Origin: Candidatus Zixiibacteriota bacterium
GTDB lineage: Bacteria; Zixibacteria; MSB-5A5; GN15; FEB-12
DNA: 51,399 nucleotides
Direction of reading: 5' to 3'
Assembly: GCA_024280215.1 (NCBI GenBank)
Contig: JAJRQO010000024.1
Location: 1-51,399, forward strand
In this document: piece by piece, positions 1-51,399 of the stretch
How positions within the stretch are numbered: position 1 is the first letter of the stretch
Layout: the number at the start of each line of letters is the position of its first letter
Translations under genes and position numbers: made by a program
The notes under the pieces: generated by a model
Told to the model about the DNA's origin: nothing
The model's database searches: none
The model's input: only the letters and a program-made list of their open reading frames with translations

Positions 1-99
1 CAGAATATTATGAAGAAATGGACTATGCCGATACGGAACTGGCCACTGGCTGTCCATCAATTTGCTATACGATTTGGAGACAGAGTACCAAGAATTTGA
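1..99 (+). CDS. IS256-family transposase, C-terminal fragment
   Basis: Frame 1 reads 32 residues up to a TGA at 97-99 and contains the KKWTMPIRNW segment followed by an Ala-Val-His-Gln-Phe-Ala-Ile stretch. This is the usual C-terminal signature of IS256/MuDR-type DDE transposases, which cut and paste the element through a DDE active site. The catalytic residues lie upstream, outside the window. The matching N-terminus of the same family lies at the right edge (51343-51399). Only the tail is visible, so activity cannot be judged. Confidence 0.85.
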   Translation, partial: QNIMKKWTMPIRNWPLAVHQFAIRFGDRVPRI

Positions 100-108
100 G
101 ATAACCAA

Positions 109-699
109 TTAACTGTTTACACAAAATTTATGACACAGCCTCTTTTTCGGTTTAATATTATCACCACTTACTTTAATTTCTCCAATAAGTTCTTGTTTGT
201 GGTTGTAAGTGTAAATTGAAATATACGTAATCCGAATTTTTGATTCAATTCGATTTATTGGGGCATCTTTATCAATCAATACTGTTGGTTGAATGCCAGT
301 TGTTGAGCGATCTCTTTTATTCTTTGTTTCATTCTCATGAACATTATACTTTGTATCATTGAATTTTAGTTCTTTGGAATTATGAACAAATATTTGAATT
401 TCACCTGAACCAATCATGTTTTGATAAAAGGATTCATTATGATTTTTGAGTAATTCAATATAAACTTCATTTACATAACGTTGATTCATACTATTTAAAT
501 CAATAATTGGATTCAATGTTTGGGTAGCTCTTTCATTACCAGAGTATTCAATCTCTATTGGTATATTTGAAATTGACCAATTTTGAATTGATTGAATTTC
601 TTTACCGATTACTAATTTTTGAATTTTTACACTACTGCATCCAGATAGCAATAGTATTAAACAGGAAAAAAATAAGTATAGTTTAAGGTATGGTTTCAT
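109..699 (-). pseudogene. Lipoprotein of unknown function, 3' end replaced by the IS
   Basis: The start at 699 gives a signal peptide with a hydrophobic core and the lipobox LLLSGC, so a lipid-anchored envelope protein is expected. The frame could be extended upstream to 753, but that would put 18 residues before the signal peptide. The reading frame runs into the IS inverted repeat: the last ten residues (RLCHKFCVNS) and the stop are encoded by IS DNA. The native C-terminus has therefore been lost. No Shine-Dalgarno is evident. The mature part is polar and matches no family I recognise. It is divergent from the gene at 849. Confidence 0.7.
115..142 (-). repeat. Right terminal inverted repeat of the IS256-family element
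   Basis: Read on the minus strand, this begins GAGGCTGTG and contains AATTTTGTGTAAA. The piece at 51261-51287 on the plus strand begins GAGCTTGTA and contains the same AATTTTGTGTAAA block. The two are therefore imperfect inverted termini of one IS type. The last ten codons of the neighbouring minus-strand lipoprotein frame lie within this repeat, which marks the insertion junction close to base 142. Confidence 0.8.
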
Positions 700-774
700 T
701 ATAGTATATATAAGTAGATTATGATGGTTTTGTAAAGAAAAATTATTTTGCACTTGATTGTATGTGACAGAAGA

Positions 775-803
775 TTGACTTTATTATTTACACTTTCTAT
801 ATT
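775..803 (+). promoter_or_regulatory. Sigma-70-type promoter for the 849 gene
   Basis: TTGACT at 775-780, a 17-nt spacer and TATATT at 798-803 form a near-consensus housekeeping promoter. Transcription would begin near 810. A GGAGG Shine-Dalgarno lies at 831-835, before the TTG start at 849. Confidence 0.7.
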
Positions 804-848
804 AAAGATGCTTAAAGTGAAGAAATCTTTGGAGGTTGGACAATCGTT

Positions 849-1457
849 TTGATTAAAACTATTACTTTTATATTTGTATTTATTTCGACTATAGCATTGA
901 TACCGTCAAATTCTGTCGCACGTCCTTCTCGGCTTGATACGGGAATACGGATTGTGTATCATAAGGATATTCAAGTATATTCTCCACAGTTTCGGGCCAG
1001 TCAAAAATTTCAAAAAGGTAAATTTGTTATCGGGACTCATTTTGATATGATTCCATTGATAAATGTTAATGGAACGATTAACGTTGGGCAACAATATTTA
1101 TTGGAAATGGGGATTCCTTCTCTCATTCAATATATTTCCAAGCGGAGAATGATTGACGAAAATGATTATAATAAATTACTATTATATTTTATGATTTATG
1201 GGTCAAATTTTGAATTTCATCTCAATAAACATATCGCTCTTGTTATGGGGCATAATTTAGACATCATAATTTTTAAAAACAAAAGTAGATTTCAGGGAGC
1301 ATTTATAACTCCTCATATTGGAATTGATATTAACGGAATTCCATTTCATTATCGGTTTACCGTCTCAAAAGGAATTCTTTGGGATTTTAATGTGAAGAAT
1401 AAAAATTATGATTTAACACTTGGGTTTAGTTTCTATGCGAATATGCCAACATTTTAA
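849..1457 (+). CDS. Secreted, probably outer-membrane protein of unknown function
   Basis: A 202-residue protein starts with TTG at 849. It is supported by GGAGG at 831-835, although the 13-nt spacing is long. Residues 1-24 look like a cleavable signal peptide ending near Ser-Val-Ala. The rest alternates hydrophobic and polar residues with many aromatic residues, as in a small beta-barrel; a closing segment rich in Phe and Tyr (GFSFYANM) supports this. No catalytic motif is visible. It overlaps the next lipoprotein gene by 23 nt, so the two are probably co-transcribed. I do not recognise the family. Confidence 0.65.
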   Translation: MIKTITFIFVFISTIALIPSNSVARPSRLDTGIRIVYHKDIQVYSPQFRASQKFQKGKFVIGTHFDMIPLINVNGTINVGQQYLLEMGIPSLIQYISKRRMIDENDYNKLLLYFMIYGSNFEFHLNKHIALVMGHNLDIIIFKNKSRFQGAFITPHIGIDINGIPFHYRFTVSKGILWDFNVKNKNYDLTLGFSFYANMPTF

Positions 1458-2079
1458 AAATATCTTTTTCTTTATATTTATAACTTTTATAATCACTTTG
1501 CAAGGGTGTTCATTTTATTCTCAGTATTATTTTGAGACGTATGATTCCAATATCAAAAATGATAACTGGGAGATTTTCGAGCCATTAATTATTGAATGCA
1601 ATGGACATACCTTAGGCAAAAATGTTCCAGATTTTAATAGATGCTTTTATTTTAAACTTAATTTAAGTTATCAATTTGAAAATGGTAAAAAGTTTTATTT
1701 TCATGAAAATCATATTTTTACTCCTGAAAAAGAGAAAAAACAATTAGTGCAAATTGGAAGTGCATCCTATTCGGTCGACTCGTTGTTAGTCATAGTTGAT
1801 TCAGTAAGAGTACTTAATAATAAAAAAGAGTTAATCACTGAAAAACAAATTTCAGATACAATGTATATAGGCAATGATTCATATTTTTCTTATATGAAAA
1901 ATCATTATGACGAACAATTTCAATTTCATTTAGATTCTCATGACAATGAAATTTATATACAGGCATTGACTACATTATATAAAATTGATAATGATAGTTG
2001 TCTCAAGACACTCCGAGTCGAATTTTTAATGACCCCTACAAAACTAAAAAGTTTTAATGTTGGAATAGATGACCATTAA
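1435..2079 (+). CDS. Lipoprotein of unknown function
   Basis: The ATG at 1435 gives a basic N-terminus, a Phe/Ile-rich hydrophobic core and a lipobox-like ITLQGC. The product is therefore predicted to be a lipid-anchored envelope protein of 214 residues. An upstream TTG at 1420 would add five residues before the signal peptide and is less likely. The gene starts inside the end of the 849-1457 gene, suggesting coupled translation. The mature part is polar, rich in Asp, Asn and Lys, with no recognisable domain. It resembles the truncated lipoprotein at 109-699 only in type, not in clear sequence. Confidence 0.65.
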   Translation: MRICQHFKNIFFFIFITFIITLQGCSFYSQYYFETYDSNIKNDNWEIFEPLIIECNGHTLGKNVPDFNRCFYFKLNLSYQFENGKKFYFHENHIFTPEKEKKQLVQIGSASYSVDSLLVIVDSVRVLNNKKELITEKQISDTMYIGNDSYFSYMKNHYDEQFQFHLDSHDNEIYIQALTTLYKIDNDSCLKTLRVEFLMTPTKLKSFNVGIDDH

Positions 2080-2094
2080 AACTTTTTTTAATAC

Positions 2095-2786
2095 CTACAA
2101 GCCATATGCAACGCCTATCATAAATCGAAGTTCAAGTTTTGGTTGATTGATTGCGTTATCGGCATCTTCGTAAGTATAATCATTTCGTTCAAGTCCTGTT
2201 GTGCTGTTAGGGTCATACGCTGTGTCATGACCTTGCAGTCTGTTTTCTTTCATATAGTTTACACCTGAAGTCAAAATAATATTAAACTTTGGGCTTGCAG
2301 CAAAATACGTTTCAAACCCCGTTCCGAGTCCCCATTGGTTGGAGCGAATATCGAAATCTCGTTACCACCAATAAAATTGAAGTTCGCAGTAAATCTTTTA
2401 TATCTCGGTCCTACATATAAGAATGATTTCTCAAATGCAAATAAATTAAACGGTATGAGAAAATCAAACTTGTAACTATAAATCCGTCCCTTTTCAACAG
2501 GTACTCCATTGGTTGCATCGTTGATAAATATCCGTCTGGCATCAGCTGGAATACCTGGCTTTAGAGAAGTATAACCAAAAGCAAAGCGAAGATTTATTGG
2601 CATTTCCTGAGTCAGGTTTGAAATCATGCCTTGAATTTCACCACCAAAGCCTCCGTTACTACCTAAGGCTACTCCGATTTTAACAGAAGGTTTATTAGAA
2701 GAATCAGATATTTTGGCTGTTTCTGCACTAATTAGGGTAGTCATTAGCAGAATAACCATCAAACAAACAGATATTATTTTTTTCAT
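2095..2786 (-). pseudogene. Outer-membrane beta-barrel protein, single frameshift
   Basis: The start at 2786 is fixed by GAAGGAGATT seven bases upstream and by a signal peptide ending Leu-Ile-Ser-Ala. The first frame encodes barrel-like strands but near 2353-2358 it runs out of frame. The adjacent frame then continues smoothly with FDIRSNQWGLGTGFETYF and ends at TAG (2095-2097) after a typical barrel-closing strand, LELRFMIGVAYGL. One missing base, for example a T in the ATTTC run, accounts for the break. The repaired protein would be about 230 residues. Either the gene is decaying or the assembly has an indel. The function is unknown. Confidence 0.75.
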
Positions 2787-2827
2787 TTCAATCTCCTTCA
2801 AATTATTAACATGTTGCCAATAAACAA

Positions 2828-2850
2828 AATAGGCGGAATAACCGCCTATT
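2828..2850 (-). terminator. Hairpin with weak U tract
   Basis: A perfect 9-bp stem, AATAGGCGG/CCGCCTATT, with loop AATAA. On the minus strand it is followed by TTTTGTTTA. It lies downstream of the stronger terminator at 2936-2965 and just upstream of the barrel gene, so it could be a back-up terminator or part of that gene's upstream region. Confidence 0.5.
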
Positions 2851-2935
2851 CTCTCAATATTTCATGTATAGATAAAATCGACCAATAAAATCTGATTCTT
2901 TAAAGAAATAATATTTATTTTTAGAAGGATGGATA

Positions 2936-2965
2936 TAAAAAAGTCAGGTCTCGGAAAGACCTGAC
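2936..2965 (-). terminator. Intrinsic terminator of the ferredoxin/FAD/DUF3179 unit
   Basis: A perfect 9-bp stem, GTCAGGTCT/AGACCTGAC (2943-2965), with a five-base loop. On the minus strand it is followed directly by six T residues. It sits about 60 bp after the stop of the membrane ferredoxin gene. Confidence 0.85.
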
Positions 2966-3027
2966 ATATAAAGTTAGTATGTTTGAACATAAGTCCTACA
3001 TATTAAAAATAATAGAGGTAGAGCCTA

Positions 3028-4125
3028 CTAAAAATCAAAGACTTTGCGTTTCTCTTTGTCGGAGGTATCTCTAAAATCCCATTTGTTTTCAAGACGAAGA
3101 ACACCACGTGGACAGACATGAGCACACATCCCGCAACCAACGCATGATGCACGTTTGAAGTCTTGGTTGGTCTGAGCGTAGGCACGGACATCGATGCCCA
3201 TCTCACAATAGGTTGAGCAGTTACCGCATGAGATACACATTTCATCCTTGACAGTTATACGGAAGCGTCCGAATTTTTGTATCAAGCCAAGTAAGGCAGC
3301 CATCGGACAGAAGAACCTGCACCAGACTCTACTTCCCATAAGAGGGTAGAGTCCAACACCAAGGACACCCGAGAGCATCGCAACAACTAAGAATTGATAA
3401 GTGCCTTGAATCTTCGAGGCAATCAAATCAAAAGTCGCATAGTTTGTCACCCATTCCCCAGCAGAGTTTTCAAAGTGCAATCCCCAGTTGATAATGACAA
3501 GAGAAGTCGAAAGAATTGCCAGCAGAAGTACGGTGTGAATCGAGATCTGTTCAAATTTCCACGCTTTGACAGATTTGCTTGAAAGCTGACGGAACGGATC
3601 GCCCGCTGTTTCAGCAAGCCCACCGCATCCGCAGACCCATGAGCAGTACCATCGTTTTCCATAGAGTAGGGTCAAAATCGGTGCAACGATGAGAGAACCA
3701 ATAAAAGTGTAGACAATAATTAAGAGTGGATATTCAAAAATATATTTAGGATTAAACAAATCAATCCCTAATGGCCAGAACTTGGCAAAGTTGAATCCTT
3801 TGGATTCAAACAGTCCCATAATTTCAGGAATAGAAAAAGCAAAAATAATTTGAAAAAATATTAATGTAAAAGTTCTAAACTTTTGGTAACGACTATTGCC
3901 ATGAGTGTTGATAAAAAATAATCCACCAGCAACAATCGAAATTGTATAAAGTACACCATACAAGTTCCATTTGCTTTCAAGCCCAACAAAATTTGCCCAA
4001 CTATCTGGAATATTTGTAAAATAAATAAGCAGATAAAATGCAAACAATAAAAACGAAAGAACCCAGGCAATCATCCCTTTAGATTTCAAAGGAGAATTAT
4101 ATGTAGACATCAAACTATTTTGCAT
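3028..4125 (-). CDS. NapH/CcoG-like membrane 4Fe-4S ferredoxin protein
   Basis: A 365-residue membrane protein with about six hydrophobic segments (near 17-36, 55-72, 86-103, 133-155, 195-213, 243-266). It has Cys motifs CSWVCGCGG (161-169) and CRFFCP (269-274), then two classical 4Fe-4S motifs: C297-C300-C303-C307 and CVGCGMCAHVCP at 328-339. This is the layout of NapH, NosR and CcoG (FixG)-type proteins, which pass electrons between a membrane or cytoplasmic donor and a periplasmic enzyme. The start at 4125 follows a GGGGGACAAT site. The gene lies nine bases after the FAD oxidoreductase, so the two are probably co-transcribed and functionally linked. The exact electron partner is an inference. 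The Cys-Gly-Cys-Gly-Gly variant in the first motif is unlike the common CxxxCP. Confidence 0.85.
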   Translation of the reverse strand: MQNSLMSTYNSPLKSKGMIAWVLSFLLFAFYLLIYFTNIPDSWANFVGLESKWNLYGVLYTISIVAGGLFFINTHGNSRYQKFRTFTLIFFQIIFAFSIPEIMGLFESKGFNFAKFWPLGIDLFNPKYIFEYPLLIIVYTFIGSLIVAPILTLLYGKRWYCSWVCGCGGLAETAGDPFRQLSSKSVKAWKFEQISIHTVLLLAILSTSLVIINWGLHFENSAGEWVTNYATFDLIASKIQGTYQFLVVAMLSGVLGVGLYPLMGSRVWCRFFCPMAALLGLIQKFGRFRITVKDEMCISCGNCSTYCEMGIDVRAYAQTNQDFKRASCVGCGMCAHVCPRGVLRLENKWDFRDTSDKEKRKVFDF

Positions 4126-4134
4126 ATTGTCCCC

Positions 4135-5391
4135 CTAAGATACTTTTTGGTTGAGTGTAAATGTTGGCATGAACTCTTCATCATAGAGTGCTTCATGGAG
4201 ATGTTTTAGCACCCATTCAAGCTGACGTTTTTCATCTACCCAATTGACAAGTACACGATGGTCCCATCTTCGTCCGAGCATATTAAACCCAACGACTGTG
4301 TTGTCGGCAAGGTAAGTGATACGAACGGTGTAGTAGGTACCCTCTTCATGAGAGAAGAAATTTTTCTCACCATCCAATTTAAAATTCACAAGCCCAGCAG
4401 TAGTATATTCGATATCAAAAAACTTTGCAGAGTTATAAAATGTACCACGTTTGTAAATTTTCTTCATACCAATCAAATTAGATGCGACGATTCGACCTTG
4501 GTCACGACCTGTGTACCAAAGTTGTTCAGGACGACGGACATTGTTAAACCACATGACTGCGGCACAATCTCCCGCAGTAAAAATATTGTCGTAGTTTGTT
4601 TGAAGATTATCATCTGCGATAATTCCACCTCGTTCATCAAGGGCTACGCCTGAATCTTTGAGCCAGTCGGTTTGGGGACGGACACCAACACAGATAACAA
4701 CTAACTCGCAATTGATAGTTTCGCCGTCACCAGTTTTGACACCGATGACCTTGCCATCTTTGCCAAGTATCTCAGCAAATTCAGTTTTCAAACGGAGGTT
4801 AACTTTATGATGACGTATATGTTCGGCTATGATAGTTCCTTCGGTTTCATTAAGTGCTACAGGCCAGTAAAAATCTTCACGCACTAAAAAAGTAACTTCG
4901 ATACCCGCGAGTAAAAGTACTTCGACCGTTTCGATACCAATAAGTCCACCACCAACAACGACCGCTTTTTTTGCTGTCTTAGCTTTTTCTTTGAGCCATT
5001 GTAAATCTTGCCATGTGACAAAATTACCAACACCATCTAACTCAGAACCTGGCCATCCATACATAGCAGGCAGAGACCCGCAGGCGATAAGTAACTTATC
5101 AAATTGCACCGTCTTGCCACTTTCAAGAGTGAGTTTGTTGGCATCAGGATCAAGTTTACTGACTTTGTCGTTGATACGTTTGAAACCCATTTTTTCATAG
5201 TGGTCTCGTTCAAACGGCTCCACGCATTGTTCACTAAGCTGACCGCATAAGACATACATGAGAGCGGTACGACTAAAATGATGTTCTGTTTCATAGGAGA
5301 TAATTGTAATTTTAGCTTCATCATCATAGTTACGAAGTGAGTTGGCAGCATTGATACCAGCAACGCCGTTACCGATTATGACATAGTGCAT
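4135..5391 (-). CDS. FAD/NAD(P)-dependent oxidoreductase (rubredoxin/nitrite-reductase-like)
   Basis: A 418-residue flavoprotein with an N-terminal FAD dinucleotide motif GNGVAGINAA (near 8-17), a central NAD(P) motif VVGGGLIGIETVEVL and the FAD-contacting segment IFTAGDCA. It lacks the CxxxxC redox pair of disulfide reductases. It therefore fits the NADH oxidase / rubredoxin reductase / NirB N-domain class, which moves electrons from NAD(P)H to a small acceptor. The start at 5391 is chosen for AAGGAG five bases upstream and because the FAD motif follows directly. It lies between the DUF3179 gene and the membrane ferredoxin, suggesting it feeds that ferredoxin. The partner is inferred from position only. 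Confidence 0.88.
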   Translation of the reverse strand: MHYVIIGNGVAGINAANSLRNYDDEAKITIISYETEHHFSRTALMYVLCGQLSEQCVEPFERDHYEKMGFKRINDKVSKLDPDANKLTLESGKTVQFDKLLIACGSLPAMYGWPGSELDGVGNFVTWQDLQWLKEKAKTAKKAVVVGGGLIGIETVEVLLLAGIEVTFLVREDFYWPVALNETEGTIIAEHIRHHKVNLRLKTEFAEILGKDGKVIGVKTGDGETINCELVVICVGVRPQTDWLKDSGVALDERGGIIADDNLQTNYDNIFTAGDCAAVMWFNNVRRPEQLWYTGRDQGRIVASNLIGMKKIYKRGTFYNSAKFFDIEYTTAGLVNFKLDGEKNFFSHEEGTYYTVRITYLADNTVVGFNMLGRRWDHRVLVNWVDEKRQLEWVLKHLHEALYDEEFMPTFTLNQKVS

Positions 5392-5465
5392 ATATGCTCC
5401 TTTTTGTTTTGCTTGATAGTAGCTTAAAGGAGCAATCATTAGCTTGTATTGTAAAGTTTAAACTT

Positions 5466-6419
5466 CTAATTGATTAACTCCGTTTCAGAAAAAAATGAAA
5501 TCCAAGCAAACCAATAGGCAGTTACGACACCAACTGATTTATTATTTTTTAGTTCATTCATATTAATTTTATCTAAGGCATAGTTTGTTTCATAGGCAGC
5601 GATTGTGCCTGATGCTTCATCATAATTGATAACGATTGTTACAGAGTCTGATTTGAATGCGTATGTTTTATTTGCGGTGAGATAGTCTTTTGAGATAGCG
5701 ATAATTTTATCACCATGACGAATACCAAAAACTAAATCTTTGCCACCTAATTTGCTAAACGTATCATCACGTCCGAAAATTCCGAACTTGGTGCTGTCGT
5801 CCATGTATTTTGTATAATGCGAGCTGGCATCACCGAGGATTTCTTTTTTTAACAAACGACCGTTCGGATATTGTTTTTTGAATTCAGCAAAAGTGGAATG
5901 ATGGAAATTGTTAAAGATTGTAAGCGATTTCCCTATTAAATCACCTTGAATTGCTTCGCCTGTGATTTGTGCCCACATTGATTCAGTTTCTAAATCTTGC
6001 ATGACTAAAGCGTCCTGCCAGAGAGAACCAGATGCTTGGAATGTGTGACGAACGGAATCTACATTAGCGGTATACACGATACCAGTATAGCAAAGTGGTC
6101 ACCATGTGACCGTGATAGCTTTTCCATTGATGTAGTCATTGACAATTTCATGTTGGTCAAGATGCCAAATCGAATATGCTTTGGCTTTGTTGCCATCGGC
6201 GACAACAATGACAGGTTCGTTGGCATAGAAGAGTGACTCTGCTTCAGCAATTGAAATAAAAACAGGATCAAAAATTGCAGGGATGTCACCAGGTTTGAGT
6301 AGGGTGTACATCGTGTGTCCCATGACTTCGGTCTTTTTTGGTTCAGGACGTTGGGCAAAAACAGATGATGCTGCAAATGCAACAAAGCAGAAAATCATCA
6401 ACAATTTTTTTGAATGCAT
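5466..6419 (-). CDS. DUF3179 protein, probable selenoprotein (in-frame TGA at 6099-6101)
   Basis: Two adjacent frames in the same phase form one 317-residue protein if the TGA at 6099-6101 is read through. The N-terminal part has a signal peptide (cleavage near Val-Phe-Ala, residue 22) and the DUF3179 segment HEIVNDYINGKAITVTW. The TGA follows at residue 107, then PLCYTGIVYTANVD and the typical QASGSLWQDALVMQDLETES region. The family motif is TWCPLC, so TGA replaces exactly the first Cys, giving U-P-L-C. A hairpin right after the TGA fits bacterial SECIS rules (see 6069-6083). The start at 6419 has AAAGGAA seven bases upstream. I recall public annotations using the label DUF3179 (seleno)protein but cannot check it. 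The alternative is a nonsense mutation in a Cys codon. The predicted location is periplasmic; the reaction is unknown. Confidence 0.8.
6069..6083 (-). promoter_or_regulatory. Candidate bacterial SECIS hairpin
   Basis: On the coding strand the 15 bases starting 15 nt after the TGA form GGUAU-CGUGU-AUACC: a five-bp stem with a five-base loop whose second base is G. The apical loop begins 20 nt after the TGA. Published bacterial SECIS models ask for a loop 16-37 nt downstream with a G among its first two bases. An alternative fold (UAUAC/GUAUA with a nine-base loop) overlaps it. The protein sequence here is also conserved, so some pairing could be coincidental. Confidence 0.55.
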
Positions 6420-6492
6420 AATCGTTCCTTTTAGGTTATGTAGTATTTATAATCAATTAACAGATGTAAGAAGTGAATTGTTCCTGAAAATA

Positions 6493-7605
6493 TCAAGATA
6501 AAGAAAAATCAAGCGATGCGACGATATTGCCGTTGATAATCAGTTCGACTTTGTGTCTCCCCGTATAATGTTTACGAGTCGACATTTCTTTGAATGAATG
6601 TTTTGTTGAGGGAGAAATTTGCTGGTTGCCAGCGATTTTCTTTTCTGAGAGTTTGAAAACTTTGGGGGAGAGTTTGCCGTTTTTTTTCATGTAGTACAAT
6701 TTATAATCAATGCTAAGTTTTTGAGTTTTTGATGATGTTGATAACAAGTCAAAAGTAAAGAAAACTGAATCGCCAATCGATACTTTTTTCTTATCTATTT
6801 TTAATTTCGATATTTCTATTTGCGGGTTTTCGGTGAATCCAAAAAGAGGGAAGACCTCGGGTTGTCCCTTTTTCAAAAGTGTACGGCAGGCATGTTTGAC
6901 AATCCAATTAGTTTCGGGGCAATTTTTCTTGAGCCATTTTTTACCAAGTTTAATCACAGTCATCGGATTGTCTTTAGAAATATCATTGAGATTATTAGCG
7001 ACCGCTTTGCGAACATACAATGAACTGTCCGCTTTCAATTTTTCAAGAAGTTTCAGCACTTCGGTTGGATCTTTTTTGAACTGTTCGACATGAGGCATCC
7101 AGACGCCACGAGGACGGGTTCCTTCTGCGGCAAGGCGACGGACATGTTTGTTTTCATCTTTCACCCAACGATGTAATATTGGCAACATCTTGTCAGTATA
7201 CTGAATCATATAGGGGCGGATTGCAAATTCGGCTGTGCTATAACGAGTAAGCGTTTCCATGGCAGAAACTGACTCATCAAAATGCTCAAGTCCAAATTTT
7301 TCTACATAGGTGAGCAATGCCCAGTTTTCAAATGTTCCAAGATGCGGAGCAGTTTTGCTGATTATTTTGATTGCCTGATTGTACTTTTGAGGGAGAAATT
7401 TTTTGAGGGCATCGGCGATTGCGTTAATGCGTTCTTTGAGTTCAAGAGTAAAGAAATTGTCATTCAGTATAAATGTGGCAAAGCCACCTTGGTCGAACTT
7501 TTTGGAAGCTCGACCAAGTTGTGCAGCTAATTCTTCTACGGCTTGGGCATTGAGTGAATCTTTCCAGAGACCAGTCTCTGGTCGTATCTCAACATCAGGT
7601 GCCAT
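6493..7605 (-). CDS. alkC: AlkC-type DNA alkylation repair glycosylase with C-terminal Ig-like domain
   Basis: A 370-residue protein. Residues about 20-255 form HEAT-like repeats with the AlkC signatures EFAIRPY (126-132), RRLAAEGTRPRGVW (156-169), RKAVANNLNDI (199-209) and WIVKHACRTLLKKG (234-247). Residues about 260-370 look like a beta-sandwich (Ig-like) extension, as described for longer AlkC proteins. The family removes alkylated bases such as 3-methyladenine by recognising DNA without base flipping. The gene starts three bases after the stop of the M3 peptidase gene and has no clear Shine-Dalgarno, so translation is probably coupled. No inducible promoter is visible. Confidence 0.85.
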   Translation of the reverse strand: MAPDVEIRPETGLWKDSLNAQAVEELAAQLGRASKKFDQGGFATFILNDNFFTLELKERINAIADALKKFLPQKYNQAIKIISKTAPHLGTFENWALLTYVEKFGLEHFDESVSAMETLTRYSTAEFAIRPYMIQYTDKMLPILHRWVKDENKHVRRLAAEGTRPRGVWMPHVEQFKKDPTEVLKLLEKLKADSSLYVRKAVANNLNDISKDNPMTVIKLGKKWLKKNCPETNWIVKHACRTLLKKGQPEVFPLFGFTENPQIEISKLKIDKKKVSIGDSVFFTFDLLSTSSKTQKLSIDYKLYYMKKNGKLSPKVFKLSEKKIAGNQQISPSTKHSFKEMSTRKHYTGRHKVELIINGNIVASLDFSLS

Positions 7606-7608
7606 ATT

Positions 7609-9426
7609 TTACGAGAGTTCATCCACTAATTTTACAAACTCATCTACATCGGCAAGAGCAGTGTCAACAGCACCTTTCCAGAATGCTTCTTGTGTTAAAT
7701 CAACACCAAGATGTTTTTTTGTCAACTCTTCAGTTGTCATAGAGCCAGTATCTTTTAAGAGGGCATCATACTTTGCTGAAAATGTAGCACCTTCTTTTTT
7801 GGCTTGGTCATACAAGCCACCAGAATACATAAATCCAAATGTATATGGGAAGTTATAAAATGGTGCTCCAGTAAAGTAGAAATGTAATTTTGAACACCAG
7901 AAAAGTGGATGGTAGCCTGACTCATCAAGCAAATCACCATACGCTTCTTTTTGAGCGACGACCATCAAGTCTTTGAGTTCTTGTGTTGAAAGAACACCAT
8001 CTTTACGTTTCTCATAAAACATTTTATCAAAGAGATAACGAGAATGAATGTCACACATCATCGTGTAAGCACCTTGTAACTTCTGCTCAATGAGCATCAA
8101 TTTTTCCTGCGTATCTTCAGTTTGTGCGAGAGCAGCGTCGGTGACAACAGCTTCGGCAAATGTCGATGCAGTTTCTGCAAGGTTCATTGGGTAACTTTGA
8201 GCAAATGGTGCTTTGTCATTGAGTACCCAGCTATGATAGGCATGTCCAAGTTCGTGGGCAAGAGTGAGTAAGTTTTCATAAGTATTGGCGTAGGTCATAA
8301 ATATTCTTGATTGATTATTTTTGCCCATACCAGTACAGAAGCCACCGCCACGTTTGTTCGGACGATCTTCGGCTTCAATCCAGTTTTTGTCAATAGCCAT
8401 TTTACAAAATGCAGCCATATCAGGTGAAAATGATTTAATATTTTCATAAATAAATTCGGTCGCTTCATCGTATGGATACTGCTTTTCAGCATCACCACAA
8501 GGAGCAAACTGATCGTACCATCTGAATTTATCAATGTTCAATAGTTTTTTCTTGGCATCAATATATGGTTTGAGACGGTGCAGATTATCTTTGATAACTT
8601 TCCACATCGTGTCGAGGGATTTTTGTTCCATGCGAGACATTTTGAGAGGTTCGTATGTTGCCGACTCCCATCCACGACGTTCATAGACAGAAAGTCTGAA
8701 ACCAGCCATAGAGTTTAAAATCATAGCAGCCAGATTTTCACGAGATTCCCATGCTCCAACCATTTTTTCAAAGGCTTGTTTACGGACATCACGGTTAGCA
8801 TCTGACATTTTAGTGGCAAGTTGTCCGAGTGACATTGTCGTAGTTTTGCCATCTTCTTCAAACTCAACTTTGAGCTCGCCTGACATTTTGCTGTAAAGTT
8901 GGTCCCATGCGTGGTAACCATTTACCTCAAGCTCAAGTGCTAATGATTCCATTTCGACAGGCATCTTACTTTTTGCTAAGTCACGCATTTCATTTAAGTA
9001 AAACTGAATTTCTTTTATTTTATCGTGATCAAGAAACTTATTCCAGTTTTCATCAGATTGTTGTAATGCGAGTGATTCAAGGGTCGCTTTGATTTTTTGC
9101 CAACGTGAATAGTAGACCATGCCTTCGCTCTCGATAGCATCGGCTTTGTCGTCGGTTGTGTTTTGCGATGTGAGACATCCAGCGAATGAAAGAATCAATT
9201 CGATATCTTCGCCGAGTGATTGCCATTCTAAAATAAAGTCAACCCAAGTCGTGAGAGATGAATCGTCGATACCAGTTTGCAGTTGACCGATATTTTTTTC
9301 GGCAGTTTCTAAGCGAGTTTTGACAGCATTACGATGTTTTTGGTATGCTTCAGAAGAACTACCACCTTCAAAAATCGAATCTAAATCCCATTTTGGGGCG
9401 GGTTTTGTTTGTGTTGAGGTCGTCAT
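7609..9426 (-). CDS. pepF: M3-family oligoendopeptidase (PepF-like)
   Basis: The 605-residue length is normal for PepF/M3B peptidases. The zinc-binding motif HELGHAYH is at 391-398, followed by a downstream Glu-rich helix (ETASTFAEAVVTDAAL) that supplies the third ligand. It has no signal peptide, so it is a cytosolic metallopeptidase that cleaves short peptides. The start at 9426 has a GGAG site nine bases upstream. The alkC gene follows after three bases, forming a two-gene unit. The whole family architecture is present with no visible damage. Confidence 0.92.
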   Translation of the reverse strand: MTTSTQTKPAPKWDLDSIFEGGSSSEAYQKHRNAVKTRLETAEKNIGQLQTGIDDSSLTTWVDFILEWQSLGEDIELILSFAGCLTSQNTTDDKADAIESEGMVYYSRWQKIKATLESLALQQSDENWNKFLDHDKIKEIQFYLNEMRDLAKSKMPVEMESLALELEVNGYHAWDQLYSKMSGELKVEFEEDGKTTTMSLGQLATKMSDANRDVRKQAFEKMVGAWESRENLAAMILNSMAGFRLSVYERRGWESATYEPLKMSRMEQKSLDTMWKVIKDNLHRLKPYIDAKKKLLNIDKFRWYDQFAPCGDAEKQYPYDEATEFIYENIKSFSPDMAAFCKMAIDKNWIEAEDRPNKRGGGFCTGMGKNNQSRIFMTYANTYENLLTLAHELGHAYHSWVLNDKAPFAQSYPMNLAETASTFAEAVVTDAALAQTEDTQEKLMLIEQKLQGAYTMMCDIHSRYLFDKMFYEKRKDGVLSTQELKDLMVVAQKEAYGDLLDESGYHPLFWCSKLHFYFTGAPFYNFPYTFGFMYSGGLYDQAKKEGATFSAKYDALLKDTGSMTTEELTKKHLGVDLTQEAFWKGAVDTALADVDEFVKLVDELS

Positions 9427-9550
9427 TTTCTATATCTCCATAGATAAATATGTTATTTATTTGAGGTGTTAATATAGTATAACGTGAAATCAAAGGCAAT
9501 AGTTTCCGAATGGACAAATGAAAAATTTGAGGTGTAATATCTTTGGATGT

Positions 9551-9670
9551 TTTTTCAAGACCCTTCGACTCAGCTAATTGGTTGCAATCTGTCAAGGTGA
9601 CTTGAAAAAATAAAATATAATCTTGTCATGTTGAGCACCCTGTAGGGTGTGAGTGGAGTCGAAGTATGCT
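9551..9670. repeat. Dispersed intergenic repeat, full copy (units A and B)
   Basis: Unit A (9551-9608) has inverted ends TTTCAAG...CTTGAAA and contains GACCCTTCGACTC. Unit B (9622-9670) reads TTGTCATGTTGAGC, a small CACCCTGTAGGGTG hairpin insert, then GGAGTCGAAGTATG. Both units recur in inverse orientation at 44225-44313, and unit B alone recurs at 33523-33552. These are family-type palindromic repeats between genes. Confidence 0.75.
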
Positions 9671-9677
9671 CTAAATC

Positions 9678-10400
9678 CTACCAGTTCATGCGGTAAACAC
9701 GTTGTCTATTGCCTCGTGATGAACCGCCTCCACGACCAGTTATTTTGACTATCATTTTTAAGACAAGCCACCCGAAAATAAAACCGCCAACATGAGCTAA
9801 ATATGCGACACCACCACCCGAAGAGCTTCCGGTAAGAGAATTAAAGAGTTGAATGGCAAACCAAATACCGATAACGATTTTGGCGGGAAGATGTATAAAT
9901 TGTATAAATATGAAGAAGAAAAGAATCGTGATTTTAGCTTTTGGATGTAATATCATATAGGCACCCATGAGACCAGCAATCGCACCAGAAGCTCCGACAA
10001 GTGGCACTTGTGAATCTGGTCCAAAAAGAGTAAACATACCGATAGCAGCTAAACCAGCGATAAGATAGAAAAGTATAAATTTGACTGGTCCAAAGTAATC
10101 TTCAATATTATTCCCGAAAATCCATAAGAATAACATATTACCTATTAGATGCATCCAGCCACCGTGCATAAACATTGAAGTGAACATTGTAAGGTAAGTT
10201 GATGCAGGTAGTTGGGGTGTCATTTCTACTGCTTGAGTTAGCTCGACTGGAATAAATCCAAATTGGTAGGTTGTCATCGTGAAAGACTCAACACCCTGCA
10301 TATATGTAAATAGAAATATTAAACAGTTTGTGGCTATAATTCCAATTGTAACATACGGGGTACAAACAGTCGGAGCATCATCTCGAATTGGGATAAACAA
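9678..10400 (-). CDS. Rhomboid-family intramembrane serine protease
   Basis: A 240-residue protein with about six membrane segments. The catalytic serine is in GASGAIAG (Ser138), the catalytic histidine in AHVGG (His203), and the oxyanion-region motif HLIGN is at 84-88. This is the canonical bacterial rhomboid arrangement. Such enzymes cleave transmembrane segments of substrate proteins within the inner membrane. The start at 10400 is one base after the stop of the M23 peptidase gene, so the two genes are likely translationally coupled. The C-terminal tail is Gly/Arg-rich and probably cytoplasmic. The substrate cannot be inferred. Confidence 0.9.
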   Translation of the reverse strand: MFIPIRDDAPTVCTPYVTIGIIATNCLIFLFTYMQGVESFTMTTYQFGFIPVELTQAVEMTPQLPASTYLTMFTSMFMHGGWMHLIGNMLFLWIFGNNIEDYFGPVKFILFYLIAGLAAIGMFTLFGPDSQVPLVGASGAIAGLMGAYMILHPKAKITILFFFIFIQFIHLPAKIVIGIWFAIQLFNSLTGSSSGGGVAYLAHVGGFIFGWLVLKMIVKITGRGGGSSRGNRQRVYRMNW

Positions 10401-10401
10401 A

Positions 10402-12702
10402 TTATTTTCCTTTGGTTTTTCTTGTCGCTGTATTCTTTACGAAAAATTTCAGGTATTGTTGAGCTAAATTTCCAACACGGTCAACAATTTCTATAGATAA
10501 ATGATGATTACCATGTGATAATGGTTGAGCAGGTCGTGCAATAAATTGTTTTGTCTCAGTATCATATTCTGGAATCAGCCACTCTTTGTCAAGTTTTACC
10601 TTAAATGATTGGTCATCGGCAATATCTGATAAAACATCTTCAACTAAAAAAGTAACTTTCAGATTTTGACTCTTATACGTTAGTCCGCTTTTCAAATTTA
10701 TGCGACTAATAACTGGAGGAGCTAAATCGTATACAACGGCAAATGTTCCACCACCAGATGACTCTGCCGTGAGTGTATGACCATCACGTTGGTTGTCAAG
10801 CCAGACCCATTTTTTTTCATCCTCACTATACCAACAGATTCCAGCCCGTTCATAGAAAGGGTCTTTTTTCTTTACCGTATAGCTAACTTTAAAATTTGAT
10901 TTACACAAAAATGCTTCTGGTTTGATTTCCACTAAAGATGAGACAACTCTATCGATTGGACCTTTTAAATAGAAACGTTTATCTATTTCAATAAATCGAG
11001 GGCTGTAAAAATTTTCTTTATTAAATTCAAAGTAAATATTTTCATAAGACATGATTTGTTTATTCTTATGTCCAACCAGTGTAAGGTTTAAATTTTCTAC
11101 AAATTGTAACGGATAGGTTGTGTCTTTTGACATGGCAAACCCAATTTTATCGATATGTTCATATTTTTCAAGAGGAGGGATAAAACAACGATATGTCGTC
11201 ATATTAAAATATGTCGGATACAAAACATCAAGCAGTGAATCTTTATAAAAGAGTTCAATTCTGGATTCAGAAGACTGTCGAGTTTTGACATTGAGATTTA
11301 CAAGTAGTCCATCTTCCAAGATTTCATAATTCAGGCGTACCGATAATTTCCCTTTTTTCATAACTCCCGAGAATAAATTATCACGAATGACAGCATTTTT
11401 TGAAAACATAAAAAGGCGTATGGTAGTTGTTGGGGCTGAAGAGCCTTTAAGTTTCACAAGAAGCTGACTATTGTCGAGTTTTTTGATTTCGGCTTTTTTG
11501 ACAACTCCCCATTGATCCCCACGATTTAGATAAGGGAGAGTAGAGTCAATTTTCATTGTTGTTAAATCTGTAGTAGGGCTAAAGAAATAATATTGGTCTA
11601 TCCTATTTTTTACTATATGAGAATCTAATTGGTATAATTCTTCTTGAGGACCAAAGATAAAATCAAATGTGAGTGAACGTTTATTACCAAAACAATCTTC
11701 AGCGATAATCTCGGCTGTGTGATGACCGTATGAGATGTTTTTATTTAGTCCGATTATACCATTACTATTGTTTGCAGAAATGCTTCCATTAAAATCGTTT
11801 CCCTGAGCATTATAAAGCCGTTGAAACCTTTTTTCTTTATTGACTGCTTTGTGATATTCATACCGAAAATTAACTGCCTTTTGCTTATCAAAATCAAGCT
11901 GCTCAAAAGTAACTTGATAAAATTCCTTCTTGTCAATTTTAAGGGTCAGCTTATAGATTGACTGTTTCATCCCTGCATTTTTCATTTGGTCGTATACTGA
12001 GGTGAACAAACCAAAAGGACGGTTAAAATATAAGAGTGTATCGAGATAATATTGATTTGTCTGATTATTAAATTTGACATCGTATGTCATATTTCTGTTA
12101 CCATTATCAAATAGCGAGACATTGTCGAGCATTTTAAAGCCTATTTTTGAAAAAGTCGGTTTGATTTTATCTTTGATTGAAAAACCATTGGTCAGTGGAT
12201 TTAGTGGAAAATTATTGGCTGTTCGTTTTTCAAAATGCAGATGAGGGGCACCAGCTCCAGTTTGTCCCGTATATCCTAAAAACTCACCTTTTTTAATTCT
12301 GATTTCATCTTTTTTGAGTTCAAAATCCTGAAAATATCTTTTGTCAGCTCGTTGCTTTGCTTTGATAAGTAAATCAATTTTTGGTTGAAAATCATGTAAA
12401 TGACCAAACACGTATATAAATCCATCATCCCCTTTCAAATAGAGCCCTTTTCCATAACCATTATAAGAAGTGCGAATACGTTGAATATACCCAGAAACAG
12501 GGGCAATAAGCTGAGTTCCGACTTTTCCACCAGTTCTTATGTCAATTCCAGTATGGAACCTATTCGCTCGAAAATCGCCAAAACCACTTGAAAGGTCGAT
12601 TTTTCTTTGAATTGGCCAGTCGGTCGCAAAAATTGACAGAGGGCTAAGTATAAGAATGATAATAATTAACGATTTTATTAGTTTGTCCGATATGTGTAGC
12701 AT
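10402..12702 (-). CDS. Secreted M23 (LytM-type) peptidase with long C-terminal region
   Basis: The start at 12702 gives a signal peptide ending near Ile-Phe-Ala and has GAGGA nine bases upstream; the upstream ATG at 12765 would place 21 residues before it. The M23 zinc site is complete: His50 and Asp54 (HTGID), then HLH at 101-103 and His154/His156 in GAPHLHFE. The enzyme should cleave peptidoglycan cross-links in the periplasm. The remaining roughly 600 residues are beta-rich and end with an Ig-like segment near 675-755, so the protein is much longer than simple endopeptidases. The rhomboid gene follows directly. Confidence 0.85.
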   Translation of the reverse strand: MLHISDKLIKSLIIIILILSPLSIFATDWPIQRKIDLSSGFGDFRANRFHTGIDIRTGGKVGTQLIAPVSGYIQRIRTSYNGYGKGLYLKGDDGFIYVFGHLHDFQPKIDLLIKAKQRADKRYFQDFELKKDEIRIKKGEFLGYTGQTGAGAPHLHFEKRTANNFPLNPLTNGFSIKDKIKPTFSKIGFKMLDNVSLFDNGNRNMTYDVKFNNQTNQYYLDTLLYFNRPFGLFTSVYDQMKNAGMKQSIYKLTLKIDKKEFYQVTFEQLDFDKQKAVNFRYEYHKAVNKEKRFQRLYNAQGNDFNGSISANNSNGIIGLNKNISYGHHTAEIIAEDCFGNKRSLTFDFIFGPQEELYQLDSHIVKNRIDQYYFFSPTTDLTTMKIDSTLPYLNRGDQWGVVKKAEIKKLDNSQLLVKLKGSSAPTTTIRLFMFSKNAVIRDNLFSGVMKKGKLSVRLNYEILEDGLLVNLNVKTRQSSESRIELFYKDSLLDVLYPTYFNMTTYRCFIPPLEKYEHIDKIGFAMSKDTTYPLQFVENLNLTLVGHKNKQIMSYENIYFEFNKENFYSPRFIEIDKRFYLKGPIDRVVSSLVEIKPEAFLCKSNFKVSYTVKKKDPFYERAGICWYSEDEKKWVWLDNQRDGHTLTAESSGGGTFAVVYDLAPPVISRINLKSGLTYKSQNLKVTFLVEDVLSDIADDQSFKVKLDKEWLIPEYDTETKQFIARPAQPLSHGNHHLSIEIVDRVGNLAQQYLKFFVKNTATRKTKGK

Positions 12703-12894
12703 GATGTGAAATCCTCTATTTTCATATTTAAACAATGAAAGTACTGTAATGATGCAAAAAAACAAACTTTTAAATAATCATAGTTGTAAAATTATGTCGG
12801 CATTTATGTACAATTTAATGCTTTTTTTACTAAAAGTTAGGTTGCCAAATCATAATATTAAATTATATTCATAGACTCCAGTTCTCTGAGCGAA

Positions 12895-12924
12895 TTGGGT
12901 TAAAAAAGATTGAAAAAATATAAT
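12895..12924 (+). promoter_or_regulatory. Sigma-70-type promoter of the PpiD-like gene
   Basis: TTGGGT at 12895-12900, an 18-nt spacer and a consensus TATAAT at 12919-12924. The start codon follows at 12948 after an AAGGAG site. The divergent M23 gene begins at 12702, so this 245-bp gap holds both promoters. Confidence 0.65.
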
Positions 12925-12947
12925 ATATATCTAAGGAGAAACACCTG

Positions 12948-14777
12948 ATGTTTGATTTTTTTAGAAGGATGATAGTACCAATTATCATGATTGCCCTTAT
13001 TGGATTTTTAGCAACTATTATCTTTTCATGGGGTGCTGATATTAATAGTCGTAGTAAGTATGAAAGTAGTAATCTTGCTGCTGTTATTAATGGTGAAGAA
13101 GTATCGTGGACAACTTATCAACAAGTGTACGATAATCTTGTTAAAAATGAACGACAAAACTCTGATGCTGAAATTTCTGATGCCAAAAGAGCCGAACTGC
13201 ATGACAACGCCTGGAGCCAGATTCAATATGAACGGTTGCTGGGACAACAAATTGCTAAATACAACATCACTGTTTCAGATGATGAATTATATGACTTTTT
13301 GAAATATTACCCACCGACTGATTTTCAACAATCAGCTACTTTCCAAACAAATGGTCAGTTTGATTATCAAAAATATCTCTCTGCATTAGCTGATCCATCT
13401 TACTCAGCATTTTGGGCAAACTCAGAACCATATTTCAAGTCTGAAATTCAAAAATCTAAACTTCAAGAACAGATTATCCAAGCAGCACATGTTTCTGAAA
13501 ATGAAGTTAAAGATTTATTTGTTGCATTAAATGAAAAAATTAAACTTGGCATGGTCAATGTTGGTTATGGTAAATATACTCGACCAGGTCCTACATCAAC
13601 CGATGCTGAATATCAAGAGTATTATAATTCTCACAAAGAGAAGTATAATATAGACGAACGAGCTTCTGTAAGAGTTGTAATAATTGAAAACAAACCAAGT
13701 CGTTCAGATTGGGAAAACGGTCTTGCCCAGATTCAATTGATTGCTGACACTATTGCTACTGGTGCCGATTTTGCTGAAATGGCGAAAGTTTATTCTGAGG
13801 ATGGTTCTGCGGCAAGTGGTGGTGATCTTGGATGGTTCTCTAAAGGACAGATGGTTCCTGAATTTGACCGTATGGTATTCACAATGAATGATGGTGATGT
13901 CTCCCGTCCTGTGAAAACTAAGTTTGGATGGCACATTATTAAATCATTTGGTTTCAAAACTGAAACTGAAAATGGTAAAGAAGTTAAAAAAGCAAAAGCG
14001 TCGCATATCTTAATTAAAGTAGTAGCATCCTCTGAAACAAAAGATGCCACTTTTGAAAAATTAAATAAATTTAGAACTGAAGCTTTAGAATTAGGTTTTA
14101 AACAAGCTGCTGTCAAAAATGAATTAAAGCATCAGACAACGGAACCATTTATTCGTGGCAACGCTATTCAGTTTATAGGTTTAAATTCTCTTGTATCTAA
14201 CTTTGTCTTTAAAAATGAAATAGATGCAATCTCTCCTGTCTTTGAAGGTTCAACAAGTCAGTATATTGTTCAGGTAGCTGAAAAGTTTCCTGCTGGTGCA
14301 GCTTCATTTGAAGATGTGAAACAAAAAGTTGCACTTGATCTCTTAAAAGAAAAAGTTCACACTATGTGTGCTGATACTGCAAATGTTATCTGGGCTGAAA
14401 TTCAGGCTGGAAAATCAATGGAAAAAGCATCTGTCGCCCATGGCTTTGAATACGAAGAAACTGTTGAGTTTGCTCGTGGTGAATATGTCAAGGGCATAAA
14501 TAACCAACCAGAAGTTATTGGAAGGGCATTTGCCTTGCAAAATAAAGGTGACATGACTGGACCTATCGAATATAATCAAGGTACTGTTATTCTTAAACTT
14601 CTATCAAAAACTTCAGTTGATTTAAATGAGTTTACTACCAAGAGAGATTCATTATACAATGTCTTGTTAGTAAGTAAACAACAGGAATTGTTTGGGCGTT
14701 GGTATGAGAATTTAATCGAATCATCTGATATTGTGAACAATCTGGAAGCATTACGGTCTGCTAATCGCAATAACTAA
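12948..14777 (+). CDS. PpiD/SurA-like membrane-anchored peptidyl-prolyl isomerase
   Basis: 609 residues. One N-terminal membrane anchor (about 9-28) is followed by a SurA_N/PpiD_N chaperone region and a parvulin domain near 225-335 (SEDGSAASGGDLGWFSKGQMVPEFD, then GWHIIKSFG). A second, partial parvulin-like segment begins ASHILIK. This is the PpiD layout: an inner-membrane foldase whose body faces the periplasm and helps outer-membrane proteins fold. That suits the many barrels in this window. AAGGAG lies just before the ATG. It is a single-gene unit with its own promoter and terminator. Confidence 0.88.
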   Translation: MFDFFRRMIVPIIMIALIGFLATIIFSWGADINSRSKYESSNLAAVINGEEVSWTTYQQVYDNLVKNERQNSDAEISDAKRAELHDNAWSQIQYERLLGQQIAKYNITVSDDELYDFLKYYPPTDFQQSATFQTNGQFDYQKYLSALADPSYSAFWANSEPYFKSEIQKSKLQEQIIQAAHVSENEVKDLFVALNEKIKLGMVNVGYGKYTRPGPTSTDAEYQEYYNSHKEKYNIDERASVRVVIIENKPSRSDWENGLAQIQLIADTIATGADFAEMAKVYSEDGSAASGGDLGWFSKGQMVPEFDRMVFTMNDGDVSRPVKTKFGWHIIKSFGFKTETENGKEVKKAKASHILIKVVASSETKDATFEKLNKFRTEALELGFKQAAVKNELKHQTTEPFIRGNAIQFIGLNSLVSNFVFKNEIDAISPVFEGSTSQYIVQVAEKFPAGAASFEDVKQKVALDLLKEKVHTMCADTANVIWAEIQAGKSMEKASVAHGFEYEETVEFARGEYVKGINNQPEVIGRAFALQNKGDMTGPIEYNQGTVILKLLSKTSVDLNEFTTKRDSLYNVLLVSKQQELFGRWYENLIESSDIVNNLEALRSANRNN

Positions 14778-14797
14778 ATAAGTCAACCTAAGCTTTT

Positions 14798-14836
14798 AAA
14801 ACGGAATTTTCATTTATTGGAAATTCCGTTTTTTTT
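14798..14836 (+). terminator. Intrinsic terminator after the PpiD-like gene
   Basis: The 11-bp stem AAACGGAATTT/AAATTCCGTTT with a 12-base loop runs into an eight-to-nine T tract. Confidence 0.85.
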
Positions 14837-14905
14837 GTCTGAAAATAGGCAACAAATTTGGTTGATTTTCGTGCAATAAATTCGATAGATTGTCAATGAA
14901 ACAGC

Positions 14906-14933
14906 TTGACTAATAGGATAAAAGCTATATATA
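14906..14933 (+). promoter_or_regulatory. Sigma-70-type promoter of the malic enzyme gene
   Basis: TTGACT at 14906-14911 is followed after 16 nt by TATATA at 14928-14933. The leader is about 85 nt and carries TAGGAG before the ATG at 15025. Confidence 0.6.
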
Positions 14934-15024
14934 ACCCTTGTGAAAAAAATAACAAAATAAGGTCGCAGCTCTAATGTTGATTTGTAGACCATATTTGTTT
15001 TAATAAATTGTAGGAGTTATTTTT

Positions 15025-17265
15025 ATGATAACCAAACAACAAGCATTAGAATACCACGAGCGGGGACGACGTGGGAAAATCGAAGTCACCCCAACTAAAC
15101 CATGCTCTACTCAAATGGACTTATCTTTGGCCTACACTCCTGGTGTAGCGGAACCATGTATGGAAATACATAATAATCCTGAAGATGTCTATAAATACAC
15201 TGCTAAAGGAAATTTGGTCGGTGTTGTCACAAATGGTTCGGCAGTATTAGGCTTAGGTAATATCGGACCTGCTGCGGGTAAACCTGTTATGGAAGGGAAA
15301 GGAGTCCTCTTCAAACGGTTTGCTGATATTGATGTTTTTGATATAGAACTCGATACACAAGACCCTGATGAAATTATTAAAACGTGTCAGCTAATGGAGC
15401 CAACTTTTGGTGGGATTAATTTAGAAGATATTAAAGGACCAGAATGTTTTTACATAGAAGAAGAACTCAAGAAAACAATGAGCATTCCAGTTTTTCATGA
15501 TGACCAACATGGTACCGCAATTATTTCAGCAGCAGCTTTAGTGAATGCATTAGAAATTGTTAAAAAAGATATTACCAAAGTTCGAGTTGTCTATTCTGGT
15601 GCTGGTGCCGCGGGTATAGCATGTGCCAAGTTGTATTTATCCTTAGGTGTATCGCCTGAAAATATTTTGATGGTAGATTCCAAGGGGGTTATGTATGAAG
15701 GTCGTGGTGATACATTTAATAAGTACAAACAAGAGTTTGTCCGTAAAACTGATATTCATACATTAGAACAAGCAATGGTTGACGCTGATGTATTTGTAGG
15801 TGTTTCTGTTAAAGATTGCGTGACGGCAAAAATGGTGAAGTCTATGGCAAAAGATCCTATTCTTTTTGCGATGGCAAATCCTGACCCTGAAATTATGTAT
15901 CCTGACGCTATGGCTGCCCGTTCTGATGCTATCGTAGCTACTGGTCGGTCTGATTTCCCTAACCAAGTCAATAATGTTTTAGGTTTCCCGTTTATTTTCA
16001 GAGGGGCTTTAGATGTTGGTGCCAAAGCAATCAACGAAGAGATGAAAATTGCTGCTGTAAAAGCATTAGCAGATTTGGCAAAAGAAGATGTCCCTGACGA
16101 AGTAGCTCAAGCATACGGTGTTGAATATTTCAAGTTTGGTAGAGAGTATTTGATTCCAAAACCATTTGATCCTCGAATTTTAGTATGGGAATCTGTGGCA
16201 GTTGCAAAAGCTGCGATGGACTCCGGTGTTGCTCGAATAAAAATTGATTTAGAAAAATACAAAGTAGAGCTTGAAAACAGAATTGGAAAAGGGCGTTCGA
16301 TTATGCGCGTCATGACCGAAAAAGCAAAACTTAATCCTAAGAGAGTCGTATTCCCTGAAGGGGATTCATCACGAATTTTACGAGCTGCTCATATTATTAA
16401 ATCTCATGGGATTGCTTCGCCGATTGTTTTAGGGAAACCAAAACGGATTCAAGCATTAGCGGAAGAGCATGAAATTGATATGACTGGTATTGAAATTATC
16501 AATCCTGCTAAATCAGACAAACAAGAAAAATATGCCAAAATCTTATTTGATAAACGGTACCGCAAAGGGATGACTCCTGAGAAAGCAGCCGCAAAAGTAA
16601 AGAATCCAACTTATTTTGGATTACTCATGCTTGAAAATGGCGACTGTGATACTGTACTATCTGGGGTAACATCTGATTATCCAACGACTATTCGTCCAGC
16701 ATTGGAAATTATTGATTTAGAACAAGGTGTGTCAAAAGTTTCTGGTATGTATGCAATGATAGCTAAAGATAAAGTTTACATGTTTGCCGATACAACCGTA
16801 AATATCGACCCTACTGCTGAAGAACTGGCTGAAATTGCTATTGAATCTGCCAAGGTTGCCAAACGGTTTAATATCGAGCCTCGGATTGCGATGCTTTCAT
16901 TCTCAAATTTTGGTTCAGCCGTGTATCCTGAATCTAAAAAAGTTGCTAAAGCGACTGCAATTGTAAAAGAGAAAGCTCCTCATCTTATTTGTGATGGTGA
17001 AATGCAAGCTGATACTGCTTTGGTCTCTGAATATCGCCAGAGAAGATATCCCTTTTCACAATTGAAAAAAGATGCTAATGTGCTTATTTTCCCTGACTTA
17101 AATTCAGGTAATATCGCCTATAAGCTTTCGCAAAGACTTGGTGGACTGGATTCGATTGGACCGATTTTGATGGGGCTTTCAAAACCTGTCCATGTTCTGC
17201 ATTCGATTCATACTGTTGATGAAATTGTCGACATGGCTTCAATTGCGGTTGTTGAAGCGCAATAA
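15025..17265 (+). CDS. maeB: NADP-type malic enzyme fused to phosphotransacetylase-like domain
   Basis: 746 residues, as in MaeB. The N-terminal malic domain (1-about 160) has [12 protein letters not shown] and FHDDQHGTA. An NAD(P)-binding domain with SGAGAAGIA follows to about 390. Residues about 430-746 form a PTA-like domain ([12 protein letters not shown], then [16 protein letters not shown]). The enzyme decarboxylates malate to pyruvate with NAD(P)+ reduction. In MaeB the PTA domain is regulatory, binding acetyl-CoA, rather than catalytic. The gene is a single unit between a promoter and a terminator. The cofactor preference is taken from the family, not from a residue I can point to. 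Confidence 0.95.
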
Positions 17266-17272
17266 ATTATAA

Positions 17273-17310
17273 GACCTGGAGAGTTAAATTCTTCAGGCCT
17301 TTTCCTTTTT
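17273..17310 (+). terminator. Intrinsic terminator after maeB
   Basis: The stem GACCTGGAGA / TCTTCAGGCC (one mismatch, one G-U) has a seven-base loop and is followed by TTTTCCTTTTT. Confidence 0.75.
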
Positions 17311-17350
17311 AGGAAATATAAATATTGCTCATTTATTTAATTCTTTTTAT

Positions 17351-17379
17351 TTGCTCTTTAGCCTTTAAATCAGTAATAT
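17351..17379 (+). promoter_or_regulatory. Sigma-70-type promoter of mreB
   Basis: TTGCTC at 17351-17356, a 17-nt spacer and TAATAT at 17374-17379. The leader then contains an AT-rich stretch with several CATATA repeats before the Shine-Dalgarno AAAGGGA (17439-17445). Confidence 0.5.
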
Positions 17380-17418
17380 GCTTCATATAGCATATATCTA
17401 TATATAAGATAGGTATAG

Positions 17419-18480
<1,062 letters not shown>

Positions 18481-18498
18481 ATTATAAGTAAGTTGTTG

Positions 18499-18524
18499 AG
18501 CCGGAGTGATATCCGGCTTTTTTT
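18499..18524 (+). terminator. Intrinsic terminator after mreB
   Basis: The stem AGCCGGA/TCCGGCT with loop GTGATA runs into seven T residues. Confidence 0.9.
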
Positions 18525-18584
18525 ATACCTATTACCATAATAAGATTAATCTTTTTAATTGATTATTTTGTCTTATAAGTGAAA

Positions 18585-19148
18585 ATGATATCGATGAAAA
18601 CAGAAAGCAATATAACGATTGATGACCTTGTTAAACAAGCTCAGGATGGTGACCGAAAGGCATTTTCTGAGATAGTGAGAATACTTATGAATAAAACTAC
18701 TGCTCTTACATATAAAATAACTTCCGACAGAGATCTCGCCGTAGATGTTGCCCAGGACTCATTTGTCTCAGCTTGGCAGAATCTTCATACTTTTAAGTTC
18801 GAGGCGAAATTTGAAAGTTGGCTCTACCGAATAGCATATAACAAATCACTCAACGCAATTAAAAAGGAAGTGCGTCAAGTCAAAGACTATGACTTTGATT
18901 TACAAGCATCAAATTCTAACCCAGAACGTGATTTATATCAAAAAGAATTACAGACAAAAGTGCTTTCTTTTCTGGACACTCTTCCAAAAGAACAACGAGC
19001 AGTTTTTGAGTTTCGTTTTTATAAAAATATGGCTTTCGCTGAAATATCAGATACAACAGGAAAGGCTTTAGGGACTGTGAAAACATTATATCGTGAAGCA
19101 GTGAAAAAACTTCGTGATAGAGCTATTAAACAAAGGTGGACAGTATGA
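18585..19148 (+). CDS. ECF-family RNA polymerase sigma factor
   Basis: A protein of about 187 residues with the sigma-70 region 2 signature (AVDVAQDSFVSAWQNLHTF, then WLYRIAYNKSLNAIKKE) and a region 4 helix-turn-helix (LPKEQRAVFEFRFYKNMAFAEISDTTGKALGTVKTLYREAVKKL). Start candidates are GTG 18579, ATG 18585 and ATG 18594; none has a Shine-Dalgarno. The stop overlaps the next ATG (ATGA at 19145-19148), so the anti-sigma gene is translationally coupled. A TAATC-N17-TGTCTT element at 18547-18574 is a weak match to the motif upstream of the second ECF module. It probably controls an envelope response with the Spy-like genes downstream. Confidence 0.9.
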   Translation: MISMKTESNITIDDLVKQAQDGDRKAFSEIVRILMNKTTALTYKITSDRDLAVDVAQDSFVSAWQNLHTFKFEAKFESWLYRIAYNKSLNAIKKEVRQVKDYDFDLQASNSNPERDLYQKELQTKVLSFLDTLPKEQRAVFEFRFYKNMAFAEISDTTGKALGTVKTLYREAVKKLRDRAIKQRWTV

Positions 19149-19702
19149 GCTGCAAAAAATTTGAATTTGAAATGTTTGAATCATTTGGCTCAGGCGATTT
19201 ATCCCTTGAATTACAAACACATTTAGAAAACTGTTCTGCCTGTCAGGTGATTTATCAAAATTTACAATCTGTTTCTACTGAGATTGGCTCCGATGAACTT
19301 TTCTTTGAATCAGATGAAACTGTGAATAAAAGAGTTGAAGAAGTAAACAGTCAAATTGACCAGTTAGAACTTTCCAAAGTTGTCGAAGTCTCAAGCAGAT
19401 GGAAAGCATACGTTCCAATGGCAGCCGCACTTTTCTTAGTCTTTGGTGTTGGCTTGATTACTAAATTTGCTTTACAGTTTGTTGAAACACCAGAAACTGC
19501 CGAAATTTCTCAAGTTGAGGTGTTGTTTGTTGCATTCACCGATGATGATGCCCAATCGTTAACTGAAATCGAGTTTTCTGAATTTGTTGATGATTATACT
19601 ACCGAATATACGCTTGATTATGAATTGAAAATGCTTGATGAAATGACTGAAGAAGAATATAATTACCTTGAAGAAAATCTTAATATTGGAGAAATTCTCT
19701 AA
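19145..19702 (+). CDS. Membrane anti-sigma factor with zinc-finger-like N-terminus
   Basis: 185 residues. The N-terminus carries C3 and HLENCSACQ, a ZAS-type Cys/His cluster that normally binds the cognate ECF sigma factor in the cytoplasm. One membrane segment lies near residues 83-105 (VPMAAALFLVFGVGLITKFAL). The remainder is acidic and would face the periplasm. The ATGA overlap with the sigma gene and the TAATG overlap with the next gene place it in a four-gene operon. By family logic it holds the sigma factor inactive until an envelope signal arrives. Confidence 0.85.
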   Translation: MSCKKFEFEMFESFGSGDLSLELQTHLENCSACQVIYQNLQSVSTEIGSDELFFESDETVNKRVEEVNSQIDQLELSKVVEVSSRWKAYVPMAAALFLVFGVGLITKFALQFVETPETAEISQVEVLFVAFTDDDAQSLTEIEFSEFVDDYTTEYTLDYELKMLDEMTEEEYNYLEENLNIGEIL

Positions 19703-20304
19703 TGAATAAATATATAATTATAATAGCATTGATGCTTTTTATGTTTAGCAGTAGTTCTGATTTGTTAGCCCAACAAGGTCAACGTCAGGGTGGACAACGT
19801 CAACAAGGACGGGACGGACAAATGGGTCCTGGACCAAATAGGCAAGGTCCACAAGATGGCACTCGCCCAGGGATGCAGCAACGTCGTCAGGGAATGCAAG
19901 ATCTCAAACGAATTGAACGACTTCGGATGATGAAACTTCTGGACTTACTTGATCTTGACACTGATACCGAAGCACTTGTTATTCCGCATATTCGAAAACA
20001 TCATAAACAACTGTTTAACATTATGAGAAAACACCAACGCAAAATCGACCAACTTGCAATTGGTTTGAAGAAAAATAAATTTTCTGATGATGAAATTATT
20101 AAACGAATAAAAGAGATAGATGGTTTGGAAGTTGAACGACATGAAAAAATTAGGTCATTTCATCGACAGGCAAGCGAGATATTAACCGCTGAACAGTTGG
20201 GAAAACTGTATGTTTTTCAAGCACGTTTTGGGGGCGAAGTGCTTGAAAAAATGCGAGATTATAAAAATCGTCAGAATGAACAACGGAAACAAGATCACAA
20301 CTAA
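19702..20304 (+). CDS. Secreted Spy/CnrX-like periplasmic protein
   Basis: 200 residues with a signal peptide (cleavage near Leu-Leu-Ala) followed by a Gln/Gly/Arg-rich low-complexity stretch to about residue 65. The rest is a long charged helical domain (LDLDTDTEALVIPHIRKHHKQLFNIM and a later LTAEQLGKLYVFQARFG). This resembles LTxxQ-type Spy/CpxP/CnrX proteins, which act as periplasmic chaperones or metal sensors. It starts in the stop of the anti-sigma gene (TAATG), implying coupled translation and a role as sensor or effector of that sigma factor. The assignment is by architecture. Confidence 0.7.
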   Translation: MNKYIIIIALMLFMFSSSSDLLAQQGQRQGGQRQQGRDGQMGPGPNRQGPQDGTRPGMQQRRQGMQDLKRIERLRMMKLLDLLDLDTDTEALVIPHIRKHHKQLFNIMRKHQRKIDQLAIGLKKNKFSDDEIIKRIKEIDGLEVERHEKIRSFHRQASEILTAEQLGKLYVFQARFGGEVLEKMRDYKNRQNEQRKQDHN

Positions 20305-20331
20305 TATTTGGATACGCTAAAGGAGCAAAGT

Positions 20332-20865
20332 ATGAAAAAAACTATTACAATTTCACTTATGTTAGTTCTCTTAATTGCTGGACTTGTCATCGCCCAACCT
20401 GGCGGTGGTAGAGGCGGATGTGACGCTAAACATGGTGGTAACAGGCATGATGGTATGCCAATGTTATTAAAAATGGCAGACAAGCTTGCATTGACTGATG
20501 CTCAGACAGAACAAATCGAGGCGATGTCGATTGATTTCAGACTTGAAAAAATTGATTTACAAGCTGAGATTAAAAAAGAACAAGTCATGATGAATTCTCT
20601 CATGCGTGATGACGATGCATCTGAAAAAGCAGTCTTTGCTAAAATTGATAAATTAGCTCAGCTTAAAGCAGAGAAGAAAAAAATGCATTACAGTCACAAA
20701 ACTGCTGTACAATCTATCTTGACAGATGAGCAAACAGCAAAATTAAAAGAACTTCGTAAAAACCGCGGACCAAAAGGTCAACGTGGTGGTGATTGTGACC
20801 AAAGTAATTTCGAAGGCAGACGTGGTGATGGTCAAGGTCACAAAGGAAACTTCCGTAAAAATTAA
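20332..20865 (+). CDS. Secreted Spy/CpxP-like protein
   Basis: 177 residues. The start at 20332 is fixed by AAAGGAG seven bases upstream and by the signal peptide MKKTITISLMLVLLIAG ending Val-Ile-Ala. The mature protein contains two LTD-x-Q type motifs (LALTDAQTEQI and ILTDEQTAKL), hallmarks of Spy/CpxP proteins. These are small helical periplasmic chaperones that bind unfolded proteins or metals. N- and C-terminal tails are Gly/His/Arg-rich with scattered Cys. It is the last gene of the ECF operon and is followed by a terminator. A metal-binding role is possible but unproven. Confidence 0.8.
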   Translation: MKKTITISLMLVLLIAGLVIAQPGGGRGGCDAKHGGNRHDGMPMLLKMADKLALTDAQTEQIEAMSIDFRLEKIDLQAEIKKEQVMMNSLMRDDDASEKAVFAKIDKLAQLKAEKKKMHYSHKTAVQSILTDEQTAKLKELRKNRGPKGQRGGDCDQSNFEGRRGDGQGHKGNFRKN

Positions 20866-20941
20866 AAACATAACTCCCCTCTATATGTGTGGTAGGTTAT
20901 AACATCCCTACCCACTTATTATTTTTTTACTTTGTATTAAA

Positions 20942-20972
20942 AAAGCCCGCTCCTCCGGCGGGTTTTCTTTTG
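20942..20972 (+). terminator. Intrinsic terminator after the first ECF operon
   Basis: AAAAGCCCGC-TCCTCC-GGCGGGTTTT folds into a G+C-rich stem with T-rich exit. Confidence 0.85.
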
Positions 20973-21077
20973 TTAACTTCTATTCAGAATTGTATCTTAA
21001 CGTTAATACAATCAAATATTTTTACTCTTGCATTTAAACTTATAAAAATGTATCATTTAAGTCTATGCTAATTCAAG

Positions 21078-21105
21078 TAATCGGATTTATGAAATTTATC
21101 GTATT
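21078..21105 (+). promoter_or_regulatory. ECF-type promoter motif upstream of the second sigma gene
   Basis: TAATC at 21078-21082, exactly 17 nt, then CGTATT at 21100-21105. The same elements with the same spacing occur at 22562-22589 before the spondin lipoprotein gene. This suggests autoregulation by the ECF factor encoded at 21129. Confidence 0.55.
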
Positions 21106-21128
21106 GTCTAATAGACGAGAGGTTAGTG

Positions 21129-21719
21129 ATGTCAGTAACTGATGGTTTTGATGTTACAGCTCATCTTGATGGTGTTCTGTTAGGTCGGATACAGTCAGGT
21201 GACCAATCTGCCTTATCTGGGTTATATGATAGCAGATCCCGTTTGATTTATAGTATAGTGCTTAATATTGTGCATAATACTGAAGATGCTGAGGAGGTGA
21301 CCCAAGCGGTTTTTATGCGTATATGGGCAAAAGCACAGAGTTTTGATCCTCAAAGAGGTTCTGTTTTGGTTTGGATAGTTACTATAGCAAGAAGATTAGC
21401 AATTGATAGAACCCGTTCAAAACATCACCGAATTCAGAAGTTTTCGGATAGGTTAGAGTCTGTGTCCCAGCAAGATTTGGTACAGCCAGGCTCTGAAAAT
21501 GTGCATAATCAAGTGATTCAAAGTATTTTGGTTGACAGAGCATTAAAACGTCTTAATAAATTGAATAGTGAACAAAGAGAAATAATTGAGCTCTCTTATT
21601 ATTGTGGGTTTTCGCAAACAGAGATTGCCCAAAAAATAGCCACACCGCTTGGAACTGTGAAAAGTAGACTAAGAGCTGCAGTCACTCGTCTAAGAGATAT
21701 AATGGGTAATGGTGAATAA
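21129..21719 (+). CDS. ECF RNA polymerase sigma factor, SigK-like
   Basis: 196 residues with region 2 (SIVLNIVHNTEDAEEVTQAVFMRIWAKA; VLVWIVTIARRLAIDRTRS) and region 4 (LNSEQREIIELSYYCGFSQTEIAQKIATPLGTVKSRLRAAVTRL). The sequence style and the RskA partner place it near the SigK group. The ATG at 21129 is preferred over GTG 21126 because AGAGG lies six bases upstream. The reading frame overlaps the anti-sigma gene by 11 nt. It probably transcribes itself and the spondin lipoprotein through the shared TAATC-N17-CGTA motif. Confidence 0.92.
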   Translation: MSVTDGFDVTAHLDGVLLGRIQSGDQSALSGLYDSRSRLIYSIVLNIVHNTEDAEEVTQAVFMRIWAKAQSFDPQRGSVLVWIVTIARRLAIDRTRSKHHRIQKFSDRLESVSQQDLVQPGSENVHNQVIQSILVDRALKRLNKLNSEQREIIELSYYCGFSQTEIAQKIATPLGTVKSRLRAAVTRLRDIMGNGE

Positions 21720-22521
21720 GATGCAAATGGAACATAAAGAAATTTACGAACTTATAGATGCGTACGTTTTCGGTATCTTGTCTCAAGATGAATTTGAGGC
21801 TGTCGAAAAACATCTCGAGAGTAAATGTACGGATTGCCTTCAAAGGTTGCGTGAGGTAGGCGAATTGTCTGTTGGGCTTGCTAAAGGCTTAAAAGAAACG
21901 ACTCCACCTGCTCATCTGAAAACATCATTGATGGAAGCTGTAGAGAAAACAATGATTTCAACTGAATCCGTTACACCCAAGAACAACATGTTCCAATCAA
22001 AAATAATTACTGTCTTAGGCACTGCAGCAATTATTTTGTTAGTCTTATGGAATGGTTCGTTAAATTTTAAAGTTTCAGAACTTCATAGTCAGCTTGAAAA
22101 TTCTATCAAAAAACTGGATAGATTAGTTGCAGATAATTCTGTTCAAAATGAAGCGACTTTACTACTTGGGAAACCATGTACAAAATTAGTCGATCTCCAA
22201 GGAGTAAGCCCAAACCTGCAAGCATCGGCTAAGATGTTCCTGCATCCTGATGAAGATTTTGGTATTCTATATGCCTATCAACTACCTGTAGCTCCAGCTG
22301 ACAAAGAGTATCAAGTTTGGTTAAAACAAGATGGGATTATGCAAAGTGTTGGATCTTTCACTGTTCAGGAGAATGGTTCTGCCTTAATTGAAGTTCGAGG
22401 TTTACAGAAAATCCCTACTATAGACTCATTTATGGTTACGATTGAACCTGTTGGAGGGGTCGATAGTCCAACTGGTATGACGTATCTCCTTGGGCAGAAT
22501 ACTCTTAGCTCTCTCCATTAA
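21709..22521 (+). CDS. RskA-like membrane anti-sigma factor
   Basis: 270 residues from the ATG at 21709; in-frame ATGs at 21721 and 21727 are alternatives. The N-terminal 80 residues resemble the RskA sigma-binding domain with Cys-containing ESKCTDCLQR. One membrane helix lies near 103-121. The C-terminal RskA domain (about 155-265) has AYQLPVAPADKEYQVWLKQDG and FMVTIEPVGGVDSPTG, typical of the family. It would bind the ECF factor in the cytoplasm and sense the periplasm, with release by regulated proteolysis in known members. It overlaps the sigma gene by 11 nt. Confidence 0.9.
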   Translation: MVNKMQMEHKEIYELIDAYVFGILSQDEFEAVEKHLESKCTDCLQRLREVGELSVGLAKGLKETTPPAHLKTSLMEAVEKTMISTESVTPKNNMFQSKIITVLGTAAIILLVLWNGSLNFKVSELHSQLENSIKKLDRLVADNSVQNEATLLLGKPCTKLVDLQGVSPNLQASAKMFLHPDEDFGILYAYQLPVAPADKEYQVWLKQDGIMQSVGSFTVQENGSALIEVRGLQKIPTIDSFMVTIEPVGGVDSPTGMTYLLGQNTLSSLH

Positions 22522-22561
22522 AAAATTTTTTGTCTTGCTGGAAAAAATAAGTAGACAAATA

Positions 22562-22589
22562 TAATCCAATATAACTTTTCTATCGTACT
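22562..22589 (+). promoter_or_regulatory. ECF-type promoter motif upstream of the spondin lipoprotein
   Basis: TAATC (22562-22566), 17 nt, CGTACT (22584-22589). It matches the element at 21078-21105. Transcription would start near 22597 and leave a leader of about 75 nt containing the short frame at 22633. Confidence 0.55.
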
Positions 22590-22632
22590 CTTCTATGACA
22601 GGTAGTTAATCCAATTTATTTTGGAGAAAATT

Positions 22633-22677
22633 ATGCGAAATTATTTTCGTAAAACATTTTTAGGAGAAAAAGTATGA
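22633..22677 (+). CDS. Possible 14-residue leader peptide, coupled to the spondin lipoprotein
   Basis: The short frame MRNYFRKTFLGEKV has its own GGAGAAAATT Shine-Dalgarno five to six bases upstream. It ends in TGA overlapping the ATG of the next gene (ATGA). The Shine-Dalgarno of the lipoprotein (AGGAG) lies within its last codons. Such an arrangement can couple translation of a downstream gene. Its length is small enough to arise by chance. Confidence 0.4.
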   Translation: MRNYFRKTFLGEKV

Positions 22678-23543
22678 AAAAAACAACACTTATGTTGCTC
22701 ACAATTCTTACAATTTTTGGCATTTTGTTTGCTGGTTGTAGTAACGATGATAATGGAATGAATTCTATTTCAACCGATTTGTTAGAAACAACAAGCTCTC
22801 AAAAAAACATCCATTCGATTCCAAATGCTTCTGGCTCCGACGATGACGGTGATATGCGTATCTACCGAGTGACAATTCAAAATATGAGTCACGGGCAACC
22901 TTTGGCTCCACCAGTAATAGCGACTCATGTTAAAGGTTTTACAATGTTTCAAAAAGGTAAACTTGCTTCACGTGGTTTGGAAGCGATTGCTGAAAATGGT
23001 GATGTCTCGTTGATGTTTAACCGTTACAACAACTCAACGTCTGCGACAGAAGCAGTAAATATCGGTATGCCTCTAACCCGCAAGGGAACATCGGTTGGTG
23101 GTTTTATGGATAAGGTAACGTTTGAAATCAGCGGAAAAAAACACGACCGACTTTCTATTGCTGCAATGCTTATTTGTACAAATGATGGATTTACGGGATT
23201 AAATTCTGTTGAATTACCGGAAGATGGAAAAAAAGTTTATTACATGAAGTCTTATGATGCCGGTACCGAAGAAAATACTGAAAGAAGTGTTGATATTGTT
23301 GACGGGTGTTCGGCTCTTGGTGCAGTTGCCTTAGTAGGTGACCCAAACGGTAACGAAAATGATGCTGTTGACTCAAGTCCACATCAGAGAATCAGAAAAC
23401 ATAGAGGTACAAAAGGTAATGGGGACCTTGACCAAATGGCTCATATGATAGAAAAGAAAATCGCAAAAGTGACTATTGAAATTATCTCAGGAGGGGACCA
23501 CGATGACGACGACCAAGATGACGATGATCACGATGACGATTAA
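22674..23543 (+). CDS. Spondin-domain lipoprotein with Asp-rich tail
   Basis: 289 residues. The signal peptide ends in the lipobox LFAGC, so the protein is lipid-anchored. Residues about 62-235 match the bacterial Spondin_N fold (YRVTIQNMSHGQPLAPPVIATH; LAAM-type core IAAMLICTNDGFTGLN). The C-terminus is strongly acidic, ending in runs of Asp interrupted by His and Gln, which could bind divalent cations. AGGAG lies nine bases before the ATG. It follows an ECF/RskA pair and carries a copy of that module's promoter motif, so it is the likely regulon target. Its function is unknown. Confidence 0.85.
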   Translation: MKKTTLMLLTILTIFGILFAGCSNDDNGMNSISTDLLETTSSQKNIHSIPNASGSDDDGDMRIYRVTIQNMSHGQPLAPPVIATHVKGFTMFQKGKLASRGLEAIAENGDVSLMFNRYNNSTSATEAVNIGMPLTRKGTSVGGFMDKVTFEISGKKHDRLSIAAMLICTNDGFTGLNSVELPEDGKKVYYMKSYDAGTEENTERSVDIVDGCSALGAVALVGDPNGNENDAVDSSPHQRIRKHRGTKGNGDLDQMAHMIEKKIAKVTIEIISGGDHDDDDQDDDDHDDD

Positions 23544-23582
23544 TTTGTTTTAGCGTTAATCTTAATTAGAATTTAAAAAAAC

Positions 23583-23609
23583 TCGACAATTTTATTGTCG
23601 GGTTTTTTT
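23583..23609 (+). terminator. Intrinsic terminator after the spondin lipoprotein gene
   Basis: The stem CGACAAT/ATTGTCG with a three-base loop is followed by GG and seven T residues. Confidence 0.85.
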
Positions 23610-23674
23610 GTGGAAAACATAAGATATCTCAAGATAACAATCCTGACATAATGGCTGTTTTCTTTCTTTTATCC

Positions 23675-23703
23675 TTGACTGTTGTGTGTCAATATGGCAT
23701 ATT
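23675..23703 (+). promoter_or_regulatory. Promoter placing the rnr start at the RNA 5' end
   Basis: TTGACT at 23675-23680, 17 nt, CATATT at 23698-23703. Only six bases separate the -10 box from ATG 23710, and no Shine-Dalgarno is present, so a leaderless mRNA is predicted. Confidence 0.6.
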
Positions 23704-23709
23704 TGGCGT

Positions 23710-25938
23710 ATGAAAATAACTCCACAAGAAATTATCCAATTTATTAAAGCCAAGTCTGATCATCCGATGAAGATGAAAGAGTTGGCACACGCACTTGCAT
23801 TAGCTGGTAGCGAATACGCTGCATTTCGAAAAGCGGTCAAAGCACTTCTTGAATCAGGCGAATTAGTCAAACTCAACCGTGGGCGTATCGGCATCGCCGA
23901 AGAACTAAGCGTACGGGTCGGAACTCTCTCAGTCGCCAAAGGTGGATTTGGGTTTGTCATGACCGAAGGAACCCCAGACGATCTCTTTATTCCGCAATCA
24001 AATTTGCTAACGGCACTTGATGGCGACAAAGTCATGGCTCGCATCGACGGCAAAGATGGCAAACGTCAAACAGGAACTATCATAAAAGTTATCGAACGGG
24101 GGATTCGTAATATTGTTGGCGTTTTCAAGAAATCTGAAACCTTTTCATTTGTTGTCCCAGATAATAAAAAGATTCAACGTGATATTTATATTCCGCTCAA
24201 ACTTTCCAAAAAAGCAAAAGATGGACAGAAAGTGGTCTGTGTTATTACCGAATGGGACGACCCATTTAGAAATCCTGAAGGGGAAATAACAGAGATTCTC
24301 GGTTTTCTTGGACAACCACGGGTCGATATGATGACGGTTCTCAAGTCATATGACTTACCCGAAGCATTTCCACAAGAAGTCCTCAATGAAGCAGAAATTG
24401 AATCTGCTAAACTTGATGAGATAACTGGCGATGATAGGCTCGATTTGACCAACGGATGTATCTACACTATTGATCCGTTCGATGCCAAGGATCATGACGA
24501 TGCTATATCGGTTGAAAAAATTGAAAATGGTTTCAAACTTGAAGTTCATATCGCCGATGTCTCGCACTACGTCACCGAAGGTTCTCAGCTTGACAAAGAA
24601 GCCTTCACTCGTGGCAACTCGGTTTATCTTCCTGGCATGGTGGTGCCGATGCTTCCTGAAATTTTATCAAACAATATCTGTTCGCTTAAGGTAAATAAAG
24701 AACGCCTCGCACATTCTATTTTTATTGAATTTGATATCCGTGGAAAGATGCTCAACTTCTCGTTCGCTGATACAATCATTCAATCAAAAGCAAAATTAAG
24801 TTATGAAGATGTCGAAACATATTTTGTGACTGGTGAAGTCACGACCAAGATTAAAAAAGTACAGAAAAATCTTGATGCTGCCAGAGAGCTGGCAAAAATT
24901 TTAACATACAAAAGAACTGTTGATGGTTCACTTGATTTTGATTTACCCGAATCATCTATTGTCTTAGATAAAAATGGTGAAGTTATAGAACTCAAAGCAA
25001 AAATTCGCTTAGAGTCGCATAGGCTTGTCGAAGAATGCATGCTTGCTGCCAACCAAGCAGTCGCATTGCATCTCTTTCGCAACGCCCAACCATTTTTATA
25101 TCGAGTGCATGAAAAACCAGACACAGAGCGGCTCAATGAATTTTCGTCGCTTATGAAACGAATCGGTTTTTCATTCCCAGTGTCAGATAATATGAAACCA
25201 AAACAGTTCTCACGTTTTTTAGAAAAAGTTCAACATGACCCCAAAGCAGATTTTATCAACGAATTACTCTTACGCTCTATGAGTAAAGCAGTCTATCAAC
25301 AAGAAAATTTAGGGCATTTTGGATTGGCGTTTAAACATTATACTCATTTTACTTCACCTATTCGTCGCTATGCCGATTTGGTCGTGCATCGTCTTCTACG
25401 AAAATTAAAAAATGGAAAGTATCCACACGCATACGCAAAAAAAGTATCCGACTACATTGATAAAGTTGCTAAACAATGTTCTGCTACAGAAAGAGTCGCT
25501 ACAAAAGCGGAACGTGATGCTATCAAAATAAAACAAATTTCATTTATGGCAGACCGAGTTGGTGAAGAATTTAATGGTGTCATTACAGGTGTGATGTCTT
25601 ACGGCTTTTTTGTTCGACTTGATGAGATGGGTGTTGAAGGCATGGTGCGAATGTCGACGATTGACGATGACTATTATGTTTATGATGAATCTCATTATCG
25701 TATTGTCGGGAAACGTCATGGGACTATATATCAACTTGGAGATAAAGTAAAAGTTGGTATTCTAAAAGTTGATGCAACCGCAGCAGAGATGGATCTTTAT
25801 GCCGTCATGTCTGAAAATCAAAAATCTAAGAAGAAAAAAAGTACAAAAGAAAAAATGAAAAAGAAATCTTCTTCACAGAAGTATCAGATGAAAAAGTTTG
25901 TTAAAAAGAAACAAAAAAAGAGTAGTAAGAAAAAATGA
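23710..25938 (+). CDS. rnr: Ribonuclease R
   Basis: 742 residues from ATG 23710; a GTG at 23686 would place translation ahead of the likely transcription start. Domains in order: winged-helix RNase R N-domain (about 5-65), cold-shock-like OB domains to about 200, RNB catalytic domain (about 240-575) with YTIDPFDAKDHDDA carrying the metal-binding Asp residues, S1 domain (about 610-690), and a Lys/Ser-rich tail. It is a processive 3'-5' exonuclease that degrades structured RNA in the cytoplasm. Its TGA overlaps the ATG of the sigma-54-type activator. Confidence 0.95.
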   Translation: MKITPQEIIQFIKAKSDHPMKMKELAHALALAGSEYAAFRKAVKALLESGELVKLNRGRIGIAEELSVRVGTLSVAKGGFGFVMTEGTPDDLFIPQSNLLTALDGDKVMARIDGKDGKRQTGTIIKVIERGIRNIVGVFKKSETFSFVVPDNKKIQRDIYIPLKLSKKAKDGQKVVCVITEWDDPFRNPEGEITEILGFLGQPRVDMMTVLKSYDLPEAFPQEVLNEAEIESAKLDEITGDDRLDLTNGCIYTIDPFDAKDHDDAISVEKIENGFKLEVHIADVSHYVTEGSQLDKEAFTRGNSVYLPGMVVPMLPEILSNNICSLKVNKERLAHSIFIEFDIRGKMLNFSFADTIIQSKAKLSYEDVETYFVTGEVTTKIKKVQKNLDAARELAKILTYKRTVDGSLDFDLPESSIVLDKNGEVIELKAKIRLESHRLVEECMLAANQAVALHLFRNAQPFLYRVHEKPDTERLNEFSSLMKRIGFSFPVSDNMKPKQFSRFLEKVQHDPKADFINELLLRSMSKAVYQQENLGHFGLAFKHYTHFTSPIRRYADLVVHRLLRKLKNGKYPHAYAKKVSDYIDKVAKQCSATERVATKAERDAIKIKQISFMADRVGEEFNGVITGVMSYGFFVRLDEMGVEGMVRMSTIDDDYYVYDESHYRIVGKRHGTIYQLGDKVKVGILKVDATAAEMDLYAVMSENQKSKKKKSTKEKMKKKSSSQKYQMKKFVKKKQKKSSKKK

Positions 25939-27344
25939 AAAATAATGTCGTCATACTCTCAGGCAATGATATTCACAATACTATGGCATGGAAGAAAATT
26001 GGACATGTCGTTGATGAGTTATCAGAACTCTATCAAATTGTCAAAGAATCAGAAGTCGACTTAATTATTGTTGGTGATGATAGAATAGATTTGCGTGGAC
26101 AAGTTGCGGTGAAAATTAGACGTTTTAATGGGCTGACAGATATTTGGAAAGTTACTCAAAATAATTATGACGAAGATAAGCTTGAAGACTATTTCGATGG
26201 TTCTTTTTCACTTGAAATTGGTGAAAAAGGGATAACGAATAAGGTCAAGCAGATTTTAAAAGAAAAAGATATTCTATCCAGATACAATATTATTGCTCGG
26301 TCTCCACAGATGAAACTTGTCGCAAAAACAATTCATCGCATCGCACCAACAGATGTGCCTATCTTAATCGTTGGTGCATCAGGTACTGGGAAAGAATTAG
26401 TCGCTAAAGCAATTCATAAAGATTCAAAAAGAAAAAGTGATGCTTTTGTCGCTATAAACTGTGGAGCAATTGCCGAAGGTCTCTTGGAGTCTGAACTCTT
26501 TGGTCATGAGAAGGGAGCTTTCACAGGGTCAGTTTCAAAAAGAGAAGGACTCTTTAAGAAAGCTGATAATGGTTTGATTTTCTTAGATGAAATCGGTGAA
26601 ACTAAACCTGAAATGCAGGTGAAGCTGTTGCGTGTTTTAGAAGATGGAACCTATTATCCCGTCGGTTCTTCAAATGCGGAACATACTAATGTACGGATTG
26701 TCTCGGCAACAAACAGAGATTTACTTGAAGCCATAGCTGAGAAAAACTTTCGGGAAGATCTCTATTTTCGTATAGGGGTAGTCAAAATTATTTTACCTCC
26801 TCTTTTTGAACGTAAAACTGATATTCAAGCATTGTTAAAACATTTTTGGCATAATGAAAAGTTAGATTATTCTGACTCTGCCTTAGAACTTCTGATGAGA
26901 TATGATTGGCCTGGCAATATAAGACAACTTAAAAATTTTGCGGATAGAATGGTCGCTCTCAAACAAAAAGGGATGGTTGATGCTGATGATGTTAGGCAGT
27001 ATATCGAAGAGCAACATTCGCAAAGTAATAATCTTCCTGTTGCAACAGGTAAGACATCTGAGGAAGCTGGGCAGGAGCTTATCTATCATGCAATTCTCTC
27101 ATTAGGTTCTGAAATTAAAATGCTTCGTGACTTGATAACATCTCATTTGCCTAATGCCAATCCACAAGAAGTGCACCCAGATTCACCTGAAGCGGTCAAG
27201 GGGATGACTGTCGACCAGATGGAAAAGATGATGATTCGTCAAGTACTGTTAGAGACAGATGGGAATCGCAAAGAGGCTGCTAAGAAATTAGGCATGGGTG
27301 AAAGAACTTTATATAGAAAATTAAGTAAATATAATTTGAGTTAG
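25935..27344 (+). CDS. Sigma-54-type AAA+ transcriptional activator with unusual N-domain
   Basis: 469 residues. The N-terminal roughly 115 residues do not show the Asp-Asp-Lys layout of a response-regulator receiver and I do not recognise the domain. The AAA+ core (about 120-345) has Walker A GASGTGKE (147-154), the sigma-54 contact loop as GAFTGS (194-199) rather than GAFTGA, and Walker B LIFLDEIGE. A Fis-type HTH closes the protein (MIRQVLLETDGNRKEAAKKLGMGERTLYRKL). It overlaps rnr by ATGA and is followed after two bases by a barrel gene. No sigma-54 promoter was found nearby, so its target is unknown. Confidence 0.9.
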   Translation: MKNNVVILSGNDIHNTMAWKKIGHVVDELSELYQIVKESEVDLIIVGDDRIDLRGQVAVKIRRFNGLTDIWKVTQNNYDEDKLEDYFDGSFSLEIGEKGITNKVKQILKEKDILSRYNIIARSPQMKLVAKTIHRIAPTDVPILIVGASGTGKELVAKAIHKDSKRKSDAFVAINCGAIAEGLLESELFGHEKGAFTGSVSKREGLFKKADNGLIFLDEIGETKPEMQVKLLRVLEDGTYYPVGSSNAEHTNVRIVSATNRDLLEAIAEKNFREDLYFRIGVVKIILPPLFERKTDIQALLKHFWHNEKLDYSDSALELLMRYDWPGNIRQLKNFADRMVALKQKGMVDADDVRQYIEEQHSQSNNLPVATGKTSEEAGQELIYHAILSLGSEIKMLRDLITSHLPNANPQEVHPDSPEAVKGMTVDQMEKMMIRQVLLETDGNRKEAAKKLGMGERTLYRKLSKYNLS

Positions 27345-27346
27345 AT

Positions 27347-28963
27347 TTGAAATATCTTTGTACGGGTTTAATCCTATTTTTTATAATTTCAACTGAAATC
27401 TGTTGGGGAGTTCAACAGATTGAAACCATTGTCTTTCCGTCTGAAGATGAAATAGTTGAAGCATTAATCTTGGGTGAAATTTCAATTGAACAATTTTACA
27501 TCTTAACTGAAATTATATCAACTGGAGTAATACAATCATCGTTTTTGTTAGATGAAATTCCTACTTCATTATTTCGTGTTGATACGACAATTTCACAAAA
27601 CAATCAAACGAAGTATTTTATTACATCGGTAAACAAAAAATCCGCTTTTGTGACAATTCAAAATCGTTACACCTCTTATTTGAATGAAAATGCGTCAACA
27701 CGAATGCAATCTTCTGTTCGGTTTGACAAAGATGATTTCGATTTTAATATTATTTTGAGAAAAGAATTTTCTGGAAGAGAACGGTTTGTACGCAGGTCAA
27801 TTGCTTTTAAACCAGTAGGAAACTCATATAGCTTGATTGTTGGAAATTTTTCAAAACGGTTTGGACTTGGTGGAGTTATTGGGTATAGAGGGAAACTTTT
27901 ATCCTACTCTGATGAAATTGATTCAGAGTCTTTGCTTTTTCCTGACTATGGTGGGTTTAATGGGCTTTATGTTCTGAAAACTTTTGATAATGATACCTTA
28001 GAAACAGTTTTCTCATATAATCGTGATGAAGATTTTTCTGTTTTTACAAATTCGTTCATGTACACTCATGAAAAATTTCCATCTGTAATAATTTCGCTAA
28101 ACGAAATCAAAAATAGAATGAATAATAAAAAATTTTCCGATTTGAAAACATCTTTTTATAAAAGATATAAATATAAGAGTGGTGAAATATCAACCGAGCT
28201 TGTAACTGAATTTAATAAGAAGAATAATTCGATAGCTTTTCTAATTGATGGAAAACATAAAACAATAAAACAATATATTAAATATTCATTTTGGAAATAC
28301 GGTAAAGCATTTGTTGATATAAGCGGAGGAAGTAAAACATCGTTAATATCAGAAAAAGTTTATCTCGATACTGATTCTGTAAATTATATGGTGAGTAGTA
28401 AACGTTCTGACCAGATTGGTGGACTACTGAAACAAAAAATTTCACTTTCACACCAATGGAATATTGATGTTGCATCATTATATTCTTTTAAAAATTCCGA
28501 CACAACGGAATTACAGTTTTATGGTGAAGTATTGAGAAAAATAAAATCTAAAAAAAGCCTATCAATAGATTTTCTCTTTCGTAGGAAAGTGAGAAATACA
28601 GATAATCTTAGTACTCCTTTTGATAAAACTCAGTATAGGTTGTTGTTTATATATGCTCCTGAAAAATTGTATGTTAGAACGTATCTTAGTTACATAGATA
28701 AAACAGAGGAGTTATCGTATTCTGGTATATTTTCCGAGCTTAAATACAGAAGCAATAATTTTGGTTTAATACATCTCTGGTTGAATATTAATCGATTAAA
28801 TTATCATACAAACCAACTTGACTATTTTTATGGGTTTCTTAAAAACCAAATCAACTTGTATAATTCTTTGTCTCTGAGTTTTAAAATTAGTCACCGTTAT
28901 AATAGGTTGACAACTGATAAGTATCAAAACCAATTTTCTATAGATGTGAAATGGAAATTATGA
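27347..28963 (+). CDS. Outer-membrane beta-barrel protein with helical N-terminus
   Basis: 538 residues. The TTG start at 27347 gives a signal peptide (MKYLCTGLILFFIISTEICWG). It is followed by a short helical part (PSEDEIVEALILGEISIEQFYILTEII; LLDEIP) like the helix-hairpin segments found before barrels in FCB bacteria. From about residue 95 the sequence is beta-rich with alternating pattern and ends in a Lys-Trp-Lys-Leu strand, as expected for an outer-membrane barrel. It overlaps the lamin-tail gene by ATGA. The function is unknown; a role in surface assembly or export of the next gene's product is an inference from the gene order. Confidence 0.7.
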   Translation: MKYLCTGLILFFIISTEICWGVQQIETIVFPSEDEIVEALILGEISIEQFYILTEIISTGVIQSSFLLDEIPTSLFRVDTTISQNNQTKYFITSVNKKSAFVTIQNRYTSYLNENASTRMQSSVRFDKDDFDFNIILRKEFSGRERFVRRSIAFKPVGNSYSLIVGNFSKRFGLGGVIGYRGKLLSYSDEIDSESLLFPDYGGFNGLYVLKTFDNDTLETVFSYNRDEDFSVFTNSFMYTHEKFPSVIISLNEIKNRMNNKKFSDLKTSFYKRYKYKSGEISTELVTEFNKKNNSIAFLIDGKHKTIKQYIKYSFWKYGKAFVDISGGSKTSLISEKVYLDTDSVNYMVSSKRSDQIGGLLKQKISLSHQWNIDVASLYSFKNSDTTELQFYGEVLRKIKSKKSLSIDFLFRRKVRNTDNLSTPFDKTQYRLLFIYAPEKLYVRTYLSYIDKTEELSYSGIFSELKYRSNNFGLIHLWLNINRLNYHTNQLDYFYGFLKNQINLYNSLSLSFKISHRYNRLTTDKYQNQFSIDVKWKL

Positions 28964-30555
28964 AAATAAAAACTCTTGTAATTATTTTACTTCTCTCACA
29001 GTCACTATCTGCCAAACTTATCATCAACGAAGTTCTTTCAAATGAACCAGCTTCATCAACAACACTTGAATGGATAGAACTTTATAATGACTCAAACAGT
29101 TCGGTGCAATTATCTGAATATACTTTGGTTGTAGATACTAATACTATCTTATTACCTGCTCTGTTCATAGAACCAAATTCGTATATTATTATTTGTAAGA
29201 GATTGTTTTCTATAGCTAATGAACCAAGCTTTGAATCGTATTGGGGCAATGATTCGAAAATATGGGGTGATACTGATTATGAACTTGCAATTGTAGAACC
29301 AATCGAAGTTTCCTTCTCTATACTAAAAAACGATACTGGAACTATTCAACTGTTACAGCAAGGTAATCTTGTGTCATTTTTCAAATGGGAAGAAAAGAGT
29401 GAAGATGGTACCTCTTGGGAGCGAAAATTTCCAGACTCTGCTATTATCTTACAATCAGAATCATTTAGTAAATCTACCGCAGGATTTATGAATTCAATTA
29501 CACTTGAGAAAAGAGATTTAGCTATAGAATTTGTAGATATAATCTTAGACAATTTTGTTCCTATTTATACTTTTACAATTTCAAACAGAGGACTAACATC
29601 TATCGAAGATGGTGTCTTGCTTATTGACCAACTGCAGTTTGAGTTGCCATATCTTATGAGTGACAGTTCGCTCATTATTAATGTCAATTTAGATACCGAC
29701 CAAAGTTCTCTCTACAAACAACAAACTGCGATTGTGTATACAATGGATGACAATCGTACAAGCAATGACACTTTAGTTTTTACCACAGTATCAAATCAAT
29801 ATCCACCTTTAATACTCTCAGAATTTTTAGCAAATCATGATGAAAATAGAAAAATAGAATGGATCGAAATTTATAATCGATCCGATGAAGAAGTTGATTT
29901 AGTCAACTGGTCTGTTGGCGATGAAATAAAAGCATATCCCATAACTATTGAGTCTTTTATACTTTTGCCCAATCAATATGTAGTCATAGTAAAATCTGCG
30001 AATGATTTTATTGATGAATATCCTCTCTTTGTTGGTGATTTTATTGTGCCATTAAGTGGGGCGACTCTAAATAATGATAACGATGCCGTTCGGCTGGTTG
30101 ATAATTTTAATATTATGGCAGATATATTAACCTATACAGATTTGTATGATGATAATTACACGATGTCTCGTGAACTATTTGATATCGCTTATGCATGGGG
30201 GAGATCATCAGAATCAAAAGGTACACCCGGCTATGAAAATGAAATCTTTCAACTTTCTAATGTGGTAGATATCAACCTTTCATCAAAATATATTTCTCCT
30301 GATGGTGATGGGTACGAAGACAATGTTACTATTGAAGTTGTTGTCACTGATTCAAAAAATTATACTTTAAAAATATATGACGTCAACGGTAACATGGTAA
30401 TATCTTTGTACGATGAAGTAGCCTATATTTCAAACAGCATTGAATGGGATGGTCGCTCAGATAATGACGAAAAACTTCCGATAGGCATTTATATACTCTA
30501 TCTATCAACGGACGATGGACTCAGCACTAAGGAGACAATTGTCATTGCGAGATAA
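28960..30555 (+). CDS. Secreted protein with two lamin-tail domains and a FlgD-like C-terminus
   Basis: 531 residues. The start at 28960 (ATGA overlap) gives a signal peptide ending Leu-Ser-Ala. Lamin-tail domains lie near residues 20-175 (LIINEVLSNEPASSTTLEWIELYNDS) and 285-420 (LILSEFLANHDENRKIEWIEIYNRS). A CARDB-like segment lies between them. The C-terminal 80 residues resemble the FlgD/T9SS-type Ig domain (SPDGDGYEDNVTIEV; LKIYDVNGNMV; EWDGRSDNDEKLPIGIYILYL). Such proteins are exported and often attached to the cell surface. It sits between two barrel genes that may handle its export. A binding role is likely but the ligand is unknown. Confidence 0.82.
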   Translation: MKIKTLVIILLLSQSLSAKLIINEVLSNEPASSTTLEWIELYNDSNSSVQLSEYTLVVDTNTILLPALFIEPNSYIIICKRLFSIANEPSFESYWGNDSKIWGDTDYELAIVEPIEVSFSILKNDTGTIQLLQQGNLVSFFKWEEKSEDGTSWERKFPDSAIILQSESFSKSTAGFMNSITLEKRDLAIEFVDIILDNFVPIYTFTISNRGLTSIEDGVLLIDQLQFELPYLMSDSSLIINVNLDTDQSSLYKQQTAIVYTMDDNRTSNDTLVFTTVSNQYPPLILSEFLANHDENRKIEWIEIYNRSDEEVDLVNWSVGDEIKAYPITIESFILLPNQYVVIVKSANDFIDEYPLFVGDFIVPLSGATLNNDNDAVRLVDNFNIMADILTYTDLYDDNYTMSRELFDIAYAWGRSSESKGTPGYENEIFQLSNVVDINLSSKYISPDGDGYEDNVTIEVVVTDSKNYTLKIYDVNGNMVISLYDEVAYISNSIEWDGRSDNDEKLPIGIYILYLSTDDGLSTKETIVIAR

Positions 30556-31366
30556 ATTATACATACTACTCTTCTTGATTTTGTTCTCCGCTTCAGGTGT
30601 CGCTGCTGAGACATCTCTAATTGCCTCAGGACGTGCAAACGGTATTGGTCAGACTATTGTATTGTCAAACCCGATGGCATCAGAACAATTAATAAGCGGG
30701 GTCTTATCGAATAATAATATAACTTTGCAAGCAGATTTTGGCTATCAACGGAAATATAATTTGAAAGAGTTGGATGAAATCTATACAGCATTTTCTTATC
30801 ACTTTAAAAGTTATACAATAGTGGCAGGTATGTCGCAATTAGGTGACCCTGACTTGTACACGCAAAAAGAAATTCGTATTGGTTTATTGTATTCAAAATC
30901 AATTTTCACTATCGGAAATTTTATCACGTCAGAATCTCATGATTTTAATAACAGATATAAGTCTCTCAATCAACTCTCTTATAGCTTCTCTTTTACAATC
31001 AAACAAAAATATTTTATTCTTAGCAGTGTCCTTGAAAACTTAGACCGACCCTCATTAACTGAAACCTCACCACAAGATGAAGTAAAGTTAACAATGTATG
31101 GAGAGTTGCTGAGAGCAAACAAATATAAAACAACTCTGATGTTTTCAACTCAAAAAGGTAAACAAAATAAATTTGGCGTTGGCGAAACAGTAGAAATTTC
31201 TCAGACTGCTTCACTCATGTTTGGCTTTTCGACTGTTCCAACTCAGTTTGGTGGAGGAATTGAATTGAAATGGAAGAAGAATGCTGTTATCTATAATAGT
31301 TTGTATCATCCTGTATTGGGTTTAACACATTCGGTTAGTTTTTTGATGCGAATAATAGACCATTGA
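30539..31366 (+). CDS. Predicted outer-membrane barrel, last gene of the lamin-tail cassette
   Basis: About 275 residues. The frame begins within the end of the lamin-tail gene. AAGGAG at 30529-30534 supports TTG 30539 or TTG 30545 rather than ATG 30515. The signal peptide (DKLYILLFLILFSASGVAAE) is clear. The mature part is beta-rich with phrases such as GRANGIG and QTASLMFGFST, resembling small PorV/UPF0164-like barrels only in style. It closes the chain rnr - activator - barrel - lamin-tail - barrel, and dgt follows with its own promoter. The exact family is not recognised. Confidence 0.65.
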   Translation: MSLRDKLYILLFLILFSASGVAAETSLIASGRANGIGQTIVLSNPMASEQLISGVLSNNNITLQADFGYQRKYNLKELDEIYTAFSYHFKSYTIVAGMSQLGDPDLYTQKEIRIGLLYSKSIFTIGNFITSESHDFNNRYKSLNQLSYSFSFTIKQKYFILSSVLENLDRPSLTETSPQDEVKLTMYGELLRANKYKTTLMFSTQKGKQNKFGVGETVEISQTASLMFGFSTVPTQFGGGIELKWKKNAVIYNSLYHPVLGLTHSVSFLMRIIDH

Positions 31367-31391
31367 TATTTGATATAAAAAAGGTTATCTT
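31363..31391 (+). promoter_or_regulatory. Promoter placing the dgt start at the RNA 5' end
   Basis: TTGATA at 31363-31368, 17 nt, TATCTT at 31386-31391. Six bases separate it from ATG 31398 and no Shine-Dalgarno is present. The -35 box overlaps the stop of the upstream gene. Confidence 0.6.
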
Positions 31392-31397
31392 ATTTGT

Positions 31398-32528
31398 ATG
31401 CATAGTAGAGAGTCGATAGAAAAAGTTGAACGAGAAATCTTGGCACCCTATGCGTCATGTTCGGCAGATTCACGAGGTAGAGTATATCAGATTCCTCAAC
31501 ATCCCCTCAGAACAGCATTTCAAAGAGACCGTGATAGGATAATTCATTCGACCGCATTTCGTCGGATGGAATACAAAACGCAAGTCTTTATTCCTCATGA
31601 AACTGACCACTATCGCACTCGCCTGACCCATACAATTGAGGTTGCACAAATCAGCAGAACCTTAGCACGTATCCTTCGTCTCAATGAAGATCTTTCAGAA
31701 GCGATAGCGTTAGTGCATGATGTCGGGCATACTCCCTTTGGACATTCAGGTGAAGATGTTTTGGATGACTTGCTCAAAGATTTTGGTGGTTTTAATCATA
31801 ATCGTCAATCGCTTAGAATTGTCGACCTGCTTGAACAACGATATGATGCTCACCCTGGTTTAAATCTTTCCTATGAGGTTCGAGAGGGGATAGTTAAACA
31901 TGAAACAAAAAATCATTTTGTCTCAGATGAGTTCCATCCAGATGAACATACTTCTCTTGAGGCGTCGCTTGTAGATTCCGCCGATGAAATTGCCTACAAT
32001 GCTCATGATATAGATGACGGTTTATCGTCGGGAATTATTACCCCCGATGATTTACGTCAGCTTGGTTTTTGGAAATATATGCAGTTGGGAAACTTAGTTG
32101 CCAATCTTTCTGAAGAAGATGACAAACAGCGCTATGCCTTGATTCGGTCACTTCTTGATTTTATGGTGACAGATTTAGTCAATGAAACCAAACTGAGGTT
32201 GGTGCAACACAATATAGAATCTCTCAATGATGTACGAAATTGCAAAGTGAAACTTTGTGGGTACTCTGACGCGAATGCGATTATTGTTGGTGATTTAAAA
32301 CAGTTTCTAAATGAAAAGTTATACAAACATCAAAAACTACTTTCGATGGCGGACTGGGCAGAAGAAATTCTACAATTTATATATAAAAAACTGATGTCTG
32401 ACCCATCACTTTTACCAAAACGGTTCAAGTCAATGCTTGCCAAGGAAAAACAAGAGCGAGTTATCGCCGACTATATTGCCGGTATGACCGACCGCTACGC
32501 TGTTGCAATCTACGATAAACTCCAGTAG
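31398..32528 (+). CDS. dgt: dGTPase-like deoxynucleotide triphosphohydrolase
   Basis: 376 residues with the HD-domain metal site: TRLTHTIEV (His78), HDVGHTPFGHSGED (His107-Asp108) and a later Asp in the DSADEIAYNAHDIDDG segment. The N-terminus RTAFQRDRDRIIHSTAFRRMEYKTQVF is characteristic of dGTPase-like proteins. The enzyme hydrolyses dGTP (or other dNTPs) to the nucleoside and triphosphate in the cytoplasm. It is shorter than the E. coli enzyme and fits the common type-2 subfamily. A leaderless transcript is predicted. The convergent hypothetical gene begins four bases after its stop. Confidence 0.93.
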   Translation: MHSRESIEKVEREILAPYASCSADSRGRVYQIPQHPLRTAFQRDRDRIIHSTAFRRMEYKTQVFIPHETDHYRTRLTHTIEVAQISRTLARILRLNEDLSEAIALVHDVGHTPFGHSGEDVLDDLLKDFGGFNHNRQSLRIVDLLEQRYDAHPGLNLSYEVREGIVKHETKNHFVSDEFHPDEHTSLEASLVDSADEIAYNAHDIDDGLSSGIITPDDLRQLGFWKYMQLGNLVANLSEEDDKQRYALIRSLLDFMVTDLVNETKLRLVQHNIESLNDVRNCKVKLCGYSDANAIIVGDLKQFLNEKLYKHQKLLSMADWAEEILQFIYKKLMSDPSLLPKRFKSMLAKEKQERVIADYIAGMTDRYAVAIYDKLQ

Positions 32529-32531
32529 CTT

Positions 32532-32936
32532 CTACGGATTACTATAATTTATTAATTTCCAAGTTTCATTTATGCCAAGATGAGGGATATAAATTCGTTT
32601 ATAAACAATTCCAATAGAAGGATATATATAATCAATCTCTTCATGAGTGCAGTCATCACAATTGTAAACTGTTCTTAAAGCATAAGAAGGGGAAAACCGA
32701 CCTGCTGAGGTTTCAACAGTTGTCGCAAAAACAACTTCTGTTTCATTTTCAAATGGAAATGTAACCCATTTGTTTCCAATAGTTATCGGAAATTGAAATG
32801 ATTTGTAAGAGACTTGAATTCTTCCGCTTGAAACAAATGTTACGGCATTTTCCTCAACAGAAATAAGTTCCTGCCACGATGAATCACCCATTGTATAATT
32901 CCATATAGCAACAGTTGATGATTTGGCAACTTGCAC
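32532..32936 (-). CDS. Small protein of unknown function, probably 5'-truncated
   Basis: 134 residues from a GTG at 32936. The frame is open a further few codons upstream (reading QVFDTVY) to an in-frame TGA, without a signal peptide or Shine-Dalgarno. The sequence is beta-rich with aromatic residues and contains a CDDC pair, like the C-terminal half of a secreted lipoprotein. The absence of an N-terminal export signal suggests a remnant of a longer gene. It is convergent with dgt. No family recognised. Confidence 0.45.
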   Translation of the reverse strand: MQVAKSSTVAIWNYTMGDSSWQELISVEENAVTFVSSGRIQVSYKSFQFPITIGNKWVTFPFENETEVVFATTVETSAGRFSPSYALRTVYNCDDCTHEEIDYIYPSIGIVYKRIYIPHLGINETWKLINYSNP

Positions 32937-33127
32937 ATAGACAGTATCAAATACTTGTCAAATTATCTTATCAAATATGCAATGAAACGTATTCAAATTT
33001 GATAAAAACCATGTATACCGATGCATATTTAAAGAGATTAGATTTGCTTGTTTTTCCTAACACTCACCTATATAACAGCTTAGATGATATTTTATAAAAA
33101 GGCACAGCAGTTGCATGAACACTCCTT

Positions 33128-33508
33128 ATGGAATGTTACTTTGGATCATACAAACTGCCGGTCGACAATGAAATCGACCAATCTGCCGTAGTTCTCTTTT
33201 CAATACCAGAACTCGGGATAAAATTCAAGGCTCCTTTTGACGGAGTGGATGATGACCATAGCGATTATGCGTCATTGCTTGCACTATTGGAATTTATTGA
33301 TGGAAATCAGAAATATTTTTCCAATAATACCTACCAAATTTTTGGCAATAATGTCAAAATTATCAATCAAGTCAATCATCGAGAAGTCTCACCGATGAAA
33401 TTCACAAATCTCTTAGGAAAAGCAGCAAAATATCGTGATAAATACCGCTATTCCATTGAGTGGATTGCCGTTGATGAAAACCCTGTATTTCAACAGCTCT
33501 TTGAGTAA
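33128..33508 (+). CDS. RNase H-like fold protein lacking catalytic acids
   Basis: 126 residues. The order of strands and helix (AVVLFSIPELGIKFKAPF, then SDYASLLALLEFIDGN, then YQIFGNNVKIINQVN) resembles the RNase HI fold, including the helix that normally carries the catalytic Glu. The Asp-Glu-Asp-Asp set expected in active enzymes is not complete: the usual first-strand Asp-Gly and the helix Glu are replaced. It may be a structural relative rather than a nuclease. It stands alone ahead of holA. No strong Shine-Dalgarno is seen before ATG 33128. Confidence 0.5.
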   Translation: MECYFGSYKLPVDNEIDQSAVVLFSIPELGIKFKAPFDGVDDDHSDYASLLALLEFIDGNQKYFSNNTYQIFGNNVKIINQVNHREVSPMKFTNLLGKAAKYRDKYRYSIEWIAVDENPVFQQLFE

Positions 33509-33522
33509 AAGCAAATTTAATT

Positions 33523-33552
33523 TTGTCATGCTGAGCAGAGTCGAAGTACGCT
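33523..33552. repeat. Dispersed intergenic repeat, unit B only
   Basis: TTGTCATGCTGAGC-AGAGTCGAAGTACGCTCC is the B unit of the repeat found in full at 9551-9670 and 44225-44313, here without unit A. Confidence 0.7.
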
Positions 33553-33606
33553 CCAATTAAGAATAGGTTAAAAGGGAATAAACTCTTGCATTCAACAGCT
33601 TTTTGA

Positions 33607-33636
33607 TTGACGACAAAAGCTGTTTTGTCGTATACT
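33607..33636 (+). promoter_or_regulatory. holA promoter with a dyad in the spacer
   Basis: TTGACG (33607-33612), 18 nt, TATACT (33631-33636); eight bases then lead to ATG 33645, with no Shine-Dalgarno. The spacer contains the perfect inverted repeat ACGACAAAA-GCTG-TTTTGTCGT (33610-33631), a possible operator. Confidence 0.6.
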
Positions 33637-33644
33637 AAGTCTGT

Positions 33645-34625
33645 ATGGCAAATCCTAAACAACTATTAACAGAGATATCTGCTGGCAAATTTAAACCAGT
33701 CTACTATTTTTATGGTTCTGAAGATTACAGAATTTCAGAAGCGATAAAATTTGTTTCACATCAGTTTTTACCTGATGAACAATTCATTACAAATTTCAGA
33801 AAAATCGACGGGAAGAAAACCAAGACGGGTGATATACTCACCGAGCTTGCCATGATTCCTATGCTCGGAGAAAAACAGGTCTTTGTTATAACCGATTTCC
33901 AATCTTTTAGACCAAAAGAGATTGAAAAAATAATCTCGATATTAAAACCTGTTGACCCAAACAGAATTGTTATCTTCTCATCCCCATCATCAAAGACACC
34001 CCGAAAAAGCTCTGCTTTCATTCGTAATATTACTAAAGAAGCAGTCGTGGTCGAGTTTCATAAAATAACCAAAATTGAAACGATTTCACTAATTCAGGGT
34101 AAACTCAAAAAAGAAAACATCACTATTGACCATGACGCTCAAGAGTTTTTAGTAGATTTGCTTGCTGGCAATAGAGGAGCTATCGAAACCGAAGTCGCCA
34201 AACTGATTGATTTCATTGGCAAAGATGGTAACGTAGAACTCAATGATGTCAAAAATCTTATCAATGGCTTTCAAATTTTTACTGTTTTTGAGATTGCCGA
34301 TTATGTTGTGACGGGACAAACCTCAAAAGTATTACAAATGCTCAAGCAGCTTATCGCCGAGGGAAACGCACCAGTTATGTTGACGACTCTTTTACAACAG
34401 CATTTTACCACTCTCTATTTAGTCCGAAATGGAAAACCGCCAATTGGAAATCGTGGCTGGATGGTATCTAAATTTAAAACTCAGGCAGCAAGGTATTCTA
34501 ATCGACAACTTGAAAATATCATTATTCAAATTGCCGAAGCCGACGCAGATTTGCGTCGTTCGGGAATGCCTCCAGCGATGACACTTGAAGTTTTAGCAAT
34601 GAGTCTGACTGGAAAACAAAAATAG
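33645..34625 (+). CDS. holA: DNA polymerase III delta subunit
   Basis: 326 residues with the HolA layout: an AAA+-like N-domain (PVYYFYGSEDYRISEAIKFV; LGEKQVFVITDF), a central lid (VVEFHKITKIETISLIQGKL) and the C-terminal collar (FEIADYVVTGQTSKVLQMLKQLIAEGNAPVMLTTLLQQHF). Delta opens the sliding clamp in the clamp-loader complex and binds the replication machinery. A leaderless transcript from the promoter at 33607 is predicted. The ECF sigma gene begins one base after its stop, so holA expression probably extends into the sigma operon. Confidence 0.9.
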   Translation: MANPKQLLTEISAGKFKPVYYFYGSEDYRISEAIKFVSHQFLPDEQFITNFRKIDGKKTKTGDILTELAMIPMLGEKQVFVITDFQSFRPKEIEKIISILKPVDPNRIVIFSSPSSKTPRKSSAFIRNITKEAVVVEFHKITKIETISLIQGKLKKENITIDHDAQEFLVDLLAGNRGAIETEVAKLIDFIGKDGNVELNDVKNLINGFQIFTVFEIADYVVTGQTSKVLQMLKQLIAEGNAPVMLTTLLQQHFTTLYLVRNGKPPIGNRGWMVSKFKTQAARYSNRQLENIIIQIAEADADLRRSGMPPAMTLEVLAMSLTGKQK

Positions 34626-34626
34626 T

Positions 34627-35229
34627 ATGAGTAAAAATAATTGGGAAGATTCTGCTCGTTCATCGGTATCATCATCAGAGAGTAAAAGTGATGAACAAAA
34701 ACTGATAGAATCAGCCCAAAATGGCAATAAAACAGCATTTGGCAAACTTATTCGGATGCACCAGAAACGACTTTTTCGGTTTGTCTATGGTCTGGTCAAT
34801 TCATTTGATATGACTGAGGATTTAGTACAGGAAACATTTGTGAAAGCGTTTGAAAAAATTAAGACATTTAAAACTGGTTACGCTTTTTATCCTTGGATTG
34901 CAACAATTGCCAGAAACAGTGCATTTAATCTGATTCAGAGAGAAGAGAAAAAAGAGTCTTTGGATAAACTAACCGAAGTTGGCTTTAACCCACAGACGGT
35001 CGAGTTAGGTGCTTTGGATAAACTACTTGATGATGAAAATAAAAAACGACTCTATAAAGCAATCTCTGCTCTTCCTGTTAAATACAGAACAGTGTTTATT
35101 ATGAGAAATTTTGAAAAAATGGATTACGCCGAGATTGCCAGTTATCTGAAAATACCACCTGGTACAGTTGACTCACGACTCCATCGTGCCAGACAGATGC
35201 TATTAAATGCGGTGAAAGATTTACTCTAA
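34627..35229 (+). CDS. ECF-family RNA polymerase sigma factor
   Basis: 200 residues with a 35-residue Ser/Lys-rich N-terminal extension. Region 2 follows (FRFVYGLVNSFDMTEDLVQETFVKAFEKIKTF; FYPWIATIARNSAFNLIQRE) and region 4 (LPVKYRTVFIMRNFEKMDYAEIASYLKIPPGTVDSRLHRARQML). It resembles the RpoE-type group. It is joined to holA by a one-base gap and followed after five bases by a Zn-finger anti-sigma gene. Together with PspC and the LiaF-like gene downstream it is the third envelope-stress module of this window. Confidence 0.92.
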   Translation: MSKNNWEDSARSSVSSSESKSDEQKLIESAQNGNKTAFGKLIRMHQKRLFRFVYGLVNSFDMTEDLVQETFVKAFEKIKTFKTGYAFYPWIATIARNSAFNLIQREEKKESLDKLTEVGFNPQTVELGALDKLLDDENKKRLYKAISALPVKYRTVFIMRNFEKMDYAEIASYLKIPPGTVDSRLHRARQMLLNAVKDLL

Positions 35230-35234
35230 CGGAA

Positions 35235-36533
35235 ATGAATATGGAACATCAATTTTTCAAAGACAGACTATCAGCTTATTTTGACAATGAACTCAAGAAT
35301 GAAGAGCATGCAATTGTACAGCAGCATATTGAGGGCTGCAACGAGTGTCAGGTTGAACTCAAGCAACTCGAAAAAATTGAAAACCTTTTCTCCAACAAGA
35401 CTGAACTTTCAGGCAACGACTACTGGGAAACGTCTGCACAAAAAATTGAATCAGCTTTAGAACCATCACCAAAAGCTGAAATAGTTGAAATTGTCAAGCC
35501 AAAATCAAAAGGTCTTTGGTGGAAACTAACAGGCGTGGCGGCATCGCTTGCCTTGGTCGCACTATTTACTCTTGAAGAAAAAAAGCAACATGATGATTTT
35601 ATCCCAGACACAATTTCAAACGAAGTTCAAGATATTTATGCTCCGACACCTCAAGCAATCACCATTGATTCTTTCAAGCAAGAAACTGTCGAAGTAACAA
35701 CAGCACCTGTAGAAAATGAAATAGAATCTGATGACGAAAATGAAACTGTGACGAATAATGAAACTATTCAAGCACCACAGAAACCTACCGTCGAATCACA
35801 GCCAACTCCTCAACCAGTTCAGAAGACAAAAAAACGTATAGTACTAAATTCAGCTTCAAAAGAACAAACTCCTACACCTGCGAAAGAGAAACTCAGGTTC
35901 GAAGAATTTGAAAATGGAGGAGTCCAAACTTCTAATGGAAACATTGATGCATTAGTGAAATCGGAAGAACAAGATGCCGATATTTCGATTCGTGGAGGTC
36001 GTTCTTCTGCCGTTGAACTTTCTGATGCCGATTCAATTGTAAATGCATTGTCTGAGAAAGTTCAGCAAAGTAAAGATCGAAAATCTGCCCGAGCAAAGTC
36101 AAGTTCTCTCGTGCCTGATTCTGAAGAGAACTATCATAATGTTTTAACCACTCCTCAAGAAAGTATATCGCAAAAAGGTATTACTAAAAATAGTGAGCTG
36201 AATTACTGGCGACGAAAAGTTACTGAAAATAAAGAGCGTCTGAAACTGTATTCAAAAAAATCGGTACAGTATTTAAAACCAATCCGTAAAGATGCTTCTA
36301 AAAAGAAAAATAAATCTGCTGCTCTTGATATCGGATTTACTTATAAACAAATTTTCGAGGGGTATTATCATGTTGCTCTTTTGACCAATGATTCGCTTGA
36401 GGAAAAACAAGCAATCGGTTATTTGACAAAATATGCTGACTCTCTGACAGAGAATTATTCAAGTAACGCCTTATACTATTTACAGTTATACAAGACGAAA
36501 AAAACAGAAATAGAATCAAGAGAAAATAAATAA
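35235..36533 (+). CDS. Zinc-finger anti-sigma factor with long periplasmic region
   Basis: 432 residues. The N-terminal zf-HC2 motif (LSAYFDNELKNEEHAIVQQHIEGCNECQ) binds ECF factors in the cytoplasm. A single membrane helix (WWKLTGVAASLALVALFTL) lies near residues 93-111. The long, presumably periplasmic remainder is polar, Gln/Pro/Thr/Glu-rich, contains the phrase DISIRGGRSSAVEL, and ends with a helical charged region. It is much longer than typical anti-sigma proteins, so an added sensory or protein-binding region is likely. It sits directly after the sigma gene. Confidence 0.85.
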   Translation: MNMEHQFFKDRLSAYFDNELKNEEHAIVQQHIEGCNECQVELKQLEKIENLFSNKTELSGNDYWETSAQKIESALEPSPKAEIVEIVKPKSKGLWWKLTGVAASLALVALFTLEEKKQHDDFIPDTISNEVQDIYAPTPQAITIDSFKQETVEVTTAPVENEIESDDENETVTNNETIQAPQKPTVESQPTPQPVQKTKKRIVLNSASKEQTPTPAKEKLRFEEFENGGVQTSNGNIDALVKSEEQDADISIRGGRSSAVELSDADSIVNALSEKVQQSKDRKSARAKSSSLVPDSEENYHNVLTTPQESISQKGITKNSELNYWRRKVTENKERLKLYSKKSVQYLKPIRKDASKKKNKSAALDIGFTYKQIFEGYYHVALLTNDSLEEKQAIGYLTKYADSLTENYSSNALYYLQLYKTKKTEIESRENK

Positions 36534-36594
36534 CCTTTTTGAATATCAGTCGTATATATATTTAGAGAAGATTTCAATTTGAAAGGATATGATT

Positions 36595-37083
36595 ATGGAA
36601 AAGAAACTAAAACGGTCTCGGGTTAATAAAGTTATTGGTGGTGTTTGTGGTGGAATCGGTGAATATTTTGATATAGATCCAGTCTTTGTTCGTATTGTTG
36701 TAGTCATTCTTGCCTTTGGGTCAGGTGGAATCGGCATTATACCATACATTATTGCGATGATTATTATGCCTAAAGATGAAGTTGAATTTCATGTCAATGA
36801 GCATGGTGAAACTGTTCAAGTAGAAGATGCTCCACGAACATATTCATCATGGAACAAATATCTCCCTGGTTTGATTTTAGTATGCATAGGTGTTGCATGG
36901 TTAATCCCTGAACATTTTACATTGATTGTTTGGGATGAGTTCTTGCCACTCGCTTTAATTCTTGGTGGTTTGTTTATGATCTTTCGAAGAAAATCTAATA
37001 ATAAAAGAGAAGATATTACCGAACCTACTGTTGAAGTGCATAATAACAATCCTCAGCAAGAAAATGGAGGGTCGACAGTATGA
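36595..37083 (+). CDS. PspC-domain envelope stress protein
   Basis: 162 residues. The start at 36595 has AAAGGA seven bases upstream; ATG 36589 would leave one base. The PspC domain (about 5-62: LKRSRVNKVIGGVCGGIGEYFDIDPVFVRI) is followed by a membrane segment, a polar linker and two further hydrophobic stretches (YLPGLILVCIGVAWLIP; FLPLALILGGLFMIF) of the LiaI/DUF5668 kind. PspC-like proteins sense or protect membrane integrity. The stop overlaps the next ATG (ATGA at 37080-37083), so it pairs with the LiaF-like protein. Confidence 0.88.
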   Translation: MEKKLKRSRVNKVIGGVCGGIGEYFDIDPVFVRIVVVILAFGSGGIGIIPYIIAMIIMPKDEVEFHVNEHGETVQVEDAPRTYSSWNKYLPGLILVCIGVAWLIPEHFTLIVWDEFLPLALILGGLFMIFRRKSNNKREDITEPTVEVHNNNPQQENGGSTV

Positions 37084-37985
37084 CACCTGCACGCTTTCGA
37101 TGGGGAATGTTTCTGATTCAAGTCGGGATATTGATTCTCTTACAAAACAATAATCTTATCGGCGATACTGCTTGGGAAGGATTAATTGTTCTGTTCCCAG
37201 TTGTACTTATCGCTGTTGGTATAGAAAAAATATTTACAAAAAGTAAAGTACAATTTATTTCTTATCTGACTACTATCGCACTTTTCTTTGGCGGTTTTGC
37301 TATTGCCTATAACGCAAGTGGTATTGACTACCAAGATGAAAATTATTTTACGGAATCTATTTATCAAGAAGATGCCAACCCTGATGTCCGTTTGGTCAAA
37401 GCGACGCTTAACTTAGACTACAATGATTTGAAAATCCGTGACTCTGGAGAAGAACTCGTATTTGCCGAATTTGATGAATTTACTCGAAAACCTAAAATTA
37501 AATCTATAGTAGAAGATAATATTGCAATTGTTGATTTTGAGGCACAACAGAAATCTACCTTTTTGGGTGGACATATTATTGTACATGATGAAGATGTCTC
37601 CGAATGGAATGTGAAATTTTCAGAAGACTTACCACTTGAGCTTGAGTGTATCGGATTCGATAATACTCTGCATCTGAATTTTTTAACATCACGATTGCAA
37701 AAATTAATTTTAGATACAAAAAATACTTCAATTCGTTTAAATATTGGAGCAAACGAACCATACGTACAAGTCATAATTAAAGGCGACGACTCTAAACTAC
37801 GTTTGAGAGTACCAGAGAAAATAGGGATGAAACTAATTGGAAATGATACATCGTTTTTTAACCAAATTGGTTTTACCGAATCTGATGATGGAAGTTATAT
37901 CAATGCCAACTATAATGAAGCTGAGAAAAAAATTGATATAGAATTAGACGACAGACTGATTTCATTCTCATTGGATTATTTTTAA
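37080..37985 (+). CDS. LiaF-like membrane protein with beta-helix 'toast-rack' domain
   Basis: 301 residues. The N-terminus has three to four membrane helices in LiaI-like order (WGMFLIQVGILILLQ; GLIVLFPVVLIAVGIEKIF; YLTTIALFFGGFAIAY). From about residue 105 a beta-rich soluble domain contains repeating strands (ATLNLDYNDLKI; FDNTLHLNFLTSRLQKLILDTKNTSIRLNIG) as in LiaF/DUF2154-type proteins. In other bacteria LiaF and PspC-like proteins modulate membrane-stress signalling. It is coupled to the pspC-like gene by an ATGA overlap with GGAGGG upstream, and the operon ends at the terminator at 38011. Confidence 0.75.
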   Translation: MTPARFRWGMFLIQVGILILLQNNNLIGDTAWEGLIVLFPVVLIAVGIEKIFTKSKVQFISYLTTIALFFGGFAIAYNASGIDYQDENYFTESIYQEDANPDVRLVKATLNLDYNDLKIRDSGEELVFAEFDEFTRKPKIKSIVEDNIAIVDFEAQQKSTFLGGHIIVHDEDVSEWNVKFSEDLPLELECIGFDNTLHLNFLTSRLQKLILDTKNTSIRLNIGANEPYVQVIIKGDDSKLRLRVPEKIGMKLIGNDTSFFNQIGFTESDDGSYINANYNEAEKKIDIELDDRLISFSLDYF

Positions 37986-38010
37986 ACTTCAACTGAATTT
38001 ATAATTTTTA

Positions 38011-38037
38011 AAGCGGTGTTTGACACCGCTTTTTTTA
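38011..38037 (+). terminator. Intrinsic terminator after the PspC/LiaF operon
   Basis: The stem AAGCGGTGT/ACACCGCTT with a three-base loop ends in a run of seven T residues. Confidence 0.9.
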
Positions 38038-38097
38038 TTGTCTGAAATTTCGTATTGTAGTATCATAAGGGAAATAATTTAACCAATTTGAGGATTT

Positions 38098-38888
38098 ATG
38101 AAAAATCTTATATATATCTGTTTAGCACTACTTATTGTTACCTCTTGTACACAAAAAGAAATGGCACAAGATGAAACTCGTACAGTCCTTCGGATCGGTA
38201 CCGATGCGACTTATCCTCCTTTTGAAATTGTCAATACTGAGACTGGTCAACCCGAAGGTTTTGACATAGATTTGATTACTGAGCTTTGTAAGGTCAATGG
38301 GTGGAAAGCTGAGTTTATGGTGACACCGTTTAGTGGTATTATTCCAGGACTTCAAAATAAAAAATATGATTTGGTACTTTCTGCGATGACAATAACTCCT
38401 GAACGTGCGGTGGTAATTGACTTTTCAGAACCATACTATTTAGCTGGACAAGTGATTGCGGTTCCTCTTGGAAATAATTCTATCTTCTCGATTGATGATT
38501 TAATAGGGAAAAAAGTCGGTGTGCAACTTGGTACAACTGGTGAACTGATGGCGAAAAAAATGGATGGGCTCGAAGTATTCTCATTTGATAATATAGGTGC
38601 CGCATTTATTGATATGAATAATGGCAATCTTGATGCGGTTCTAAATGATTTCCCAACTACTCAGACATATATCAACATTCATAAATCAGCAAAAACGGTC
38701 GGAGAGATTCTCTCTTCTGAATACTATGGTATGGCTGTTAGAAAAGGGGATTCTACACTTTTGAATGCTGTCAATAATGCTTTAGCAGAAATAAAAAAAA
38801 TGGCAGATATAAAGCTATGCATCTAAAATGGTTTTTAACTGAACCGTCAGAGCAGTTTATGCCAGACGACACACTTGAAACTCTATAA
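38098..38888 (+). pseudogene. Amino-acid-type solute-binding lipoprotein, frameshift in an A8 run
   Basis: The N-terminus has a lipobox (IVTSC) and a family 3 solute-binding core (LRIGTDATYPPFEIVN; EGFDIDLITELCKVNGW; YDLVLSAMTITPERA; GKKVGVQLGTTGE). The open frame stops at 38826 after EIKKMADIKLCI. Adding one A to the eight-A run at 38793-38800 restores EIKKNGRYKAMHLKWF, the normal end of this family, and continues to TAA at 38886-38888. The break is therefore a single-base homopolymer shift. No permease or ATPase gene is adjacent, so it is an orphan binding protein for polar amino acids or similar ligands. GAGG precedes the ATG. Confidence 0.8.
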
Positions 38889-38905
38889 AATTTAAGATAA
38901 ACTTA

Positions 38906-38934
38906 TTGCATTTTTAATAAATTTACCGTTACTT
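38906..38934 (+). promoter_or_regulatory. Promoter placing the cmk start at the RNA 5' end
   Basis: TTGCAT (38906-38911), 17 nt, TTACTT (38929-38934). Seven bases precede ATG 38942 and there is no Shine-Dalgarno. Confidence 0.55.
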
Positions 38935-38941
38935 TTCATCT

Positions 38942-39643
38942 ATGGAAAACAGACCTCTTAAATTATCATCATTAAAAGGGAAGATTGTTGCAATTGATGG
39001 ACCTGCTGGGTCTGGTAAGTCGACAACTTCCAAATTAATTGCCGCCCGTATCGGATATACATATTTAGATACTGGAGCGATGTACCGAGCCTTGACGTAT
39101 TATGCTTTGACCAATAAAATTGATTTATCTGATGGAGAAAAACTGACAAAGCTTGCTCATATTCTACCGATTGAATTTAAAACATCAGAAGATGTCAATC
39201 GTGTTTTTCTCAATGGTGTTGAAGTTACTGATGAAATCAGACGTCCCGATGTTACCAAAAATGCTTCAGAAGTTGCTGCCCATAAAGGAGTACGGGAGGC
39301 GATGGTTCGCAAGCAACAAGAGTTTGGTAAGCATGGTTCTATTGTTGCCGAGGGAAGAGACACTACAACTGTAGTCTTCCCGAAAGCAGATTTGAAAATA
39401 TATCTTAATGCTACTGTGGAACAACGAGCTCAACGACGACTTCTTGATTTAATGAGAATGGGTATTACGACGACGCTTGAGGAACTACAAGAAGATATAA
39501 AAAATCGTGACCATAAAGATTCCAGTAGAGAACATTCTCCTCTTATGAAAGCCAAAGATGCGGTAGTTGTCGATACGACCAATATGACTCTTGAAGGTCA
39601 AGTTGACTATATAGTGAATCTTATTCGTACTACTTTTAAATAA
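38942..39643 (+). CDS. cmk: Cytidylate kinase
   Basis: 233 residues with P-loop GPAGSGKST (20-28), LDTGAMYRA, the substrate-site GRDTTTVVFPKADLKIYL and the lid region KNRDHKDSSREHSPL. The enzyme phosphorylates CMP/dCMP to the diphosphates using ATP. The order cmk - plsC - rpsA is widespread in bacteria. The gene lies two bases before plsC, so the pair is one transcription unit with a predicted leaderless 5' end. Confidence 0.96.
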   Translation: MENRPLKLSSLKGKIVAIDGPAGSGKSTTSKLIAARIGYTYLDTGAMYRALTYYALTNKIDLSDGEKLTKLAHILPIEFKTSEDVNRVFLNGVEVTDEIRRPDVTKNASEVAAHKGVREAMVRKQQEFGKHGSIVAEGRDTTTVVFPKADLKIYLNATVEQRAQRRLLDLMRMGITTTLEELQEDIKNRDHKDSSREHSPLMKAKDAVVVDTTNMTLEGQVDYIVNLIRTTFK

Positions 39644-39645
39644 TT

Positions 39646-40263
39646 ATGAAATTAGTCTATTATACGGGTTGGACCTTTTTTAGATCAATCACAAAAATTC
39701 TTTTTAGAATAAAAATCTCTGGTCAAGAGAACTTTCCGAAAAAAGGTGGATTTATCTTGGCTTCCAATCATCAATCATATTTAGATCCCCCTGTTGTTGG
39801 CTCATGGGCTCCACGACCAGTTTATTTTATGACCAAAGCGGAACTCTTTAAAAATAAAGCTCTTGAATGGTACCTCAATAATACTAATGCCATCCCAGTA
39901 AGACGGGGAGAGATGGATCGTCAGGCGATCAGAGCTATTCTTGATGTTATCTCCTCTGGAAATGGAATCACGATTTTCCCAGAGGGTACCAGATCCCAAT
40001 CGGGTGAGTTTTTAGATCCCAAAGCTGGTATCGGTATGATTGCTAAAAAAGCGGAATGTCCAATAATTCCTACCTATGTAAGCGGTTTTAATCAATTAAA
40101 AAATGTTTTTTGGGGAAAAGCAAAACTTTCGATTACCTATGGAAAACCAATTCAAACCGAATGGGTTGTGAGTCAGGAAAAAGGTAAAGTAGGGTATAGT
40201 GCTATTGCTCAACATGTTATGGATGAAATTCGTAAAATAAAATTGAGCCAGTCTAATTCTTAA
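39646..40263 (+). CDS. plsC: 1-acyl-sn-glycerol-3-phosphate acyltransferase
   Basis: 205 residues with the acyltransferase motifs NHQSYLD (H42-x4-D47) and FPEGTRS (111-117), plus the substrate-pocket motif VRRGEMDRQA. PlsC adds the second acyl chain to form phosphatidic acid at the inner membrane. A short hydrophobic N-terminal stretch suits membrane association. It follows cmk by two bases. About 200 bp separate it from rpsA, where a separate promoter and a structured leader lie. Confidence 0.93.
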   Translation: MKLVYYTGWTFFRSITKILFRIKISGQENFPKKGGFILASNHQSYLDPPVVGSWAPRPVYFMTKAELFKNKALEWYLNNTNAIPVRRGEMDRQAIRAILDVISSGNGITIFPEGTRSQSGEFLDPKAGIGMIAKKAECPIIPTYVSGFNQLKNVFWGKAKLSITYGKPIQTEWVVSQEKGKVGYSAIAQHVMDEIRKIKLSQSNS

Positions 40264-40315
40264 GTAATTATCACATTCTTCCGATGAGTTATCTACATTT
40301 TATTTAAAATAATTC

Positions 40316-40345
40316 TTGGAATTTTTTCAAATTTTAGTATATAAG
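40316..40345 (+). promoter_or_regulatory. Putative promoter of rpsA
   Basis: TTGGAA at 40316-40321 and TATAAG at 40340-40345 are separated by 18 nt (or TATATA at 40338 by 16). Transcription would begin near 40350, at the first hairpin of the leader. Confidence 0.5.
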
Positions 40346-40349
40346 ATGA

Positions 40350-40469
40350 CTGCTAATTAGCAGGTACTGCTTTCAAGCAGGTATCCGCAATGCGGATAGA
40401 TTTATCGGTCTCCTTGTAAAAGGAAATCCAAGCCGGTTGATCATGATTAAGGAGGTTCTTTTAAGAACT
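40350..40469 (+). ncRNA. Structured 5' leader of rpsA with competing hairpins and an anti-SD
   Basis: Consecutive palindromes fill the leader. Arms CTGCT-AGCAG-CTGCT-AGCAG (40350-40380) can fold as two separate hairpins or as a central AGCAG:CTGCT pairing. TATCCGC-AAT-GCGGATA (40382-40398) is a perfect 7-bp stem. TCCTT-GTAA-AAGGA (40411-40424) is a tetraloop hairpin enclosed by GG...CC pairing. The CTCCTT at 40410-40415 can instead pair with the Shine-Dalgarno AAGGAGG at 40449-40455. GTTCT-TTTA-AGAAC (40455-40468) lies between that site and ATG 40470. The layout suggests translational control, perhaps autoregulation by S1. It does not match a riboswitch class I recognise. Confidence 0.6.
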
Positions 40470-42548
40470 ATGGCTGAAGCCAAAAAAACTACTACCGTTG
40501 CTGCTAAAACCTCAAAGAGAAAAGCACTAATAGGTAAAAAATCCCAAAAAACTAAAGTCAAACTAACTAAGACGGATGCTGTTGTTGAAGTTAAAGCTGC
40601 TGTTGAGACTGAAGTTCAAGAACTTGTTGTTACCTCGCGTCATAAACGTATGGCCGAAAAAGCTAAAGTGAGAGCAGCTCTTCCAAAAGCTGAAATCGCT
40701 GATGTTGGTAAAGTTCGTATTACAGATGTATCTGGTGTTGTCTACGATGAAGACGAATACAACGCCATGGTAGAGATGTATGATGCCACGATTAGAGATA
40801 TACGTGAAGGCGAAATCGTCAGCGGTACTATCTTAGGTGTCACAAGAGACGATGTTATTGTCGATGTCGGATTTAAATCAGAAGGTATTATTCCGATTCA
40901 GGAATTTACTGGTGTTGATGAAATCAAAGTCGGTGATGCTATCGAAGTATTCTTGGAACAGATTGAAGACTCACACGGTCAACTCATTCTTTCCAAACAA
41001 AAAGCAGACTTCATGCGAGTCTGGGATCAGATTCGTGAATTTCATGATTCTGGTGAAAAGGTCGAAGGCTCTGTTGTTCGTCGTATCAAAGGCGGTCTTG
41101 TCGTTGATGTTATGGGCGTCGATGCTTTCTTACCTGGTTCTCAAGTCGCTCTTCGTCAGGTTCCTGACTTTGATGCACTTATTAACCAAACGATGGAACT
41201 TAAGATTATTAAAATCAATAAAGCTCGTCGTAACATCGTTGTTTCAAGACGTATGGTCTTGGAAGCAGAACGCGAATCTATGCGTGACGAATTATTGGCT
41301 GATATCGCCGTCGAACAAGTTCGTAAAGGTATCGTAAAAAATATTACTGATTTTGGTGTCTTCATTGATTTAGGCGGTGTTGATGGTCTCCTGCATATCA
41401 CTGATATGTCGTGGGGTCGGATTCGTCACCCATCCGAAATGGTAACTCTTGGTGAAGAAATCGATATTAAAATCTTAGATATCGACGAGAAAACTTCTCG
41501 TATTTCCTTAGGACTCAAACAAATGACTCCTTACCCATGGGAAGATATCGAAACCAAATACCCTATCGGTGATAAAATTGTTGGTCGGGTTGTATCGATT
41601 ACTGATTACGGTTCATTTATTGAACTTGAAAAAGGTATCGAAGGCTTGATTCACATTTCTGAAATGTCTTGGACACAACATATCAAACACCCATCCAAAA
41701 TTATGTCGGTGAATGATAATGTTGAAGCGGTTGTTTTATCTGTTGATAAAGATAACGAGAAAATTTCTCTCGGTATCAAACAGATGGAACCAGACCCATG
41801 GCAAACTATCGATGCTAAATATCCAATTGAGAAAATCATCTCTGGTAAAGTAAGAAACCTTACTGCCTTTGGTGCTTTTGTCGAACTTGAAGAAGGTATC
41901 GATGGACTGGTACATATTTCTGATATGTCTTGGACAAAACGTATCCAACATCCTTCTGAAGTTATGAAGAAAAATGACACTGTTGAAGTCAAAGTTATCA
42001 AAGTTGACCATGACAACCGTCGGATTTCTTTAGGACTCAAACAGTTATCTGAAGATCCTTGGGCTGAAATTGCTGAAAAATATGCAATCGGAACTGAGTG
42101 TTTAGGGACTATTACAAAAGTAATGGACCGTGGTGTGATTGTTGACCTTGATGGAACTGTTGAAGGTTTTGTTCCAACAGCCCAACTTGGTAAAAAAGGA
42201 TTATCAGATGCATCCACAGCATTTAAAGCTGGCGAAGAACTTCATTTACATGTAATTGAATTTGATCGTAAACAGCACAAAGTTGTTCTCTCTGTTGAAG
42301 CGTATTACAAAACTCGAGAACAGAGTGAACTGGATGAATATCTTTCTCAACATGAAAGTTCAGAAGTTCCAAGTGCGATGGCTGATGCAATGCCTGATGC
42401 TTTAAAAGAAGCTGCTGCAAATGCGGATGAAACTCCTGCTCCTGCTAAAAAAGCAAAAGTAGAAGAGGCACCTGCTGAAGAAGCGAAAGCAGACGAAGCA
42501 CCTGAAGCGAAAGCTGATGATGCTGACGACGCAGCAAAATCTGAATAA
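40470..42548 (+). CDS. rpsA: Ribosomal protein S1
   Basis: 692 residues from ATG 40470; TTG 40437 and ATG 40443 would translate through the Shine-Dalgarno AAGGAGG. A Lys/Ala-rich extension (about 1-75) precedes six S1 RNA-binding repeats, with typical segments GIVKNITDFGVFIDLGGVDGLLHITDMSWGRI and GRVVSITDYGSFIELEKGIEGLIHISEMSW. The C-terminal roughly 50 residues are an Ala/Glu/Asp-rich tail. S1 brings mRNA to the 30S subunit and is important for mRNAs with weak Shine-Dalgarno sites. The extensions make it longer than the E. coli protein. The upstream leader suggests regulated translation. Confidence 0.95.
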   Translation: MAEAKKTTTVAAKTSKRKALIGKKSQKTKVKLTKTDAVVEVKAAVETEVQELVVTSRHKRMAEKAKVRAALPKAEIADVGKVRITDVSGVVYDEDEYNAMVEMYDATIRDIREGEIVSGTILGVTRDDVIVDVGFKSEGIIPIQEFTGVDEIKVGDAIEVFLEQIEDSHGQLILSKQKADFMRVWDQIREFHDSGEKVEGSVVRRIKGGLVVDVMGVDAFLPGSQVALRQVPDFDALINQTMELKIIKINKARRNIVVSRRMVLEAERESMRDELLADIAVEQVRKGIVKNITDFGVFIDLGGVDGLLHITDMSWGRIRHPSEMVTLGEEIDIKILDIDEKTSRISLGLKQMTPYPWEDIETKYPIGDKIVGRVVSITDYGSFIELEKGIEGLIHISEMSWTQHIKHPSKIMSVNDNVEAVVLSVDKDNEKISLGIKQMEPDPWQTIDAKYPIEKIISGKVRNLTAFGAFVELEEGIDGLVHISDMSWTKRIQHPSEVMKKNDTVEVKVIKVDHDNRRISLGLKQLSEDPWAEIAEKYAIGTECLGTITKVMDRGVIVDLDGTVEGFVPTAQLGKKGLSDASTAFKAGEELHLHVIEFDRKQHKVVLSVEAYYKTREQSELDEYLSQHESSEVPSAMADAMPDALKEAAANADETPAPAKKAKVEEAPAEEAKADEAPEAKADDADDAAKSE

Positions 42549-42614
42549 TTTGTAGGTCGAAACCAACCACTCTTTGAGTGCCTGTGGTTCAGACAACATT
42601 CGATTTTATATATT

Positions 42615-42644
42615 GGCGGAACATTTATTTGTTCCGCCTTTTTT
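42615..42644 (+). terminator. Intrinsic terminator after rpsA
   Basis: The 9-bp stem GGCGGAACA/TGTTCCGCC with a six-base loop is followed by six T residues. Confidence 0.92.
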
Positions 42645-42651
42645 ATTGCAT

Positions 42652-42744
42652 GTAGGGTTCGGGCATGCCCGAACCTTTTTAATTGTAGGGAAGAACCCTT
42701 TAGCGGTTCTGCCATAATGGAACAGGCATGCCAGTTCCCTACAA
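42652..42744. repeat. Palindromic intergenic element pair (MITE/REP-like)
   Basis: A perfect 18-bp palindrome centred on GGGCATGCCC (42657-42674) is followed by a 62-bp element (42683-42744). The element is bounded by inverted ends TTGTAGGGAA / TTCCCTACAA, with internal GAACC...GGTTC pairing and a second GGCATGCC. Such compact, self-complementary blocks are typical of non-autonomous dispersed repeats. No second copy occurs in this window. Confidence 0.6.
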
Positions 42745-42753
42745 AAATATTAT

Positions 42754-42783
42754 TTGACAAAATTGTCAATTATACGTTATTGT
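42754..42783 (+). promoter_or_regulatory. Promoter with a dyad over the -35 box
   Basis: TTGACA at 42754-42759 and TTATTG/TATTGT near 42777-42783 (17-18 nt). The -35 box is part of the perfect inverted repeat TTGACAA-AA-TTGTCAA (42754-42769), a candidate operator for the lipoprotein gene at 42812. Confidence 0.5.
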
Positions 42784-42811
42784 ATGTATACCATAAACTT
42801 GAGTTGAGGTT

Positions 42812-44179
42812 ATGTCTAAAGTTAAACTAGTTTATATCATATTATTATTTTCTCTTTTCTTGTCATGTGATGAGAAAAAGCCAACCGAATCAATAGAAAC
42901 TGCTCAATTAACTGGTTATGTCTATCAAGTTTTGAACGGATTTTCCAATCGTGTTCCTAATGCTGATATATCAGTTGGTGAATATAATACTATCTCTGAT
43001 TCTCTTGGGTTGTACAGGATCGAAATTCCTATCGGCGAACAGACGATACAGATATCGCATGAGCTATTTGATACAACAATAGATACGATAAATGTTCGAG
43101 GTGATAGAAGTTATTTAGTCAATTTACTAAATGGTCCCGTATATTCAGTTTCTGGAGTTGTTACAGATACTTTGGGTGCTGTTGTTGAGGGAGCTATCGT
43201 AGAACTGGCTCATTTGCGAGATACAACGGATATAGATGGCAGTTATGAATTTTCTGATATTTTAGCAGGCAGTAGAATCTTGAGTTGTGATTATTTGGAT
43301 TACTATCTTTTTATTGATACTCTTGAAATTACAAACTCAATCATTTCAAAAAACATAAATCTCATAAGACATGGATATAATCTCTCAGGTACTGTCTCCC
43401 ATCCTGTTGATGGATTACTAAACGGTATTGAAGTCGTTTTAGATGATACACTATTTGATACAACGAATATAAATGGAGAGTATCTATTTGAAAATATCTT
43501 TGTAGGCGAACATCAAATACAGGTTAATTCAGCTAATTATAACTATAATGTTTTTCAATTTTCACTTGTTGATTCAGATCTATATAAAGAATTGGTAATT
43601 AGTAAAAGCACAATACAAAAGATTATGATAGAGAAAGATGCAAGAGTTAGTTTTCATGGGACTAGCAATGACACAACACGAATTGATCAAAATTATGGAG
43701 AAAGCTCTCGAATAGGATTCGGATACGATATTGTCGATGTTTTTTCTCATTCTGATGGGACATATACATACTGGAACTATTCAAACAGAACATATATGGA
43801 GTTACCTCCATTTAATAATACTGTTGATTCTGCTTTTCTAGTCTTATCTATAAGTACCGGTTTTATTGTTGATACATTTAGTATTGTAAAAATATCAAAT
43901 TTAGCAAGTCCTTGGGAAGAACTAGAAATTACTTGGAATACTCAACCTCAAGAAAGTAACCAATACATTAGTCTTCAACCTTCTCTTGATGATAGTTTAA
44001 GATGGACTATAGACATTTTAGAATATTATGATATTTTTGCCAGTTCTAATGGATTTAAAATGTATTATCCTTCTGATCAGGGTTGTTATGGAATTTGTTT
44101 AGCAGGAAATTCTGTCTATTCAAGCGAAGCAGTAGAAGTTAATAAACGTCCGTATATATTGCTATACCGAACTCAATAA
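42812..44179 (+). CDS. Lipoprotein with carboxypeptidase-regulatory-like repeats and DNRLRE domain
   Basis: 455 residues. The signal peptide ends in a lipobox-like LFLSC. Three carboxypeptidase-regulatory-like beta-sandwich repeats lie near 30-110, 113-185 and 190-265 (for example SVSGVVTDTLGAVVEGAIVEL and LSGTVSHPVDGLLNGIEVVL). The C-terminal part (about 275-455) matches the DNRLRE pattern, with DSAFLVLSI and the closing phrase WEELEITWNTQP. Such proteins are surface-exposed and probably bind extracellular structures or glycans. GAGG precedes the ATG. It is a single-gene unit next to repeats. The ligand is unknown. Confidence 0.75.
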   Translation: MSKVKLVYIILLFSLFLSCDEKKPTESIETAQLTGYVYQVLNGFSNRVPNADISVGEYNTISDSLGLYRIEIPIGEQTIQISHELFDTTIDTINVRGDRSYLVNLLNGPVYSVSGVVTDTLGAVVEGAIVELAHLRDTTDIDGSYEFSDILAGSRILSCDYLDYYLFIDTLEITNSIISKNINLIRHGYNLSGTVSHPVDGLLNGIEVVLDDTLFDTTNINGEYLFENIFVGEHQIQVNSANYNYNVFQFSLVDSDLYKELVISKSTIQKIMIEKDARVSFHGTSNDTTRIDQNYGESSRIGFGYDIVDVFSHSDGTYTYWNYSNRTYMELPPFNNTVDSAFLVLSISTGFIVDTFSIVKISNLASPWEELEITWNTQPQESNQYISLQPSLDDSLRWTIDILEYYDIFASSNGFKMYYPSDQGCYGICLAGNSVYSSEAVEVNKRPYILLYRTQ

Positions 44180-44224
44180 AAGACTGGTTTTCAGCATTCG
44201 GGACTGTTGAGAAACCTCTTATTT

Positions 44225-44313
44225 GGAACATACTTCGACTCCGCTCAGTATGACAAATTATAAGTTGTTGTCTTTCAAGTCACCCTGAGCGGAGTCGAAG
44301 GGTCTTGAAAGAC
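44225..44313. repeat. Dispersed intergenic repeat, full inverse copy
   Basis: Unit B reads CATACTTCGACTCCGCTCAG-TATGACAA (44230-44257). Unit A reads CTTTCAAGTCACCCTGAGC-GGAGTCGAAGGGTCTTGAAAG (44272-44312). Both match the 9551-9670 copy in inverse orientation; unit A is itself an imperfect palindrome. Confidence 0.75.
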
Positions 44314-44397
44314 TGTTTGGACTTTTTCAACAAGCCCATTCGCTGGAATGACATTTTTGAAGTAAATCTATCCCAATATTCCCCCCTAATTTCTCAC

Positions 44398-44426
44398 TTG
44401 CCAAAACCTCATTTTTCCCGTACTAT
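44398..44426 (+). promoter_or_regulatory. Promoter placing the ychF-like start at the RNA 5' end
   Basis: TTGCCA (44398-44403), 17 nt, TACTAT (44421-44426). Eight bases precede ATG 44435 and there is no Shine-Dalgarno. Confidence 0.6.
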
Positions 44427-44434
44427 TACTGCCT

Positions 44435-45487
44435 ATGAAACTTGGAATAATTGGAAAACCTCAGTCTGGAAAAACAACCGTATTCAACGCCGCCTCAGGG
44501 CAGCAGGAAGCTGTCGGTGATTTCTCAAAAGCGATTCACAAAGCAATCATAAAAGTACCCGATGAACGGCTTGTCGCACTTTCACCATTGGTAAGTGCCA
44601 AAAAAATCACCTATGCCGAAATCGAATTTCTCGATGCCCCTGGATTTTCAGGTAAAGGGAAAGAGTCGACCGAGCTTGAAATCTCAGCTGATTTACGTCA
44701 GATGGACGCCCTCATGCTGGTGCTTGATGCATTCTCAGATGATGCCGATCCAAAAGCGGATATGCAAGATATAGTCGATGAGATGATACTCGCTGACCAA
44801 GTGACGATTGAAACTAATATTGAACGCCGTGAAAAACGTATTCGCACAACCAACGATAAATCACTTATTCAGGAAGTCGCTCTTCTTAAAAAATGTCAAA
44901 CACATTTAGAGCAAGAGAAACTGATGATTGACCTTGAACTGACCAACGACGAACACAAGTCGCTTCGTGGATATATGTTCATGACTGAAAAACCACTACT
45001 TATTGTTGTTAATGTTGCTGAAGATAAAATTTCTGAATCAGAAAAATATGATGCACTCTTTGCTGATTTTGTCTCTGACAATAAAAGAGAGTTAACATCT
45101 ATTTGCGGTAAAATCGAGATGGAGTTAATCACTCTTGATGATGACGACCGTGAGATGTTTATGGAAGAGTTGGGAATAAAAGCTCCCGCTGTTGATGTTG
45201 TTGTGCAGAAATCATATAATCTGCTTGGTCTCATCTCATACTTAACCGCTGGTGAAATGGAAGTTCGAGCATGGACAATCCGCAAAGGCTCAGTCGCCCA
45301 AAAGGCCGCTGGTGTCATTCATTCTGATATCGAACGTGGGTTTATTCGTGCCGAGGTTATCAAATATGCCGATTATATTGAATATGGCTCAGAAAAAGAT
45401 GTCAAAGCCGCAGGAAAGTTCCGACTTGAGGGTAAAGAGTACATTGTCTGTGACGGCGATGTGGTCAATTTCCGCTTCAACGTCTAA
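44435..45487 (+). CDS. ychF: YchF-like P-loop GTPase/ATPase
   Basis: 350 residues with an Obg/YchF-type P-loop GKPQSGKTT (7-15), G3 motif DAPG, and a G4 region LLIVVNVAED in place of Asn-Lys-x-Asp, as in ATP-preferring YchF. A central coiled-coil arm lies near 125-185. The C-terminal TGS domain ends EYIVCDGDVVNFRFNV. YchF proteins associate with ribosomes and stress responses. The P-loop lacks the usual Asn-Val-Gly-Lys-Ser and the N-terminal region is shorter than in E. coli, so this may be a divergent paralogue. A leaderless transcript is predicted. Confidence 0.85.
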   Translation: MKLGIIGKPQSGKTTVFNAASGQQEAVGDFSKAIHKAIIKVPDERLVALSPLVSAKKITYAEIEFLDAPGFSGKGKESTELEISADLRQMDALMLVLDAFSDDADPKADMQDIVDEMILADQVTIETNIERREKRIRTTNDKSLIQEVALLKKCQTHLEQEKLMIDLELTNDEHKSLRGYMFMTEKPLLIVVNVAEDKISESEKYDALFADFVSDNKRELTSICGKIEMELITLDDDDREMFMEELGIKAPAVDVVVQKSYNLLGLISYLTAGEMEVRAWTIRKGSVAQKAAGVIHSDIERGFIRAEVIKYADYIEYGSEKDVKAAGKFRLEGKEYIVCDGDVVNFRFNV

Positions 45488-45652
45488 AAACAATACTCCA
45501 CACATTTTAAAGGTAAGTTTTATGGTAAATGTTTAAGTTGCTACATGTTATGCGATATATGTATTATTGTGTGAGCATGATGTGATGTGAACAAAATATG
45601 ATTACATGTGTTATAAATTGAGAAATAAGCGTTTTAAAATGAAACAGGCTAT

Positions 45653-45713
45653 GGCTGTAAAACAGCCTTCAGGCTGTTCAAAAATTGAGCAGATATGCCG
45701 ATAAAGTCATAAA
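45653..45713 (+). promoter_or_regulatory. lon upstream region: competing hairpins and promoter
   Basis: GGCTGT (45653-45658), AACAGCC (45661-45667) and GGCTGTT (45672-45678) can pair as 1:2 or 2:3, giving two exclusive hairpins; the latter is a 7-bp stem with a TTCA loop. Immediately after, TTGAGC (45685-45690), 17 nt and CATAAA (45708-45713) form a promoter-like pair for lon, with a leader of about 25 nt. No heat-shock operator is recognised. Confidence 0.45.
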
Positions 45714-45744
45714 GAATGTGACTTAAAAAGAAAAAGGTTTTACC

Positions 45745-48111
45745 GTGACTGAAGTTATAGAAAAGAAGAAAACAAAGAAAAAATCAACGGATAATAATGT
45801 GTTGCCGATACTTCCTCTAAAAGGGACTATCGTCTTTCCATATTTAATCGTACCGTTGATGATTACTGACCCCGAACAGACTCGCATGGTCGATGACGCC
45901 CTGATGCGTGGTTCTCGGATAGCAATGTTTTTGCAAAAAGATGCTGACATTGATAATCCCGGATTGGATGATTTGCACGAGATTGGTGTTTCAGGTAATA
46001 TTTTAAAAATGCTTCGTTTTCCAGATGGATCGGTACGTTTCTTAATTCAAGGTTTGAATCGTATAAAAATAAAACGAGTTGCTTCAACCGATCCGTTTTT
46101 GTCAGCTGAAATTATTGAAGTCAAAGAGTCTGTTTCTGACAAAGTTAAAATGGATGCTATGAAACGCTCTATTATGGAAAATTTGAAAACGCTTGTTGAT
46201 TTAGTGCCGAGCTTGTCTGAAGACTTGCATGCAGCCGCAGTTAATCAGGATACCCATTCAAAACTTGCCGATTATATCGCATCGAATTTACAAATTGAAA
46301 TAGATCAAAAACAAGAAATTTTAGAAGAACTTAATATTCATAAACGATTCAAAAAAGTATTCACAACTTTAAACCGTGAGATTGAAGTTTTAGAAATTTC
46401 TCAAAAGATACAAGCGAAGGCTGCCTCGGAGCTTGGCAAATCGCAACGTGATTATATCTTGCGTGAGCAGATGCGGGCGATAAAAAAAGAACTCGGCGAT
46501 GCTGATGATCACAATGAAATCGAAGAGTTTGAGAAAAAAATCATGGATGCTGCAATGCCTGAACAGGCAGAAGTTGCCGCGCTTAAAGAACTTGATCGTC
46601 TTTCGCACATGTCGCCATCGTCGGCGGAGTATACTGTCTCTCGAACTTATATTGATTGGCTGGTCTCTATGCCGTGGGCGATTTCAACAGAAGACAAACT
46701 TGATTTAAAACGAGCAAAACAAATACTCGATGAAGACCATTATAATTTGGTGAAAATCAAAGATAGAATTTTAGAACATCTTGCAGTACGTAAATTAAAA
46801 TCTGACATCAAAGGACCTATACTTTGTTTTGTCGGTCCTCCTGGGGTTGGAAAAACTTCGCTTGGTAAATCAATCGCTAAAGCGATGGGACGTGAATTCT
46901 CCCGAGTTTCATTGGGTGGAATGCGTGATGAAGCCGAAATTCGTGGGCATAGACGAACTTATATAGGAGCAATGCCAGGGCGGATTATTCAATCGCTCAA
47001 AAAATGTGGTTCTAATAACCCTGTCATTATGCTTGATGAAATTGATAAACTCGGTTCAGATTTTCGGGGTGACCCCGCATCGGCACTTCTTGAAGTTTTG
47101 GACCCTGAACAAAATGATACTTTTTCAGATCACTATTTAGAACTTCCATTTGATTTATCACAGGTTATGTTTGTAACAACGGCGAACTGGTTAGAACCAA
47201 TTCCTGCTGTGCTTCGTGATCGTATGGAAATTATAAATCTGCCAGGCTACACTGATATTGAAAAACTCGCAATTGCCAAACGTCATCTGATTCCAAAACA
47301 GCTTGAGAATCATGGCTTGAAAAATTCGAATCTTAAAATTGCTGATTCAGCGGTCAAGGTTCTTATCGATGGCTATACTCGTGAAGCAGGACTTCGAAAT
47401 CTCGAAAGAGAAATAGCATCGGTGACTCGTAAAGCCGCCCGTCGGATTGCTACTGGTTATAAAAAGAAAATTACTTTTGTTGGTGACGATATAGCAAAAC
47501 TTTTGGGACCTGAGAAATTTACCCGTGAAGGTCTCTCGAGAGAATCGACTATTGGTGTTGTACCTGGACTTGCTTATACTTCTGTGGGTGGAGAAATATT
47601 GTTTATCGAAGCAACCTCTATGGCTGGTACGAATACTCTGACACTTACGGGTCAACTTGGCGATGTTATGAAAGAGTCTGCTAAGGCGGCGCTTTCCTTT
47701 ATTCGTTCCAATGCTGAAGAGCTTGGTCTGACAAACGAAACATTTGAGAAAAAAGATTTACACATTCATGTACCGTCGGGTGCCACTCCCAAAGATGGAC
47801 CATCGGCGGGTATTACGATGATTGTCGCACTTTGCTCCTTGTTTACTGGTCGAAAGATAAAACCTGCGATGGCGATGACTGGAGAGATTACCCTACGTGG
47901 TCAGATTTTACCAATTGGTGGTCTCAAAGAGAAACTGCTTGCAGCTTATCGTTCTGGAGTAAAGACAGTTTTACTGCCTGAAGATAATAGAAAAGATGCC
48001 GTTGATTTACCTTCTGAGATTAAAAAGAATGTTAAACTAAAATTCTTTTCAAATGTTTTACCGGCTGTGAAGTTTGCTTTGGAAGCTGAGAAAAAAACGA
48101 AGAAAAAATAA
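45745..48111 (+). CDS. lon: ATP-dependent protease Lon
   Basis: 788 residues from GTG 45745 (weak AAAGG upstream). The LAN substrate-binding domain (about 22-215) starts LPILPLKGTIVFPYLIVPLMI. The AAA+ module has Walker A GPPGVGKTS (364-372) and VIMLDEIDK. The proteolytic domain has the catalytic Ser687 in PKDGPSAGITM and the Lys of GGLKEKLLAA. Lon degrades damaged and regulatory proteins in the cytoplasm. It has the normal length and full set of motifs. The nnr gene starts 22 bases after its stop and is probably co-transcribed. Confidence 0.97.
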   Translation: MTEVIEKKKTKKKSTDNNVLPILPLKGTIVFPYLIVPLMITDPEQTRMVDDALMRGSRIAMFLQKDADIDNPGLDDLHEIGVSGNILKMLRFPDGSVRFLIQGLNRIKIKRVASTDPFLSAEIIEVKESVSDKVKMDAMKRSIMENLKTLVDLVPSLSEDLHAAAVNQDTHSKLADYIASNLQIEIDQKQEILEELNIHKRFKKVFTTLNREIEVLEISQKIQAKAASELGKSQRDYILREQMRAIKKELGDADDHNEIEEFEKKIMDAAMPEQAEVAALKELDRLSHMSPSSAEYTVSRTYIDWLVSMPWAISTEDKLDLKRAKQILDEDHYNLVKIKDRILEHLAVRKLKSDIKGPILCFVGPPGVGKTSLGKSIAKAMGREFSRVSLGGMRDEAEIRGHRRTYIGAMPGRIIQSLKKCGSNNPVIMLDEIDKLGSDFRGDPASALLEVLDPEQNDTFSDHYLELPFDLSQVMFVTTANWLEPIPAVLRDRMEIINLPGYTDIEKLAIAKRHLIPKQLENHGLKNSNLKIADSAVKVLIDGYTREAGLRNLEREIASVTRKAARRIATGYKKKITFVGDDIAKLLGPEKFTREGLSRESTIGVVPGLAYTSVGGEILFIEATSMAGTNTLTLTGQLGDVMKESAKAALSFIRSNAEELGLTNETFEKKDLHIHVPSGATPKDGPSAGITMIVALCSLFTGRKIKPAMAMTGEITLRGQILPIGGLKEKLLAAYRSGVKTVLLPEDNRKDAVDLPSEIKKNVKLKFFSNVLPAVKFALEAEKKTKKK

Positions 48112-48133
48112 GCGTTTTGTAGAAAGTCAGAAA

Positions 48134-49672
48134 ATGAAATTAGTCACATCGGATGTGATGCGTCAGATTGATGCAAAGGCTACCAAAGATGGAATACCAT
48201 CGATAGAGCTTATGGAAAATGCTGGGCGATCAATCGCCCAAGCGATTATTGCAGATTTTACTTTAGAACTTGATGACGCTGTATTTGCAATCTTTTGTGG
48301 AAAAGGAAATAACGGGGGAGACGGATTTGTCATTGGGCGATATTTGTTCTCGGCAGGTTTTAAAGTTTCTTTTTATCATATCGGTTCACCCGATGAATTC
48401 TCAGGTGATGCCAAGCAAAATTATGATCTCATAAAAGAATTAAAAATAGATACAACCGAAGTAACATCGATTGATGAACTACCTGAAATTTTAGAATCAG
48501 ATTTTTCTATCGATGCAATCTTTGGGACTGGTTTTTCTGGTTCGCCCAAAGGAATCTCAGCCGAGTTAATCGACTATATCAATTCAGAACCACAAGAAAT
48601 TATCGCTATTGATATACCGTCGGGACTAAATGCTGATGATGGAACATACGGCGATACAGTCATCAATGCTGATTATACATATACCATCGCTCTGCCAAAG
48701 TACGGATTGTATGTATCACCAGGGCGTGAAGTTGCGGGTGATGTGGAGATTCTTCCGATAGGTATTCCTATTGAAGTTGTAGATTCTTTTTCAATTCATA
48801 ATAAGCTGATTACACCATCGTATGTGATGGATACACTTCCTGAGAGACAACCAGATGGACACAAAGGAACATTTGGAAAACTCTTTCTCTTGGCTGGTTC
48901 TACTGGTATGACTGGTGCATCGGTGCTTGCGGCTCGTTCGGCTTTACGTTCGGGTTGTGGGATGACGAAAATCGGTTGTCCGAAAACAACTCTTCCGCTT
49001 ATCGCATCTACATTTATAGATACGATGACACATGCATTTCCTGATGTTGCCAAAAAAGGTTGCCTTGCCAAACGTGGGTTAGGCGAGGTGAAAATTGTAT
49101 GTGCTGAACATGATGCTCTTGTTATCGGTCCTGGGCTTGGTCGACATTTTGAAACTAAAGAACTTATATGTCGTCTGCTTTTGTCGCTTGAACAACCAGC
49201 GGTGATAGATGCCGACGGACTGAATGCGCTCAATGGTGAACTTTCAATTCTTGAAGATTGCAAAGCACAGTTGATACTTACTCCGCATCCGAAAGAATTT
49301 AAAAATCTGACAGGAACAGATGTCCCAGATGAAATACATGCACGTATTGAAGTCGCTCGAAAATTTGCGATTGAGTATCAGACGATATTAGTGCTTAAAG
49401 GTTCGCCAACGATTGTTGCTCACTATGACGGAACTGTCTATGTTAATCAGACTGGCAATAATGGCATGGCAGTTGGTGGCTCAGGTGATGTCTTGTCAGG
49501 GATTATTGGCTCACTTTTAGCACAGGGAAAAGAACCAATCGATGCGGCATTGTGTGGAGTTTTTATTCATGGTCTTGCTGGGGATATTGCCTCGTTTGAA
49601 CTTGGTGTGCGGTCGATGATGGCATCTGATATTATCGAGTTCCTCCCCGATGCATTCATGATGCTCGAGTAA
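48134..49672 (+). CDS. nnr: Bifunctional NAD(P)H-hydrate repair enzyme
   Basis: 512 residues from ATG 48134. The N-terminal YjeF_N epimerase domain (about 1-215) has GKGNNGGDGFVIGRYL and IDIPSGLNADDG. The C-terminal ADP-dependent dehydratase domain (about 225-510) has GPGLGRHFETKEL, DADGLNAL, TPHPKEF and the closing GSGDVLSGIIGSLLAQG. The fused enzyme converts damaged NADHX/NADPHX back to NAD(P)H. An upstream ATG at 48074 lies inside lon and is unlikely. The gene ends 17 bases inside the convergent gene at 49656. Confidence 0.95.
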   Translation: MKLVTSDVMRQIDAKATKDGIPSIELMENAGRSIAQAIIADFTLELDDAVFAIFCGKGNNGGDGFVIGRYLFSAGFKVSFYHIGSPDEFSGDAKQNYDLIKELKIDTTEVTSIDELPEILESDFSIDAIFGTGFSGSPKGISAELIDYINSEPQEIIAIDIPSGLNADDGTYGDTVINADYTYTIALPKYGLYVSPGREVAGDVEILPIGIPIEVVDSFSIHNKLITPSYVMDTLPERQPDGHKGTFGKLFLLAGSTGMTGASVLAARSALRSGCGMTKIGCPKTTLPLIASTFIDTMTHAFPDVAKKGCLAKRGLGEVKIVCAEHDALVIGPGLGRHFETKELICRLLLSLEQPAVIDADGLNALNGELSILEDCKAQLILTPHPKEFKNLTGTDVPDEIHARIEVARKFAIEYQTILVLKGSPTIVAHYDGTVYVNQTGNNGMAVGGSGDVLSGIIGSLLAQGKEPIDAALCGVFIHGLAGDIASFELGVRSMMASDIIEFLPDAFMMLE

Positions 49673-50165
49673 AATTTTTGCCTTCTGAAATATCTGGTAT
49701 TCCTAAAAATTCTACAATATATTTACTTTCTAATACATCTTGTACGGCTACAAAAAGAGAAAATAAGATAGGTGCTTCAATGTGTAAAATATTCAATGGT
49801 TTTAGATGAGCATATAAACTGTAAATAGCTCGCTCAGGGTATTTGTAACCTCTTTCATTAATACTAGATTGTTCATAAGATGCATCTGTATTTAAAGGAC
49901 CTGAGCTACTGTCAAACCCTGCACCTTCATAGATAAAGCTACCCGCAAAATCTCTGTACGAAATACCAATAGATATTTTATTTTGAAATGAATAATTGAT
50001 GCTAAAGCTATTTTGGAAGTTGTCATTAAAACGGTCGTTCTTTTTAAGCCCACCAGTCACAACAAAACTATGTTTTTGGTTGGACTCATACGGTAACTCG
50101 GCTTTTGCATTTCCAAATATTAAAACCAGAACCAACAATACTACCATACAACATCTAATTTTCAT
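49656..50165 (-). CDS. Secreted protein of unknown function
   Basis: 169 residues with a signal peptide (hydrophobic MVVLLVLVLIFG ending Ala-Lys-Ala). The mature part is beta-rich and aromatic, with alternating residues (SFSINYSFQNKISIGISYRDF), like a small outer-membrane barrel or barrel fragment. It starts one base after the stop of the 50167-50754 gene and has no Shine-Dalgarno of its own, so translation is probably coupled. Its 3' end overlaps the end of nnr by 17 bases on the opposite strand. No family recognised. Confidence 0.6.
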   Translation of the reverse strand: MKIRCCMVVLLVLVLIFGNAKAELPYESNQKHSFVVTGGLKKNDRFNDNFQNSFSINYSFQNKISIGISYRDFAGSFIYEGAGFDSSSGPLNTDASYEQSSINERGYKYPERAIYSLYAHLKPLNILHIEAPILFSLFVAVQDVLESKYIVEFLGIPDISEGKNFTRAS

Positions 50166-50166
50166 C

Positions 50167-50754
50167 TTAGTCCGTTACCCTAACTATTGAAAAACTAACT
50201 ACTCCAGAAGTGTTGTTCTGATTAGTAAACAGACCTATTTTAAAAACAGGGATTATTTTTTTACCTTTATGGAAAAATGAAAAACCACCGCCTTTTGTAA
50301 ACGTACCATCTGGTGTTCCATTGGTATATGCCCCTAATATATATGGTCTGAAAAAAGTATTCCGAGACATTCTTGCATCAATAAACATAGTCGACCCTAC
50401 TGTAATGCTTGACTTGGATGAGATTGTAGAACTGCTATAAAATTCAGGCTGTACAAAAAAAGTGAATGTAAAGGGGCTGTCTGATTTACTATATCTTGGA
50501 CGCAAAATCAGATTAAAAAAGGGAGCGTAAATTTTACCCATATTCGAAACACCTATTTTAAATCCGAGATCAAATTCTCCCCGCATTCCGAATCCTGTAG
50601 AAAAAGTTACAAAGCCTGGCATGCTTGATGAATTTGCTTGAAAGCCTACCGATGTACCGAAAGTGTTTTGTCCTCCACTGACGTATTCACTTTGAGCAAA
50701 TAGACTTGTTGTAATGCCTAAAAAGATTGAGAGAGTAAATAACAGTTTTTTCAT
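50167..50754 (-). CDS. Outer-membrane beta-barrel-like protein of unknown function
   Basis: 195 residues. The signal peptide MKKLLFTLSIFLGITTSLFA is followed by a Gln, and GGGGA lies five to eight bases before the ATG. The mature part alternates polar and hydrophobic residues with many Phe/Gly (GFVTFSTGFGMRGEFDLGFKIGV; FTFTFFVQPEFYSS), typical of a barrel. The last strand VVSFSIVRVTD lacks a classic terminal Phe. It forms a two-gene unit with 49656-50165. The function is unknown. Confidence 0.65.
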   Translation of the reverse strand: MKKLLFTLSIFLGITTSLFAQSEYVSGGQNTFGTSVGFQANSSSMPGFVTFSTGFGMRGEFDLGFKIGVSNMGKIYAPFFNLILRPRYSKSDSPFTFTFFVQPEFYSSSTISSKSSITVGSTMFIDARMSRNTFFRPYILGAYTNGTPDGTFTKGGGFSFFHKGKKIIPVFKIGLFTNQNNTSGVVSFSIVRVTD

Positions 50755-50869
50755 ATATCCCCGAGCATTTTCGTTCTTGTAACAATGAAAAAATACCTAA
50801 CATGGTGTCGCTTGTCAAGGTAGCAAGATAAATAATTGTCTTCATAATGAGTCATACAGGTAGTGCTTT

Positions 50870-51229
50870 CTATGGTTTATAAGAGGATTTAAACTCTGAC
50901 TTTCGAGGTATTGTAAGTAGGGTCCAAACAAATCCGATAATATAAAAATAGCCTAATAACCTATAACTTCCATTAAGATTAAACATCAAATAACCAAAAA
51001 GAAAAACGAGAAACACTACAGATGTTCTTGAAATAAAAAAAAGTAATGGAGATTTTTTATTTTTCAAGATTTTTGATTTTCTTTTATTAAATAGATAAGG
51101 AAGAATTAGGGATAGAATAAACAATGCTATCGTAATAATTAACTCAAGCACTTCATGTAATCGAGTAATAGAAATTGAGGTGAATTGAATCAATGCGATG
51201 AAATAAATAATAAAAGGAACTATCGACAA
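50870..51229 (-). CDS. Small membrane protein, probably 5'-truncated by the IS
   Basis: 119 residues from a TTG at 51229, with four predicted membrane helices (for example FIIYFIALIQFTSI, LIITIALFILSLILPYLF, SVVFLVFLFGYLMFNL, LLGYFYIIGFVWTLLTI). The same frame stays open upstream, without an ATG, through 51260 and into the inverted repeat of the IS256-type element at 51261. The real start is therefore likely lost beyond the insertion. No Shine-Dalgarno is seen. No family recognised. Confidence 0.5.
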   Translation of the reverse strand: MSIVPFIIYFIALIQFTSISITRLHEVLELIITIALFILSLILPYLFNKRKSKILKNKKSPLLFFISRTSVVFLVFLFGYLMFNLNGSYRLLGYFYIIGFVWTLLTIPRKSEFKSSYKP

Positions 51230-51260
51230 AAAGGATATATGAATAAATAGAGAGATAAAG

Positions 51261-51287
51261 GAGCTTGTAAGTAATTTTGTGTAAATG
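51261..51287 (+). repeat. Left terminal inverted repeat of the IS256-family element
   Basis: It matches the reverse complement of 115-142 across AATTTTGTGTAAA and the outer GAG. The outer boundary is placed at 51261. Confidence 0.75.
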
Positions 51288-51342
51288 TAAATAATTACTT
51301 ATACTTTGAAAGACACAAAGTATATTTACACAGGAGATATTT

Positions 51343-51399
51343 ATGAGCGAGATCAACAAAGATTTAATCAAAGCACTTCTTAAAGATTACAAAAAGCCC
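51343..51399 (+). CDS. IS256-family transposase, N-terminal fragment
   Basis: The 19 visible codons begin MSEINKDLIKALLKDYKKP, the conserved N-terminal pattern of IS256-type transposases. AGGAG lies seven to eight bases upstream. The reading frame is open to the edge of the window. The C-terminal tail of the same protein type is at 1-99; the two pieces need not come from one copy. Confidence 0.88.
   Translation, partial: MSEINKDLIKALLKDYKKP

Follow-up and report, generated by a model that had tools for sequence, protein, structure and literature searches.

The analyzed window was a stretch of 51,399 nucleotides from a metagenome-assembled genome (MAG) of Candidatus Zixiibacteriota that was 96% complete. 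It contained a DUF3179 frame of 318 codons running from 6419 down to 5466, with a single TGA at 6101-6099 ahead of the terminal stop. Read through this TGA, the translation was MHSKK...AITVTW-U-PLCYTGIVY...TELIN and the frame was otherwise open; under translation table 11 it was split into two ORFs, 6099-6419 and 5466-6077. The original prediction had described two intact halves in one frame separated only by a TGA, and both the translation and a Pfam match across the TGA bore this out. Its frame and TGA were correct, while the strand, which is minus, had been left out. The PF11376 (DUF3179) profile matched residues 45-313 at 185.6 bits (gathering score 27, E 1.9e-54) and was covered over 3-292 of its 292 positions, with the TGA occupying the first Cys place in W-C-P-L-C. 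An NCBIfam search with the same protein gave no match. The hydrophobic N-terminus (residues 1-22, ending ...AASSVFAQ) was likely to be a signal peptide or a membrane anchor. Among the genomes searched, the nearest relatives were Candidatus Zixiibacteriota MAGs (79% protein identity in isolate Dive100_bin4.60), and a megablast search for phage gave no match. The features of the locus are collected in Table 1.

Table 1. Features of the DUF3179 locus, in window coordinates.
Feature	Coordinates	Strand	Basis
Predicted DUF3179 selenoprotein gene, 317 aa, Sec107 (UPLC)	5466..6419	-	translation, Pfam PF11376, model pLDDT 93.3
In-frame UGA, predicted Sec codon 107, first position of C/U-P-L-C	6099..6101	-	homologue alignment
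Predicted apical SECIS hairpin, stem 6083-6079/6073-6069, loop CGUGU 6078-6074	6069..6083	-	covariation, codon null
FAD/NAD(P) pyridine nucleotide-disulphide oxidoreductase (Pyr_redox_2), next gene downstream	4135..5439	-	conserved neighbour
Membrane 4Fe-4S protein (Fer4_5), downstream	3028..4125	-	conserved neighbour
AlkD-like HEAT protein, upstream	6493-7605	-	
ORF upstream, M3-type oligopeptidase by reading of the sequence	7609-9426	-	

A scan of the phylum found DUF3179 in 33 of 132 genomes, and 30 of them had the TGA form. After duplicates were removed, the window protein had 29 distinct orthologues. They came from over 20 genomes sequenced in several projects and diverged to less than 40% protein identity. 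All 29 carried the TGA at the identical codon (UPLC) and read [TA]W-UPLC. Additionally, seven distant paralogues (L060-L065 and L050) had a TGA at the same alignment column but no second Cys; they read Y-UP[LI], with the motifs UPLQ, UPLK, UPLR and UPIA. Among the non-Sec homologues, 18 of 19 had Cys (TGC or TGT) at this column and the remaining one had Ser. Thus, the expectation that the family carries Cys at this place held, and the alignment put TGA in all orthologues and Cys in the non-Sec homologues at the same column. The Cys set included the second DUF3179 of the window's genome (L020, CPLT) as well as plasmid-borne homologues from Thiothrix, haloarchaea, Pseudanabaena and Deinococcus. 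These proteins shared the family and the motif position with the window protein but had a Cys codon without the SECIS stem after it, where merely 0-3 of the 5 pairs could form. Residues D88, H90 and E91 (window numbering) were nearly invariant within the phylum, in Sec as well as in Cys forms. A maximum-likelihood tree required at least two Sec/Cys changes and kept the two Sec groups separate; since its root was not known, gains and losses of Sec were indistinguishable.

Counting the T of the TGA as 1, the hairpin GGUAU-CGUGU-AUACC had its stem at 19-23/29-33 and its loop at 24-28, and an extra pair (6084/6068) was possible, giving a stem of 5-6 bp. It began 15 nt after the TGA, with 20 nt from the UGA to the loop and G at the second loop position, exactly as had been predicted. 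The bacterial SECIS model calls for an apical loop of 3-9 nt with a G within the first two loop positions (PMC13188914 Fig. 2), a stem of 4-16 bp located 16-37 nt from the UGA, and a free energy of -7.5 kcal/mol or lower (PMC13188914). The window hairpin agreed with this model in its loop and G, stem and spacing. Its energy varied with the folded stretch: when folding started from the UGA, the hairpin was the minimum free energy structure for stretches of at least 45 nt, with pair probabilities of 0.8-0.9, and had -6.9 kcal/mol at 45-54 nt and -8.4 kcal/mol at 57 nt. A 55-nt fold with 3 nt upstream of the UGA selected another structure (z = -0.15). The hairpin was thus energetically weaker than the original prediction implied. 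Moreover, a loose stem, loop and G rule was satisfied by 731 of the 2461 TGAs in the window (about 30%), so a lone hairpin was no better than chance and had been given too much weight. Folding of the single sequence was therefore rejected as proof of a SECIS element.

The comparative evidence for the hairpin was strong. The 5 stem pairs in 35 distinct Sec sequences gave 175 cells, and 99.4% of them were paired, although the sequences are related, so that neither these counts nor those that follow represent independent events. Changes on both sides were seen in 4 of the 5 pairs, with 24 compensatory cells versus 4.8 +- 1.8 in shuffles, and pairing fell to 18-55% when the partner was slid by 1-3 columns. 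RNAalifold recovered the same stem unprompted. Since the stem is also coding, we chose a codon-based null, in which synonymous codons were drawn 5000 times for the 29 orthologues according to each gene's own codon usage. The stem pairs were formed in 145 of 145 cases, versus 107.8 +- 4.4 and a maximum of 122 in the null, which argued that the hairpin is constrained beyond synonymous codon choice. The loop bases G25 and U26 were invariant in the 35 sequences. The genus of the window had GGT...ACC (a U-A pair), and most relatives had GGC...GCC (a C-G pair). The distant Sec paralogues shared the UGA column and the hairpin architecture with the window gene but, in several of them, built the stem from different pairs (GGCUGU...ACAGCC); they also differed in their frames of about 440-480 aa and their separate tree branch. 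Thus, the stem was kept with covariation across orthologues and paralogues, and the SECIS reading was upheld on this ground.

The genome of the window encoded the machinery for Sec insertion. The selA (532 bits) and selB (322 bits) genes adjoined each other on contig C40, which also carried a tRNA-Sec with the anticodon UCA, and selD (372 bits) was located on another contig (L009, G000:C39:48581-49501). The four genes by which the original prediction could be checked, selA, selB, selC and selD, were therefore all found and the Sec pathway was complete. The selD gene had an in-frame TGA within its active-site motif (SCAG-U-ASK), so its product was probably a selenoprotein itself; Sec-containing SelD is a known form of this protein. 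Across the phylum, selA exceeded the cut-off in 116 of 132 genomes and in 25 of the 30 genomes with the TGA-type DUF3179. Because selA was so widespread, its co-occurrence with the TGA form did not discriminate, and we discarded it as uninformative. For the 5 TGA genomes where selA was below the cut-off, three (G078, G087 and G131) had selB or tRNA-Sec above it, and the draft MAGs G054 (85% complete) and G068 (93% complete) had no selA, selB or selC over the cut-off.

Other explanations of the in-frame TGA were also considered. The sequence was a draft metagenome assembly, and a nonsense mutation or a sequencing error might have hit the motif by chance, leaving a pseudogene. However, the identical TGA recurred in all the distinct orthologues described above, across genomes, sequencing projects and large protein divergence, the frame was intact on both sides of it, and the hairpin was constrained, which made a pseudogene extremely improbable. 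A general reassignment of UGA, for instance to Trp or Gly as in NCBI tables 4 and 25, would likewise leave in-frame TGA codons in genes. There were 14 sites in the window where a TGA joined a stretch of at least 60 aa to one of at least 40 aa in the same frame, but beyond the DUF3179 gene none of these ORF pairs was convincing on inspection. Since every orthologue had its TGA at the Cys column and SelA, SelB and tRNA-Sec were present, we considered reassignment hardly credible.

It was just as difficult to believe that the UGA was a true stop, with a hairpin that was merely regulatory and a downstream half that was a separately started protein of 203 aa. A GTG start was available for this half under table 11, but the same GTG encoded Val in the conserved TGIVY and lay inside the hairpin loop. 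A single Pfam domain spanned the two halves, and no orthologue had lost the UGA or the frame. Moreover, the AlphaFold model of the read-through protein predicted one continuous fold with high confidence (pLDDT 93.3) and placed residue 107 at a strand end. Selenocysteine, on the other hand, was supported by the Sec machinery, the Sec/Cys exchange and the covarying SECIS stem. Thus, as judged from sequence comparison, the UGA is almost certainly decoded as selenocysteine, in agreement with the original prediction.

In the corresponding mechanism, the hairpin would recruit SelB with the Sec-tRNA(UCA) to the UGA, and translation past this codon would yield the full-length protein, in which Sec-Pro-Leu-Cys forms a UxxC site. 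The hydrophobic N-terminal segment suggests that the protein is exported. The presence of Sec at the first CPLC position in every orthologue points to a redox role for residue 107. By analogy with UxxC selenoproteins in general, the protein may have a thiol/selenol redox function. Sec107 would then provide the reactive selenol that meets the substrate, and Cys110 would be the resolving thiol for the Se-S bond formed at Sec107. Residues D88, H90 and E91 could tune the Sec site, and those paralogues that lack the second Cys would have to rely on a different resolving partner. Additionally, the order of the M3-like peptidase, the AlkD-like protein, the Sec-DUF3179, the flavoprotein and the membrane 4Fe-4S protein (window 3028-9426, minus strand) recurred at three other loci (L066, L067 and L073), namely in two other genomes of the window's genus and in one genome of another genus. 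The flavoprotein and the Fe-S protein may be redox partners of the Sec-DUF3179, and its electrons could possibly come from them.

The DUF3179 protein contained an internal duplication, with a profile match between residues ~63-121 and 223-281 (probability 93.8, E 1.7e-7); neither Cys nor Sec was present at the site in the second repeat. A sequence search for solved structures found no relative, and Foldseek with the model gave no match at E 0.001. When residues 76-177 of the Sec model (the first half) were compared by VIA-align 2, a Rieske structure was ranked first (2qpz, Z 8.4, rmsd 3.2, 92 aligned), and the second half of the Cys-paralogue model also had Rieske at the top (Z 8.2, rmsd 3.3, 91 aligned), both scores being borderline, near those that a common arrangement can reach. 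The Rieske profile PF00355 did not match the window protein, and the cluster ligands CxH...CxxH were absent from its sequence. We also tried to map CPLC onto the Rieske ligand motif, since D-x-H-x16-U-x-x-C resembled C-x-H-x16-C-x-x-H, and dropped this idea because the resemblance was probably due to chance. Namely, residue 76 of the model corresponded to residue 2 of 2qpz, so that residue 107 would seemingly precede the cluster loops. Moreover, hhalign against Rieske gave a probability of 0.4 for the first repeat and only a weak match (probability 48) for the second one.

Given the borderline scores, the absent ligand motif and a Sec107 seemingly off the ligand position, we tentatively took the Rieske-like fold as a lead rather than a classification. 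A broader and rather doubtful reading would be that DUF3179 is a duplicated Rieske-like beta fold without Fe-S ligands that holds a Cys/Sec site (U/C-P-L-C with nearly invariant Asp88 and His90). Its members would be exported thiol/selenol oxidoreductases with a fold class that has so far gone unrecognised, and their history would include at least two gains or losses of Sec.

DUF3179 selenoproteins of the UxxC/T type were already tabulated in the review PMC9312934 (2022), citing Zhang and Gladyshev 2007 (ref. 63), with an entry from the symbiotic deltaproteobacterium of Olavius algarvensis, and a table in the review PMC13188914 too lists DUF3179 as a UxxC/T selenoprotein family. The original prediction had also suspected a (seleno)protein label in public records. 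Such a label was present in RefSeq/NCBI for some members, where plasmid annotations read 'DUF3179 domain-containing (seleno)protein'. The window protein shared the Pfam family and the UxxC motif with Sec first with the tabulated proteins and differed in its host, Candidatus Zixiibacteriota; the comparison was made by family and motif, as the tables give one accession each with no further detail. A literature search for Zixibacteria and selenoproteins matched a single paper, whose subject was deltaproteobacteria. In the literature searched, which left most subscription papers outside, we did not find descriptions of Sec throughout the orthologues of this clade, of the second Sec lineage, of the internal duplication of DUF3179, or of its tentative Rieske-like fold. 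Thus, this kind of selenoprotein is already known, and the window case is a well-supported new example from an uncultured phylum. It reveals no new decoding mechanism. Standard annotation would split this gene or label it as a pseudogene, which the Sec reading corrects, and Sec-containing DUF3179 appears to be made throughout a clade of uncultured Candidatus Zixiibacteriota. Moreover, a family of unknown function gains a testable active site.

Several minor observations were made among the homologues. L060, the one distant Sec paralogue that was scanned for domains, had a C-type lectin domain at its N-terminus. In several of these paralogues the linker looked dockerin-like. Genome G044 had three copies from this distant lineage. 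In L058 (G098:C270), Ser-Pro-Phe-Ser replaced the motif; this homologue was on a long branch, its genome also had a Sec form, and it is perhaps without the activity of other DUF3179 members. Finally, in the genus g15 the Sec and Cys (CPLT) forms adjoined each other on one strand, a few hundred bases apart (L025, L027, L068 and L070).

Follow-up and report, generated by a model that had tools for sequence, protein, structure and literature searches.

Is the region ahead of rpsA, the gene of ribosomal protein S1, in a genome of Candidatus Zixiibacteriota a regulatory RNA, and if so, which of its structures carries the function? The host assembly comprises 3.03 Mb in 42 contigs, and the window, which is the whole stretch of 51,399 nucleotides that was analysed, corresponds to contig C30. 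All features described here lie on its forward strand. The gene order around the leader is cmk-plsC-rpsA, where plsC ends at position 40263 and rpsA (40470-42548) starts with the ATG at 40470. The rpsA product matches the NCBIfam 30S ribosomal protein S1, exceeding the cut-off of several models. The following gene, which begins at 42812, codes for an unrelated protein that weakly matches a DNRLRE domain, and therefore rpsA is probably transcribed alone, as the sole ribosomal protein gene downstream of the leader. The N-terminus of this S1 (40470-40760) is a Lys-rich extension of about 90 residues located ahead of the S1-model match, and a recurrent SKRKA/TKRKA motif is present in the extension of its relatives.

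The leader begins downstream of two promoter-like hexamers at 40316-40321 (TTGGAA) and 40340-40345 (TATAAG, in TATATAAG from 40338), and a transcription start at about 40350 is predicted. Such hexamers, scoring at least 8 out of 12, are found upstream in 33 of the 37 unique leaders of the family, compared with 27% of mononucleotide shuffles. The sequence between 40335 and 40490 folds with -44.9 kcal/mol, while 200 dinucleotide shuffles reach -32.9 ± 3.4 kcal/mol, giving a z-score of -3.58 with none of the 200 as good. The 5′ part consists of two tandem hairpins (40350-40380) built from four arms, CTGCT at 40350-40354, AGCAG at 40359-40363, CTGCT at 40367-40371 and AGCAG at 40376-40380, followed by a perfect 7-bp stem with an AAT loop (40382-40398), in which TATCCGC at 40382-40388 pairs with GCGGATA at 40392-40398.

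The first-pass annotation read this leader as a translational switch, in which the four arms pair in two exclusive ways and a CTCCTT element alternates between a local AAGGA and the rpsA Shine-Dalgarno (SD) sequence. All of the named elements are in the sequence, as the coordinates and the folding confirm. The two arm pairings are nearly isoenergetic (-10.5 kcal/mol for the side-by-side hairpins, -10.9 kcal/mol for the nested alternative), and CTCCTT at 40410-40415, which faces AAGGA at 40420-40424, is complementary to the SD AAGGAGG at 40449-40455. The switch logic is not supported by comparison with related genomes, in which the two alternative pairings are not both conserved. The number of CTGCT/AGCAG-type units varies within the genus, from two hairpins in the host (G000) to three in G003, where one arm is CTGTT, and one in G002; G001 has no such unit and carries one unrelated 11-bp hairpin in its place. 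Beyond the genus the arms are absent, and their cross-pairing may simply be accounted for by tandem duplication. The 7-bp hairpin recurs with altered pairs in the other three genomes of the genus. In the wider family, a 5′ fold of free sequence, unrelated to the CTGCT arms, is placed downstream of the hexamers (median z-score of -2.9 against mononucleotide shuffles). CTCCTT itself is genus-specific, as the leaders listed have it in G000, G002 and G003 and in no other genome, and its pairing with the SD has a probability of about 0.013 in the full-leader ensemble; forcing this state costs 3.6 kcal/mol (-41.1 vs. -44.7 kcal/mol). Many leaders devoid of CTCCTT still permit a short, partly G-U pairing to GGAGG at the corresponding strand, so an anti-SD state may exist in some species, although conservation lies elsewhere. 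The switch is thus very improbable.

What is conserved is a hairpin core (40399-40442), located 3′ of the CTGCT arms and just 5′ of the SD, which was defined by folding, covariation and model search. Its outer stem, P1, is formed by 40399-40402 and 40404-40409 with 40432-40437 and 40439-40442, and was not among the stems named by the first-pass annotation. The inner stem, P2, pairs 40411-40415 with 40420-40424, and thus contains most of the CTCCTT element. The 3′ strand of the asymmetric loop is A-rich, and in the window it reads AAUCCAA (40425-40431). In the GTDB family to which the window belongs (f1), the typical form is CUGACGGUUUUCCC-loop-GGGAAAAAUCCAAAACCGUCGG, where the sequence of P1 varies freely with pairing kept, the short P2 is GC-rich in most cases, and the 3′ loop strand hardly departs from AAAAAUYCAAA. 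P2 appears elsewhere as UUCCC/GGGAA, CCCCG/CGGGG and similar combinations, and it covaries locally. GGAGG is present in 36 of 37 unique leaders, and in these it follows the end of the core at a distance of 4-12 nt. In locus L018 (1408-1472, genome G025), a second SD-like AAGGAGG is found inside the core hairpin itself, in the right strand of P2 and upstream of the real SD.

Compensatory changes across related genomes do exist, and they were found for this core. In an alignment of 40 sequences (A1), RNAalifold predicted ten pairs, nine of them with two-sided change. In a second alignment (A2, 37 sequences), with the structure specified by us, 91.5% of the cells were paired, compared with 37-55% for slid partners, and 13 of 15 pairs had two-sided change. 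A further alignment (A4, 51 rows, from which two weak antisense matches of A3 were excluded) gave 91.1% of paired cells vs. 38-58% in slid controls and two-sided change in all 15 P1/P2 pairs, values that lean to the structure, as A4 was fitted to a covariance model. Along a protein tree covering 32 of the 51 genomes, the other 19 being left out as a long enough protein was missing, 35 branch-wise double changes were inferred; 33 of them preserve a standard pair, and the slid controls yield 0-5. Among 758 cells, G-U/U-G cells (114) far outnumber A-C/C-A cells (19), and because of this bias the alignments indicate that the structure is maintained on the sense strand, as RNA.

The distribution of the core is narrow and regular. 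The gene rpsA was recovered in 58 of 61 genomes; together with loci of a named collection and further genomes of the phylum, this gave a set of 144 leaders, 121 of which are distinct from one another in the last 70 nt ahead of the start, with locus L245 excluded as its start could not be assigned. The covariance model of the core (R1) recovered 51 of 52 family loci, including 12 cores absent from A2. In the host genome its single match is at rpsA (E-value 3.6e-5), the next two having E-values of 0.58 and 1.09. Across the phylum, 53 of 132 genomes have a match at E ≤ 0.01. Within f1, exactly one copy is present in 51 of 54 genomes, in all 51 immediately upstream of rpsA. Two of the misses (G006 and G084) are genomes from which an intact rpsA was not recovered; the third, G018 (locus L042), resembles the P1-P2 shape by RNAfold and by eye, carries AAAUUCC and has an additional hairpin between core and SD; it is left uncounted. 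Outside f1, only G063 and G067 give matches; these are weak and are not on the contig that carries rpsA. On 33 loci comprising families f2, f3 and f4, other families and L042, R1 gave no significant match.

Simpler versions of the layout are nevertheless seen in other families. The 13 leaders of f4 have the form AAUAUCCC...GGGAUAAAUAUA; their loop strand does not vary, and their inner stem has two-sided changes, a modest signal that 1 to 15 of 500 shuffles equalled. A GC-rich hairpin closing at most 3 nt from an AAU or AAC before the SD is present in 35 of the 71 leaders outside f1, compared with 7.5 ± 2.7 in dinucleotide shuffles (maximum of 15 in 100 rounds); within f1 this strict rule is satisfied by 26 of 50 leaders vs. 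9.2 in shuffles. Such a layout suggests common descent of the f1 core and these smaller hairpins, which is plausible. In another candidate phylum, on a contig labelled TA06 bacterium (L113), CTAATTC and ATAAAGGAGG come after a GC hairpin in the rpsA leader, which thus resembles some Zixibacterial families.

Downstream of the core, the SD AAGGAGG (40449-40455) is located 14 nt ahead of the ATG. GGAGG is present in 48 of 50 family leaders, and it is separated from the ATG by 13-15 nt in 48 of the 50 unique f1 leaders, compared with mostly 9-12 nt in the 71 other leaders and a peak at about 4-9 nt for SD motifs of the host genome (554 ORFs, with the first ATG as start). In the window the spacer is filled by a hairpin, GGTTCT-TTTA-AGAACT (40454-40469), which occurs in G000, G003 and G001 and is missing from G002. 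The rpsA SD has an energy of -11.4 kcal/mol, among the best 10 of the 554 ORFs, as calculated with the common bacterial anti-SD tail, because a 16S rRNA gene was not found in the host assembly (listed as 96% complete). On the same scale, 24% of the ORFs reach -7 kcal/mol or better compared with 7% of mock windows, about a threefold excess, with a small E. coli control (37 ORFs) in which the mock rate was high. An earlier candidate view, that SDs are rare in this genome, was based on GGAGG at 14 of 703 starts; this count was too strict, and the view was dropped after the energy-based comparison. The SD of rpsA is not sequestered by any conserved helix: GGAGG has a median unpaired probability of 0.41, and P1 forms independently of it. 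By eye, the AAUYC loop might also pair with the SD flank (GGUU) as a pseudoknot, a candidate that was set aside because the SD hardly varies and so yields no covariation. A strong SD (AAGGAGGTG) directly after a complementary TCCTC was also noticed at the bS21 gene rpsU of the host (L283, G000:C14:39700-40500), where a small SD-hiding hairpin is possible.

The first codons of rpsA can form a mini-hairpin, UGGC-UGAA-GCCA in the window (40471-40482, codons 1-5) and UGGC-NNNN-GCCA in general, with GGC-N4-GCC present in 44 of 50 f1 leaders. When codon 4 is Ala in f1, it is always GCC (44 of 44); in the rest of rpsA, GCC makes up 39% of the Ala codons on average, and at codon 2 it is used in 5 of 47 cases. 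Codon 4 is also the most invariant of 255 degenerate-codon columns (45/45; the next reaches 0.84). Among all leaders with Ala at both codons 2 and 4, codon 4 is GCC in 65 of 67, and GCA is found in the single leader that has Ala at codon 4 and another residue at codon 2; these counts ignore shared descent. The mini-hairpin is backed by synonymous constraint, as read from the codons, and not by covariation, its pairs hardly varying. The family architecture shown by comparison thus comprises a 5′ fold of free sequence, the P1-P2 core with its A-rich loop, a strong SD, a 13-15-nt spacing and a mini-hairpin that takes in part of the AUG.

A consistent position upstream of a ribosomal protein gene and a secondary structure backed by covariation, two of the features expected of a ribosomal protein leader (r-leader), were both found. 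The leader is probably a new r-leader acting in cis on the rpsA mRNA, and feedback by S1 is its likeliest role, which we favour with somewhat better than even confidence. In this mechanism, free S1 would bind the A-rich loop displayed by P1-P2, and the bound protein would fix the core right at the SD and block docking of the 30S subunit, whereby S1 in excess would repress its own production. The extended spacing, together with the start-codon hairpin, might weaken SD-driven initiation and create a need for S1-assisted unfolding, for which free S1 could compete; this is the least certain step. The P1/P2 covariation, the sense-strand bias, the near-fixed A-rich loop and the invariant GCC at codon 4 speak for S1 feedback, and the single-copy target, rpsA only, fits the prediction of self-regulation. 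S1 is generally regarded as weakly sequence-specific, which counts against it, as do the absence of a conserved helix sequestering the SD and the confinement of the covariance model to f1. According to a review, S1 favours U- or AU-rich sequences upstream of the SD, which speaks for S1 feedback here, and in E. coli a canonical SD, such as this leader has, abolishes S1 self-repression, which speaks against it (PMC10931766).

The same preference of S1 can be accommodated by a constitutive element for translation or stability, in which the 5′ hairpin shields the mRNA and the A-rich loop docks the S1 already bound to 30S, with feedback absent. A/U-rich S1 targets 5′ of the SD are described as enhancing translation (PMC10931766), the SD is exceptionally strong, and 5′ folds are common across the family. 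However, an enhancer has no need of a 10-bp outer stem that covaries and is found upstream of a single gene, and the long spacing and start-codon hairpin oppose high expression; we consider this explanation unlikely, although it keeps an appreciable chance. The strong SD, found before rpsA in nearly all leaders examined, could also recall the specialised ribosomes proposed for rpsU in Flavobacteriales, where ribosomes lacking a protein use a strong SD avoided by other genes. SDs are in use in this genome, as the excess over mock windows indicates, and P1-P2 would be left unexplained, which makes such a scenario hardly credible.

An r-leader with a ligand other than S1, e.g., uS2, bS21 or an RNase, is likewise improbable. 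The downstream gene is the sole ground for assigning S1, and the loop is sharply conserved although S1 is weakly sequence-specific, but the element precedes no other gene of the host genome at a meaningful E-value. In E. coli, uS2 is reported to require a bS1 partner on its own operator (PMC10931766), which would also suit a non-S1 ligand.

S1 feedback has a precedent in gammaproteobacteria, where S1 is a specific autogenous repressor and the free and the 30S-bound protein compete for a leader devoid of a canonical SD, as the review describes it (PMC10931766). That operator and the Zixibacterial leader share a structured initiation region, A/U-rich single strands and S1 as the likely ligand (PMC10931766). 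Because the strong SD is retained here, the leader falls outside the gammaproteobacterial class, as the first-pass annotation had held in calling it a regulatory-looking structure of a different kind; the P1-P2 core and the mini-hairpin likewise set it apart from the operator in the review's description (PMC10931766). The S1 dependence that comes with SD loss in gammaproteobacteria could arise here from the extended spacing combined with the held start codon. The annotation also recognised no known leader class, in agreement with Rfam 15, which gives zero matches for the window at the gathering threshold; 12 loci of relatives return only tRNAs, in two loci, and a permissive search gave three matches, all at chance level. 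In being a short covarying structure before a single r-protein gene in one lineage, the leader resembles the lineage-limited r-leaders of Eckert and Weinberg 2020, whose Table 1 assigns none of the 20 new r-leaders to S1, a statement that does not extend to the 35 earlier ones (PMC7247131). It shares a strong SD before an r-protein gene with the extended-SD autoregulation of rpsU in Bacteroidota, as outlined in that report, and differs in that SDs are in general use here and a conserved folded leader is present (PMC9976891).

More tentatively, and with the balance against it, the leader may descend from an old, phylum-wide S1 r-leader consisting of a hairpin, an AAU strand and an SD, which f1 would have developed into a P1-P2 clamp for S1, in combination with a strong but handicapped SD. 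The handicap would be the 13-15-nt spacing together with a hairpin-held start codon kept by synonymous-site constraint, and S1 dependence would thus arise by geometry, rather than by SD loss as in gammaproteobacteria. The open-access literature searched describes S1 self-control only in gammaproteobacteria, and no rpsA leader outside that class or in Zixibacteria was found in it. If S1 feedback holds here, a second rpsA leader, with a strong SD, would suggest that such control arose more than once, and a protein usually called little sequence-specific would be shown to have a sharply conserved site on RNA.
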